This document shows positions 1 to 64,000 of a DNA stretch of 64,000 nt, piece after piece. Both the position numbers and the translations under genes were made by a program. Position 1 is the first letter of the stretch. Each line of letters begins with the position of its first letter. The notes below the pieces were generated by a model. That model was not told where the DNA came from. It worked only from the letters and a program-made list of their open reading frames with translations, and searched no databases. This stretch comes from Fragilaria crotonensis (taxonomy: Eukaryota; Bacillariophyta; Fragilariophyceae; Fragilariales; Fragilariaceae). The stretch covers positions 1 to 64,000 of the forward strand of contig JAKSYS010000035.1 of the NCBI GenBank assembly GCA_022925895.1, given 5' to 3'.

Positions 1-1788
1 TGGTTCCGAAGGATACCAGGCGGAACGGTCAATGGCGACATTGTGGACAACGTCGTGTGCGAATCGATACATCTGTACCTCCAAGAGAACGAGAAAGCCA
101 AGTTTGCACAATACTTGGCAAATGATGGATACATCCTTCGTCAGCGAAGCTTCCCCGGTTACGGCTTCCAACGCAAGCATGTACATTTTGGACAGATTCG
201 AGTTTTTCTGGTCGTCCACCAAATCCACATCCAGATCCACTGTTTTGTCCCAAACGACAACTCTCTCTAATGTTTCAACGTCAAACACACTTCCCATGCA
301 CGAAGCGCGGGTCAAGATGGTTTGTGCCGTGGCGAGGAGGAACTGAACTCGGTACCTCAAGATCTCATGAAGTTCATCGTTGGCGTTGGTCTCGGATTGA
401 ATTTTTGGCAGATCCCAACCCCATCGTTCGATGCTGTGAGTGTACTGAAGGTAACCTAGTTCTTGCATGCGATCCAGAAAATGACAAATGAACAAAGGGT
501 TGCCGCCAGTTTTTCGGTACACGACGGCCGAAAACTTTTTGGTGGTGTTGGCATCCATACCAATCACGTCAGCAACCATCGCATCGACTGCCTCATCATG
601 AAGGGCCGCGAGGCGAATCAACGTCGATTGGAGATCTCTCAAATCTTCCAACATGATTGATAGTGGTGCGATTTCTTCATCGCGATAGGTACCAATCAAT
701 AAAAGATTCGTGAGTCTCCTGTCATTCGCCAAGGCCTGGAACAAGGTCAGCGACTCTTTTCCACCCCATTGAAGATCATCCAAGAACAGCACGACAGGTC
801 TAGAGGGCGAACATATCTGTCGGATAATCTCACGAGCCAGACGAAACATTTGGTTCGCGGACGCTCCATCCCGAAACGTACTTTCATATTGTTCGTCATA
901 GTCGTCGTCGGGTTCGCCAATCAAATCTACCAAGTTGGGAATCAATCCAATGATTCTAGATGATTCGGCTCCCAGAGCACCTTGAATGCGTTCGACATAG
1001 TCACTCTTGTTTGGATGATCCAAAAGTTGCTGAATGAGATTGGCAAAGATTTGGATAAACGCACTGTACGGCCGCCGGACTGTGGTGTCATTTTGATCAA
1101 ATCTCTGATCAAACTTTCCTTCAGCACAAAAGGCACGATCCTTGTATAGGGATAAGGCGTGATTGACAAGAGATGTCTTTCCGACTCCTGCACCTCCAAC
1201 AAGAAAGATAACTTCGCTCGGTGCCTTCTCCAGCATCGTGCGATCCAGAGCGTCGGTGAGATCCCTGAGTTCGTTGGTTCGACCGTGCAGGGTGATGGCC
1301 TGAAAGTCTAAAAGACGACCTGCGGAACGAGGGGCGAGTTCCTTGCGTAAATCTCGAGCGGATGGTGTTCGTTCCGCGGGTGCAGGAGGAACAACACGCT
1401 TTTGCTCCTCCAATTTAGTTGCCCTGGCTTCTCGAAGCTGCGAACGGGTTGTAGACATGCCATCACTCGATTTTCTGCGCAGAGGTCGTTTGCCATCGGG
1501 TCGAGGACTGATGTCCATTGATTCCGAGTCAGCTCTGGATGGTGACATGCTGCGCGATGAGTATCCAGCTTCTCTCGATGGAGATACGCTTCGCGACCCC
1601 TTCTTCCTAAGACTCCTCCTCCTACCGGAACCACTGCTTGTCTTGCTGCTGCTAGCATCGGACAACGTCAAGCTATAGTCTCCAATAAATTCACCCTCTT
1701 GCTGCTTCCAGCGGGCTATGATTTGGCTTTCATCCACAATCTCTTTATGGTCGAGAGACCCGTAGGAAGCGGATGGATCATCCGCCAT
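1..1788 (-). CDS. AAA/STAND-type ATPase, 3' end outside window
   Basis: The minus frame is open from the ATG at 1788 (context ggcaccATGg) to the window edge, about 596 codons with no stop. Residues 1-150 are a Ser/Arg-rich low-complexity region with SPSR-type repeats. A 'LHGR-NEL' segment typical of AAA_16/Orc1-like ATPases follows, then Walker A GGAGVGKTS (about residues 200-208) and Walker B VVLFLDDLQW (about 335-344). Further on are sensor-like LLLIGTYRDEE and a KTGGNPLF winged-helix entry. This order is known from large signalling ATPases (STAND/AAA_16) that are expanded in diatoms; the C-terminal effector or repeat domain lies beyond the left edge. The domain call is firm; the physiological role is unknown. 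Confidence 0.85.
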   Translation of the reverse strand, partial: MADDPSASYGSLDHKEIVDESQIIARWKQQEGEFIGDYSLTLSDASSSKTSSGSGRRRSLRKKGSRSVSPSREAGYSSRSMSPSRADSESMDISPRPDGKRPLRRKSSDGMSTTRSQLREARATKLEEQKRVVPPAPAERTPSARDLRKELAPRSAGRLLDFQAITLHGRTNELRDLTDALDRTMLEKAPSEVIFLVGGAGVGKTSLVNHALSLYKDRAFCAEGKFDQRFDQNDTTVRRPYSAFIQIFANLIQQLLDHPNKSDYVERIQGALGAESSRIIGLIPNLVDLIGEPDDDYDEQYESTFRDGASANQMFRLAREIIRQICSPSRPVVLFLDDLQWGGKESLTLFQALANDRRLTNLLLIGTYRDEEIAPLSIMLEDLRDLQSTLIRLAALHDEAVDAMVADVIGMDANTTKKFSAVVYRKTGGNPLFICHFLDRMQELGYLQYTHSIERWGWDLPKIQSETNANDELHEILRYRVQFLLATAQTILTRASCMGSVFDVETLERVVVWDKTVDLDVDLVDDQKNSNLSKMYMLALEAVTGEASLTKDVSIICQVLCKLGFLVLLEVQMYRFAHDVVHNVAIDRSAWYPSEP

Positions 1789-2576
1789 GGTGCCTTTTTT
1801 CGGTTATGAGTGAATGTCATAAATCTTTGTTACCGTGTTTTGCAGTCATCATAGATACGACTACACCTACGGTAGTACTCGGAGTATCCTATCATACTAG
1901 TATTGCGTATTGCACATGCGGACTTTGTTTCGGTCATTCATGTTTTCGTCCACCCTTCTCCTACAACTGCAACAGTGACGGGTCTTGCGCGATAAAAAAT
2001 GATACCCTACCGTACCTCTGCACTCTGCACCGTAACGTCTACTGCAATGACCGTGTGACCTTCTATACATGTATTTTGTATCGCTTGAGTGTACCAGTAG
2101 TTGTCATGTCGTGTCTCGCATGCATGGGCGAGAGAAAAGATATAATCTCTGATGTCATCACAAGTCATACTGTATGGTGGTACTCCAGTAGGCATGGTTG
2201 TAGGGGGAGACACCACGGTTGTAGAATTTTTGCGCTCCAATATTACGCAGAATTTGTACCCTCATGCACTCGTACCAGCTACTGTACAATCAATACTCGC
2301 GCCCATTATCAACACAAAAGCACCAGTACACTGCAGAGTTCGACCTCCGTCACTGTACACTGAACGCCAATATCTGGATTGACCTGTTACAATGAGAACA
2401 ATGGGAAACAATCTTGTACGGACTTGTTGATTACGAAGAAAAAGAGCAAGCCAAATACTGTAGTAATACTAATGATTACCCGATTCGTAACAATCAACGA
2501 CTCTGAGAACGAATACTCCGAACATACACATGTAGGCTGTGCACCCTCTATGCAAACATCAACACGAACCAGATGA
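1789..2576. other. Intergenic region between ATPase promoter and CYP51 3' end
   Basis: This 788-bp stretch contains the upstream region of the ATPase gene and the downstream region of CYP51. It is rich in short GTAC-containing words. A 196-codon plus-strand open frame overlaps the ATPase start but shows no domain-like composition. No gene is supported. Confidence 0.5.
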
Positions 2577-4277
2577 TCAGGCCTTACTTCGTCTCTTGTA
2601 GCGCACCGTGCAATCTCCCTTGGGTCCAACTACCATGGCTTCGTAGTCAATTTCAGGCATCTTGGGAGCCACACGTTCAATTTCAAATTCTCGAAACAAA
2701 ACACTCAGAATTGTCTTGACTTGCACAAACGCAAAGTTTTGTCCCATACACGAGTGCATGCCTCCACCGAATCCCATGTAGGCAAATGGAATCTTGTGTT
2801 CCTCACGGCCTTCCCCATATCGATCGGGATCGAATTTATCCGGATCTGGAAAGACTTCTGGCAGTCGCATGCCAACCGATGGTGAGATGGCAACCATGTC
2901 ACCCTTGGGGATGAGGTAATCTTTTCCTTCCTTAGTGTGGACAGGAACATCGACCATGGCAAGGCGAATTAGCATAATGAGAGGAGGGCAAAGGCGAAGT
3001 GCCTCGCGCATGCAGTCGTGCAAAAGCTGCATATCCGACAAGTGGTCGTAGGTAACCTCATCGCCGCGGCCAAGGATTTTGTCTTGTTCGGCAAGAATGC
3101 GATTCATAATGGATGGGTCGTTGGCAATGAACAGCGACGTCCATGTCGATGTGATGCACGATGTGTGCTGTCCGGCAAATAGCAAGGCAATTAAAAGGCC
3201 GGTGACTTCCTCTTTTGTAATCTTGGTACCATCCTTGTACTGCAAGTCCATAAAGGACCCCAACATGTCTGTACCATCAGTCTTACCTGGATTGGCTCGA
3301 CGGTCGTCAATAACTTTCGAGAAAAGCTTGACCATTTCAGCGCGGGCCTTGTCACGACGACGATGTTCCTTGGTTGGGGCATGGGGCCAAAAGACCGTGA
3401 GGGGAGTAAGACCTTGATCCAAGTCGTGGTAAAGTTCCGAAACTTCCTTAAAGAGGTATTCTCGCACATCGTCTCCATGTAGGGTGCGTGAGGCCGTCAA
3501 GATGGTGAGTTCCGACAGTGCATGAAAGAGATCAATCTCTCCCGAATCACCAACAAAGTGTTCCTTGAGGTACAACTTGGTCTCCCTTTCAATCTTGGCA
3601 ACGTGCTGTTTGAGGGTCGTGACTCGCAAGCCCTGTGTCACGCATTGAAATTGACTCTGACGATTCCTGCGGGATGCATCGTACACGACACCGGGTCCAA
3701 AGACTGCAGTCATGAAGGAGTATACAGCATTCTGACTCAAAACGTCATCAGAAGCCTTGCAGAAAACTTCTTGAGCCTCGGGGCCGATGAGCATTGTCAA
3801 TCTCTTTGGACCGAGCTAAAAAGTGAAGAGGAGGAACCAGATATGAGAGTGATGCACGATTTGAGATGAATGAGTCGATTCATCACCACGTATAATCGTC
3901 GTGGCGAACTCAAACACTGTTCGAAAAAGAGCGCACATCATGCATATTGCTTATGGGTCTAGAGAGAATCGAGAGAACATGGCATCGACAGGTTTCCCTC
4001 CGAAGGTTGCGTAGTGAATCTTGAAGATTTTTAACGCGATCAGGCAATACAGTATTCAGTATTCACGTACCGGTATAGTAAAAACACTACCATATGCTTT
4101 GTAACAGCGAGTAATCATGTTCACTGGTCCTTTGCCAAATTCCAATGCCATGGCGAGTGGACCCATGGGACTACTCAATACAAGAGGAGGAGCATTCTTG
4201 CCACCACGTCTTGGACGAAGCAAAAGGAGATAAACCGCCAGAAGGATGGCGCCGGCGATGTAAACAACAAACAGCAT
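2577..4277 (-). CDS. CYP51: Sterol 14-alpha-demethylase (cytochrome P450 family 51), two exons
   Basis: Exon 1 is 4277-4071 (69 codons: an N-terminal membrane anchor, then a 'MALEFGKGPVNMI' region and YGSVFTIP). The intron is 4070-3816, starting GTACGT and ending TTTTAG. Exon 2 is 3815-2577 and resumes in phase as LGPKRLTMLIGPEA. The product is 481 aa, normal for CYP51. Visible motifs are the I-helix AGQHTS (a CYP51 hallmark), ExxR in EALRL, the PDKFDPDRY meander and the haem loop FGGGMHSCMG with the Cys ligand. The enzyme removes the sterol 14-methyl group at the ER in sterol biosynthesis. The fit of the two exons across the intron makes the model strong. Confidence 0.93.
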
Positions 4278-4556
4278 AGCTCAAGAAAGAGGTGGTTGGA
4301 GTACTTGAGTCGCCACTGTGCGCCCTGAAAATCAAGTCGTTGGTACGGTCGCTTTACTGTATCACGCGATTCAAGTTATGTGGGAGATAAATTTTCGATC
4401 GGCATGGCCGGAGTTCAGAGTTGCGTGGCAGCAATGCGAATTCATTTCGAAAACGTTTGTCTGATTACGATATTTTTAGCTCTCGTGTTGAACCCCGAGA
4501 ACACCTTTGTGGCCAAGGTTAGGAGGACAGACATACGTTGGTCCATGACTGGACTA

Positions 4557-4877
4557 CAGAGACGAGAATTTCAAACCCAGCCCACCCAAACCCACGGCCC
4601 ACCCAAACCCATTGGGTTAAGGGTGGGTTTTGGGTGAGCTCAGGATTTCATGGGTGGGTCTGGGTGGGCCGGCAAATCATAGCAAAAAATGACAGTAGAT
4701 GTTTGCTACCGGTAGTAGTAGAACCATCTACTCCAGTACTAACTACTGGGTTTGGGTGGGTTTGGGTAGGTCTTGGTGGATCGTATGGGTTCTGGGTGGT
4801 TTTGGGCTGGTACTTCCGTGAGCGTAGCTTTACGTGGGTACCCATGGGTTTGATATTTTCAGAAATTCCCGTCTCTG
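4557..4877. mobile_element. hAT-type MITE with GGGTTTGGGTG-rich interior
   Basis: Terminal inverted repeats of 16 bp with one mismatch lie at 4557-4572 (CAGAGACGAGAATTTC) and 4862-4877. They are flanked by a perfect 8-bp target duplication CTGGACTA at 4549-4556 and 4878-4885. An 8-bp duplication and a CAG start are hAT family traits. The 321-bp element has no transposase. Its interior carries repeated CCCACCCAAACCC on the left and TGGGTTTGGGTGGG on the right, so the two halves can pair. Confidence 0.85.
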
Positions 4878-4894
4878 CTGGACTACCGGTGCTG

Positions 4895-4981
4895 TAGTTT
4901 TACTGTAGTAAGACTCGGTGCTTTGGTTTTACTGTAGTACGACTCGGTGCTTTAGTTTTACTGTAGTAAGACTCGGTGCTG
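4895..4981. repeat. Three tandem copies of a 29-bp repeat
   Basis: The unit begins AGTTTTACTGTAGTA and ends ACTCGGTGC plus two or three bases. It occurs three times at exactly 29 bp spacing with one or two substitutions. The array starts about 10 bp after the hAT element's target duplication. No coding or known regulatory role is visible. Confidence 0.85.
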
Positions 4982-5101
4982 CAACGCACACATACCTTCA
5001 TGCATGTAATGATGTAATGCATACTCCGAACGTAAAAACTAATGGAATCGAATGCCTATTCATAGCACACCAAGTTATTCAAAAGAGACAAGGAGGGAGA
5101 A

Positions 5102-7271
5102 TTAGGCAAAATCTCGAACGAACAGCTCCAAACTATCCTCCAATCGTTTGAGGATTGTCGTCTCACTAAGTTCCTTGATGACTGTCTCCGGTCCCATGTT
5201 GGTGCGAGTGGCTCGTACTCTCATGTTGCCCTTTGTCGTGAGTTCCACCAATACCTGTACGCCTCCTTCCGCCTTACCACGACTAGTTGTCGATGATGAT
5301 GGTTTGAGACCTCTCTTTTCCAATTCTCTCTCCTCCTCCTTGGATAGGTAGTTTTGGCCCGTACGTGTCGATCGAAAGACCAATTTGAAACCATCACGTT
5401 TCGAGACTCCTTCGAATCTAGGATCGGGTCCTTTGTAGATGGATCAAAGTCAACAGGTGTTGTAAGTTTTCCAGAATCAGCCAACAGCTTCCCCCATTCC
5501 TTGAGATACTCGGAAAGTTGATCGAACTTGTCTGGTTGAATGTCCAATGATTCGAATCGCACCAATTCGGGGCCCTTTAATTTGAGGAACGCGTCGTCCC
5601 AAAAGAACATGTCACCATTTTTAGTCGCTTCCGCCGCGGCTATGGGCAAACTGCCAGTGGTACAAAGTGTGGCATTACGAGCGGCAGGTTGGAATGCAAT
5701 TGCTTGAATTAAGGTTTGGGTGGCCAATTCCAAACTCGTTGTACCGTCCAAGACATCGCCAGGAGCAAAGGCAAAGTTATCATCTTGAGAGTCTTTTAAT
5801 TCTCCAAATTTGAGAATTGTGTAATCCAGAGGCGGCTGGGTATTCCGTTCCTTGACGGTGGTGACGAGTGACTCTTCCATGTCTCGTCGATTTTCCAATT
5901 TTCGTCCCATGAGATTTTGCATGCTGTATGGGAACTTATCAGTTCGTTCCGTCCCAATAGTTGAAATGGCCACCAACTGAGTCGGAGGCCGTCCCACCGT
6001 CCCGCCGAGTCCCATTGTTCGTCTCAATAACCGTTCGAGAATCGCACGCGGTGGAGATGATAGTGAGGTTAGAAAGAAGAGGACGCAGGCAGCATTGTTT
6101 CCACCCAGTGGCATTTGCTGAGTCGGTTTCACTATTTCAATGTCAACAGCAATGATATCCTGAAGCGCTTTTGTAAATGTTGGGATCAATTGTTTGGCGA
6201 AAGGATCCTGTATGAAAGACGCAAAACACACACGAAGGTGTTAGCCGATCGGCGATCATAACGCTTGCTGAGCAAAGGTTCCAGTCTTGTGTTTCTACGC
6301 ACCGAGGATTCGTCCGCAACAATAAGGATCCGACTTTCAGCGGGAGGAAGTGTTGCAGCAGCATCCCCTTGTTGCTGCTGTTGTTTAGCATTTTCGACAC
6401 TGCCCAGTACGATCCCACTAGACACGTCGCTGGCGAAACTGCTGCTCAATGTGATATCAGCACCACCCAACACTCCCCACGATCCCACATCAACTCCTCC
6501 CCCCGTTGCTTCCATGGCCTTATCTGCTGCCGCTGCCAATTTCGTCGATTCTCTCATTTCCTTGGATTCGTTCATAAAGTTCGCATAAATGTCGTCAATC
6601 TTGTTGAGTAGTTTTGTTTCTTCCCGTTCCTTGCGAGCCCTAGAACTGCGTTCCATGGCACGTTTTTGCGATTCAATATCCTTCTTGAGATCAACTCTCA
6701 TTTTTGCCAATTCGTCAAGTCCTTCTTGGACTTTGTTTTCCAAAATCAATTTGGCATCTTCTTTTAATTGTGCCGCTGTTTCGGCATCCAACAGATCCGA
6801 CAATAATTCAGTGGGAAATCCCAAGGATATCACGTCATTGTCTTTTGTTGAAGAGGATGAATTATCACGTAGATCATCCCACGCTGATGTCGGGAGTTGG
6901 TCCATGTCACTAGGGTCCTTCCATAACTTATCGTAATCCACATCGTCGTCCCAGGAATCCTTAACCATGTCATCATTATCATTACTATTATCGTCATTGT
7001 CATTGTTGTTGACAACAGCTGTCAATGGTAACGATAATGAAAAATGACGACGAGCACTCATTTGCTTTGTAGTCCATGGCTGATGAAATGCTGCTGCAAC
7101 ACCCGTGTTCCATGATTGATGAGTACCACTGACCGTGACACCACCAAGAGCAATCAACAATAACATCCCAGACGTCCTTGTCAGGAACCAAGCAACAGCC
7201 AATGCTGGCAACTTTATCATCGTCATCTTCATCCTATCATACTCCGAGTACCACCAGAGATACCTATACAC
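5102..7271 (-). CDS. Plastid-targeted protein: coiled coil plus atypical NAD(P)-binding (SDR-like) domain
   Basis: Exon 1 is 7271-6303. I prefer the ATG at 7232, which directly precedes a hydrophobic signal sequence. After the signal comes VAAAFHQP, matching the diatom ASAFAP-type plastid signal with Phe at the cleavage site. A 94-bp intron (6302-6209, GTGCGT...ACAG) joins ADESS to DPFAKQ. Residues of about 130-240 are acidic and then charged coiled coil (KRAMERSSRARKEREE). The second half resembles atypical short-chain dehydrogenase folds: a Rossmann-like start ILIVADESS, a YSMQNL-GRKLENR region and YTILKFGELKD. Similar architecture is known from plastid nucleoid proteins such as pTAC16, but the link is inference. 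Near 5426 (a GGG run on plus) the frame shifts by one base; the C-terminal part continues to 5102 as DGFKLVFRSTRTGQNYLS. Confidence 0.7.
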
Positions 7272-7649
7272 CTGTACTGTTATTAGACGTTGTCAAGTTG
7301 TCAATGTGCAATACGTAATACAAACGTGGACATGATCAACGAACATGTTCGCCACTCAGCTCCGGGAGCATTGCGGGAACAGTACTAAATCTGCAGTGTT
7401 CGTAATTCGTTCACTACTCCAGTACAGTACAATACGGCAACAGACGAATGATAGGATACGATACTGTTACGATATACTGCGTTTCGAGTTGGTGGCACTG
7501 TTCACCAGGAAGGTCCGGCCAAAGCACCTTCTAGCCGTTAAGTTCCGGTAACGAAGTCATTACCGCGCACGCCGACTTCAAAATACATGTGCTGCGATAT
7601 TTGTAGCTTTTGCAGTCAATGCAAACGAGCCGGCAAGGTTTTCTGATGC
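7272..7649. other. Intergenic, no gene seen
   Basis: Upstream region of the plastid-type gene. It has GTAC/TACTCC words and short open frames only; nothing can be assigned. Confidence 0.4.
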
Positions 7650-7994
7650 GAAGTGGAAATCCACTTCGGTGAAGTGGAATTCCACTTCGGGTAAGTGGAA
7701 TTTCACTTTGGGGAAGTGGAATTCCACTTAGGGGGAGTGGAATTCCACTTAGGGGAAGTGGAATTCCACTTACCCGAAGTGAAATGCAATGTTCCCAAAA
7801 TGAATTCATACTGAATTGTGTTGGCGTCACGTGTGTCCATTGCATTGTGAGGAAGTGGAATTCCACTTCGGGTAAGTGAAAATCCACTTCGGTAAAGTGG
7901 AATTCCACTTCGGGTAAGTGGAATTTCACTTCGGAGAAGTGGAATTTCACTTAGGGGAAGTGGAATTTCACTTAGGTGAAGTGGAATTTCACTG
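7650..7994. repeat. Palindromic 21-22 bp minisatellite in two blocks
   Basis: About fourteen copies of a 21-22 bp unit built on the self-complementary core AAGTGGAATTCCACTT, followed by CGGGT or AGGGG spacers. Block one is 7650-7787 and block two about 7852-7994, separated by about 65 bp of unrelated DNA. Substitutions often break the EcoRI-like centre (GAATTC to GAAATC or GAATTT). Because the period is close to 21, both strands stay open as heptapeptide repeats, which I regard as a by-product. Confidence 0.88.
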
Positions 7995-8599
7995 ACTAGG
8001 ATCCACATGATAAACGCGCCGGCCTTGCTTTTTATCAGTTGAAAATGACATAACGTGGAAGCGAGACTCTTACTATGAGGTGTCACGTGTTCTCGTTTTT
8101 TCCTCGATTCCGACGGTGCGGCCGGACCTTCCAGCAGCCAATACCTGGTAGCATTGTCTATGGCTGGATTCACGAAGAGGATTCGCGAGGTAGAGCTCTA
8201 CGTACTAGTACCACTATTTTTTTAGCGCTCGCATATTGAAAATTGATTTACACGCCAAATCACTTGCTTTTCATTCCATTGACCATGGCAGTGAATATCT
8301 CAACCAATTCTTGATATTCCGTGGAGCTTCTTGAAGCTACATCATCTCCTTGCTCTTCATGAGTGAAAGCACATTGAAGCTCCACAGAAAACGCAGTTTT
8401 GATAAATTCACGACCATTCCAATTTCTACTGATCACGCGCCAGGAGATGGCAGTAAAGGGGAGCACCTTCTTCTCTTGTGATTCCAGAAACGTTGTCTGA
8501 TGAAGAGAACAGTTACCAGCATGTTGCCCAATTGAGTGTTGGTGTCAGTCATACCAAATGTCACGAACCATGATGACGATGACAGTGGATCTTGGGATG
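7995..8599. other. Intergenic with one small open frame
   Basis: A 68-codon minus frame (8466-8260, MLPFTAISWRVISRNW...) is the only open frame of note. It has no recognisable motif and no neighbour in the same frame, so I do not call it a gene. Confidence 0.3.
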
Positions 8600-9720
8600 G
8601 ATCCAGATTCGAACCCTTAGAGCATCCCCACCCGAGGCGAACACGTGGTGAACTCCGCTTGGAACATTCTTGGAAGCATTTTCACCATTCCTACTTTTTC
8701 CTTTCAAAATAAGGACGGAAGAGGCTCACAGAATGTCACTCCTCGGAACTTTTGCTCCCCAGACGTTGGATCAATTTGTTGGCTGTCGATGTGTCGACCG
8801 ATGGCTTGCTCTCACGACGTGACATGTGAAGTGCCATGAGTTGGGCATGCATTGCCTGGATACAGATGAAGGTCATAGCAGACTAACAGGGAAGATGAAT
8901 TTGATACTGTCACCGATGAAGCCTCTGTTGTTGGTGTGCTCCTTGATGGTGCTAGCAAGCAGCTCCAAACGTTTTGGCTACTAGAGCCCAATCCTGGTTC
9001 CATCGCTGGATCAATGCATCACGGCATCTCGTGATCTGTTGTCACTGCTAAGAGATAAGGAATCACCCATCATCATCCTGCAGGACTCGAGTCATGGACA
9101 CCGCACGTGTGAGGAACTTCTTGACGCTGGGAGCCCTTCACTTGCATTTGTCACCCGACACGGCGGTGGTGCGCAAGTTTCGAGATTTTGCTGTAAAACC
9201 TATCCAGAAGTTGCCAATTCTCTGCCCATTCAAGTTCATGAATCGAGAGACAGAATTGGCTGATATATGTCAATATCAATTTGAATAACCGGACTTCTTG
9301 GCCAGTATTCGATTTGTCAGGATATGTCAATGACCAGCCAAGATATCTCATACAAGATTGGCATGAACTACACAATCCTGCTGCCCAATACAAACCTAAT
9401 TGTCAACAACTTCAAATTGATTGGTGTTGATTGAAAGATCAAATGCTACTTTCTGAGTGGCTGCCTCACCCTGCCAAGAAATTTGAACGAATATGCTACT
9501 ATGGCACATCTCGGATGTATTTTGTTGCGCGGTCGCCTGCAATCATGTTGCGTACAATCATAATGCTGCTTTCTTTAAAGCAGACCTCACTATATTTATC
9601 CAACAAGCCGGGCAATCAAGAGCATGGCGGATGAGATGGAATCACTTTGATTTCAGCATACCCTTTCTTGGTGTTCGACTGTGGGCTCATTCCTCCTGGT
9701 CATGACTCATGACTGCTCAC
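8600..9720 (+). pseudogene. Decayed coding sequence, probably of a mobile element
   Basis: Coding-like segments on plus are broken by stops and shifts. One runs TDEASVVGVLLDGASKQLQ through WLLEPNPGSIAGSMHHGI (about 8890-9030), then in another frame DLLSLLRDKESPIIILQDSS (about 9035-9095) up to about 9260. Later pieces include WLPHPAKKFERICYYG. I do not recognise the family. Lack of a start codon, multiple stops and AT drift all point to an old relic. Confidence 0.3.
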
Positions 9721-10830
9721 CATCTTGTTGCCATTACCTTGCTTTGTTGGTGCAGATCTCGTCACGCTGGCGCTCACGTCGCGGGTTCTGAAACTCTCGA
9801 ACATTATATTGTACATCGACTAGACTAGCTACTTCTTCATTGCCACAGTTGGGGTCTATTTCGGCTAGATGAACAAAAGCTGCACTGACAACCCGATTAG
9901 AATCACCAATTCAGTAGCTGTACCGTAACCTTGGTATACTTTTGACGTCGGAAATAAAAAAATTAATACTAGGCCTACGTAGAGCTACCTCGTGTACCCA
10001 AAATATGCATCCAGCCATAGTGCAACTAACAAAGAGATCAGAACACTTCTCACCAACGCTCAGATATGTGCTCACCTTATCATCATACGTCTACTAATAG
10101 CGTCTATCCAGCATCTCAGAATTGCAGACTACAATTGAATACAGTAGTACCCATCTACCAGTAGTTTGGAGTTCAGAATTCGCCTACCAGACCCCATAAG
10201 CTCCGAGCATTGCTCAGGAATTCAAGTATTCTACGCTGAAAAGGTCACCATTGTCTTTGTGCCATTGACCAATACACTGGCAAACCTAGAATAGGTAAAG
10301 GACTTGTTCCTAACTCGTTTTACCTAGCTATTTCCTAGTAAAGTATGTTATGGTGATTTGCCTTGCCAATTGCCATCAATCAATGCATTCCAATTCCATA
10401 CAAACTACTGGAGAATATGGCATTATATGCTTGACATTTCAGAAAATAATTGAACTGTTTGTTGCATTTGAATTTCAACCTGCGAGAAGGCAGTGTTTTT
10501 GCAAACTAAGCACAAATGGGACTGTAATGTTTGTCCTGTAAGCATCGCCCTGATTTCCAACACAGATCTGTTGTCATGAGCAAGGCAGGTCTGCATAGTA
10601 GTGGATTCTAACCAAATTCATGAAGGGTACAGGACATGACGTTTAAACCTACTCGTTCACACGCCAGTCTGTTCGATGTATTTTGATGTTAGCTACCACC
10701 GGCAGATGTGCACGACTCGGAATGCCCTCGGAGTATGATCACTGCCAGCATCGATACTACCGGTTGATTGTTTTTTCATCGGACAACGCAACAGCACGTT
10801 AAATAGAGTTTTGGGTTTTTTTTACCCCAT
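9721..10830. other. Intergenic, AT-rich, no gene seen
   Basis: About 1.1 kb with only short open frames (the longest about 63 codons at 10350-10541) and no repeats or motifs that I can support. Confidence 0.4.
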
Positions 10831-10859
10831 CGTTGTACTGTCGGACATTCATGAATGTT

Positions 10860-11251
10860 GCGTTGTTTTCAATCACACTTGACTGACACACACGCCATCC
10901 GAATAAAACACGGCACGACACGACACGAGATTGTTGCGATTTCTAAATCTAGGGGGTACAGTGCGTCGCAACGACATGCAAATGCACCACACATACTACC
11001 GGTAGTACAACAATCGAGTCGTCCGAGACAATGACTGCAACTATAAATTCAATCAGAACCAGCTCACAATTTCTTCATCTCAAGAACCATCACCCTGTAA
11101 CGAATATCCTGTTCCCACAAATATGAAGTATACTGCCTCTATTCTCTTGCTCCTTGCTTACCATCTGCAACGGTTTATGCAAGAAACAGACTTGTGGTCT
11201 AATCTTGCCACCGATGAATTGGTCTTGGGGTCTTTTTGGTCAGCACTTTAA
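10860..11251 (+). pseudogene. Diverged copy of the secreted-protein gene at 31.9 kb (promoter, leader and signal peptide)
   Basis: From the shared TTTCAATCACACTTGA block (10868 here, about 31665 in the second copy) through CACAATTTCTTCATC and into the start codon, this stretch aligns with the 5' region of the gene at 31929. The ATG at 11123 starts MKYTASILLLLA, against MKYSASVLLLLA in the second copy. After the signal peptide the two diverge: about 9 bp are missing and the frame ends at 11251 after 42 residues. It may be a truncated paralog or a very short gene; I favour a pseudogene. Confidence 0.6.
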
Positions 11252-11692
11252 ACGACTCCGCCCCTATCATGAGGTAACCCATATGAAACTTGTACATGAA
11301 CAGCTTCCCATTGGGAAACGACAGTAATAGCAGTCAAGAAGTGAGAGATTTCAAGCTCAAATCCTGTCCATGCTGAAAGACAACCGATCATCTTCGTCGA
11401 TACAAAGAAACCCAGCACATGTTTTGAGCCTCCAACAAAGTACGACGAGATCTTGTCACTGGGGAAAAACCTTCGATCGCTACTTGATAGCATAAGTGAT
11501 CACGAAGGCGAATTGGATGGAACGAAGCGACGTTGGGATTGTTGAGCAGGATCTGCTCATCGCACTCATGTTGTGACAAATGTAGTCTGCCCTATGAAAA
11601 AGTTAGAAAAACGTATGCAATCAAGTTTGTCTGCTCTAGCTGGCAAGAATGGCTTTTCATGACGCACAAATTCAATGTACGAACATGCAGTG
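11252..11692. other. Intergenic, unassigned
   Basis: Region between the truncated secreted-protein copy and the S9 peptidase stop. Several 60-80 codon open frames exist on both strands without domain signals. Confidence 0.35.
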
Positions 11693-14434
11693 CTACACCC
11701 CCAGAGATCGTTGGAGGAAGGCAAGAATCCGTTCCTCCAAAAAGGCACGATCCTGTTCGCGACGTGGTCCGTGGCGCTCCGAAGGGAACAGTGCGAGGTC
11801 GTACGCCTTTTGCTCCTCAATGAGTGCATTGATGAGAACAGCCGAATGCCGAAAGAGGACGTTTTCGTCAAGTAGACCGTGACAGAGCAGCAGTGAGCCG
11901 TCAATATTGCGAACTTCCGACAAGGCCGACGACTTGGCATACCCGTCTGGATTTTCTTGAGGAAGGCCCATGTAACGCTCGGTATAAGCAGTGTCATAGA
12001 GAGTCCAGTCGGTAACTGGAGCACCCGATACTGCTGCGTGGAACACATCCGGGCGACCAGCGAGGCACTTGAGTGCCATGTATCCGCCATAACTCCACCC
12101 TGACACTGCCACTTGGTTTCGACGTGCAATTCCTTGTTGGACAGCCCACTCTACGCCAGCCACCTGATCCTCAACCTCGATCGCACCCATGTTGCCGTAA
12201 ATGGGGGCTTCAAACACCAACCCGCGGCGATTGGAACCGCGATTATCCACTTTAATCACTGCAAAACCGTTGGCTCGCAGAAATTGGGAACGCAGATCTG
12301 CAGTCATCATACCCCATGTGTTTTGTACGTATTGAACGTGAGGTCCCCCATAAGTGGCCACCACCAGAGGCCAAGGGCCCTTCCCATGAATATCTTCATC
12401 TGGTAAGTACACTGCCGCTTGGAGAGTGACCTGTCCATCAGTGGATGGGAATGTGTGAAAGGTCGGGGGTTTGAGCGCAAGAGCAGAAACACGATTGTCG
12501 TCCTTTCCGGCATCATGAAGTTGCAGGAGCTGCTCTGCTGGAATGGATTCATCGACGGTTTCACTAGCACTGGGTAACTTGTAAACGGCGACAACAGTCG
12601 GTTGGTCCACAGTGGAGACGCTATCGACGTAAAGTCTAGCGTTGAGATTTAGTACGCAGGAGTGCATACCTGGCACAGCACCAGTCAACAACTCCGGTGT
12701 ACCTTCCCCATTGAGTTTCACACGAAACATGTGGCTTTCCAGCCACCTTCCAGGCGAGGTTCCCATGTAGTAAACATGTGTTTCGTCCAGACCAAGGACT
12801 TTATCCACAATACTCTCATCAGGTCCTGTAAGACGACGAACAATCTTTGCTTCTTTCAGTCCGTTCGATTCATCCACAAGGCTCGCATCCAAAATGTACA
12901 GGTGGCGATATCCGTCGCGTTCAGATGCCCACAGGAACCTCATGGACTCGTCATTCGATTGCAAAACGCGGAACCCGTCGTTGAGATTGATCCACGCTCC
13001 TTCCATGGCCTCCTCAACATGCAAGGCCGAAACTGAACCTGTCGTGGCATCCAACAAAAGAAGCGCCAATTTCTTTTGACGGCGGTCCAGTAGTTGAACC
13101 ACCAGCTTGGTTGACTCGTCGTTGGTACTGTCACCCGCATCGGCATCGGTGGAAAGCCACTCGACCTTGGCGAGATAAAAGTCGTCACCAAAGACTTGGT
13201 CTAAATCAAACCAAAGAACATTGTCATTCTCAAATATAGCATGACCATTGGTAGGAACAACGCCAAGTTTTACTTTTGGATTCTGAGCTCCAGCGAACGG
13301 ATAGCGGTGCTCTTCATGGGTTACGGTCGACTGTTCGGCAACGTCTGCACAGGAGAGTGTTGTTTTGAGAGTCGGGGATAGTCCCTTAGCTTCACCTTGA
13401 TGGGTAATACGAAATGCTGGAATGTGTGATTCGTCAACTTGTTCAAAGGCGAGACGTGTCCCACGGGGTGACAACCAAAAGCCATCGGATCGTTCGAGTT
13501 CTTCTTGTGCCACATAGTCTGCAACTCCGTTCTTTCGCCCATCCACGCCGCGAGCACCAAATGTGACTTGTCTGGGAACAACTTGTTCCAGTGTCGTCGT
13601 CGTGGTGGTGGGCATGACGTACACCTCCTGATCACAAACGAAAGCAACAGTTTTTCCATCAGTGGATAGTTTGGCATCCAAAATGGGGGCATTCTCTGGA
13701 AGGATCGATTGTTCCTTGGTATCGCTGTCATTCTTGTATTTTGAACTCGACGTATTGGATTCAACTAATTTGCGGGGTAGTAGGTCCGGTAATAAGCTTT
13801 CTGTGGAATCCAAAATCCAGAGTGCACCACCGAGAGGAACAAGCATGGTATGGGATGCCATGGCATACATTGTGACACCGGTCGTCATGATGCGGGCTCG
13901 TTCGCGTCTCAATTGTTCCTCCAATGAAAAATCTTGTTCTTGGCCTGACTTGTTCGGATTCAAGAGTTGATGAGTCTCCCCAGTGACAACATTGGTGGCG
14001 TATAACTTTCGTGTCAATGATGTGGGATCTTCGGCAGCCAAGTAAGTGATCCAGACTCCATTAGGATTAGGATGATTATTGGTTTGATCATCGGAAGTGA
14101 AATCATCAGCATCATAAAACTTGATGGACGATGGACTGCTCGTTCCAGGACGGGGAAGTTTCGCAACATCCTTGGATAGAATCTTGGAATTGGAACAGAG
14201 TTTGGCCCGATAATCGGCCTGAGTCAGTGCTTTAGCAGAAGAAGCATGTGTAGAAGTAGTAGTAGACGCAGAGGTGGCAGCTGCAACAAGAGCAGAAGGC
14301 CTCATCATGGAAGTGCGTTTCGAGGAAAATGCGATCAACCCTTCTAATGGTGCCACGATAAGAGCAATGGTGATACTGGAGAGAAGAAATCGGTGAAGGC
14401 AGAAGCACATGCCATGTACAGTTGCTAGCAACAA
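11693..14434 (-). CDS. Prolyl oligopeptidase family S9 (dipeptidyl-peptidase IV-like) serine peptidase
   Basis: A single uninterrupted 913-aa frame. The N-terminus has a hydrophobic signal (LLSSITIALIVAPLEGLIAF) ending in an IAFSS motif that might be a signal or plastid presequence. Residues of about 90-640 match a DPPIV-type beta-propeller, with segments such as GVADYVAQEELERSDGFW (a known S9B propeller motif). The C-terminal alpha/beta-hydrolase carries the triad: Ser781 in GWSYGGYMAL, Asp856 in HGLLDENV and His888 in ERHGPR. Family members remove dipeptides from N-termini, usually after Pro or Ala. Family and intactness are clear; localisation is inferred. It stands alone, with convergent or unrelated sequence on both sides. 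Confidence 0.93.
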   Translation of the reverse strand: MLLATVHGMCFCLHRFLLSSITIALIVAPLEGLIAFSSKRTSMMRPSALVAAATSASTTTSTHASSAKALTQADYRAKLCSNSKILSKDVAKLPRPGTSSPSSIKFYDADDFTSDDQTNNHPNPNGVWITYLAAEDPTSLTRKLYATNVVTGETHQLLNPNKSGQEQDFSLEEQLRRERARIMTTGVTMYAMASHTMLVPLGGALWILDSTESLLPDLLPRKLVESNTSSSKYKNDSDTKEQSILPENAPILDAKLSTDGKTVAFVCDQEVYVMPTTTTTTLEQVVPRQVTFGARGVDGRKNGVADYVAQEELERSDGFWLSPRGTRLAFEQVDESHIPAFRITHQGEAKGLSPTLKTTLSCADVAEQSTVTHEEHRYPFAGAQNPKVKLGVVPTNGHAIFENDNVLWFDLDQVFGDDFYLAKVEWLSTDADAGDSTNDESTKLVVQLLDRRQKKLALLLLDATTGSVSALHVEEAMEGAWINLNDGFRVLQSNDESMRFLWASERDGYRHLYILDASLVDESNGLKEAKIVRRLTGPDESIVDKVLGLDETHVYYMGTSPGRWLESHMFRVKLNGEGTPELLTGAVPGMHSCVLNLNARLYVDSVSTVDQPTVVAVYKLPSASETVDESIPAEQLLQLHDAGKDDNRVSALALKPPTFHTFPSTDGQVTLQAAVYLPDEDIHGKGPWPLVVATYGGPHVQYVQNTWGMMTADLRSQFLRANGFAVIKVDNRGSNRRGLVFEAPIYGNMGAIEVEDQVAGVEWAVQQGIARRNQVAVSGWSYGGYMALKCLAGRPDVFHAAVSGAPVTDWTLYDTAYTERYMGLPQENPDGYAKSSALSEVRNIDGSLLLCHGLLDENVLFRHSAVLINALIEEQKAYDLALFPSERHGPRREQDRAFLEERILAFLQRSLGV

Positions 14435-14986
14435 CCTTTCTATTTATGCGTCAACGTAATAATTCAACTTTGTTCTCTTTTCAAAATGATCTGAAGGGGA
14501 ATGTCCACTGTGTAGCACGTTTGTACCTGCGGTAGTATGCAGCACTGTACTCGGAGTACTGACTACTTGTACCCTACTACCCTCCGGCCGCCGACTCCAA
14601 TCTCAGATCTGATGTCATCGCCGTACGTCCGGTACAAGTACCAGGTACAAACAGATATCCATATCTTATATGCGTCGTACAATTATACTGGAGTTTCGTA
14701 TGCCTATCGGACGTGGACTCCGTATGCATGTGGATATTGCCTCTCACCCAAATGAAGGATACATGACAGACCGTTCGCACTCGTGTGATCTTCGACGTGT
14801 GTAGACTCGGACTACTCCAGTAACTCGTACCAGTACGAGTACTGGTGAAAACGGTACCAGTCCTTTTCCCAATTTGTACCGGTACTGCCAGTAGTACTGG
14901 TACTATGGACTCTGGCCTACGGCACTGTCGTTTGGCGCCCAGAAATGGGCGTGCACTCAGTATACTTGCGCCGTCAACTGTACGGA
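14435..14986. other. Intergenic, dense GTAC palindromes
   Basis: Upstream region of the S9 peptidase and left flank of the retrotransposon. At 14810-14910 the motifs GTACCAGTAC, GTACGAGTACTGG and AGTACTGGTAC overlap as short palindromes. No gene is supported. Confidence 0.5.
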
Positions 14987-15126
14987 GCCTTCGAGTTCTG
15001 TTCGTTCGTGTCGGCCTCCTTCCGTGATAGCTTCCTATTGTAGGTTGTAGCGTTATGGCGTCGGAATCAAGTCCTAGGAAACACTCCTCTCCCCGCTGAC
15101 GCCTCCCTCTCCCTCAGTACTGGGGC
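14987..15126 (-). repeat. Split direct repeat B2 (140 bp)
   Basis: Matches 15276-15415 over 140 bp with one difference (TAGCG here, TAACG there). Forms the 3' terminus of the retrotransposon. Confidence 0.93.
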
Positions 15127-15144
15127 TAAGGGCGGGTGGGTGGG

Positions 15145-15265
15145 AATTTAATTACTAGAGCTAGTCTTCGTCTTCGCCGTTTCCTTTCGTTGCGATTGTG
15201 ATCGCTGCCTCAACTCCTGACGTTGAGCCTCCGTCTGTCAGTCGTCCTTCCTCACGGACATCCCA
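15145..15265 (-). repeat. Split direct repeat A2 (121 bp)
   Basis: Matches 31288-31408 over 121 bp with no difference seen. Begins AATTTAATTACTAGAGC on plus and ends ACATCCCA. Confidence 0.93.
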
Positions 15266-15282
15266 CGAAGGCTCTGCCTTCG
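15266..15282. other. Hairpin at the A2/B1 junction
   Basis: CGAAGGC-TCT-GCCTTCG is a perfect 7-bp inverted repeat with a 3-base loop. It lies exactly between the A and B repeats, where circular intermediates of such elements are joined. A role as a recombinase core site is inference. Confidence 0.6.
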
Positions 15283-15415
15283 AGTTCTGTTCGTTCGTGT
15301 CGGCCTCCTTCCGTGATAGCTTCCTATTGTAGGTTGTAACGTTATGGCGTCGGAATCAAGTCCTAGGAAACACTCCTCTCCCCGCTGACGCCTCCCTCTC
15401 CCTCAGTACTGGGGC
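15276..15415 (-). repeat. Split direct repeat B1 (140 bp)
   Basis: Inner copy of the B repeat, one mismatch to 14987-15126. Confidence 0.93.
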
Positions 15416-15607
15416 GCCACTTTCACCAATCCTTCTTCGTCGACCTGGTTTTGGTTGGCCCACAGCTCCGGGCTGTCCAGGAGGTAACCGGGGCCCCGGG
15501 CGGCCACCGATGAACCTAGGGCGTCTCTCGCATGTCGGGTCGGTCATTTTCCCTGTCAATCGTGAAGAAGCTGGGATTCGTTGTCATATCGTCGGCGACT
15601 CCCCTCG

Positions 15608-16418
15608 TCATCTGTTGCACCTGTATTCGATATATCGCATGAACGTCTGACTCCGCCAGCGCCCGATCAGTTGAATCGTCTCCACCGGTACACCTGCAAG
15701 GAACATCGCCATCGCTGCGCCCGACCTGAGTGAGTGCGTCCCGATCCTGCTGGCTGGGAAACCCAGTCGCGTTTCTCCATACTGGATGGCGGCCGCTCGC
15801 AGATGTTGTAACACCTCTCCTGCTGTGATCGTCGTAACTCGTGCGCTCGATCCTGGGAGTTACCACCAGGTTCATCGGACGCGTCGTGACGTCTTTCCAC
15901 TCAGTGGCGTCGAGCTCGTAAGCAGATATCCTTGAAACAAGTCCAGCTAAGGCTCGGACTGGGCACAGCCCGGTTCCCGGATTCGCCCTCGTTCGATGCT
16001 GCGTCACGGTTACCCCGCGGTCTCCGTTCTTTTGCGTCCGATATGTGATTGAGACCGTGTCTGCCGTCGCTAGAACAGATTCAATGGAACTCTCGATTGT
16101 ATCGCCCCCGCGTCGGAAAATGATGTCGCCTATTTGCACTGTCTTAGTCCTCCGAGATCCGCTCGCCTCGGAGTACTCGCAAGAGCGCATCGCGAAGAAG
16201 AACGCTCCAGTCACGAGCTGGCCAATAGCTCGATGCGTCTCGGTCGTCTTAACTTGGGCCACCACCTCCACCACAGCCGCCGGCAGCGCTTGCCGTTGGC
16301 AAGGCTCTGGGTCGTCGAGTGCATAGCCTCTCAATTGCGCGGCCAAAAGGGGTTCGAGTCTTCCTCGTGAGTCGTGCGCTGGGCTGATAAGTTTGTTAGC
16401 CCGATAGGTCTGAACCAC
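15608..16418 (-). pseudogene. Tyrosine recombinase of the retrotransposon, frame-shifted
   Basis: The N-terminal part reads from before 16418 (RAAIDGVVQTYRANKLISP) through FFFAMRSCEYSE, which holds the first catalytic Arg. Around 15845 the frame moves by one base. The C-terminal part then continues as TTITAGEVLQHLRAA to GTHSLRSGAAMAMFLAG (the HxxR box), IGRWRS and MRYIEYRCNR, with the nucleophilic Tyr near the stop at 15608. All tetrad positions are present, so only the one-base shift breaks it. The 5' end overlaps the RNase H/pol frame in another frame. It would catalyse integration of the circular cDNA. Confidence 0.8.
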
Positions 16419-18386
16419 GCCGTCGATGGCGGCACGAACTGTGCCCGCCTTCCGTCCAGTGCAAGCTCCATAAGGCTCTCCGGCACTCGTCGCAGTCCTT
16501 CTGTCGTCCCGCCCGTCGTCATCACCTCCCGTCCATCCTTCCCTGATCGCTGCTGCGAAGCATGTGAGAACTTCGACTCGCTCCTCGGGCTGGAGGCGGG
16601 CGAGGAAAGGGTCGTTCCGATTCCCGATCGCATGAAGGAAACTCTGGAACCTTCCCCAGCTGCGATCACGCTGGGCGCGGGTTTCGATGGTAAAAGCTGA
16701 GTCCTGGGCAGCAGCTGCAGCAACGAGCCAACGTCCATAACGATTGCCTGCGGGAGAGGAACAAGACGAAAACCCTGTGGGATATGGTGAGATAACTTCC
16801 TCTTAATCAATTCGACCACTGCAGCGTCCTCTAAGTCGAAATCCCGAGACAGCACGTCGGCGACCGAGTTCTCCTTGCCGGGAAACCATTGCGAATAGTG
16901 CGTCAACTCGTGGTCAATCATGTACCGCGCCATCGTCCGAGCTATGGCTAAATGAAGGGGGCACTCGTCCCCGAAGCTGGAGCGGGCGATCCACCCGGTC
17001 GCCGAGGAACTGTCCCCTTGGCAAAGAAGGACATCGTCCTCGGCCCACGGCCCTCCGACCTGATGCTCCACCCAAACGCCCACCAGCGCCGCTAGGAACT
17101 CAAGGCAGTTCAAGGATCCGCGACCGATCCAGTCTGGCGGTAGAGGCAGGCGCCAGGCGATTCCGCTCTGGAGGCCATAGCCTCCCATCCCCTGGGGGCA
17201 GGCGTCTACTCGTACTATCCGAGTCGGCCAGCGGAAGACAAGACGGTTAATTGAAATCCCTTTGGCCGCGGCGTCCAAGAAAACCTCCCACAACTCAAGG
17301 TCGTCAACCTGGGATTCAGAGAGCCTAACCGATCCGCAAACTTGGGCTCGTTCGCTGGCGCGATAAAGGCGCCCAAGGAACGGTCGTGAGTTCGGGACCA
17401 CGTAGGCTGCGTGGTTTAGCCGGCCAATCGTCGTCTCTAACTCTTTTGCGTGGGCCCTTCGTCCGGGCAGCGACCTCAACCGTCGGAGCTCGGTCACCCA
17501 GGCTCGTCGTTTGTCCCCTGGGAGCGAAACCTTAAACGACCGCGTGTTGACATCCCAGCCGAGGATTGTTTTCCGCTCCGACGCTTTCGCTTCCGCGAGG
17601 AACTTCGACGCCGCCAGGAGGTCGTCTCTCGGAAACGACTCAGGCGATCGCTCGTCCACCGGACGTCCAACCAGGTGCAGGGCGAGAGGGAGCGCCGCCT
17701 CCGCTTTGTCAACGTCTCGGTCTCGAAAGACGCCGAACAAGTCGTCCAGGTAGCACTCGAACTTTGCCAGACCGTCGTCTACTGGGTCATTGACCGACAT
17801 AGCGAAAGCCTTCCCGAATTCGTCACTCGGACGAACATGCCCTTCGTCGTTGTCCACCGCTCTGCTCGTCCGCAGGACTCCTTGTTGGGGAGCGCTCCAC
17901 ACCGAGGTCCCAATCGTCTCTCCTCACGAGATCGTTCGCGAGGTCGGCAATTACTTCTGAGATGTCGCTCCACTGCGACGGGTTTGGGGCTCCCCCAAAC
18001 GTCATACGCAAGGCGACTAACAACATTCCCGCGATGCAAGTGCTCGACTTCAGAGCTGTCGTGGCTTTGAGGTGAACTCGCCGATAAGCTGACTTGAAGT
18101 CCACCTTCGTGATCAGCAGCCGATCCCAGGGGAACTTCCTCCTCAGCTTGCATGTGTAGTGAAGGAATCGTAGCAACGCTCGTCCGAATCGTGCTGGCGT
18201 CAGCCTGTCCACGTCCACCCTGTCATTGACGCTTCTTCTCATTCCCCGGGTTGCATTGAACGACTGATCATGCGTGAGTCTGAGCTTCGTCTCCTTTGTC
18301 CCGTCAGCTCCCAAAGTCGTCTGCGACACCACTCCTAGTGGCGCCACCTCGCAGTGAGGCAGTTCGAGCGCCGCCTCCTTTGGCAG
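16331..18386 (-). pseudogene. Reverse transcriptase - RNase H, 3' part of pol split by the nested transposon
   Basis: Starts at the nested element's right-hand (pol) side with PKEAALELPHCEVAPLGVVS, a DIRS-type RT opening. RT motifs follow: LRLTHDQSF, ITKVDFKSAYRRV (first catalytic Asp), FGGAPNPSQWSD and, after a one-base shift near 17880, the YLDDLFGV box. RNase H follows with RVDACPQGMGGYG, CLEFLAALV, GDSSSATGW and NSVADVLSRDF. Downstream is a Ser/Pro-rich linker that overlaps the recombinase frame. The upstream half of the same ORF is at 28225-28805. Confidence 0.88.
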
Positions 18387-18413
18387 CATCAGAAGGCCGC
18401 TTTTGTTAACTAT
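18387..18413 (+). repeat. Left terminal inverted repeat
   Basis: 27 bp, starts CATCAGAAGGCCGC and ends GTTAACTAT; pairs with 28198-28224 with a single C/T difference. Confidence 0.92.
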
Positions 18414-18890
18414 GTCAAAAAATGGTTACTTTTTGGTCGTAAGTCATTAATATATTGCCTTAAGTCAACATATAATAATCATAAGTAAGTATAGTCTTAT
18501 GATAATTGAATTTTATAATTTATGTTTCTACAATGTTTGTTTCTTTCCTCTGACGGTAAATAATCGGCAGTGAACATCTTCAATTTTCGATGAACAACGT
18601 TTTTTTTGTCATGGTAACTTAGACCATACTTTAAACAGATATAGTAACATATCTCAAGGCGTCAAACCAAACATAACATATTTCAATAAAATATATTGAT
18701 ATTCAAACATTTCTTTTACCAATCCATTATGTACGACTTCGTCATGCTGATTGTTGGTATGTCGTTTGACAAGGGAATTATATTCTCACCACCATATCTG
18801 GCAGTTCTTAAAATATTACATTCGCCTGATCAAAGAATTGTGCTCGTATTGCAACACTCTTCACTCGTTGTCTATCTTTAATCTACTACT
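18414..18890. other. AT-rich subterminal and promoter region of the nested transposon
   Basis: Contains AATGGTTAC at 18421, CATGGTAAC at 18611 and several TAAGTCA words that recur near the right end. Subterminal repeats are transposase binding sites in CMC elements; that role here is inference. Also holds the promoter of the transposase gene. Confidence 0.5.
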
Positions 18891-21800
18891 ATGTCGACAT
18901 CACTTTCTGAGGATTGTGCTGTTTGTGGGAAAAGTTTCAAGAGGCTTGGTGCGCACCTTGTGCGTAGTTTGGCATGTGGTTCTTATTACATGCCACGCCG
19001 CGCTGACACAGATGAGTGTCGTGAAAGTGAAGGCGCTGATCATGGCACCCGTCCGAATTTGAGATCCTCTTCGTATAGCACTCTCTTTCGTGCACAACGT
19101 GCAACTGTAAGAGGAGAGGCGGATGACGAGCCGCCAATCATCAATGTGAATGGAGTTGACGACGAAGACTTTTTTGTGATGGATGACGATGATGGTTTTC
19201 CGAATGACAATGTTGATGAGGAGGATGTCCCCAGTGATGCAAGTGAAGGCGAGGAAGGTCCGGATGCCGGTGTTTTGGACTTGTATCTGAAACTTTTCCA
19301 GCTGCGAGATAACCCGCTAGGTCTTGCGCGTTTTTCTCGGGAAGAGGAGGTCTTAATTGAGTTATTGCAGCTCCTAAAGGAGCTCCATTGTCCACTCAAA
19401 GCGTTTGAGATCATACTCAAGTGGGCTGCAAAATCAAATGGTAGTGGTCATACTTTCCGCGAGGGTTGTCAACCCAGTCGCAGCAAGGTAATCGCTAACT
19501 TGTACGAAAGGTACAACATGAACGGATTGATCCCGAAGGAGAAGAAATTGTACCTGCCTTACACCCAGAGAACAGTGTCCATGATTTACTTTGATGCCCG
19601 CGAAGTGTTTGCGTCACTTCTCTCATGTCCCACACTTAATCAAGACGAAAATTATTTTTGACGACGCAAAGGATCCATTCATCGCACCACAAGCATCGTC
19701 TGATGTTGGCGACATCCACACTGGTCGTTGCTACAGAAAGACATACGAGGCTCTAATAAAGAAGTTTGGCGTTGATATGCTGTTACCTTGCGTCATAGCA
19801 ATGGATAAGACACATATCGATATGGCAGGACGGCTCCAAATGGAGCCCATAACAATCTCACACGGTCTATTGAATCACACTATGCGCCGCCTCCCAAGTG
19901 CCATGCGCATCCTTGGATACATCAATCACAGCACCCCCGCGCACCTCCCAACTAGCGCAGATGTTGATTCCGATTTCAATTCTCCAGAAGATCTGGCGGA
20001 TGATGTTGTGCGAATCAAGAACCCAATTCATCCTCCCGCCAACGGTGATCTTAGTTGGGCAACGTTACTCCTCAATGAAACGCACATGCAGATTCAGTTT
20101 ATACTCGAAGAGTCTGGATTTTTGATTCTACAGAACAGTGGCTTCAAATGGAATTTGCATTACAACAACACCATTCACAAAGTGGTGTTCCACCCGTATG
20201 TACCTTTCATCGTCGGCGATACAGAGGGTCACGACCGTCTCTGTGGTCATTACACAGCAAGATTCATGGAGGTCAAACAGCTTTGCCGAATCTGTGAATG
20301 CCCCAGTTACTTGACGGGGTATTCGAAGTCAAAGTTCCCCCACCGTCTCCCGAAAAAAGTTGATTCCTTAGTGCAGAGGGGCTTGACTGCTGAGCTCCAA
20401 TCAATGTCTCAGAACTATCTCAAGAACGGGTTTGAAGGCGTCCGATTTGGCATGCACAATAAGCGCGGAATTTTTGGTGCGTGCCCAGGCGAAATGCTGC
20501 ACTTGATCTCGCTTGGTTGGTTTAAGTACTGCCTCCAGGCTTTCTCGGCTCAGGCCGGTCCCAAGTCCCAGGCATTGAAGGATTACGATGCACTGTGCGC
20601 CAAGTTGGGCTGCACCCTATCAAGGCAGAGTGACCGTGATGTTCCACGAACAAATTTCTCTCGAGGTTTTTCCTCTGGCTCCAATCTCATGGGACACGAG
20701 ATGGCGGGATGCCTTTTGGTGAAACTATTTGCATTGCACACGACGTGTTTCCGCTCCATCTTCAATGTTGGCAAGAAGGTCACCCCAAAAGAAGGGGTCA
20801 ACGATCAAAGGCTATGTTACAGCAATCATATCGAAGATTGGATAGTTGTCGTATCCTCCCTCCTGGTCTGGCACCAATGGATGAAGCAGCCAACAATCCC
20901 GAAAAAAATGGTGAGGCGCTCCCATGTTGCTGTGCAGTGGTTGATGCGGTTTGTCGCTGAAGTAGCACCTCGTCCTTCAGGCATGGGAAATAACACCATC
21001 AAAACGCACTTGGTCCTGCATCTGTGCGAGGACATTCTGGACCATGGGGTTCCAGAGAACGTGAACAGTTCGTACGCTGAATCAGCCCACATTCCTTGCG
21101 AAGATAACAACAAGAAACTCGCAGAAACGAGCTGTTTCTTTCACAAAACAAGCAGCCCATCGGTACGTTGAGAATCTCGCTGTATCACTTGCTTGGGCAG
21201 ATGTTGAGAGCGACAAAAGGCAGTGCCATACCAACATCAGGGAAGAAGAACCAGAGAGAGGAACCAGCAACCATCAATTCGACCCTGGACGTGAATTCCA
21301 CCTTGTGTGGAAAACTGGTGATGAATTCCCTCGTGTCGTTGGACACATGTGCGTAGCGGTCAGAACGCAGAGCCAGTCGTGAAACTTCCACCTTTGGTGT
21401 CAGTTTCTTGAAACTTCTGCCTGCCCCAAATGCCACAACAGTCTCTTCGGTGCTTTACCTCGTACACAGATGAAAGGGGTAACATGTACCGAGCGCATCC
21501 ATGTTATGACGGTAAACCTTGGAATGATTGCGCAATGATCGACTGGAAAGGGGAGCATGACCTTCCAGCATTCATCCATACATTCGTTGATCTGCGCCAG
21601 CTTCCGAGCTCAATCAGAAGAATTGAAGTGAATGGGCAGACAAGCGTGCAACCTGGATTGTACGCCGTTGCCCACACCTTTGACCCAGTTAACCCCACCG
21701 ACTTCAACACGCCCAATGTCCTCATAGGGCGTTACAAACCCCATTTTTATTCTCCCGACCACAGACAACCAACATTGTTCCTTGTGGATGTCAAGGCGAT

Positions 21801-22185
21801 ATCCTCGCCGCTACTTGGCACAGAAGACATCCCACCATTTGGAGAAAAGAAAGCGTCAAGGTGGGATCGGCATTACCTTTTCCTCATCAGAAGGAAAGTG
21901 GAATGGTCCCTTGCATGGGACGCAATAATAGAGCGGGAGCATAGTGATCTGGAAAACAATGTTGAAGATGACACCTGGTTCGAAGAGGATTACGAGACAA
22001 AAGATGTTGACCACCATGTCTTGCCCGGTGGTAGAGTCGTCTTCGGCGTGAAGACACCCGAAGACAACGCCAAGGAGGTGGCAGCAAAGAAAGCAGAAAA
22101 GCTTGCCACCAAAAAGAAGAAGGAAGACGAGGCAGCGGCCAAGAAACGCAAACGAGCTGCGGGAAGGGAGAACGTTCGCAAGTAG
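18891..22185 (+). CDS. CMC/Plavaka-like DDE transposase, frame-shifted in places
   Basis: The ATG at 18891 starts MSTSLSEDCAVCGKSFKRLGAHL, a zinc-finger-like N-terminus typical of Plavaka proteins, followed by an acidic stretch (19190-19270). At a T5 run (19655-19659) one base is missing, and the frame continues with FDDAKDPFIAP. The core has LLPCVIAMDKTHIDMAGR (first catalytic Asp in DKTH), IVGDTEGHDRLCGHY (second Asp, then CRICECP) and later EDWIVVVSSLLVWHQW. A further shift near 21130 leads into AAHRYVENLAVSLAWADVE. The C-terminal frame from about 21430 holds LRCFTSYTDERGNMYRAHP, ending in a Lys-rich tail at 22185. DDE family assignment is good; whether the breaks are introns, errors or decay is open. 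Confidence 0.75.
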
Positions 22186-22213
22186 TAGACTTATTTTTCA
22201 CGTTCTTCGTTTT

Positions 22214-23268
22214 TCAATAGTAACGTGCAGGTCTTCTCGCCCCCATACTTCGTCCTCCTGGTAACAACGAAGCGGTTAAGTCAACCGCCGCAGTAGCCCC
22301 CTGCACATCACCAGCTCTTTTTTTTCTTGGTACCGTGTATGCGCCACCAATTGCCAGGTCAGCTGCTGTAGGCTGTCTAGGTACGGCCTTTCGTTCGCCA
22401 TCAACACCACCCCCATTCGCAGAGGTCCCCATTCCTGGCTCCACTTGCGGTTTCCTCTTTCTCCCAACAAGGGAAAGCTGTCGAGACACCGTGACAACGT
22501 GCTTCGGCAAGCGCACACTGATGGGCTCGACAGCAGCTGCCACTTCAAGGGTGGCTGCCGTCGCGATCACCTCGTCTTCAATTGGGTTTTGGGCAACCGT
22601 CAATTCATCCCGGTGTTTCCGGCGGCGCCGACGTTTTCGGTTCAAGCGCTTCTTACTGGGCACCCTTTCCCTCCAAGGATCGGGTCGGAGAACAGGCCGA
22701 TAATTCGCAGCACACCCAGCACGTCCAGCCTGAACGATCTTTTCCTTGGCGCAGGTGAACACCCCGTAGAGGGTGTTCACGAAGGATGTAGAATCCTTTG
22801 CAACACCAACGTAACCGCTGTCCAAGCCATCAGGACATGAAACAGACGTGCAGTGCCTTACAATCCTGCCATCCCAGCTGATCGCGATTCCGTGGCCAAG
22901 TTTTATGGCCAAACCAGTGAACTTGGTTCCATTCGGTCGCTTGCCTTCAACATTGGGCATGATGAAGTACCAGTTCTCCCCCCAGCCAAGCATCTCCTCT
23001 GTCCAACAACTGTACCCCTGCGAGGCATCGTTAACGTCAAAGTGAGACGAGTTACCCAGGTTATAACTCAGGTCGATAGTGTACGCAACCCGTCGCCGAC
23101 GCTCCAACACCGCAAGCAGCCCCCTGATTTTCCTGCTTAGGAAATCCAGGCGGCGGGCGTTGGCGGTATTGGCCTGCGTCTTCTTGGCCTGGGCATCGGC
23201 CAACAAACGAGCAGTGGTGAAGAGATCATCATCAACAACGCCACAGTTGTAGTTGCCGCCGTCATCCC

Positions 23269-23305
<37 letters not shown>

Positions 23306-25272
23306 GTCATCGTCATCGTCGTCGTCGTCGTCGTCATCGCTGTCGGAGTCGTCCCAACCAAAGGCAACGCCATCCATTGGTGCCACCGGGCTCAAGCCAG
23401 AATTCACCTCCGTGTCTCTTATCACAGAGTACACCTGGGGGAAGCAACAGCTCCCGACATCCGCCAAGTCCACCACAAGCCCGCGGACGACATCCTCCCC
23501 AACAATCGAGTTTGCAGCGTACGGAACCTTGTCGTGGACAGCGGGACAATCGACAGAATCGCCCTTCTTCACGGTGATCCTGGTCCCAATTGCAATCATC
23601 CCCCCAACATCAGAAGACTTCGCCCTCGCAGTGCCCTTCCCACCGGCAAGTTTAATTGCACTGCACCTCTCCGTAAGCTCATCCAATAACTGCTGTCGAT
23701 CATCACGGGGGTCCATTTTCCCAACGTTCCTCACCATGACAACCGACACCCGATCCGGGATCTCGTCGATGGCGATGTGCACGTCAACGAAATGATGCAC
23801 GTTGGGGTCAATAATCCAGCAAGACTCCGGAAGGTCAGTGTGACGGGCCCCGTCCACGTAGTGCCGACAACCCTCCCTTGCACTGGAGGAAGCCTTCAGC
23901 CGGTCAAGGTATTCGTGGGCGCGGTAGTCGGAAGGAACATCCCGATAGTCCATGCCGCCGATGAAGTCTGGGGGGGAGCAGGGGCAACTCTCCATCCCCT
24001 CCCTGGCTTGCCCGGTACACCAACCGTACCTGCTGACCCGGGAGCACTCGCCCAGTCGAGAGCCTCCACGCCGACACTTGACGGGTACCACAAGGCAATG
24101 TGGTATCAGAATAAAACCGCTGCACATAGCTGTCATCACCAAAGGTGTACGATGGCAAACAGTGCTCCGATTCAGTCCTGACCAAGCGAAGCCAGCTCAT
24201 GTCGTAAGCCCTCAATGTGCCCTGCAGTCCAGCATCACCAGCGTGGCGATCACGACTGCAGTAGAAGACCCCACACTGGGGTAGGAAGAGGATCACCGCC
24301 CTGAACTGGTAATCCCCATCCGGTGCCCCATCGTCAGGGATGTACGACTGGGCGTGACAAACCGCATGGCCGCCGCCCGATGCAGCAGTCAAAGGAGCCG
24401 ACCGGCGGTTCACGATAACGTCCATAACGTAGAATTCGTTCAAAAAATTGGACTGCATCCCCGATTCGGGGAACATGTCCGCAATTGAACGCAGTCGGAA
24501 CGGCTCCCACCCAAATGCAGTTGCAACCACACGGATCGGCGTCCGACCACCCAAGAACCCACCGACCAGCCCGCACTCCCCCCGGCGCACTCGCCTTCTT
24601 CGCACGTCGGAACCGTCGCCGGAACGCACGCCTTTCTTCCGGTACGACAGCCATGGACAACAGCGACATAACCGACGAGGAGTCGGAAGACTCTCTCTGT
24701 CCCACGCCTGGAGGAGGCGATTCCGCCCCGTCCACGATTGCCTGCGACCCCAAAACACGGGGCGACTGCCCTAGATTCCGAACGGACATCGCAGTCGGCA
24801 TCGTCCGGTTCCCCGCGGCACCCTTCTCTTCGACAACGTCGAATCTACCCTTCCGCGACCGCCAACCCCCGTCGACTGGATGACATTGTTCGGCCTTCTC
24901 CTGCTGCCTGGCAGGTAAGGTCCGCGCGACGCCACTTCGTTCGACAAGAATGGGATGGTGATCACGCACCACGACGAGGAGACAACCCAACACCAGACCA
25001 ATGGCAACAGTCGCGAGCGCGTCCTCCTCCCGTACTCTTCGTCCACAAAAACGACAATCAACCCGCTGCCTGGCGAGGACTGTGCAGTTGTTGCAGAAGA
25101 AACGCACGCGGCAAGAAAGGATCGACAACAACGCAAGACCACTGACAACAATTGCGAGCGCGTCCTCCTCCCGTACTCTTCGTCCACAAAAACGACAATC
25201 AACCCGCTGCCTGGCGAGGACTGTGCAGTTGTTGCAGAAGAAACGCACGCAGCAAGAAAGGATCAACAACAA
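22214..25272 (-). CDS. Passenger protein with zinc-finger duplication, poly-Asp and C-terminal domain
   Basis: Convergent to the transposase, with only 28 bp between the two stops. The main frame 24142-22214 (about 640 codons) contains PPDFIGGMDYRDVPSDYR, an Asp run of more than 30 residues (23265-23341) and a conserved-looking block WTEEMLGWGENWYFIMPNVE followed by KLGHGIAISWDGR. It ends with basic RKRRRRRKHR. Upstream pieces lie in other frames: FPESGMQSNFLNEFYVMD (about 24430) and two copies of a CxxC-x9-CxxC finger (FCNNC...DCRFC) at 25013-25272. Joining these into one protein is inference; shifts near 24150 and 24550 would be needed and the start codon is not certain. Function unknown. 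Confidence 0.55.
23265..23341. repeat. CAT/CGT trinucleotide repeat coding poly-Asp
   Basis: Pure (ATC)n grading to (GTC)n on plus; in the minus gene this reads GAT/GAC, an Asp run interrupted by one Gly. Confidence 0.9.
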
Positions 25273-25277
25273 CGCAA
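25013..25277. repeat. 141-bp tandem duplication encoding a paired-cysteine motif
   Basis: GCGAGCGCGTCCTCCTCC starts at 25013 and again at 25154. The shared part is about 124 bp, nearly identical. On minus both copies encode a CxxC-x9-CxxC motif. It lies at the 5' end of the passenger locus. Confidence 0.88.
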
Positions 25278-25479
25278 TGATCGGGCGAGAGGCTTCATTG
25301 AATGTTCTGATTCAATGGAGGTAATGGTGCAATTCTGGTGTCAGAAATTGCATACCAGGCGCATACGACATGGTACACACAACTCTAAGGGACTCCACAC
25401 CTGGGACTTTATTGCAAGCCCTCTAAATAAATTCGATTTTTATCTAACAAATAGACGCTATATTTATTTATGATACGAA

Positions 25480-26224
25480 TATGTGGATTCGATATTAAGT
25501 CAATAGTACTTCAATGCAAATACACCAAAACCATTGAACAACACAGAACACCAATATTTCAATAAGTGCGTTGACTTTATTATGCATGTATAATATATTA
25601 CTTTCCCAGGACCGTAGTATGCACTGTAACAGCGCTACAATACTACACTGTACATTGTGTAAAATTGCGCACATTTAGGAATCTTGTATCCAAAAGTCAT
25701 CATGTCATGTATCATGCCCTAAGTACAACAAGTCACATGTATAGAATTTTTTGGCTATGTATAGCATTTATTAAAAGTATATGAATGGAATGTATTTTTA
25801 GTCGCCAATAACAAGATTTATTGACGTGATTGAAACGCAGGACACTGCAACTTATACCATTACGTGTACAACGATGTACACAGTACCTAGTATGATGCAT
25901 GACACCGAGCGAGTACAGTCCATGTGTACCATATATGTATTTGAAAAGCAATACATATCCATATAAGATCATAGAGTAAAAAACGGTGGATTATGTATTA
26001 AATGTGTATGTACATTCAAACAAAATAAAAGCATACATTGTTGTAGTAAATTGACATGTTTGGGATAAAAAAGATACGATATAGTCGTGTAAAGTGAACT
26101 TCAAGCAAACATAATATTGCAATAATTGATCCATCTCTCATTTTCAATTGATGCGATCTAAAATACAACTTGTTGCTTTCGCTAACACTTCGTCTTGTTG
26201 CTTGCTCTATTCCCTTTTGTCAGC
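25480..26224. other. AT-rich spacer between the divergent passenger loci
   Basis: About 750 bp, strongly AT-rich, with ATACATAT-type words and short frames only. It probably contains the promoters of the two divergent passenger loci; no core promoter can be pinned down. Confidence 0.4.
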
Positions 26225-27880
26225 ATGTCAAATCCACAGAATCCTGCTCTAGCGTCGCCATCTCAGAACCTTCGGAGTTCTTCGCGACGCATTCGCGAAC
26301 CACCAGCTGACCAAACACCCGTTCGCGAAACACCGTTGGAGCGTGCCGCAGGAGAGAGGCAGAGAAGAAGAAGGCTGAAAGACGTGCAGCTAAAGCAGCT
26401 AAGGCAGCTAAGGCAGCTGAGGCTGCTGAGGCAGCTAAGGCAGCTAAGCAGCGGAAGCTGCTGCAGCAGCTAAGGCAGCAGAGGCAGCGGAAGCTGCTGC
26501 AGCAGCTTCTACGCAACGGAAACGAGTTGTTGGCGCGGGAACAAGAGGAAATATAGACAGAAAAAACAAAGGAGTCCAAAAAACGAAAACAACAAAGTGC
26601 ATAACACCTCGTCAGATTCTGGCGACATTGAGTCGGCGGATGATGATTCTTGTTTTGAACCCACCGATGGCGCTGAAGACGAGGCTGATGATGACGACGA
26701 CGACGACCAGGCTGATGACGACGACAATAATGATGACGGGGCAGAAATTGATTCTTACGTTTCAGCAAACTCATACCTTGACGACGACCCATTGGCATCG
26801 CCGGAGGAAGGTAGCGGTGCCCGCGAAGCTACTGAAGAGTCGAGACGCAGTGCCCAGGCAGGCGCAGTGAATCCTCTGAGGACAAGCAACAGCGAGGAAC
26901 ACGGTACGCCACCTCCACCACCGGCGAGCTGATTCCAGGGAAATTGTTAGCAGGATGCCGTTGGAAGCTCCAACAGCACAGAAGAATGTTGTACGGAGGA
27001 TTGTTTTGTTTGTTAAAACACACTCTTCCGTCAGATCAAATTCGTTACCAGTACCAAGTCATTTAGCGAAGCTTTTCAAAAGGTGCTGGCGGAGGAAAGG
27101 CCACGGAATCCATACATATTTCAGTTGACGTACCAGAATTCGTTCAAGACGGCCTTGAATCAGAAGCGAAGCACGTGTGAGTTGTCTGGCAAAAGATTGT
27201 GGTCAAAGCTATCAATACAGTGTTCAAGAATCGTGAAGAGGAATTCTTCACTTTTGATGAATTCTGCAAGCTAAGACGAGCGACTACCGAAAGAGAGAGG
27301 AAAGCGTTTCTCTGGTTCTTCGACAGTTTTTGGAGTGTGTTTGCGGGGCTACCGCATGGAATAATGCGAAAACAAAGCAGCTCGCTTCGAGGCAAGAGAC
27401 CCCAGTGGATCAAAAATTGTCAGTGTGAGTGATGAAGCATTTGCGTTGTTGTTAATTGACAATTACTTGGAAAAGTGGAAAACCAGGGCTGGTGAAGAAG
27501 TCGCAGCCCGCATCGACTCGGTAGCAGGTGGCGCAGCTGCAATTACGACTGAAGGTGAGGAGATCACGAGAAGGAAACAAACAAAGACAGCCGGTAAATA
27601 CACTGGAAAAGCTCAAGGACAGTGTAAGTGGGGTGGCTGGAGTCCCGAAGGCATCAAACAGTTCAATTTTCTTCGCAAGTTAGTGAAAGCAGACAGGGAG
27701 GCTGACAAGAATTGTGACGACGAGCCGAAACGGATGGAAAAGTTGCTGATGGATTTCTGCCGGACAAAGGCCGGAATAAAGGACCCACAGGATAACGCAA
27801 ACCTAGACGGTGCTCACAACAATGCAGCGGCACGGGCAATGGAAAATGTTGAGGCAGAATGGGACTCTGATGACGACTAG
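26225..27880 (+). CDS. Second passenger protein: Ala/Lys/Glu coil, acidic middle, Trp-rich C-terminal region
   Basis: The ATG at 26225 starts MSNPQNPALASPSQNLRSSS. After a shift comes a repeated AAKAAEAA segment (26386-26505, helical), then KRVVGAGTRGNIDRKNK. Another frame follows with an acidic stretch (DDSCFEPTDGAEDEADDDDD, 26640-26720) ending at 26932. Coding-like sequence resumes with EEEFFTFDEFCKLRRATTER (27235-27300) and, in a final frame, SDEAFALLLIDNYLEKWKTR to GQCKWGGWSPEGIKQFNFL and a stop at 27880. The last block looks conserved. I do not know the function; two or three frame changes are needed, so this could be several exons or a broken gene. Confidence 0.5.
26386..26505. repeat. 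Degenerate GCAGCTAAG-type repeat
   Basis: Runs of GCAGCTAAGGCAGCTGAGG; encode alternating Ala-Ala-Lys/Glu in one frame. Slippage-prone. Confidence 0.8.
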
Positions 27881-28197
27881 GAGTTTGTTTTACTGCCATC
27901 CACTTAAAATGCAATAGAATGACTTTCGTATGAACAATATCTGTTGTATTAAGATGAATAACCTAATCAAATAAACAACATAAAATGTAACTTTGACTTA
28001 ACATGAATTGCAAAATTACAATATATGTCGTTGACTTGAGTAAAAATAAATGGTAACTAAAGCGTGCTTTATTTTAAAATAAATTATCCAAACTTACAAT
28101 ATATGGTAGAAGTAGTATTTTATTGTTCAAGTTAACATTTCTGTTAAGAAGTAAAATCTAACTGATAAAAAAATGGTAACACTTAACACCAAAGAAA
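27881..28197. other. AT-rich right subterminal region of the nested transposon
   Basis: AATGGTAAC occurs at 28049 and 28172, with GTTAACATTTC and GTTAAG words near the terminus, mirroring the left end. No gene. Confidence 0.5.
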
Positions 28198-28224
28198 ATA
28201 GTTAACAAAAACGGCCTTCTGATG
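28198..28224 (-). repeat. Right terminal inverted repeat
   Basis: Complements 18387-18413; outer end CGGCCTTCTGATG, followed by the AG duplicate at 28225-28226. Confidence 0.92.
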
Positions 28225-28805
28225 AGCGGAAGTTGCCATCCTCGTTTAACCTCGTCTTTCAGCATCTCCAGCAGCTTGGCCTCGTGGCCCCGGGCCGATT
28301 TATGATTGCCGCGGGCCAAGCTGGCTGCGACGTCCGCAAGACGGTCAGCGTCAGAAATTTCGAGAAGGGGGAACTCGGCCCCGTCGGTGATGCGCTCGGC
28401 GAAGGCCGGCCACAGGGGATGGCGCGAAAGTAGCGGCGCCAGTATGTGGGCCGACCGGAATTCCGAACCGGGCGACAGCGTCGAGAAAGGTTGTGCCGCG
28501 AGAGCGACTCGGAGATCCCCCGCATAACGTCGGAGAACGGCGAGGTTATTTGCGGCGGCGGCAGGCGTCCATTCAAAAACAAAGGCGGTGGGGTGCGTGC
28601 GTGGTTGTGGGGCGTCAAGGATCGCATGAAAAACGTCCGAGAGAGTCGATCGAGGCAACGACGGAAATACGGCGCCGGGAGGCAAACGAGGGAGGGGAAC
28701 GAAGGACTTACGTGGGGGGGTTGCAGCCGAGGGCGCCTGCGTCAACACCGAGGTCGTGCGCGTCGGAGTCGTCGGCGACCGAGGGGGCGTCCGCGAAGCG
28801 GGCAA
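28225..28805 (-). pseudogene. 5' part of retrotransposon pol, cut by the nested transposon
   Basis: Frame from an ATG at 28805: a Pro/Arg/Thr-rich leader, then TAFVFEWTPAAAANNLAVLR and GSEFRSAHILAPLLSRHP, ending KDEVKRGWQLPL at the junction with the nested element. These are the segments that precede the RT domain in DIRS-like pol proteins. The reading continues in frame at 18384 once the insertion is removed. Overlaps the 3' end of the gag-like frame by about 60 bp. Confidence 0.82.
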
Positions 28806-31265
28806 TAGCGAGTGCGATCGAGCGAAGAAACGTGGTGTCGGGGGGGGCGAGCACTTGTAAGAGTAGGCGGGGCGAGCGAAGCGAGCGAAGGGTCCGTCGG
28901 AGAACGAGCGGCCCGCGCGACGTGACGAGGATAGGCGAGCGCGGGCGCGCTCGTATCCCGCGTCGAAGCGTGCAGCCGTGCGGCTGCAGAGCGTGCGAGG
29001 AGGCCGTTGGCCACGTCTATGGTCGGGTCCGGGGAAATCCCCGGTACAGCGGCGGGAAGAAAACTGTACGCGTTATCAGATTGGCCTACTAGTTTGGGTT
29101 TCTTTGCTGCGTCCGCCGACTGCCGACTCGGCATGCGCGTCCTGCAGGACTCGATCCATTTGCCGAGCGCCGTCGTCTGCTCTCCGGTCAAGGCAACATG
29201 CGACGCCCGGAAAAAACAAGTGTCGTTGCAAATGCCGTTCAAGTGATATCGGCAGCAGAGGTTGGGCACGGGAGCCTCCTTCGCGTGGTCGAGCCAGGAA
29301 CACTTGCCAGACGTCGCGACTCGTGATCTTGAATAAGCGTCCGCTTGGGTTACGCACGGAGTTCGTAGGGTAAGCGCCGCCGGCTTTGCCGGGAGTGCCG
29401 CCCCCCCCTGCGTTACGAGTGGCGTCCGATGGGCCGAGTTTTGCCTGGAGGTACGGACACAAAGGGGGGAGGAACATGCCGTCCTCCAGGTGTTGGCGCT
29501 CGGCCTGAAAGTCGAATAACGTCGAGTTGACCGAGTCGATATGGCCACAACTCGCGCAGGACGTGAGGTACTGCTGAATGCGGCGTTCGACAAACCATCC
29601 GAGTCGGCTGGGAGCTGTCGCGTCCTGGAAGGCAAGGCGTCGAAGATTGGCGACGGTCGTGCCTCCCGTTCGGGTTAGGAAGTGCACCCACGATCCGAGC
29701 ATCAGGGTGATCGGCGCCGCCGATCCAAAAATAAGCTCCGTCACCCCTGCCATGTTCTCAAAGAGTTCGGCGAGGGCGCGAAAGTCGCGAGGCACCACGT
29801 GTCGCACGAGAGTTAGTTTCTTGATGTCTTTGTCCGACAAGCCCGTCGTCGAATCAGCAACCTTCAGCTGCATTCGCATGAGATCGTCCGCAGCGTCGGC
29901 GTCGTCCGCTCCGCCAGTCAGCGACTTCTTGTCGAGCGGCTGAGGTCCGCAGGAAAACAAGCTAAAGGCTTCTGGCCGGTCGTTCGTAGTAGCGATGAAG
30001 GAGGCCATCCGCACTGCGGAGCAGAATCCGGATGGCAACCAGACGTCGAGTCCCAAACGAGTCTTCAGGTGATGGTGCAAATGTTGGGCTACGTAGGCCG
30101 CGTTCGTCAGTCCGAGAATCTCCGTGTACGTATCAACTGGTGTCGCCCGCGACGCCCCTGCTTCGTCCCGCTCGGATGCAAACAATATCATTTGTTGGGT
30201 AGTGATGGGAAAGGCGTCGAATCCCTTCTTGACTACCGTCGTCGCGGCTCCTTTTGCCGTTGCCTTGATCGCAAGAGCATTAGCCAAGTTCGTCCAAACT
30301 TCGGCTCCCACCGATGCGACCCCGTGCGGGACGACCACGCGAGCCGAGGGGCTCTCCCGGGTCGTGGTATTCGTGGTCGGCCGCAAATAGCGTTGGTGTA
30401 CGTCGCTCGCCCACAGATCCGCTCTCTTACTAAAAGCCAGGCTCGTCCCGATGCCCTTCGCCTGGCCTTGGGGAACTGCTGCTCGTTGGGTTGCGTGGTT
30501 CCAGAGCCAGATCGGCACGTAAGCCGCCTTCAGCGCGGCAGGGGATACGACTGGATCCTGACCGTCCTCTGTCGCTCTGTTCCGAATTGCGTCAATCGCT
30601 CGTAGGCAGAGGTCACCAGCGTCCGAAGTGTACGCTCTCATGAGCGCGGCCACAAGAAAGCCTGGAAGGGGGAGAACGTTGGGCAGCGCGATTGCTGCTC
30701 CCACTCCCGCCTCGGGGTCAATGTCGTCGTCCTCGTCCTCGCTTTCAGTGAACAAGTCCGTGTCATAGTCTTTAGGCTTCTTCGTTTTCTTGGCGCCTTT
30801 CTTTGCTTTGCCCTTGCCTTTCGTCTTTCCTTTCGTGCTTCCTCCCAGAAGCTCATTAGCTTTGGGGTGCGTAAGCGCGACGTCCCCTATCTCGGTCCAG
30901 TGGACCATTCTCGACCACTCGTAATTGAATCCGGTCTGCTGGTCGTACGTGCCCGTAGTACTCAGTACGACTGTCGCCGCAGTACTGCCAGCCCCGATGA
31001 GCGCCCAAATGTCCGCCTCGTCGTCGTCGTCGATGTCGTCGTTTCCGTCTTGATGTACGTGATGGATGATTTGGAAATCACCGCCCTCGTGGGCGATGAG
31101 GTGTCCAATTTTTGGGGAGCAAAACCGACGGAAACCCGCTACGGTATTGATCGCCTGTGCGTGGCGACCGGCGAACGTTGCAACGGCGTCCCACTGATCG
31201 AGGTCCTTGAAAACGTCGGCCCATGTCTTAGGTGTGTCAGAGTTGTCGTCCGCAGAGGTCATCAT
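28742..31265 (-). pseudogene. Gag-like ORF of the retrotransposon with a CCCH-type zinc knuckle, shifted at a G8 run
   Basis: The ATG at 31265 starts MMTSADDNSDTPKTWADVF. A long soluble protein follows, with a Lys-rich region (KGKTKGKGKAKKGAKKTKK) and an acidic patch. At a run of eight C on plus (29401-29408) the frame shifts. The continuing frame encodes NLCCRYHLNGICNDTCFFRA-SH (spacing C-x8-C-x3-C-x5-H), a knuckle that is common in gag-like proteins of stramenopile DIRS elements, then a Pro/Arg-rich tail ending at 28742. It would package the element RNA. The homopolymer break could be an assembly error. Confidence 0.75.
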
Positions 31266-31287
31266 GATCGGGGATAAAACACGGGCC

Positions 31288-31408
31288 AATTTAATTACTA
31301 GAGCTAGTCTTCGTCTTCGCCGTTTCCTTTCGTTGCGATTGTGATCGCTGCCTCAACTCCTGACGTTGAGCCTCCGTCTGTCAGTCGTCCTTCCTCACGG
31401 ACATCCCA
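31288..31408 (-). repeat. Split direct repeat A1 (121 bp)
   Basis: 5' terminus of the retrotransposon; identical to 15145-15265. The gag-like start codon lies 23 bp downstream in the element's orientation. Confidence 0.93.
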
Positions 31409-31928
31409 GTTCGAAGTACAGTAAGTACGTACAATTACACAGCAATACAACAGTTAAGTCTCGCGTTGACAAATACTCGGCGCACAACCGTGTGGTCAAA
31501 GTGAAGAAGTATAGTTCAGCGTTCACACGCGAGACAGACAAGAACGACTGTGATATGAAGACATGCGTCGAGGACGATTGAAAGAGTGTTGATAGACCAC
31601 AAACAAAGATTCACCACAATGTTTATTCGTCTGTCAGAGTGACGCCCACAAGTGTTGTTTGTTTCAATCACACTTGATTGAGACACACACGAATTGCGCC
31701 GCTCCGCGCGATCCGAATGGAGCTCGGCACGACAAGTGATGAAAGCGGTTTCTACTACTTTTTATGTATAGCACGTCAAACCGACAAGCGACTGCACCAC
31801 ACATACGACTACAACAAACGAGTTGTTCGAGACTATTACTGCATTCATGCCTTCAATCGGAAGCAGATCACAATTTCTTCATCCCACCAAGCACCAGCTG
31901 CCTAAGAATATATTCTGTTCAAGCAATC
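31409..31928 (+). promoter_or_regulatory. Flank and promoter/leader region of the secreted-protein gene
   Basis: From about 31665 this aligns with 10868-11122: TTTCAATCACACTTGA, GGCACGACA, CTGCACCACACATAC and CACAATTTCTTCATC are shared. Conservation upstream of both start codons suggests promoter/leader sequence. 31409-31660 is unassigned. Confidence 0.45.
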
Positions 31929-32629
31929 ATGAAGTATTCTGCCTCTGTTCTCTTGCTCCTTGCTTCTGGTACCAGCGCAACACTTGCTCAACATGAAACC
32001 AAGAATGGGGTGAGTGTTGATTTTTTCATGGTGTTGATTTCTGAGTCCGATCCCTTGTACCTGAACAAGAGTGGAATCGCCAATTGGTTCTCGGACTCAT
32101 TCGTCTTTTACATTCTCTCCTTCTCCCAACCAAAATGTCCGTATGACTTTGTCAGCTTCGTGGCGAACGCAGCAAAGCAAATCGCAGTCTGGAAGTAGAG
32201 GCTCAAGTCAACACTGCAGAGGAAACGGACGTTGTCGGTTACACCGTGTGGAAACACGGCGACTTTAGTGATGTCGAGCCAGCCGACAACGGTCACAGGA
32301 AGTTAGAGAAAGAATTTTGCAGTATCTTCGGGGCAGGGAAATTCTATGATCGACAGGTCGGGCAGTGCTTGGAACTTGTCGGGCTGGAGGTGGATAATCA
32401 AATCTCTTACGTTCGATCCACCAAGAACACGTGCATTGAGCTATTCGAGAACGGCAATGGCAGTGGACCATCCCTCACTCAGTGCGGTGATGAATGGGCG
32501 CAGTTGGAAGAAGCAATGTCCGGCAAGGTATCGCGCGTTTGCTGCATTGCTTCGGACTCCACGTCCGACTTTGAAACACCTACTGAACCGAGGAAGGCTG
32601 GAACTAGGCATTTTGTGCAAACGACATGA
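31929..32629 (+). CDS. Small secreted cysteine-containing protein, two exons
   Basis: Exon 1 is 31929-32009: MKYSASVLLLLASGTSATLA, a clear signal peptide, then QHETKNG. The donor is GTGAGT and the intron 32010-32155, ending TTTGTCAG. Exon 2 is 32156-32629 and resumes in phase as LRGERSKANRSLEVEAQ. The product is 184 aa. The mature part has Cys in FCSIFG, QCLELV, TCIELF, TQCGDEW and VCCIAS, so disulphides are likely. There is no recognisable family. A second copy of the promoter and signal peptide is at 10.9-11.2 kb, indicating a duplicated gene. Exon joining is inferred from splice sites and frame and looks solid. Confidence 0.7.
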
Positions 32630-32879
32630 TGGAGAGATGCCTGGTGAGGATGATAGCGCCAATAGCTGATAACTCTGGTTTCGGGAGTACCTAGTCATCC
32701 TCAATAATAGTTTCTATGTTTTCTTCCCTATGTTGAGGATTAGTATCAGTGTGAGATCTGACGGTCTTTGTCCATGCTACTATCTGCTACTACTAGTCGT
32801 CAAACAGCAGGAGCTGCACAAATAGTCTTTGGATACTGAATGAGATAACCGAGAACATGATATATGCTTCATTGACTGT

Positions 32880-33281
32880 ATGACTGCTCATCCTCAGGCC
32901 TTACCGATCTTCAGACGGACCAATCCTCTTCACGCGCTCTGCATTCGGCTTAAGGAGAGCATCAGAGAAGGAAAAAGACTGCCTTGCGGGGTAGTTTCAG
33001 ATATTGTGAACACCAATGGTCCCCCCGCACTAGAATTGACCACCGTCGAGATTTGGGGAGGCGTCGACACCCAGTGGGAAGGTGCCCCGAGCCCAAATCC
33101 ATGGTACCACCTACCAACAATAGTGACTACGGTCGACCTTCTTGAGATTCGAAAGGAAATTGCGACGTTTTGGCAGCAGGTGATTTCAGTAAGGAAGGAT
33201 TCCTTGTTGGAAGTTTGTATGACATTTCGATGCTTGTTTCAAAACGAATTTTGTTATAATGTTGAGATACTACAGGAGTGA
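32880..33281 (+). CDS. Possible small hypothetical protein
   Basis: A 133-codon frame starting MTAHPQALPIFRRTNPLHAL, with VVSDIVNTNGPPALELTTVE. It has no known motif, signal peptide or membrane segment. It overlaps nothing and lies between the secreted-protein gene and the 3' end of the kinase-like gene. It may be a fragment of a larger decayed gene; chance is also possible. Confidence 0.25.
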   Translation: MTAHPQALPIFRRTNPLHALCIRLKESIREGKRLPCGVVSDIVNTNGPPALELTTVEIWGGVDTQWEGAPSPNPWYHLPTIVTTVDLLEIRKEIATFWQQVISVRKDSLLEVCMTFRCLFQNEFCYNVEILQE

Positions 33282-33338
33282 GTGTGTTGGGATCACGCTA
33301 CTTCTTCATATGCAGTTAAAGACTACTCTCAATTCGAG

Positions 33339-35512
33339 CTACCTCTTTGCCTTGTTGCCAAAATCTTGACACGGTATGCCGGGTGCGTGTGCGTCGTTGC
33401 CTGGTCGTTGCTGCAAAGCACTGCTATCGAACATGAGAACCCTATTCCGAATGACGTCCATCGCTGTCAAGGAATTCGCTCGAACAGGCGAGCCTTTGAA
33501 AGGTACAGCACTTTCTTGGATTCCACTTCCCAAGCCGAGTCTCCCAGGATGATGCTCATGAGCGGGCTTGAAGGAACGGCTGGCGCTGTTTGGATTGCGG
33601 ACGAAGGACCGGTCTCGTTCAGCCGCTCGTGGTGAACGAGCCTGTCGTTGCAATGGTGCCTGATTGTCGGTCGCAGCGACTCTCATTTCAGCCTTTGCTG
33701 TCGCATTTGCCTTTTGTTCAGCCTCTTGCGCTTGTTGCCACTTTTTCGCTCGGATCTCTCGTAAAACTGGATTCGTCTCGTTCATCCATGATTTGGGGAG
33801 TTGGCTTGTGGTGGTGGCGGTGGTACCCGTGGTGGGAGCCGAGCGAATGACTTGACTGCAAGAGCGTCGCATCATGGTTGGATACTGCGGCGGATCCGAA
33901 ACCATGCTGCTTCTTTCTTCCAAACTGGAAGCGAGGCTGGAAGTTGGAGTGCTATTAGCCGTGGAATCCTGAGGACTCATGACGCCAAAGGCGGCATTGA
34001 CGACGTGGAGTTTGTCTTCTAATGTTTGATAAGGACCATTCTGCTGAGAAAGCCGTTCGAACGTGCTTCTTGTGGCTTCCTCTGATGATTGAGACGGCCC
34101 GAGAGCCGTTTGGGCTTGTATGATGCTGTCGACAACCTTTCCTGTTTCATTTTCATGGAATGTCGCTCTTCGGTGCCTAGGAATTCCATGGGTTGGTGGT
34201 GTTAGGGGTGCGGGATGGCTCCAACTCTTTCGTGTCGTGGCAGTGCCATGTTGCAGAGCTGAACCAGTCGCCGGTGACTGTGACAGTCTTTTTGGAGAAA
34301 CTTGTGAATGTTGTTGAGCCGTACCGAGAGGAAACTGCGACTGCATGCGAGTCACGGTGGGGTCGGAGGCGGCTTTGAGAAGATCATGGGGCCTTGACCG
34401 AGGCAAAGTGGCTTGAATGTCGTCAATTTCATGCTGAAGGTTGCGATGAAAGTGTTTCATGGGGGGTCTTGCAGAAGGGTCATCTGCCCAGCTACTCCGA
34501 ATCAAGTATTTGAGGTGTCAGGCCATGACCGGTTTATGCTGGGGCGCTCTTTCTTTTGGGCGATTCTTTCACGAAAGTGGTCAATGCTTCGAACGCCTGG
34601 AAATGGAAAGGGCTCAAGAGCGCATACTTGCCAAAGCAACACTGCAATCCCATAGACGTCAGCTGGCAACCCGTAAGGTCGGCATATTCCAACTTCAGGT
34701 GCCATGTACTGCATGTTTCCCTTATTTCCGCTAAGTTCGTAGTTGACCCCATCTCCTGAAAGTCTTGATTTGTCCAATGTTCGTGCGAGTCCCATATCAA
34801 ACAGGACGATGCGTCCCTTATCATTGAATGCAAAGTTCATAGGATCAATTCCGCGGTACAGAATGTTTTTGGAATGCAGATAGGATAACGCCGAAGCAAT
34901 GTCGGCAGTGACAGTCAGTCGTTGCACGAACATGGATTGTCTGGCAAGAGCATCACATTGATGACGTCTCACCAAGTCCCTCCATATGGGAATTTGTTGA
35001 TCGAGGGTGGTGCCGAGTCGATCGATGAGTATGAAATACCCATTTCCACTTTCAAATCCTGCAGGACCTTCCTTCGACACTCCAGCCAGGGAGATGATAT
35101 TAGCGTGACTTAGAGAGGACAGGAGGAGCATTTCCAACACTAGTTCAGCCGCTCCCTGGCAGAATTGGTTTGAATTCAAATCGTTGCGAAGAAACTTGAT
35201 CGCATATTTTCCTTTCAATGATTCTGTTTGAATCTTGTGGCGTTGATGAAGCTGCGTTGTCGTCAATGATGTTTTGACCGGTTTGAAATCAACTTGATGA
35301 ACTTGGGCCACGTGACAGAAATTGCCAGTTCCTAGGAGATCCCCCAGCAAGACTTCTTCGCATTCAAGGCGAACAACAGCATCCACAAGTTTCACATCGA
35401 CCACGTCAGTGCACATCATGTCACTGATCACTCTTTGACATGCACGATGAGCTCGTTGGCCCGTTGAGGGCACTGTAATATCCGCCGGTAATTTACAAAG
35501 CTCTTGTACCAT
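33339..35512 (-). CDS. Kinase-like protein with altered catalytic loop (probable pseudokinase)
   Basis: From the ATG at 35512: a glycine loop LLGTGNFCHVAQV (about residues 60-72), the ATP-binding Lys in KYAIKFL, an alphaC Glu region ELVLEMLLLSSLSH, and IISLAGVSKEG. The catalytic loop reads YRGIDPMNFAF instead of HRDLKPxN: the catalytic Asp is Gly, while the metal-binding Asn is kept. DFG appears as DMG (VLFDMGLAR), and an APE-like APEVG follows. Around 34505 the frame slips by one base and continues as LIRSSWADDPSARP (subdomain XI) with a 370-residue Ser/Thr/Gln-rich tail ending at 33339. The fold resembles the expanded diatom kinase family. Loss of the catalytic Asp suggests a scaffold or regulator. 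Confidence 0.78.
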
Positions 35513-36821
35513 TGTGTAAGGAAGTCGTCAATAGTTCAACTAGAGTGGACGGCAATGGCAACAACGATACCGATGACCGCAGGCGACAGCTCAAGCAACT
35601 CAAAGGCCGTAAAAATTTCAAAGGGCAGAGAATTGTGACATCCTAAATGCTTGCTCCAGTATCATACTCCCGTCCGATAAGTCTTGATTCAAATGCCTGA
35701 ATCTTGCTCAAGATGGCATCCATACATGTCATGTAGCAATTTTCACAAAGTGGATGACTCGGGCAGTTGGAAACATGCGCACTCGGAGTAACTCTTGAAG
35801 TCCCGACTGTAAACATTGGTTACAATTTGGAATGTCGTGACGACATTGGGTAAAGGTGTTGTCCAAGAGGGAAATGACGTCTTCATGCGTTTATCAACGC
35901 ATATATCGTGGTCCGATTACAAGAGTATACTATGTCTACGATGATTCTGTCGCAAGAAAAAAGGAACTCCGAACACACTTGCTTGTGAATGAACTCGAGC
36001 ATTTATGAGAATATGCCCTTTCGGCCAAAAAAGACTTCGAGACATAGCCATAATGTCCACGAGCCCGTGTAATGAATGCTCTTGAAAGGCATATATTCGT
36101 CACTCCTTAGATTCAGAATGTACCCATGTATGCGTACGTCCACCATAAGGCATAAGGCATAAATGCCTGAGTCTATAAAGAGACATTATGACAGTATGAT
36201 TCACGACACTCGTGATTGTCCACCATGAGTCTGAACACGTGAAACTCACAACATTTTATTTTGAGCACGTTGATGATTCACATGAAAACCAGTTTTCATC
36301 CTTTTCGAACCTCGGCTTATAACCTTGCTGAACTTAGAAAATGCCCCGAAAGACATTCAACCACGACCACCGGAAGTCGTGTCTTCCTTCTTACAGCATA
36401 CTCCTAGTAATCTTCAACAGTGTATTTGGAAAGTGATAGTGGATAACCTATTCCAGTGACATTCTAAAATACAAGTTCTCAACGCCTCAGAGTAAGTATA
36501 TGGCGAACAGCAATGGCCGAGAATCTTCCAAAAGTCTTAACTAAAGCTAATGTTTGGACGGACCCTTCTTCTAGAGCTAATGGTGGGAAAACTTTAAGGA
36601 TTAAAGCATGAGGGAACGATAATGTGATGATGCCATTCATACAATCGGTTGTGAGGCCCTTGCAAGCGTACAAGCAGTCGGTGCGTTGACCCGCCTTGGA
36701 ATAGTTTTCGTGAGCGTCTTAACATGCATGCACTGTCATCCAAAATTTGGACATGTGCTACCTCATCGTGAACAGCACAACCTTGTTGTGCTGTACTGCA
36801 CCAGAGGGGAGATCTAATTCA
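35513..36821. other. Intergenic, no gene seen
   Basis: 1.3 kb between the kinase-like start and the glycosyltransferase stop. Contains a short direct repeat AAGGCATAAGGCATAAATG at about 36148 and short open frames only. Confidence 0.45.
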
Positions 36822-38440
36822 TCAGACCTCAAGCGTTACATTTTCAAAACAAATCATGTTGGGATACATGGCAGCCGTCTTCACCAGCTCCATTTCCAAC
36901 AATCGCATCGTTCGCGCAACATCCCGCCTCTCCTGGTACTCGATCCACTCCGTCCGAAAGTATGCCACACTCCGATAAAACTCAATATCCCGTTGCTGCC
37001 CTCTCCAATAGACAAATGCCGACGCACCTTTCGGAAGAAAGACTGTTGACGCAGATCCTCCTCCGTGGTTCGTAAACAACACCGCCGAGTTGGCAATAAG
37101 CTCCGCTTGCGCTTCCAGCGTCAGATTCGCAATGTCCACGGCCATGACAGCCTTCTCGCCGTATCGCAACTTGGCGGCAGCGATTTCATCCTCAAAGAAG
37201 GACACTTCACCCTTGCCACGACTCGCCCCGTGCGCCAAGGAAAAAGTGATGTAACCCTTGGGATTGGTGGCGTGTGAGTGCCCCAGCATGCGACGCATGA
37301 GAAAGTTCCGAAATCGAAACAGTTGTGGGCCTCGTCCTAGAGTACAATCGCCGTAGCAAGAAAACAGAGCTAGCCGCCCTGATCCAATAGTAACGTTGGG
37401 AACGAGAACATATTCCGCGTCAATGGCATTTGTAATGTTGTCCCGATAATCACCACACTGTTCATGTGGATGTCGATTCCATGCACCAATCGACTTGGTT
37501 CCCTGCAGCCAGTTATCGGTCCTCACAACGTCTCCAGAACAATCAGTATCCATGTTCCAAAGGGAGGGATACAGTCGCTTCATAAAGCTGGCGCACTTGT
37601 CAAACACATATCCATTGTCGGACGAACAATAAGATCCACCAACGTACTTCGGTGGGTCTTGTACGAATGGGATTGGCATGAGTTGATCATCATCTGCCAG
37701 GTCCAACAAATCGAGTTGACTGTAGATAGATAGGTAGTCATCCCAGATGAAATGGCCGAAATTAGCCATGGATCCCTTGTACACGACAAAGACTGGTCTC
37801 ATTCCGTTGTTCAACGACAGGACCTTTATGGTCGTTGGTTCTCGCTTTGGAATGTCATCGGACAGATGAACTTCAGGTCGATAGGGCTCTGAATGGCTCT
37901 GAACTGCGTATTCCCCCAAATTTTCACGAACATGCCAAACTGCAGTGTCCATTTCGTTAATCGATCTTTATCCCTCTGAAAGACCAATCGCTCACTCGGA
38001 TTCGGAAAATAATGCCATTTCTTGGTCTTGATGTGGTAGTATAGGTTTTGATATTGACATGTTCGACTCACGTGATCTTTCCGACGATCCGTCGACGCAG
38101 CGGCAACACAAGTATGGCTTGAATAGTGGGCCGTCTTGTTGGTAATGGCAACAATATCTGTAAAGACAAAGTCACGCCACGGATTAAACAGCGGTGGTTT
38201 GACGAAAAGATTCTCATCCGATGATATTGACAATCTTGTTCTCGCAGCATTCGATCCTAATAGTTGAGGTGATTCGTTGCCGTCAATGCTGCATCCGAGA
38301 AATGTGAACTGTATTGCAATCAAACCGATGAGGTAGACTGTTGCTATTATGCATGCAATAATCACGAGTAAAGGGGAAGTCGTTGATAGTTTCTTCTTTA
38401 AACTGGTCGAGGACGGAACGGCCATGGTCTCAGGCCTCAA
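36822..38440 (-). CDS. Glycosyltransferase family 61-like type II membrane protein
   Basis: The N-terminal frame starts at 38440 with a cytosolic tail, then one membrane anchor LLVIIACIIATVYLIGLIAI, a Golgi type II layout. The stem continues to KDRLTK, where at a T3 run on plus (37952-37954) one base appears missing. The second frame continues MDTAVWHVRENLGEYAVQ to the stop at 36822. GT61-like signatures are NFGHFIWDDYLSIYSQL, VLVPNVTIG, and near the C-terminus VLFTNHGGGSASTVFLPKGA. GT61 enzymes add xylose, arabinose or GlcNAc to glycans in the Golgi; the sugar here cannot be told. Bridging the shift with one A gives an unbroken 500+ residue protein. Confidence 0.75.
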
Positions 38441-39047
38441 ACAACCTGTCTATATGTCTATATCGAACAATCACGTTGCGCATGTGGAGAATGGAGGCAT
38501 TTATGTGACAGCGACAGTGCGCTCAAGCATTGCGTAGTAGATCAGTGCTTTGTGTAGAAGTGTCAGTTAGGTCACGAGGGCTGCGAACACTACTGTACTA
38601 GTGTAACTGTACTCCAAGTACAGTCGTAGACAGAAAAAAGAAATGAAGTGCTTGATTACAGTTGAAAACTCGTTCTACTACGAGAGTATTAGATCATAAA
38701 TGTTACTAAAGTAACGTTACGCTAGTATATTTTCGCTGACCAATACTTAGTGCTACGAGACGCTCTACGTAGATCAAAAATACCACCCTGACAACAGCAG
38801 TACATTCACGCTTTATTCCTACTGAATTGAGTGGTAGTTTTAGATGATTTGGTAACACCGTGGGTACTCAAACTCGGTGTCAAAATGTTACTTCTGACTT
38901 AAGTAGAACGTTACTGGGAAGAACTCTCACTTTGTGGTACTTGTACTTTAAAGTTCTCTGGAATATTCAGTACCTGGTACTCAGATACATCGTACTTGTA
39001 CTCAGATTGCGAGCACTACATATTCATATATCAATTAATGCAAGCCC
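38441..39047. other. Intergenic, no gene seen
   Basis: Upstream of the glycosyltransferase and left flank of the Crypton. GTAC and TACTAG-type words are frequent, for example around 38580-38720 and 38940-39010. The 5' boundary of the Crypton is not visible. Confidence 0.4.
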
Positions 39048-41112
39048 ATGATGGCAACTGAAACACAGGCAGCAAACGACGACGACGACCATGCAGATGG
39101 CTGGTTTTTTCCCATGGATAAGCCAAAGTACCACACATACATTGCCTCTCTTATGAGATTCGCTCATGGGCGCCAGACTCCATATCCGAATACAAAGATT
39201 TTCACTCGTGAAGAAATGATTGCAGTGACGCCCATGCAAGTGCGATTGGATGTGCATGAAGGCTTTGGAAAAACGGCTATTGTATCAACCGACCGACCAC
39301 TCCGTTGTAGAGGAAATACGCTGGCTCAAATGAAGAAGTGCTCGTCTCATTACTTCCCAAACAAGCTGTCCCAGTGGATGGATGGGAAGGGAACCCGACC
39401 AAATCACAGTGCGTCAATGAGGTCATTTCCCTTGTGTATAAATTCGAGGTCCGACAAGAGGGTTCTGACAGCCAATGCAAGCGACCGCTCCGACAGGATG
39501 AGTTTTATATGACGTTGGCTTTGTTGAAAGCATCTCAAAGAATGATTTTGCGCACAAATGGCTTTATCCGATGATTTCCCTTTGGCAGTATCATTTAATT
39601 GGGCGAGTCGACGACTGCTGTAATTTTAAGGTTCGTGACCCGAGAGGACACCCAAATTTTGATTTCGCAATTAAGACAAAGTCCGATGGAGTAAAAATGT
39701 GCATGAAGAGCGAAAATGCCCTGACCAAATCCTACTCGCGTCGATGGATACGAGAACATGCGTTGTTTATAACCTCGCTATATACTTGGAGGAATTCTTG
39801 AGTCAACACCCAAGGGCCATATTGTTATTCACTGAACAAGCCCCGGGACCAAATGCGGTTAAAAATCTCATTTGTAGATACCGAAGTCGGATCCAAAAGG
39901 AAGTCTGGTTGCATGAAGACTTCAAACGATTGGCTGATGAAGATGACGAGGATGGTGTCGGTACCCACTCGTATCGCAAGTTCCCATCAACGTATGCACG
40001 GTCAAATGGGTGCTCACCAGATGAAATTGAGATTCGAGGGCGGTGGAAACAACAAGGACAACGAGTGGTCTTTCGGTACATCGATGTCAAGCAGTTGTTT
40101 ATCGATGCAAAGGTTGCAGCAGCTCTCTGTATTGGAGGTCCCATCAAGTATGAATTGTCGGTAGATGTGGAGGTAAGAACGGCAGTAACAAATGACTGGC
40201 TATTCACTAACGTGGTTCCTTGTATTCGTGCAAGGTTTTCTGGCGATTCAAGATTGTGTCGTGTGCTTGGTCTCTCGCTTCTTTTTGGCTGCTTAGATGA
40301 AGAGCTTTCGATGGAACTTCCTCCCTTTGTTGTCGCGAGAGTTCAGAATGCGTGGGAGGCTCTGCGCTTGCAAGCAGCAGTAGCCAACAACAATCCAGTG
40401 CACCGAGTGCCTCTACATGTGTATCGTATTAATGATACGCTATGTATTGATCCTGTGGTGGTGCAGCGTGAAGAAGGTGGTGCGCCTGGAGTCCCTGCTA
40501 CTAATGCTGGTGGTCACGGCAACCAGCAGCAGCGTGACAACGATTCGTATCAAGCCCTTTTGATACAACTGCAGCATCAAAGACAGCAGATGACGGGCAT
40601 GGAACAGCGCATTGATGGTTCTCTCAATTCATTTCGGACCTGGACAAGGAGTCAGTTTACGATCATCAACAACAATATACGTCGATTTGGAGGCTCAATA
40701 CAAGGAGGGTTGGCGAGGCAAGATCCAGCACAAGCACTGGAAAGGCGAGCTGCTGCAAACCAGCAGATGGATGCCGTGGAAAACGAAATTGGTGGTGGCT
40801 ACTACGTTTCCCTATCGCCAGCGCCGAAGACTTTGTACGAGCTGCACACCGAGTGGCAGTTCGGCATAGGGTAGAAAACCTGCACGGTTGTGGAATTTGC
40901 GAAAGAGCCAAGCGAGCTGGTGGTGTAAAGCAAAAGTTTTACAGGAGAAGCGTTGTTTGGAAGTTGATTAATGGGCTCGTAAACAGGGGTGCCATGTTCA
41001 GGAGGCCATCCACATGATCAAGGAAGCATACGGGCACAACTGTACCGTTTCGCAATACATCGACAAGATCATTAAAGATCGTCAAAATGGGGGGCATCCA
41101 AATCTTCGATAG
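39048..41112 (+). mobile_element. Crypton-type element encoding a decayed tyrosine recombinase
   Basis: From MMATETQAANDDDDHADGWF the protein is read in several frames: 39048-39390, about 39410-39560, 39571-39700 and 39699-40874, then remnants to 41112. Crypton recombinase signatures are WQYHLIGRVDDCCNF (first catalytic Arg), VGTHSYRKFPSTYARSNG (HxxR), EIRGRWK, and FRYIDVKQLFIDAKVAAALC with the Tyr. The typical diatom Crypton C-terminus is present as IDKIIKDRQNGGHPNLR ending at 41112. Cryptons use only the recombinase and leave short repeats; I could not see the borders. Four or more shifts make this copy probably dead, although some could be sequencing indels. Confidence 0.8.
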
Positions 41113-41231
41113 AAGTTTGCAATTGTTTCCTTGCCTACTATGAGTGGTGGTGCTCTACTAGTAAGGTTATCTATGAGTATTAGCTAGCTGTCGTGTTGCT
41201 TGGAAAAAATAAGAAAGACATGGTGCAACGG

Positions 41232-41345
41232 AGGTACTCGAGTACTCAAGTACAAGTACTTGTACGCGGAGGTCGGAGTACAATACTCGAGCAATACGTG
41301 AAAATTTGAGTACTAGTACTTGTACAAGTATACGAAGTCCTGCAT
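41232..41345. repeat. GTAC-palindrome cluster
   Basis: Overlapping GTACTCGAGTAC, CAAGTACTTGTAC and GAGTACTAGTACTTGTAC words within about 110 bp. Similar, weaker clusters lie at 14810-14910, 45660-45730 and 53190-53310. Nothing is known of their role. Confidence 0.6.
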
Positions 41346-42141
41346 TCGGAGTACTGGGCACTCCATAATACAGTATTCGGAGTACGCGTCTTGGGACTTG
41401 ACTTGCAGTAGATTGTCACGTGTGTACATTCTGTACGGGACCCTACGGTAACATCCTGCGTTATTATATTTCCTAGTTACTCTCGTAGTATGGTGTTTGC
41501 GAAAGTGGAGGGAAGATTGTGGGAAGATTTTTATGATCCTCCAATTCAACATGTCAGAACGAATGGTCAAAACTGTAGCAATTCAATAGGATATGAAACT
41601 TGGATACTTCGACTTGGACAAAAAAGTTGAGGCGGACTTGGACATCCAAGTCCGCCTCAGATGAGTCCCGCCAAAGGGTCGATCGAAGTTGAGTCACGAA
41701 GAAACTGGTGATGAGCCCTTGGAAACTTGGGAACTTGGATCGAAAAATTCTTGTATGGACACTCCCTTAAAGGGAAAGTAACAGTAACAGGTGTATTACA
41801 AGTACAGTACTACGTATGGAGAAATACAGAAATATTGGTATTCGGTGTTCCTCGTAGGAACAATACAGGTGTCAAGTCTATGGAGTATGGAGTATGGTAC
41901 ATAACATAGTAAAAAACAAAAAACATAAGGTACTGGTACTGTACCACGGTACCAGTGTCATACCACATACTACACGAAATGCAGGTGACCCTACTGTAGT
42001 CCTACGCGCCGCATATCACGAGCCAGATATTGAAGAATTGCAGCCAACAGCCACAACGAAAACTTCGTTAGACATCGGAGCCATCCAGCACACTGGTACA
42101 TTCAGTTCTGCTCTCGCAAAGCGACCGTACTTTAGTCTCAG
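41346..42141. other. Intergenic, RTF2 upstream region
   Basis: No gene. Contains two inverted copies around GACTTGGACATCC/GGATGTCCAAGTCC-like sequence near 41625-41660 and the promoter of RTF2. An open frame from 41894 overlaps the RTF2 start out of frame and is not supported. Confidence 0.4.
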
Positions 42142-42951
42142 ATGGGTGGGGATGGTGGCGTCATTGCATCGAACCGCAAATACATGCGGGGAGCTGGAAC
42201 TGCGGATCAAACAGCGGACGCTAGTCGACAACGAGGAGAACAAGCGTCGGACAAAGAAGTCGTGCAAGAGCTCATGTCTCTATGCTATCTGACCAAAGTT
42301 CCTCTCAAATTCAAGGAGAATCAAATTGTAGCTGATCCCTATGGGCGTCTGTACCATAAAGAAGCAGCCGTTGAGGCGCTGCTTCGAAGACGAAAACACC
42401 AAGAAAGTGATGAATTGGGTTCGCATATTAGGGGTCTAAAGGATTTGAAGACTGTACATTTTGAGCTTTCGGCGTCGAACAAGCCTATTTGTCCCGTCAC
42501 TAGTATCGAGCTCAACGGTATCAATCCTGTATTCTTGCTACCGCATTGTAAGGAAGGCGGGGTCAATGTTTTATCTGAACGCGCAATTAAGGAAATGGGC
42601 GAGGAAGCGTTGTGGGAAGACTATGGTGCCTTAACAGACTTGATAAGGCTGGCACCTCCTCCCAGCATGATGGAGGAGATTGTGGCAAAGGTTCTCAAGG
42701 ATCATGATCGAGAAAGGGCCGAAAAATCTGCAAAAAGTTCCGGAAAGAAGGAGAAAAAGCGAAAGCAGGTCGATGACTCAGACAAGAAGTCGAGTAAGCA
42801 ACATAAGGCCGACAGCGTTTCCGATTCGGCCAGGCAAAGGGTCCAATCCGCAGTTAATTCGAACGAGATTCTTTCCAGCTTATTCACGACAAAGCGGGAT
42901 GTTTCGCTTAAGCAGAGAGCTGACAATCTCTTCGCCATAAACCAGGCATAG
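42142..42951 (+). CDS. RTF2: Replication termination factor 2 homolog
   Basis: A single intact 269-aa frame starting MGGDGGVIASNRKYMRGAG, the conserved N-terminus of the Rtf2 family. The divergent RING-like (C2HC2-type) region follows: LCYLTKVPL, PYGRLYHKEAAVEALL, HFELSASNKPICPVTSIEL and FLLPHCKEGGVNVLSERAI. The C-terminus is Lys/Ser-rich, ending in NSNEILSSLFTTKRD. RTF2 acts at stalled replication forks; in fission yeast it supports site-specific fork barriers. Length and motif order match the family. The gene is unspliced. Confidence 0.92.
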   Translation: MGGDGGVIASNRKYMRGAGTADQTADASRQRGEQASDKEVVQELMSLCYLTKVPLKFKENQIVADPYGRLYHKEAAVEALLRRRKHQESDELGSHIRGLKDLKTVHFELSASNKPICPVTSIELNGINPVFLLPHCKEGGVNVLSERAIKEMGEEALWEDYGALTDLIRLAPPPSMMEEIVAKVLKDHDRERAEKSAKSSGKKEKKRKQVDDSDKKSSKQHKADSVSDSARQRVQSAVNSNEILSSLFTTKRDVSLKQRADNLFAINQA

Positions 42952-43489
42952 GTTTGGCATTCCTAGTATCTGAAACTCGGCCTATACTTTCTTCTACTGC
43001 AGTACTCCAGTAATTACAATAAAGTAACTTTCCAGTGTTGCTATATGTATATTGCCTGGATGGGTCCTTCGTGGTACCATTTGGAACAGAATTAATTGGC
43101 ATGCCCAGGGGAATGCTCTCACGAGCAAACCGCAGCAACATACCAATGATCTTAAACTCACCCCTTTCATTCTACTGGCACAAAATAGCGTAAGCAAGCA
43201 TGATTACAATACCTTGTGTTGTCTTTCATGTCGGCGCCAATATGAGGAGGTAATGTCCTCCAATGGACCACGCCCAGTGACAGCTGATTTGTAACATTGA
43301 ACTCAATGATGTAGTCGTAAAATGGTCCTCAGCACAAGGACTGTGCAGCGTATGGAACAAGAGTACAGTACCGGTACCAGCACGCAATGGAGCTACGGAC
43401 AGACCAACTCGAGAAAAAATGACAATCCCATGGTAACGAAGGTTTCATACACAAACTGCATTAGCATTGTCCATTACTCGATTTCGACC
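42952..43489. other. Intergenic between RTF2 and CDC23
   Basis: 540 bp. The CDC23 frame is open upstream to an ATG at 43322, but family comparison favours the ATG at 43490. No separate gene is supported. Confidence 0.45.
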
Positions 43490-45248
43490 ATGCCGGACAT
43501 GATGATTGATTTCAGCCATCAAGTGGACGTTCAATGGGAGCCAAGAGAAATTCGACAAGACTTGAAGAATGCCACGGTTCAGTTATCGCATCGTTGTCTG
43601 AAACTCGCTTCAAAATGGGCTTGCGAACAACTCATTGGGTTGCCGGATGTCGACGAGGACGAAGGGGATGTTGTACCACTGCTTTTAACAAGCATGACTT
43701 CGAAAGAGCTTTATGCCAAGTCTCTTTTGGAATTGGGGGAGTATGCGCATGCGTCTGCTGTTTTGTCGCAGCCTGCTGTGCACGTAACTGTTATCGCACC
43801 GCCTTTGCCGACACTGTCTCAATATGCTATCTACCTACGAGCATATGGAATGTATTTGACGGGTGAGCAACGCAAATCGCAGCTTCAATTAGAACTCAAG
43901 GATCCGCTGGAACAGAGAGACACAAAGAACCCATTCTTGCAACAATTGCGCGATGAATTGGGGGAATTTTTCGACAAGCAACAACTTGATGCGTTTGGCC
44001 TTTATTTGTACGGAATGATACTTAAGGAGTCGCTCCCATCGAAGGGTCGGCATGATGCCTATGAAATTCTCGTCGAATCGATTCGCATGTTTCCTTGCAA
44101 CTGGAGTGCTTGGTTGGATCTTGCCGATTTGAATTTCGAAAGATGCTCTTCAAGCTGAATTCGGGTCGCACTATATGTATCACTTCTTCGCTGCCCACTT
44201 ACTCCTGCAAAAGCAACAAGCGCACGAAGCTTCTATTCAAATCTATGAAAAATTGGTGCAACCGATTGATGGTGTGGCTCTTTTTGCTGGATCTCCGTAT
44301 GTCGCATCACAACTTGCTGTGGCGCACTATCATTTGCGCGAGTTTCACCTCTCGGAACATTGCTTCTCCCAAATTCATCAGCGCGACCCATATCGCTTGG
44401 AGGATATGGACATCTACTCGAATATTCTTTATGTGGCAGACAATAGCATGGCGCTGTCGCAGTTGGCGCATACTGCTATGCGAGTTGACAAGTATCGACC
44501 CGAAACTTGCTGCATCGTAGGTAACTACTATTCCCTCAAGAATTTGCGCACCAAGGCGATACAATACTTTCAACGCGCTCTCAAGTTGAATCCCAAATAC
44601 ACTGGTGCTTGGACACTTATGGGACACGAATATGTGGAACTCAAGAATACTCCGGCCGCGATGGAAGCCTACCGCAAGGCGGCAGACGTTTCTCCCACTG
44701 ATTATCGTGCCTGGTACGGTTTGGGACAAGCATACGAAATCTTGAGCATGCCGTTGTACGCACTCTATTATTACCGCAAAGCATGCTCCGTCCGACCTTA
44801 TGATGCGCGCATGTGGAGTGCCGTCGGCGGCTGCTACCTTGCATTGGGCAAGAGACGGGAAGCGATGCTTTCGTTTGAAAAAGCGCTGGCTGATGATGTA
44901 GAGGGCACCGCGACAGCACAACTCGCCAAGCTCTATCAGCAGGATGGCAACGCACCCAAGGCAGCGCAATGCTACCAAAAGCATCTTGAATTGCGATACC
45001 TTGCAACGACTGCCCACCCATCGGGAAACCCCAGTTTGGGTGAGATTTTGCAATCAGTCGTGGTGCAAGCACCAGAAGCACGAGCGTTGTTGTTTTTGGC
45101 GAATCACTTCATGGCCGGGGGCAACGATGACACAGCGGCACTTTGCGCGAGTAGGTTGTTGGAATATCCGGGACCTGAAAAGGAAGAGGGCAAGGCTGTT
45201 CTTCGGGAAATACGATCCAGGCGTGGTGGAGGTGTGTCGACACTGTAA
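43490..45248 (+). CDS. CDC23: Anaphase-promoting complex subunit 8 (CDC23), one-base shift at 44139
   Basis: Starts MPDMMIDFSHQ and enters the APC8 N-terminal domain (IRQDLKNATVQLSHRCLKLA). At FERCSS, near the A3 run 44139-44141, the frame moves by one base and continues DALQAEFGSHYMYHFFAAH. Downstream are the most conserved TPRs of CDC23: RPETCCIVGNYYSLK, YTGAWTLMGHEYVELKN, DYRAWYGLGQAYEILSMP and LYYYRKACSVRPYDARMW. CDC23 is a TPR scaffold of the APC/C ubiquitin ligase that drives mitotic exit. As an essential single-copy gene elsewhere, a true break is unlikely, so I read the shift as a sequence error or an undetected haplotype. Confidence 0.9.
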
Positions 45249-46268
45249 CGACGAATAGAAGAATCGGCAACTCAAGGGGTGGTGATTGGAATTACGCATA
45301 CGGCATACGACGTAGTTGGGACTACACTAGTCAATCTTGAACTGTATGCTCGTAAACATGTGTCCATAGTACATACTACCTGTCAGATATAACACAATGT
45401 ATTGATTGGATGATCCTTCCGATTCATTGCTTACGGTACTCCTAAATCGCGAAGGCTGTCAATCATGACCTTGGTTGAGAGACCAGTGAGAACAGTGATG
45501 AATTGTGACATGCTTGCGGTGCGCTCCAGAGATGCCTTGTAGCAAAGTCGTAAGCCATTTCGGAAAGTATTTCGGCCTCGGCATCTTGACTCTTTCTTCA
45601 TCGTCCACCTGACATTTCTACTCTACTAGAAAGAAGTCTAAGTGAAAACGCTCTGTGAAGTACTCGAGTAGACTACAGACTACAGTGCTCGAGTACAAGT
45701 ACTTGTACTACGGACTACAGATTACTGATAACAGATTACAGATAATAAGCATATTGCTGTGCGAATTGAATATTCCAATTGGGCTTCTCCTCTGTGAATG
45801 GAAGATGGAAGTACAGACAAACCGTGTACACAACCGCAGTAATCAGAAGATGATGGCCGGCTCGATAAAGGGCATACTACATACTACATACTCGTACTAC
45901 ATGCTACATGCTACACAATACACCGACTCCCTTCTAGAATGCTGGCGGCTTATTAGCACAGGAATTTAACATGTGAATGAATAGACTAACTAGCAAGTCT
46001 ACGTATACATTTCAATATATATAAATGACTAACCTTGCTTAGCTAAAGAGGTTCGCTTCTTGCCATGACAGATGAAAGATGTCAGATTTCACGATGTCAC
46101 CCGTCACCCGTCACCCCCATCACGGCACTCTCCACAACTCCGGATGCTGTATTCATGTATAATAGTACTGTATACTACTACTGTTTATATTCTACGTACA
46201 TATACATGCGTATATATATAACAATGGTACACGACTGAACGACGTCAACTCAAGTTTGACACTTCCTC
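45249..46268. other. Intergenic with microsatellites
   Basis: Holds CAGATTAC-type repeats at 45700-45745, CATACTACATACTAC at about 45876-45915 and TATATATA near 46210. No gene is supported. Confidence 0.5.
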
Positions 46269-47168
46269 TTGCGTTCTCACGGTTGTGATATCAGTTGTCT
46301 GGACCATGTAGAAGTACTTGTACCTGTACTTGTTCCAACTCTTGCGACTGCATCGAGGTTGAATTCAACAACGCAACGAAGGGCGACCATCCCTGTCAAA
46401 CCAATTTTTGTGATGGATCTCTTCTTGAAAAGAAAATCATTTCCAATGTTTTCGGAATTGCATGACGATCTCATGATGTACATACTGTCCTACATCGCCA
46501 ACGTACCGCTGGAAGGTCACTTTGATCGGCATTTAGGGACACGATTACGATCCACAGTGACGGGGGTTCTACCGCTCGTATGCAAGAAATTTCACCAGTT
46601 TTGCCAAACCGACGGCTTTTGGAAGGAGTCTCTGAGACGGATGCGACTCCGCGACGCGCATATCTGGGAAACCGGACTGGAACGATTGCTCCCGAACGGA
46701 ACACTACCTGACGTTGACCTAGTGGATCAACTTCAGAACCTCCTACACCTTGACTGCAAGTCGATTCACCGTCGGGTGGTGGATAACTTATTTCGGTTTA
46801 CCGGTCCTGTCTATGTCATTCTTCCAAAGCTATGGGTAGGGCAAACGTTGGAGCTGAAGCTTATCGAACTCCGCCATCAACTGCTCATATCCTTGGTCAT
46901 GGAGGGATGGCCCAAATCTGCCCGTTGTGGTGAGCCAATTCGTGCCAATGCCTGCGGTGCATTGCCGACATTTATATGCGCGCATCCGCAGGGTTCAAAC
47001 GGCATGAGGGGGTATTTAGTGCATGTGAAGCGCTGTTCGGTCTATCCCGGTCGGTGGGCCACTATCACAATAAAAGTTGTGGCGCGTGTTCAGTTGGACC
47101 GAATTTGGGAGCGACCTGATTCCGCTCAACTGTCTGAAGCGACATGTTTCTACCCGCATGCGATGTAG
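46269..47168 (+). CDS. F-box-like protein
   Basis: 299-aa frame; the likelier start is the ATG at 46413 (MDLFLKRKSFPMFSELHDDL), just ahead of an F-box-like segment (ELHDDLMMYILSYIANVPLE ... VLPLVCKKFHQFC, then FWKESLRRMR). The C-terminal part has GPVYVILPKLWVG, a charged helix KLIELRHQL, and GYLVHVKRCSVYPGRWATI. This F-box plus C-terminal beta-rich layout is seen in diatom hypothetical proteins. F-box proteins bring substrates to SCF ubiquitin ligases. TATA-like TATATATATA lies at about 46210. Function beyond the F-box is unknown. Confidence 0.7.
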   Translation: MRSHGCDISCLDHVEVLVPVLVPTLATASRLNSTTQRRATIPVKPIFVMDLFLKRKSFPMFSELHDDLMMYILSYIANVPLEGHFDRHLGTRLRSTVTGVLPLVCKKFHQFCQTDGFWKESLRRMRLRDAHIWETGLERLLPNGTLPDVDLVDQLQNLLHLDCKSIHRRVVDNLFRFTGPVYVILPKLWVGQTLELKLIELRHQLLISLVMEGWPKSARCGEPIRANACGALPTFICAHPQGSNGMRGYLVHVKRCSVYPGRWATITIKVVARVQLDRIWERPDSAQLSEATCFYPHAM

Positions 47169-47512
47169 GGAACATGGATTTTTTCAATACCCCCCACCGT
47201 TCGTCGATTGCGAGATTTTTGATTCGTGATGCGGATGGTCAACGACTTATTAAAAAATTTACACTGTGAATGACATGCGGAAGGAGCGGATGCGATTTGA
47301 TGTCCGGTGGTCCTGAATGTGATGAGGGGCGTCATTGTACGAGATACTCCAAATGCATAGGTTTTTAATTCATGAACTCTAGAACTGACTCTTAATCATA
47401 ACCTTTCAGAGAATTGTTGGACACTGAGATTGTTTCCAAACTACGCTAGTTCAACCATGCACTGCATCACCTCAAGATCATGCAACGAGAGCACCCGATT
47501 TCACCTCATTGT
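47169..47512. other. Convergent intergenic region
   Basis: 344 bp between two convergent stops; presumably both 3' UTRs. Nothing else seen. Confidence 0.45.
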
Positions 47513-49084
47513 CTAGTCCTCTTTTGCCTCGTCTCGTGTCCTATCCCTCTCCTGTGTGACTGGTTGACGAGTGGCATGTGCATCATTTGCCACCAATCGA
47601 CTTAGCCACATGGCACAAGTCGTCCAAGCAAGACTCGCCACGGCTGCCATTTGCGTCAATTGCGGCAGTCCAACTCCTCCTCCGGCCGTCAGCACACTGA
47701 GCAAGACTGACATGCCCGATTTGCCCAATCGATTGCCAAAGACACCATTCACTTCCTTGCCGACGAATCGACTATCAAAGTCCAATGGAACGTATATCAT
47801 TTCCGTAACGACCCCGCGAATGGAATAATCGCAACATTTTGTGACAAAGAATGCCACCGCCAAGAGAAGGAGTGAGGGATGGCTGGTTTGAAGCGCCGTC
47901 CAAAGGCAAGCCACTAGGGGAACAATGGGCATGAGTCGCCATGCCCACGTTGGAGAAATGTTCTTCATTCCCAGTGGTAATACTACAAATTGAAACAAGG
48001 CACTGACGGCGTTGATGAGAGCATAGAATCGTCCGGTCCAAGCGGCTCGTTCGTGATCATTGCCAATAGTCGATTTCAATGTTGTGACCAGGCAGACATT
48101 AAGGATGGTCGACATGCACTGGAAGCTCAGAACTTCGCAGAACAGAGCTTTTAAAGTGGGAACTCGATGAAAGAGGCTCTGTGCCTTTTGAATTAAATTT
48201 TGTGAGTGCTGTTCCTTCCGAAGCGCCTTTTGTTTTGCTTGTTCCAGAAGTTCCTGACCAGGATCGAACTGATGTATGTGACTGAGTTGATACGCCCGTT
48301 CGGCGCATAGCAATGACGCTGTCAACGTCACTATGGTACACGAGAGTAATCCGTACAGTCCAATGCGCTTGACCAGAGGTCCGACCATGGATCCCGAGCA
48401 CGTCGATGCCACGCTCGAAAGCCCTGCAATACTGGCGAACCATCTAGCTCCGTCTTCGACTGAGCATACGGAGCCAAGAAAGCTCCAATGTTGAGAATAC
48501 AGCAGGTGTGCATATGAATTTTGAAAGACAAAGGCGAGACCAACGAGCCACTTGGATAATATCGACGAGTTTGGCAGCGACACCACGAGGGCAGCAGACA
48601 GTCCAATGGCCGCCATGCTCCCCAAGGTCGATTGGCGCAGGGCGACTCTGGGACCACGCTTTTCCAAGACGTAAGTGTAGGCGAATAAAAGAAGGACCGA
48701 CAGCGGCGAAACAAACGCCATGGCGATGGGTACGGCTACTTTCGTCTGTCGAAAGCCCGTCTGGGGAGAGGTGAAGAGGGCCAGACTGGACGATCGAGCA
48801 AATTCGTATCCACCAAAGTGCAGCGCCATGGCCATGGCCATCCAGAAACAGGCGCGACCGCGGGGACTCAGCATTGCGAAAGGTAAATTGCTTGTAGTAT
48901 CGCTGTCTTGGGTCTCGTTACCACCAGCCGCTGCCAAGGCCAGGGATGTGACGACGGAGCAGGCAGCGTTGTGAAGGGATGGAGTTTTGGCCGTTGCTGT
49001 CACAAAGTTTGAGAGGAGCCCAGTCGTCCCTATTCGTGTGCCATGCATCAATGTGGAAGCAAACGAAGGAATCGAAGTCAGCAT
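47513..49084 (-). CDS. Multi-pass transporter, ATP:ADP antiporter (NTT/TLC)-like
   Basis: Intact 523-aa frame. After about 75 residues come about eleven hydrophobic segments (for example VAVPIAMAFVSPLSVLLLFA and LYGLLSCTIVTLTASLLCA). A charged loop lies between helices 6 and 7 (LEQAKQKALRKEQHSQN). The C-terminal motif DYSIRGVVTEMIYVPLDFDS and GNRLGKSG matches the conserved part of nucleotide transporters of the AAA/NTT family, where REMLYIPL and RxGK occur. Diatoms have several NTTs, some plastidial. Substrate cannot be told; other MFS-type families are possible. Confidence 0.65.
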   Translation of the reverse strand: MLTSIPSFASTLMHGTRIGTTGLLSNFVTATAKTPSLHNAACSVVTSLALAAAGGNETQDSDTTSNLPFAMLSPRGRACFWMAMAMALHFGGYEFARSSSLALFTSPQTGFRQTKVAVPIAMAFVSPLSVLLLFAYTYVLEKRGPRVALRQSTLGSMAAIGLSAALVVSLPNSSILSKWLVGLAFVFQNSYAHLLYSQHWSFLGSVCSVEDGARWFASIAGLSSVASTCSGSMVGPLVKRIGLYGLLSCTIVTLTASLLCAERAYQLSHIHQFDPGQELLEQAKQKALRKEQHSQNLIQKAQSLFHRVPTLKALFCEVLSFQCMSTILNVCLVTTLKSTIGNDHERAAWTGRFYALINAVSALFQFVVLPLGMKNISPTWAWRLMPIVPLVACLWTALQTSHPSLLLLAVAFFVTKCCDYSIRGVVTEMIYVPLDFDSRFVGKEVNGVFGNRLGKSGMSVLLSVLTAGGGVGLPQLTQMAAVASLAWTTCAMWLSRLVANDAHATRQPVTQERDRTRDEAKED

Positions 49085-49399
49085 TCAATGTATAGAGAGT
49101 CGACAGGGACAGTGATCAAGGAGTCTGATGGGTTGGCCATTTGTAGTTGGACGTTTTGAATTTGACGAGACACAACTGCACAATCCATCATCCGCGATGA
49201 CACTTGACAATCGACAGTGGACGGCGTGACAGTGACGATTTGAAAAATCGAGCTCCCACGAAAGATAGTGTTTTTTCAAAACCTCGACCGCGCCATAATT
49301 TATCTCCGGGTTATGGTCTCCAGAATGAAATAAATGGCGCACGACGACATGAAATATACCAAATTCCAATTCATCGATTTTGTGGTTTGTGTGTGACCC
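49085..49399. promoter_or_regulatory. Bidirectional intergenic region
   Basis: 315 bp between divergent start codons at 49084 (minus) and 49400 (plus), so it must hold both promoters. No TATA box stands out. Confidence 0.45.
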
Positions 49400-52300
49400 A
49401 TGGCGTCGCGTGTGTCACTTTCACCGCAAAAGAAGCATCAGAAGCCCCAATGGCCACCATCCTCATCAGATAGTCTCCCCCCGTTGACGCCATCGCTCGT
49501 TCAAAAATTGGAGTCCGGGCATATCGAGTTTCCTATTAATGAAGAATGTACGTACAATATACGTGATGAACCAGAAGTCCAATTACATTGAGCTTCATGG
49601 ACATTGGACCTACCAGTACTTTAAGTCATTCACCAGCATTCTCAATCTCACTTTCACATGTGAACGCTATCTTCAAATCCTTACAGGTACATCCTTGGCT
49701 GTAGTACCCAGTGGTCGTCACATGGTAGCTGGATTTACCGACGGAACACTTCGACTCTTCGATTTGACTGGATGTTTTAGAAGCCAAGATGACATCAGTT
49801 CTGACAACACCAAACACGCGAACGACTATGAAGATGTCAATCTCTTTGATAGTGACTCATCTGATGATGATGAGAATCTCTTTGATAGTGACTCATCTGA
49901 TGATGATGAAAATCCATTTGAAAGCGACGATGACTCCGATGCTGTTGTGAAGAAGTCAAAATCAAGATTTCCCTCTGCTGCTTCCGCTTACTCGTCATCA
50001 TTCGCACCTATTGGAGGAGGAGGAGGAGGAGGAGGAGGAATTTTGGTGTGTTCCAAATCTCATCAACGCTACGGTGCTGTCGTTTGTCAAATTCATGCCA
50101 AAGGTGTGCACACATCGTTGCAAATGACTGTAGCCGTTTCTCCTGATGGCCTCTACGCCTTTGGTGGAGTCGCTCGTGGGTCCATGGAACTGGTGGCTGT
50201 AGATTTGAGCGCCGTCGAACAGCATGTCGATGCTAATTGTACCATGACGACGACAACAAACGAACGAGTGGATTTATTGGACCTGACCCACGTGCATCGG
50301 CATGCCGATGCCAAATTGCGAGGGTTTGGAGCTTGTACGAGGTTGCATGGTAAAGACACGTGGTCTGCAGAGGGAGAATCTGAACCGACGTACATTCTTT
50401 TGACTGGAAAGGGAATCAAGAACATTCACATTTGGTCGTTTCAGCCTCGTCGGGAGTTGTGGCAGTGTTTGTATGACACCCAATCTAACGGGAGCTCCAT
50501 ATCCATTCTTCATCTCCGGTACTCGCCCTCTGGCGAACTTCATGCTGTCTCGAAGAGCGATTCTTCTCAAAAGTTGCGAATTTGGGATTTGACCCACGAA
50601 CAGCAGGCACAATTGAATGCTGATGGAAACGGCGGCAATCGTCAACGTCCCAAGCGTCCTCCTTACAAGGATTTGTCTGGAACTGAATCCACCTTAGGTA
50701 TTGGTGGAGACTTTGCTTTTGGTGGATGCCTGTACGAACAGATCTCACTTGTCAACTTGAATGCTGAACCACCATACAATGTTTCGGAACTTTTACTCCC
50801 CGGTCGAAGTGGTGCGTCAGATCGACCTCGCGGGGCGCGTCAACAAAGAGGTGAAATGCAGGCCCTCCAACAGGTCGCAGGAATGGCCATGGACGGATCG
50901 CACGTATTGTTGGAGATGAGTGATTTCAGCGTCGTCCACTTTCACGTCGAAGGTTCCGTTCCTCGACTGAAAACCCTACTCGATGGCGGAAGGGAAAGCG
51001 ACAGTCGCACACTTTGCGTCGCACGAATTGGATCGTCTGGAATCACTGTGGCGGCCATGGCGGCTGGGAGAAGAATCAAGTTGCTTCAGATCGGAGACAA
51101 GTCGTCAGAAGGGTATTGGGGCTTCCACGGTGTTGCGATGTCCAGGCCGGGCATGTCGAGTCCATGTGCCGACTCGGAGGCGATTGCGCTGGCAGCCGGG
51201 TCATCTGCCGTTAACCTCTTCGCGAAGAGGAACTCCGGCTATCGTCGTTCCTCTTACGCTTCCTCAATAGCATCGGGAAGAAGGCAGCATCACCTCAAGC
51301 GAGACTCCAATCTCAGCCATCAGCACTGCAGCCCCTACGATGGAACACCAAACTCCTATGCAGATGCCAAGTTAACGACGAATATGATTCCTCCTTCTGC
51401 TGGCACCGCCGCTTCCTCCTCTGCTGTGCCCGCTTCAGCCACCAAGGCTCTCGGCGCCCATCCTTCTGTTACGAAGCCAACGAGATTTAGCAGTGTCGCC
51501 GTGTCTCCAGAGTGTGCGTCCCAAGAATCAAGTGAAAAAGGAAGATGAAAAAGAAGTCAGCCACGTCGACAAATGAGACCAAGGAAGGCCCTTCTGAGCG
51601 CAAGTTGGTGCTTCACCTTCGGATACCACGAGCCTCCGAGACGGGCGTCGACAAATCCCATTCGGAACACGTCACCAATCCAACCAAGAGTCGCACCATC
51701 AGCAGCGTTGAGATTACCAACACGAATTCTCGGAAGAAATCCATCCTAAAGAAAGAACTTCCTTTGGATGGTGCAACGAAAGTGACCTGCGTTCAGCTAC
51801 CGACGAAATACGAACGGACTGCAAACTCCGTCCAGAATCAGACGGTATTTCGTCCCACCAAGAGTACTGTGGGCAACTCAATGAACATTATTCCTCAGGC
51901 GATTCCAAAGAAGTCGATAAGGCCTCGGATTATACCTACGCCGCAAATCAAGCCAAGTGAGGGTGCAACGAATCCGACTAAAACTCCCCAGAAGTGCAAC
52001 CCTGAGAACTCCATGAATACTAAAGCCATCGCCTACCCAAACAAGGAATCGAAGCCTCTTGATGTCGTTATATCTCCGCAATTAACACGGCCAAATCCCG
52101 ACACGAAAAAGAATTCGGAGATCATTGCTGCCGTTGCGTTGGCAACACTTCACTCCGCAGGGAGTGAATTAATGGTCAGGAAAGACGCCTCCAGACCCGA
52201 GTGTGAAGAACAAAATTCGGGACTTTCAATTGAAGCCGCGTCAGTGAGAGAGAGGTCCGTGAGTGCAAGTCCGACTCAAGTATGACATCGGAGACGGCAA

Positions 52301-53018
52301 AGAATACAGACAACACCAGATCAAAGCATTCATTGGGAAAAGATCAAGGCACGACGGATCTGCTCGTTTTGGCCGATTCCCATTTCGACTGCATCCCCGC
52401 AAGTGCCTCTAAATCCCCTCGAAGGATAGCTACAAAGAAGATAGGTGTTCCATTAAAAAGACCGGCATCTGCACCTGTCACACCTGTGGCCAGCAAATGC
52501 AGGCGTGTCGTTGACGCAAATTTGGGGGATTTGGACTCTGTAAATATTGGTTTACCACTTTATTGGCAACGCCCATCGCAGCGATTTGGATCGACAGAGA
52601 AGGCCCCCGAGAATGAGCTCCGTCGCATCAACCTTGCCTTGGAACACCGCGCGGCGCATGAGATGCTGCGCAACCAAGTGCTGGAAGCTGTACCGCAGCT
52701 ACTACGCAGCATGTGGAGTCAAGAAGGCACGTCAGCTATCAACGACATCAAGAACGCCCTGGAAGAAGTTATCAATGACTATACCGAAACTCTTGTAAGT
52801 GCCTGCGATCAAAGTGAACGTTTTGCATCATCGTTATCGCACATTGCTGACAGCGCACTTTGCAGGACGATCTACTTTTCCGGCAGGAGATGGAAGCGTC
52901 AGCTCTCGCAGCAACCCTGTTCCTGCCGTACACCCCTGCAGTGTCTTTTCCATTTCCTGAAGTATTTGACCAGGCAAGAAGGACATTATCCTTGAGCATG
53001 GAGAGCCTTCAATGCTAA
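49400..53018 (+). CDS. Large WD-repeat protein with disordered middle and helical C-terminus
   Basis: Exon 1 is 49400-49547 (MASRVSLSPQKKHQKPQWPP ... INEE). The intron is 49548-49686 (GTACGT...TTACAG), and exon 2 from 49687 continues in phase as CTSLAVVPSGRHMVAGFTDG, a WD40 blade. More blades follow: QMTVAVSPDGLYAFGG and LHLRYSPSGELHAVS-KLRIWDL. Two 36-bp repeats (49838-49910) encode NLFDSDSSDDDE, and a Gly run lies at 50013-50039. One-base shifts at the A5 run 51535-51539 and near 52278 separate three frames that join naturally. The last intron is 52795-52865 (GTAAGT...TTGCAG), ending with DDLLFRQEMEASALAATLFL and a stop at 53018. The WD part plus Ser/Pro-rich linker suggests a scaffold; I do not recognise the family. 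The two small ORFs at 51545 and 52282 are read as parts of this gene. Confidence 0.72.
49838..49910 (+). repeat. Two tandem 36-bp coding repeats
   Basis: AATCTCTTTGATAGTGACTC-type units, one base different; encode NLFDSDSSDDDE twice inside the WD-repeat protein. Confidence 0.88.
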
Positions 53019-53586
53019 AGACCGAGGTTCATCCCATAACTTAGTTGGCACTCGTTTCGTTGGTTACAACGTAGACGATACATCCGCATTGGCCCACAAC
53101 GTTGATCAGAGAAGATACTTTCAAATTAGTCCTTCGCAGAGAACCTTGATTAGTTTGCGATTATTCTACAGGTATAGCTGACGGAGCCTAATCCCTTGTA
53201 CTCGAGTACCGTAGTCTATGGTCTATGGAACGTATTTTTTGCATTGATAGTTTGATAGAGCATTTGCGGTGGTACTCCGGAGTACCTGGTAGGTGTACCT
53301 GGTATCGGCTCGTTCCAAAACGTGTGCATTCTACTGGGTACTGTTGTAGTGTTAGTGATAAAGTAGTTCTGTATTCTCTGTGGCCATAGCGTGATTGAAA
53401 ATGTTCCTGGCGCGCTCGCAAATCTGGCGAGACGTGGCACTGCCTGTCAATTGGAATGCAGAAAGAACCGTTACGGGTTTGCCGTTGTCTCATTCGGACG
53501 GCTCGCTTGTGCATTGTCCCTTGCCGCCTCTGCCGCGGATGATATTTGAAGGGTATATATAGAGGTGACTTTGCAACAAAGAAGCG
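53019..53586. other. Intergenic with GTAC words
   Basis: 568 bp. GTACTCGAGTACC at about 53199 and GGTACTCCGGAGTACC at about 53273 are notable palindromes. The 3' end contains the promoter of the next gene. Confidence 0.5.
53554..53561 (+). promoter_or_regulatory. TATA box
   Basis: TATATATA, 26 bp upstream of the start codon at 53587, in GGGTATATATAGAGG context. The short distance implies a very short 5' UTR or a downstream start site. Confidence 0.5.
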
Positions 53587-53886
53587 ATGTCAACTAACCG
53601 CCAACTTGACGACGGCGGCAGCAGCCAAGGCGATGTATACGACTACTATTCTGAACCACCAGATGCAGTCAAACCCGAGGGCAGGACAATCCTGCTGTTA
53701 ACGATCTTTGCGATTTTGGTTGCCATCAGCGTCGGCTACTTTGTTTTAAACCTCCTGTTTCCAGGCCTCAGAGATCAGATTGAGGGAACCGGCGGGTCGG
53801 CGGATGAAGAAGACGATACCATTGAGAATCCAAACATTGGTTATCAACCACCACGGCCGAATGGAGGCGAGATTGCGATGGTCTAA
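53587..53886 (+). CDS. Small single-pass membrane protein
   Basis: A 99-aa intact frame. The N-terminus is hydrophilic (MSTNRQLDDGGSSQGD), with one membrane helix TILLLTIFAILVAISVGYFV and NLLF at about residues 35-58. The acidic/Pro tail ends PRPNGGEIAMV. The TATA box and clean composition support a real gene. No family recognised; probably a small membrane adaptor or subunit. Confidence 0.6.
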   Translation: MSTNRQLDDGGSSQGDVYDYYSEPPDAVKPEGRTILLLTIFAILVAISVGYFVLNLLFPGLRDQIEGTGGSADEEDDTIENPNIGYQPPRPNGGEIAMV

Positions 53887-54270
53887 TGACAAGGCGAAGT
53901 TCTTTCAAGAGTCGAACCAGGGTTGAATCCTGATATCGAAGAATGTACAATAGCACAAATCCGACCGACCCTACGAGTTGTCCGGGTATCTGGAATACAT
54001 CAGTTATGCACTAGCTTCCATTGGAATCTTGTTATGAATCCTTAACCTTTTAGTGATATTCACTAAGTCTACGGTCCATTCAGTGAACCATCAATTCTGC
54101 TTGCTCCCTTGACGGCACTTCAACCGTTCTCGCAACAATTCGCTGATCGGAGCACAGCCTGCCCAATCAGCCTAGTTCTCTGTTCTTCAACACTTCTGGT
54201 AGTAGCATTGGGAATGGAAAAATGCCACTATTTGTTTATAGCTTGTAGCACATCTCTCTAGCACCTATCA
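53887..54270. other. Convergent intergenic region
   Basis: 384 bp between convergent stops. No gene or repeat seen. Confidence 0.45.
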
Positions 54271-56640
54271 TTACCGGTCCTGTCTGGTGGAGGTTTTTGA
54301 TTCTCGGCCATCGATTTGGCGTTGTCCTCGCTCCTTCATCCAGTATCGAATGTGCTCAATACTCGTCCGGGCACTAACGGTCTCAGGGTGATCTTCACCC
54401 TTGTTGCGTCTGTAGATATTCAATGCATGTCTGTATTGTCTCTCGGCATCGGCGAGTTCGCCCCTTTTGTAGTGGATGTTGCCCAGAGACTTATACGCAT
54501 TCGCAACTTCAGGATGTCCAGTACCATGGACCGTACATTTGATGCTGAGAACATCTCTGAAGACCTGATAAGCTTCGTCGTATTCGCCCTTCTTCGTCAG
54601 GATGGTACCAATACTCTTAAGCGTCGGCGCAACGTCAGGGTGATGAAGTCCATATGCATCTCGGTTCAGGCGAAGAGCTTCCCGGTAAAACATCATTGCT
54701 GAATCCAGATTTCTTCGCTTATAGTGAAGGCTCCCTATGCACACAAGAGTTGCTGCGACGGCTGGATGTCCCGGTCCAAGAGTAGAATGATAAATTCGAA
54801 CTGCTTCCTGATAGCAGTTCATTGCCTCCTCGTATTCTTGCTTCTTGTGGTAAATTCCCCCGATGTAATGTTTGATGCCGGCAACCTCAGGGTGGCTAGC
54901 CCCCTTTAACTCAACAGTGAGGTCGTGTGCTTCTTGGTAGTGTTTCATCGCTTGTTCATATTCTCCCTTCTTGAAGTGAATTCCTGCGATTCTAGAGGAA
55001 ATGGAAGCCACGTTCTCCTTTCCGGACACAGTCGAAGCAGTACCCAGTGATCGAATCAGCGTCATTGCTTGCGAGAAGTAATCCATCGCGGTGTCCAATT
55101 CTCCCTTCTTGCCGTAAACCATACCAATTATCTTCAAGGTAGATATAACATCTCGCGTAGCGTCATCTGCGTTGTCCCGTTTGCGGACGAGTTCGTAGAT
55201 GCGGAGAGCATGAACGTAGTGGTTAAGTGCCTCGTCGAGCTCGCCCATTCTGTTCATAACGTTTCCCATGCACGAGATCGCGCTAGCAACATCGCGGTTA
55301 TTCTCTTCGCCGCCGTTAACGGCAAGGTACACGAGACGTGCTTTTTCAAATTGTTCAATGGCTTCGTCATATTCACCTCGCTCCGCAAGAACCATTCCGA
55401 TGTTCTTTCTAGTCCCTGCAACGTACGCGTGGTTCTCTCCGAACGACTTTGTATAAACCGCTTTGGCCTCCCTGTACATCTCAAGTTCTTCATCCACATT
55501 GTTCAACTTGTAGCACAGACTCCCTATGCGAATCAATGTCGACCCAATGGTTGCAGATGTCTGCGGTTCGTCGTCAGCTTCAGAATTGATTTTGTTCTCC
55601 ATCTCGCGCTGAAGCGACAGAATGAGACGGTAAAGCTCCATTGCCAATTGAAGTTCAGCAGTTCTAGTTGGATGGCCCTCGACCGATGAGACGTTGTTGC
55701 TTACGTCGTTGCAATCCGTCCTTTTCTGGTTCTCTTGAAGCAACTCTGCTCGCAGTGTGTACGAGTTCAATTGTTCCTCGTGAAACTCTTTATCAACACC
55801 ATGCGTGTCAATGAAGTTTCGGTAGGAGTCTAATGCCTCAGTAAGCTCATTGTTAGAGCGTGTTCCCAAAGAAGAAGATCGCTTAAACGGCTCGTTCTCG
55901 GACGACCCGGCTTCGCGGAGTCCATCTCCCCTCCTTCGTTTCCTTGGCGAGTCGCTACTTTTTGTCGAAGATGATTGCGCTACCGACTTGGAACTATCGA
56001 TCCTAGTATTTGCAGTGTTTCTGAAAGAAATGCTTCGGAAAAAGATCATCAAGTGCCCTAACGTCTTCGTTGAGTTCACTCATGAGGGTGGAAGTGTCCT
56101 CGTCAACCCCGAAGAACGACGACTTTGAGAATGATTCCACTGATCTTGCATCCCGAACACTCGCACGATTAGCACGCAAACTCGTGACTTCAGTGTAATA
56201 TCGCATAGCTTCATCGTGCTCGCCTCGTAGAGAGTGAACGTTCCCATGTTTCGAAGTGTATGCACGATTGAGTCGATAGTGTCGTCCCGAAGCTGCTCAC
56301 TTTCATTGTTCACATCTACTAGCTGAGCTTCATCTGTATTCGCCCGCGATCGGTTGCTTCCGAGAATCCCAAATCAGGAACTATGTGCGCGTGAACACTT
56401 CGTTTTTCATGAAGCGCCTCTGTGAATGCGTCCATCGCGTCATCGTATTCTTTATTTTTGACATGATGCTCTCCTAGACGATCGAGGGCACTCGCAAGTG
56501 CGGATCTACAATTCCTCAACGCTAGCCGATGTTCATCCGCTTGTTCTTTGAGATATTGATAATCACCCGTGATCTGAGGCGATGAAATTGGGTGTGCCTA
56601 CGGTTTGGAATCGAAGAGATGCATTGAACAGGGAAATCAT
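54271..56640 (-). CDS. Kinesin-light-chain-type TPR repeat protein
   Basis: The main frame 56079-54271 has at least seven 42-residue TPRs of the KLC type: for example EQFEKARLVYLAVNGG, MGNVMNRMGELDEALNHYVH, IAGIHFKKGEYEQAMKHYQE and IGGIYHKKQEYEEAMNCYQE. It ends with RRNKGEDHPETVSARTSIEH. Coding continues upstream through shifted frames: LRNMG then NVHSLRGEHDEAMRYYTE (shift near 56243), and SALASALDRLGEHHVKNKEY (shift near 56344), back to a plausible ATG at 56640 (MISLFNASLRF). Most shifts are one base at 3-base runs. KLC-type TPRs bind peptides or partners; diatoms have many such proteins and their roles are mostly unknown. Confidence 0.78.
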
Positions 56641-57096
56641 GTCAGGTGCTTGATGTACTTTGATTTACGTCCTCTGTTCCGTCTTATGGGTGAAAACGAT
56701 GGCGCATACATGGTTGATCCGGGATTTCTGAATCAATGTATGAACGTATTGTGCTGCTATGAGCGACAAAGGCGATCCTCTGCGATTCCCGGGCAAGACG
56801 TATTTATCTTGACATCCAGTGGTCGATGAGCGAGATTGTGTGAGACTATTTCGTGTTGTCGCTTCCTGGCGATGTAAATGATCGCTTCGCAGTCAACACG
56901 GATTCCTTTTAAGTCCCGAGTTTTTAATCGGAACATGTTAATATATACGTGAACTACCAAAGAGCATGGCAAAAGTATCTACGGGGTAATCCAACGGATG
57001 GTTCATGAGACTACCTCTGTATCTCGCCACTTGGTCTAGATTGGCGAGTTTCCTTAGTCAACGGACGACGCATGCTTTCAACCGAAAGTGTATGAC
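56641..57096. other. Upstream region of the TPR gene
   Basis: About 450 bp with no gene; left flank of the Harbinger-type element. Short frames only. Confidence 0.4.
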
Positions 57097-57159
57097 TCAG
57101 GCCCATCCTTATCGAGAGCAAAAACTGGGTTGCAAAACTGACCTCCAACTTTTTTTTTC

Positions 57160-57923
57160 AACTTTGTCCACTTCCCGTCCTTATCGACGCCAGACAAAAA
57201 AGTGCCTTTTTCCGGGTGCTTTGAGACGCCACCCCTTGTTTCCTTGTGAATTCGAAGTACTCCGAGTAGTAATTGTATGGCATACATGCCTCCAACAATG
57301 GAGTGAATTTGATGTTACCACGGCTATCGACATCGTAGAGCTCGAATATGACGTCATTCAATGCGGTACCTTGAAGTTGAAAGACGAGCAACAGAACAAA
57401 GTTGTTAGTCAAGAAGAACCGCAGGTGATGAGCAGGAATGACGTACCTTCGTTTAGAGCAACAATGAAGTCATCAAACAGAACAACAGTTTTGTCATTCC
57501 ATCTCGCAGGATGGCCAGTTGTCGTTGCTAGTATTTGTCGTCTATGATTAACGGTGATGTTGTAGCTCCTCGCAGTGTGGGAACTCTTGAAGCCAAGGTG
57601 ACTCTGTCGCAAACGGTACTCTACCTTCTCAAGGACAATGTCGGTGGCATCGCTCGAGCCGATGCAGCCAGGAGTCGGCTTGTGCATACTCATGACTGTG
57701 TACAGATGCCTCTTCAGCCGTAGATGGAGCAAGTACATACTTGTGATAAAGAAAGGTACGAACTCAATAAAGCGATGAAAAAATACTGCACTATCTCTTC
57801 ACTAATTCCCGTGTTCTCGGTGAGATCATCAAATGTCCAGCCCTTCCAATGTACCTGAGGCGCAAAGGATAGGAGCGGAAGAGGAGGCGGGCTGATTGAG
57901 AGCATCAACCTTTCCTTCGCCAT
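57160..57923 (-). pseudogene. Truncated PIF/Harbinger (DDE_Tnp_4-like) transposase
   Basis: Minus-strand pieces in successive frames: VHWKGWTFDDLTENTGISEE (57923-57790); CIGSSDATDIVLEKVEYRLR with SHLGFKSSHTARSYNITVNH (about 57665-57560), where the first catalytic Asp lies in SSDAT; GHPARWNDKTVVLFDDFIVA; then FELYDVDSRGNIKFTPLLEA (57350-57290). The C-terminal half with the remaining catalytic residues is missing. The nuclease cannot be active; related elements elsewhere would have to supply transposase. Confidence 0.75.
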
Positions 57924-58616
57924 CTCTCAAACAAAGGATGATCTTGAGCAAAGGAAACAAGATCTTGAAAGGATGAGTATGGCATTCGAAATCGCCGAAA
58001 TGCAACATGAAACCGAGGGTTATCAGATGAGGACATCCTATGTACATGATAAACCTAGTAATGTTGTGACGGAGAGCATGCAATTTAGAAAGCGCAATGC
58101 ACAAAAATCAACAACAAGCAATTAAACAACATACCAGAGTGACATTGTTGGGTACAGTCTTAATCGTGCTCCGTATGGGGATCAGTGAACATCACGACCT
58201 GTTTTCTTTCCGCTTCTTCTTCGGCGGTCTAGGACCAACAAAATCAGTTGCTTGTCCTCGTGTTCTTGTTCTTTATGAGCAGGAGTTGCTGAAAAGAAGG
58301 TCATGCAGTTCATCGTGACATTGGTTCTGGAATCGAAGAAAACGTTGCGGGTGTATGTTGCCATCAACAATGCAATCAGACAAATTCCTCAACGCAGCAT
58401 TGTTCCTTCAACATCATCATGCAACAATTGCTCCATGAATCACTTGAAACAACTGCTGCTTCACAGGCACCAGTGAGAGGAAAGTAGTACGAATGTGTTG
58501 TTCTTGAATCAAATGTCACATGATTGTGAAGACGAGTGTGAGGATTTTCGTTTGCGTTGGCGTCAGAATTCATGCCAACAAGATACGTTTTACGATTAAC
58601 AGGACTCAACCACATG

Positions 58617-58689
58617 CAACTTTTTCTTGCAAAGTTGCTTTTCAAAGTTGGGCCCCAACTTTGACGAGCAACTTTGCAAGAAAAAGTTG
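58617..58689. other. Perfect 22-bp inverted repeat inside the Harbinger element
   Basis: CAACTTTTTCTTGCAAAGTT plus GC at 58617-58638 pairs perfectly with 58668-58689. A second palindrome (TCAAAGTTGG / CCAACTTTGA) sits in the loop. It lies 120 bp from the right terminus and can form a nested cruciform. Confidence 0.85.
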
Positions 58690-58809
58690 AGGTTGGTTCA
58701 ACTTTGTTTTTCGAGTAACTTTTTCCCGATAAGGACGGACGGTTCGGAAAAAAAAAGTTGGGGGCCAGTTTTGCAACCCAGTTTTTTCTCTCGATAAGGA
58801 TGGGCCTCA

Positions 58810-59224
58810 ACAGCTCAACCGCCCAATTCAAAGTAACACTGATGCTCAAGAAAAGGCGATACTGAGTAGCGTGCCGGCGTTCTTCCGCACGAAGGATCTA
58901 CAGATACGATTTGAGTCGCAGCGTACAACTGCCAAGTAGAGATAGCCGAATAGCTACAGTACTGGTAGTCGAGTCGCACAGCCGGCATGTATGCATACGT
59001 CGTATACGACCAAATGATGATGTTTTCTTTACGACTATCATAGCACATTTGCTGTACCGCAAGCCCCTGCAGTTCTGAAACGTCAGAAGCGTTTCCAGTT
59101 AACTATGATTCCAGTTAACTTTATATACGGCGTATGATTCAATAGGCTCCACCATTTAAGCATTAGAGCGAGTGAAAAGTGCAAGACGAAGGTGCATTGC
59201 TCTCCATATGGATAGAACGAACTA
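58810..59224. other. Intergenic, no gene seen
   Basis: 415 bp between the Harbinger element and the LRR gene stop. GATTCCAGTTAACT occurs twice near 59090-59115. Confidence 0.4.
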
Positions 59225-60462
59225 CTAACCCGTCATGCTTCGGGGTACGTAATAACCGTCAACGATTCTGTCCATTCTGACTATTACACCGCGGCGTTGA
59301 AGTGGGACGAAAGTGCTCTTGATGCTGTCTCTCGTCAATTCGCAGCATTGCACGTTGAGGACCTCTAACCTGGGAGTACGGGTCAATAACACTTTCAACG
59401 CTGTTTCGTTGAGGTTCATATGAAAGCGAAGCTCAAGCTCTTTCAATTTCGATCTGGGTCGTTCCGGAAGCAAATATGGGATACCTGATGATCCAATGTT
59501 GCATGCACTCAGATCGAGTTTCTCAAGAGAAGTCAGTTGGGAAAGCGACTTGCACGCTTCTGCGGTGATGGATGTGAGTTGAAGATCGAGTTCAACGAGA
59601 CCTCGTAGCTTCACTAAATGCGCTACCGCTGCATCTGTGACCCCCCTGCACCATGCCAATTTTAACGACCTCAGATTTGGGCATCTCTTCTGACGACGAG
59701 GACTGTGCGTCAGGAATATGCTCAGTCATCAGAGATCGTTCACATCGCTGATATGCACGTACCGCCAGTAATTGTACAGTTCGATCTTTAATGTAGCTCT
59801 TCTGGGATTCGTTGACAACACTTAGATCCAACTCTTCGAGACTTTGCGCTCCTTTCGACTTGAGGAAGGAATCGATTCCAATGGTCGAGACACCAGTGCC
59901 GCATAATTTCAAAATCTTCAAACATCTAAGTCTCTGAAGGCGGGATATGTTTTGATTCCTTGGCAGTAGCTAAGGTCGAGCTCCTGAAATCAAGTGAATT
60001 CGCGAATAAGCAAGAATTGCGAATGACACTGGTTCCACACTAATAAGGAAACTTACTTGAAGGTGTGGAAAGCGATTCACAAGGAAAGAAAGCTTCGCGC
60101 TCGTAAGCTTGGAACACTTCCGGAGATCCAGCATTTTCACCTGCGTCTGCGCTAACGCCATTGTCCCCTTTGAAATGCAGCTCGTTGTGTTTATAACCTC
60201 CAAGCTATCAACAAATCCACCGAAAAAAATAGCTCCTAATAAATCATCTGGTAGCGCCTCGACGATGTTTTCGCGTTCGTCAACATCACCGGCAGAATTA
60301 TCATTGTCGAAAGTGCTATGCGTTACGTCAGAATTCGTGTCTGGTGTGTCCTCCACTTTCAAACGTTTGCAAGGTTTGTCACTTGGGGTGCAACATTTGC
60401 GAGAGGTTCTCGGGTCGATGATGGCGCCGTCATGGCTCCACGTTTCGTTTGCTGTACTTCAT
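59225..60462 (-). CDS. F-box / leucine-rich-repeat protein (AMN1-like)
   Basis: Coding starts upstream of 60362, perhaps at the ATG at 60462 (with a shift near 60430). It includes IVEALPDDLLGAIFFGGFVD, an F-box-like helix pair, then LRR-type VKMLDLRKCSKLTSAKLSFL. The intron begins GTAAGTTTCC after PHLQ (about 60056) and ends ATTTCAG; exon 2 starts ELDLSYCQG. After a one-base shift at an A4/T4 run (59950-59953) it reads ISRLQRLRCLKILKLCGTG, and after another near 59685 RCPNLRSLKLAWCRGVTDAA. The end is VDGYYVPRSMTG. The 'LxxLxLxxC..vtD' pattern is the cysteine-containing LRR of F-box and AMN1 proteins, substrate receptors in ubiquitin ligases. Confidence 0.75.
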
Positions 60463-61300
60463 TCTTGGGTTTGCTGAGGCGGCTATCTATTCAGTCGTCC
60501 CCAGGATTTTGGCGCGTAAGTTAGACGTGTTCTTGTATGGTCAGTAACTTTCATGTGGGATGACTGCCGATTTTGTTGTGGTCGTATCCGTAGAAGTGAC
60601 ATTTTGTATGCAGACCATGAGTAATGTACTCCACCGTAGGATTACAAATTAAACTTAAACATGAGCATATACTCGGAGTATGCATAATAAAAAGGAATGC
60701 AAGCCTCGATGCTGTATGAATAGATGCAGTTTAACCTGTCCCGTACAATCTCTTGAATGGTACTGGAGGAGGAGTACTGTAACAATGGAGCTCGATATTC
60801 CAACATACGGGAGGGATTGGATTGGAAGGTGCGGCAAATGTCGGTTTCAAATTGGAGAGAACATGTTAAATTTTCTTGGTGGACCTTTCTTCATGGAGAC
60901 GAGACTCCACCACCACCACCCTTTGCTCCAGGCTCCAGAGTTGTCGCATACTTGCACCTACCGGTAGAGAAGTAGTACTTCAGTACGGACCAGCAGTTGC
61001 AAGGTCTCACAAGGAATTAAAAGGCCGATGCTTACAGCGAACAAAACGCTTTCAAGAAAATGGGGACTGACCGGTTTGTTTCGAAAACTAAAAAAAATGT
61101 AGTATACCACTGTACTCCCCAGTGATTTTACCAAACTGAGTAATTGGACCATGATTGATCATTCTTTTCATGATATGAGTATGTCATAGTTGTAAAAGAA
61201 ATTCGGCATTGAATGTGGTTGTGTACAAAATATATTGTAGTTATCATATGGATCAGTTGTCTCATTTTCCCCAACTGCAGGGTCTTTGTCGGTGTCATGT
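60463..61300. other. Intergenic, no gene seen
   Basis: Upstream of the LRR gene. A CACCACCACC run at 60908 and an ACTCGGAGTA word at 60671 are the only features seen. Confidence 0.4.
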
Positions 61301-62399
61301 TGGTTGTTGCACAAATGCTGCCGCCATGAGCAAATTGACCAAAAACTGCAAGAAACACTTGACAAACATCTTGCTCAGCTTGTGAAAGAATGGCAGGTGC
61401 TTGCATTTGCCTGACATGATTTGCCATCTCTGATCAACCCAGGACCTTCTCTATCCGAGGAAGGTGTTATTGAAGACAGTCAAAAGATTTTTAAAGACAA
61501 GAACAGCCGTCTGCCCATGTACTGCAACTCATACTGTGCTTTACAGTCGCAGAGTGCAGCATTACCACACACCATCCAATACCTTGTCCCATTTGCAGTC
61601 CAAGCACTTTCCAGCTTGTACGTAGCTGTTCATACACAACCCTGGCTGGTGTCCCTTCTGTGAGAATCCGGGTCTTTAACAAAACAATGTGCATATTTTG
61701 TAATGTCTTCAAAAGCGCCCGGCTTTGCAAAATGAATCTATCCTTTTGTAGGGACTTTTTGTGGCTATAATGATGCTTGTTTTGACGCAAAAAAGACAGT
61801 TCGTTTTGTGTTGCATTACTGCTAGTTCTATTATGGTGCCTGTTATCTCCTGAGTATGAGTTATCCTCTCTCGTGTTTCACCATATCCCGCCAGCAGTTA
61901 GTAGAGCGCATTCAAGAATGCCGCACAATTTTGATCCTACTAGTTCCTAGTTATGGTTTCAATCGCAAAATCAAGCGAGAAGTGCTATTTGGTCCAATTG
62001 AATTAGCTAGGAGATGCTAACTTCAGGCATCTGTGCATTGAATTCGTCATGCCTTATTCATTACTTGGAGAGACTAAACACCTCTCTACCATATCTTGAA
62101 TTGATGTGGCTCTCATCTCTTTGAGACTTCTTGGCATCCATTGATTCATTCTTACGGTTGGATCATAACACAGGTACACCGAAACCTCAATGGTACCATG
62201 CATGATACACGCATCATGAATGGTATATTGTCGTCGGGAAGATTTACGCACCTGAGATTTGACTGCTCAATTCTTGGTGCCCCTTTCTCCAAGCCATCGG
62301 TGGAGTCACCAAAAATGAACTAGGATTTGTTGATGGAGAGATGCTTGAACAAGAACCAATACTGCTACTACCGCTCGACCCCCGTTGTCCGGAATATGA
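61301..62399. other. Degenerate sequence, possibly the 5' remnant of the retroelement below
   Basis: Coding-like fragments such as SEEGVIEDSQKIFKDKNSRL (about 61450-61510) are isolated between stops. I cannot assign a family. Confidence 0.3.
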
Positions 62400-63640
62400 C
62401 TGAGTGGTCAACATTCAACAACTAGCTACTATTAAACTAGATGCCAGGTTTACAACTTTAACACATCCATGGGCACCATGATAGAAGAGCTGCGTATCGG
62501 CATTTCAGCGTATTGAATGTCGATGCAGCCAGACAAAATGCAAGTAGTTTTCAACAAGAAGATCATGGCACGATTCATCCATAAAGTACATTGCTGTTAG
62601 CGGAAGATGCTGGAGTCCACCTCCTTACACCACAAGGAAGTATTACTACCTCCAATTGTTAAAAAGCGATTTGTCACCAGGTTACGTACAGACAATTGCT
62701 GCAGTATATTCAGGTTTGGCGAGGATGCGGGTCAACTGATGATATGAAGCACCATGTAACCTTGAAGCAGGCACATGCTGGGACTCACCTCAAAAAGCAG
62801 ACAACACCACAAGACCACCTCATCAAATTGGTCCATGGAATATTACCCATCAACCATAATCAGCATTGTAACAATCCTTGTCGGTGGGGATCTTCAGCTT
62901 GTGAGCATCGAGATGAACTGTGGCTGGTCAGATATCCGACAACGTCAAAATAGCCAAGCCGTGCAGAATGGCGAACAAACATACTAGCGACACTCAGCGA
63001 TGTTTGCAAGAAGTGAAATACACGCCCTAACATTCAAGATGTCTTTTTTGATGGCCTTTGAGGGTGACTGGAGAGCCCGGACCCAGATGTTTAACAACTA
63101 GAACATTCCGCTTAGGAGGTGGAGGACTTGTTTCAGCACTTGATCAACCAACAAAATAAAATTGGGTGGAAACACGCTCATTTGGGATGTTTTCTTAGTT
63201 GGGAATGGAGCAAGGCCAAAGTATCATCCAAAGAAATGTGGAAAACGGTCCGCCTGGCAAGTTGCAATCATTGGTTGTTTATGGGACCAATAGTACTTGT
63301 TGTTATGGGAAAGGCACAGCAAGGATCTCTGCATGGTATAGCACAATTCTTGAGAGACAGAGTGCATTGCGCACATTGAGGGGAGTTGTATATGCTATGG
63401 ATTCATTATGAACCATTGGCGCAGGACTTATTGATGTCAGATACCTATAATCCCGAGGTGAGGTCAACTTGGCAAGTTAAGACATGGACAGCTATTAGCG
63501 AGTCAGCGCTGAGCCAGCTACAAAAGAGCGAAGAAATTATAGATATCGGTTATGCGGTCATTACGGCATTACTGGCCAGGCACCTAATCGGTTGGCAGTG
63601 GAGAGTAACCTGATGCGGAGTGCAGTGTAACAACAACAAG
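62400..63640 (+). pseudogene. Relic of a non-LTR-like retroelement (RNase H end)
   Basis: Pieces in three frames: INQQNKIGWKHAHLGCFLSW (about 63145-63205), which resembles the QQ-IGW linker that precedes RNase H in diatom retroelement proteins, then LLMSDTYNPEVRSTWQVKTW (about 63430-63490), similar to the first RNase H strand with its Asp. Earlier fragments (STIISIVTILVGGDLQ) may belong to the same protein. Stops and shifts are frequent and no ends are visible. The family call rests on short motifs and is tentative. Confidence 0.35.
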
Positions 63641-64000
63641 GCATGAGTTTCGCCGTATGGGTCGACTGTCGATATACGCAGGACAATACGGCAGTACCTG
63701 GTACGTTAAATACATCTTAGGTTTTTTTGCTGTCGCCATATTGGTCATTTCTACGTAGATAATTAAACTATTCTTACGTGCACGTACTGGAAAAGATGCG
63801 CGTGGCTTTTTTTTAGGCCACACCAATACCCTGGTACAAAGGTACAAGTAGACATTCTTGGACACTCGATACTTAGTACTTGGTACACCCTTTGAATACA
63901 TAAATGGTGTACATACTGAGTACTAGTACAATGTGCAATATGCTGAATATGTTTAATCAGCTGCCTTGCTGTGCTTGCTCCTTCCTCATGATCGTTTATA
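63641..64000. other. Intergenic, no gene seen
   Basis: Right edge of the window. GTAC-containing words (GGTACAAAGGTACAAG, GAGTACTAGTAC) are frequent. Nothing else assigned. Confidence 0.4.

Follow-up and report, generated by a model that had tools for sequence, protein, structure and literature searches.

A young transposon, very probably of the Plavaka family, nested in a retroelement of the diatom Fragilaria crotonensis

A retroelement pol gene in Fragilaria crotonensis is interrupted by almost 10 kb of other DNA, which raises the questions of what this insert is, how it arrived and whether its genes are to be trusted. The locus lies in a window of 64,000 nucleotides (the whole stretch of DNA that was analysed, from contig JAKSYS010000035.1), and the genome searched for related copies comprised 62.1 Mb in 881 contigs. 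Silicon transporters mark the host as a diatom: the family gave 19 matches in this genome, 18 of them above the cut-off and the best with an E-value of 4 × 10−193; one control genome, that of Bacteroides ihuae, was matched below the cut-off. As a side observation, three silicon transporter domains lie in one open frame of 1456 amino acids at C97:29749-33762.

Borders, empty sites and sister copies

The inserted element spans 9838 bp on the plus strand (18387..28224). Its inverted ends (CATCAGAAGGCCG...) are 27 bp long and match at 26 of 27 positions, the left one beginning with CATCAG (18387..18413, plus strand) and the right one finishing with CTGATG (28198..28224, minus strand). The dinucleotide AG stands on both sides as the left (18385..18386) and right (28225..28226) copy of a target-site duplication. 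The coordinates, the 27-bp inverted ends and the AG flanks given by an earlier, sequence-only reading of the window were exact. In a search for subterminal repeats, ATGGTAAC was found three times in the outer 500 bp on both sides of the element, and the maximum for subterminal 7-mers, six, was within the range of shuffled sequence. Two directly repeated units of about 155 bp with 94% identity (24981-25136 and 25124-25277) also lie inside the element, upstream of ORF2 (see below), and are matched in sister copies as well.

The interrupted host retroelement was delimited by self-comparison to 14987..31408 on the minus strand. Its repeats (14987-15126, 15145-15265, 15276-15415, and 31288-31408) form a split direct repeat on that strand with identities of 139/140 and 121/121 bp. 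The window pair spans 6.4 kb after subtraction of the transposon and one AG, and the second repeat recurs in pairs elsewhere, with spans of 6.5 kb at C597 and 8.6 kb at C383. We take the split direct repeat to be a feature of DIRS-type elements and presume that motifs recognised in the host-element frames are those of a reverse transcriptase and a tyrosine recombinase; Pfam names neither of the two, and for the recombinase there was one weak PHROG match of unknown function. The near-identity of the outer repeats had been reported correctly by the sequence-only reading. With their split direct arrangement, which resembles that of DIRS-like elements, these repeats are not LTRs. The pol region lies in this element.

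Natural empty sites of the insertion were found with the 200-bp flanks. The left flank had four matches in the genome, the window and three others, and the right flank 40 in all; the right-flank matches that had no left-flank match at the sensitivity of the search are uninformative on empty sites. Both flanks were matched, besides the window, at C364 (96 and 93.5% identity) and at C597 and C383 (about 83 and 87%). All three loci lack the insert: the matches to the left and right flank have exactly 2 bp in common, a single AG occupies the insertion point and QLPLPKE is read in an open frame across it. C597 and C383 resemble each other over the part compared, so that they may not be independent. 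The proposal that removal of the element and one AG restores pol in frame at QLPL-PKE, with a 2-bp duplication, agrees with the three uninterrupted host copies, and the retroelement was already in place when the transposon entered its pol region.

The other copies of the element tell the same about the duplication. The left end was matched at at least 18 places and the right end at at least 21, and in 15 copies both ends could be paired. Identical 2-bp flanks were present in 13 of these 15 and identical 3-bp flanks in none, while among 210 control pairings of ends from different copies the 2-bp flanks agreed 17 times (binomial P about 6 × 10−13). The duplicated dinucleotides vary (AG, TA, GA, AA, AT, AC, and CA, CT twice, and TG four times). 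The two mismatched copies, C16 (TA/GA) and C1 (CG/CA), are each one base off, which could be due to later mutation, assembly error or recombination. On the evidence of the empty sites and the 13 copies, insertion duplicates 2 bp. The borders of the element are proven in three ways, by its ends, by the 2-bp duplication and by natural empty sites.

Transposases of this sort recognise the ends of their element, make a staggered cut and leave a gap for repair. Here, the transposase would recognise the CATCAG...CTGATG ends and, with hardly any preference for sequence, make a cut with a 2-bp stagger into which the element is inserted; gap repair would then duplicate these 2 bp. The window element would in this way have landed in the resident pol region.

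The copies differ widely in length. Six are about 9.8 kb long, and C503, with 4.6 kb, carries an internal deletion. Six others of 2.5 to 2.8 kb (C458, C445, C87, C476, C197, and C182) retain the ends and some of the right half, the matching pieces being 65 to 85% identical, and show no transposase match; all six are flanked by 2-bp duplications and they form a non-autonomous group. Two copies are oversized, C392 with 16 kb and C156 with 26 kb. Cargo was considered for these, but nested insertions are likelier, since the extra sequence examined, which lies outside the middle of both copies, looks LINE-like by eye. Finally, C96 and C723 had no right end matched and are outside the 15 paired copies; they have one flank in common and are therefore probably a single insertion seen twice.

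Age of the element and its broken frames

Over the first 8.4 kb, the six full copies differ pairwise by 11 to 59 substitutions (0.13-0.71%), which bears out the view that the transposon insertion is young. The same comparison revealed 30 to 65 indels per pair, mostly of one base. ORF1, the transposase gene (18882..22185, plus strand; identified by comparing its middle piece with the Pfam Plavaka family), is split by frame breaks into three pieces, 18882-19661, 19585-21171, and 21412-22185. The element, called complete in the sequence-only reading, is complete in its ends but not in the sense of whole genes: the transposase is broken in the window and in the five sister copies.

The breaks could be real and the whole family dead, which we regard as rather unlikely. 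A single-frame transposase is indeed present in none of the six full copies, and in seven of the 15 pairs of near-identical copies the indels are not in excess of the substitutions (equal in two, fewer in five). On the other hand, the indels, mostly single bases, do exceed the substitutions in the remaining eight pairs, and the positions of the breaks differ between copies that are otherwise nearly identical. The assembly of F. crotonensis SAG 28.96 is described, in the available part of its report, as based on nanopore R9.4.1 reads with Pilon polishing by short reads (PMC9476933), and the window sequence probably comes from this assembly. Since indels rival substitutions, the breaks differ between copies and nanopore R9.4.1 is the probable source, the broken frames are most likely due to errors made in assembling near-identical repeats. 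Transposase relatives from other families in the genome have open frames of up to 1188 amino acids. Assembly error being the preferred explanation, the integrity of genes in young repeats of this assembly should not be taken at face value. As a reference copy, which the sequence-only reading had suggested, the element serves for its ends and its duplication and not for its genes, with the transposase in three frame pieces and residual assembly indels likely.

Assignment to the Plavaka family

The transposase, the ends and the duplication were each compared with what is known of related families. Against the Pfam Plavaka profile (PF18759), the middle transposase piece of the window scored 21.3 bits, below the cut-off of 26.3, and it is absent from the genome-wide list of matches to this profile; copies of the same family scored above the cut-off (C1 30.9, C33 30.2, and C508 27.0 bits). 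The genome has 80 Plavaka matches, 76 of which are marked as above the cut-off, three of these only jointly with their neighbours. All four transposases that we aligned match Pfam Plavaka, with a best E-value of 9.9 × 10−7. In this alignment a C(2)C motif, C234 and C237, is invariant in four of four sequences and lies between the second D and the last E, both of which were assigned by eye. H291, H306, and H371 are invariant too, and an H(3-4)H pair does not show up clearly in these four sequences.

In the accessible sections of Kojima 2025 (PMC12730594), PlavakaB of Agaricomycotina has the termini CATCA..TGATG and Plavaka duplications are given as 2 or 3 bp, whereas EnSpm has CAC..GTG ends and 3-bp duplications. 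The window element has the ends CATCA..TGATG and a 2-bp duplication, that is, PlavakaB as printed. Because its ends, its duplication and its transposase all fit, we conclude with good confidence that this diatom element is a cut-and-paste DNA transposon of the Plavaka family and a young copy.

It is improbable that the element is instead a CACTA/EnSpm or Mirage transposon of the CMC group. CA..TG ends and C(2)C motifs are common to all the CMC-group relatives, CACTA/EnSpm included (PMC12730594, as far as available), and the Pfam Plavaka score of the window piece is modest. However, the termini are CAT..ATG, not the CAC..GTG of EnSpm, a 3-bp duplication was seen in none of the 15 paired copies, and Pfam named all four aligned transposases Plavaka. 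The label "CMC-like" from the sequence-only reading can accordingly be refined to Plavaka; whether Plavaka is placed inside or outside CMC is called uncertain in the part of PMC12730594 at hand.

Compared with PlavakaB, with which it shares the ends, the 2-bp duplication and a Plavaka transposase, the Plavaka element of the window differs by its diatom host, by a convergent ORF2 and a third gene, ORF3, and by having no recognised TET/JBP gene. Outside Agaricomycotina, the available texts place Plavaka in Rhizophagus, in Auxenochlorella (PMC12633428) and in Amoebidium (PMC11244446). Auxenochlorella is likewise a non-fungal host, in which Plavaka is polymorphic, and so is Amoebidium, where the repeats consist of clustered genes next to a Plavaka transposase; for these two hosts, the available text mentions no ends and no duplications. 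In the literature searched, with Repbase and most subscription journals outside the search, no description of a diatom Plavaka was found.

Companion genes and CpG decay

Two further genes lie downstream of the transposase. ORF2 is convergent to it (22214..24770, minus strand; pieces 22214-24196 and 23904-24770) and has 111 matches in the genome. ORF3 (26186..27880, plus strand) is likewise in pieces, and its last part, 27365-27880, with which the search was done, has 170 matches. Grouping of the matches gave 51 clusters for ORF2 and 66 transposase loci outside the window element's own family. ORF2 was found within 8 kb downstream on the opposite strand at 23 of the 66 loci and on the same strand at none (about 0.2 by chance), and ORF3 within 16 kb downstream on the same strand at 44, two loci on C367 having one ORF3 in common (about 0.9 by chance). 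Both genes are present at 19 loci; 43 have no ORF2 and 22 no ORF3, through loss, divergence or the limits of the search. ORF2 and ORF3 thus accompany the transposase at many related loci. That they are chance frames or captured host sequence, for which one could cite that neither has a notable family match and that both are broken in the window, is very improbable because of this recurring layout, and among the matches listed (for ORF3, 150 of the 170) long frames are preserved in relatives that are 40 to 70% identical.

To get an idea of what ORF2 encodes, its conserved core (22718-23098, minus strand) was aligned in four sequences. H19, D21, and H82 are invariant in all four and form an HxD...H arrangement, a short pattern and not proof, and no invariant arginine stands out after the last histidine in these four. 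Fe(II) dioxygenases bind their metal with HxD...H, a pattern that the available part of PMC12730594 describes for TET/JBP. None of the four cores matched a Pfam family, and the TET/JBP profile PF12851 had no match in the genome and likewise none in 14 control genomes. Sequence and profile searches of Pfam, NCBIfam, PHROGs, and PDB gave nothing for or against ORF2 as a TET/JBP protein, and single-sequence fold models, with pLDDT values of 34 and 35, were too poor to show a double-stranded beta-helix. No relatives of the core in viral contigs were confirmed. Among the candidates rejected, a PDB profile match to glycoprotein GP1 (E-value 0.15) was taken as chance, and matches to CDC45 and Nop14 were taken as compositional, since they overlap an aspartate run in ORF2.

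The six young copies also allowed the decay of an older one to be followed. Over the first 4.8 kb of the element, C96 differs from their majority at 126 of 4759 positions. With this majority taken as ancestral, C-to-T changes are seen at 41 of the 478 cytosines in CpG and at 18 of the 1819 remaining ones (Fisher P 4 × 10−16), and 32 changes run the opposite way. C723, probably the same insertion, has 40 C-to-T changes at CpG and 17 elsewhere; C281 has five and six (P 0.06). C96 is an old insertion with strong CpG decay, which is likely to be the mark of methylated cytosine. In the diatom Phaeodactylum, depletion of methylation and overexpression of young transposable elements accompany the loss of DNMT5a (PMC9998398, in part), and in F. 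crotonensis 48 mobilome genes are up at high pH (PMC9732472, likewise).

Taken alone, the window element is a neat instance of a type already known, to which the recurring cassette and the methylation-like mark add something. What is new is the three-gene layout of transposase, convergent HxD...H gene and third gene, common to many relatives. We infer that ORF2 and ORF3 are of use to the element: ORF3 might be a partner that binds DNA and ORF2 an enzyme that counters silencing. A close parallel is with the TET-bearing Plavaka elements of Agaricus and Gymnopus (PMC12730594, in the portion available), which are likewise Plavaka with an added gene, and the HxD and later H of ORF2 follow the Fe(II) triad pattern; in contrast to those elements, ORF2 is tied to TET/JBP by no sequence or fold evidence. 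As a speculative proposal, more doubtful than probable, the Plavaka elements of diatoms would make up a large lineage whose three-gene cassette is fixed. ORF2 would be a novel enzyme dependent on Fe(II) and at most distantly related to TET, which the transposon uses against host CpG methylation and which it gained separately from the TET genes of Plavaka in fungi. Should ORF2 indeed counter silencing, then transposons in two hosts far apart would have answered one and the same problem with different genes. The Plavaka family, so far recorded mostly from mushrooms, gains a diatom branch with a recurring gene set.
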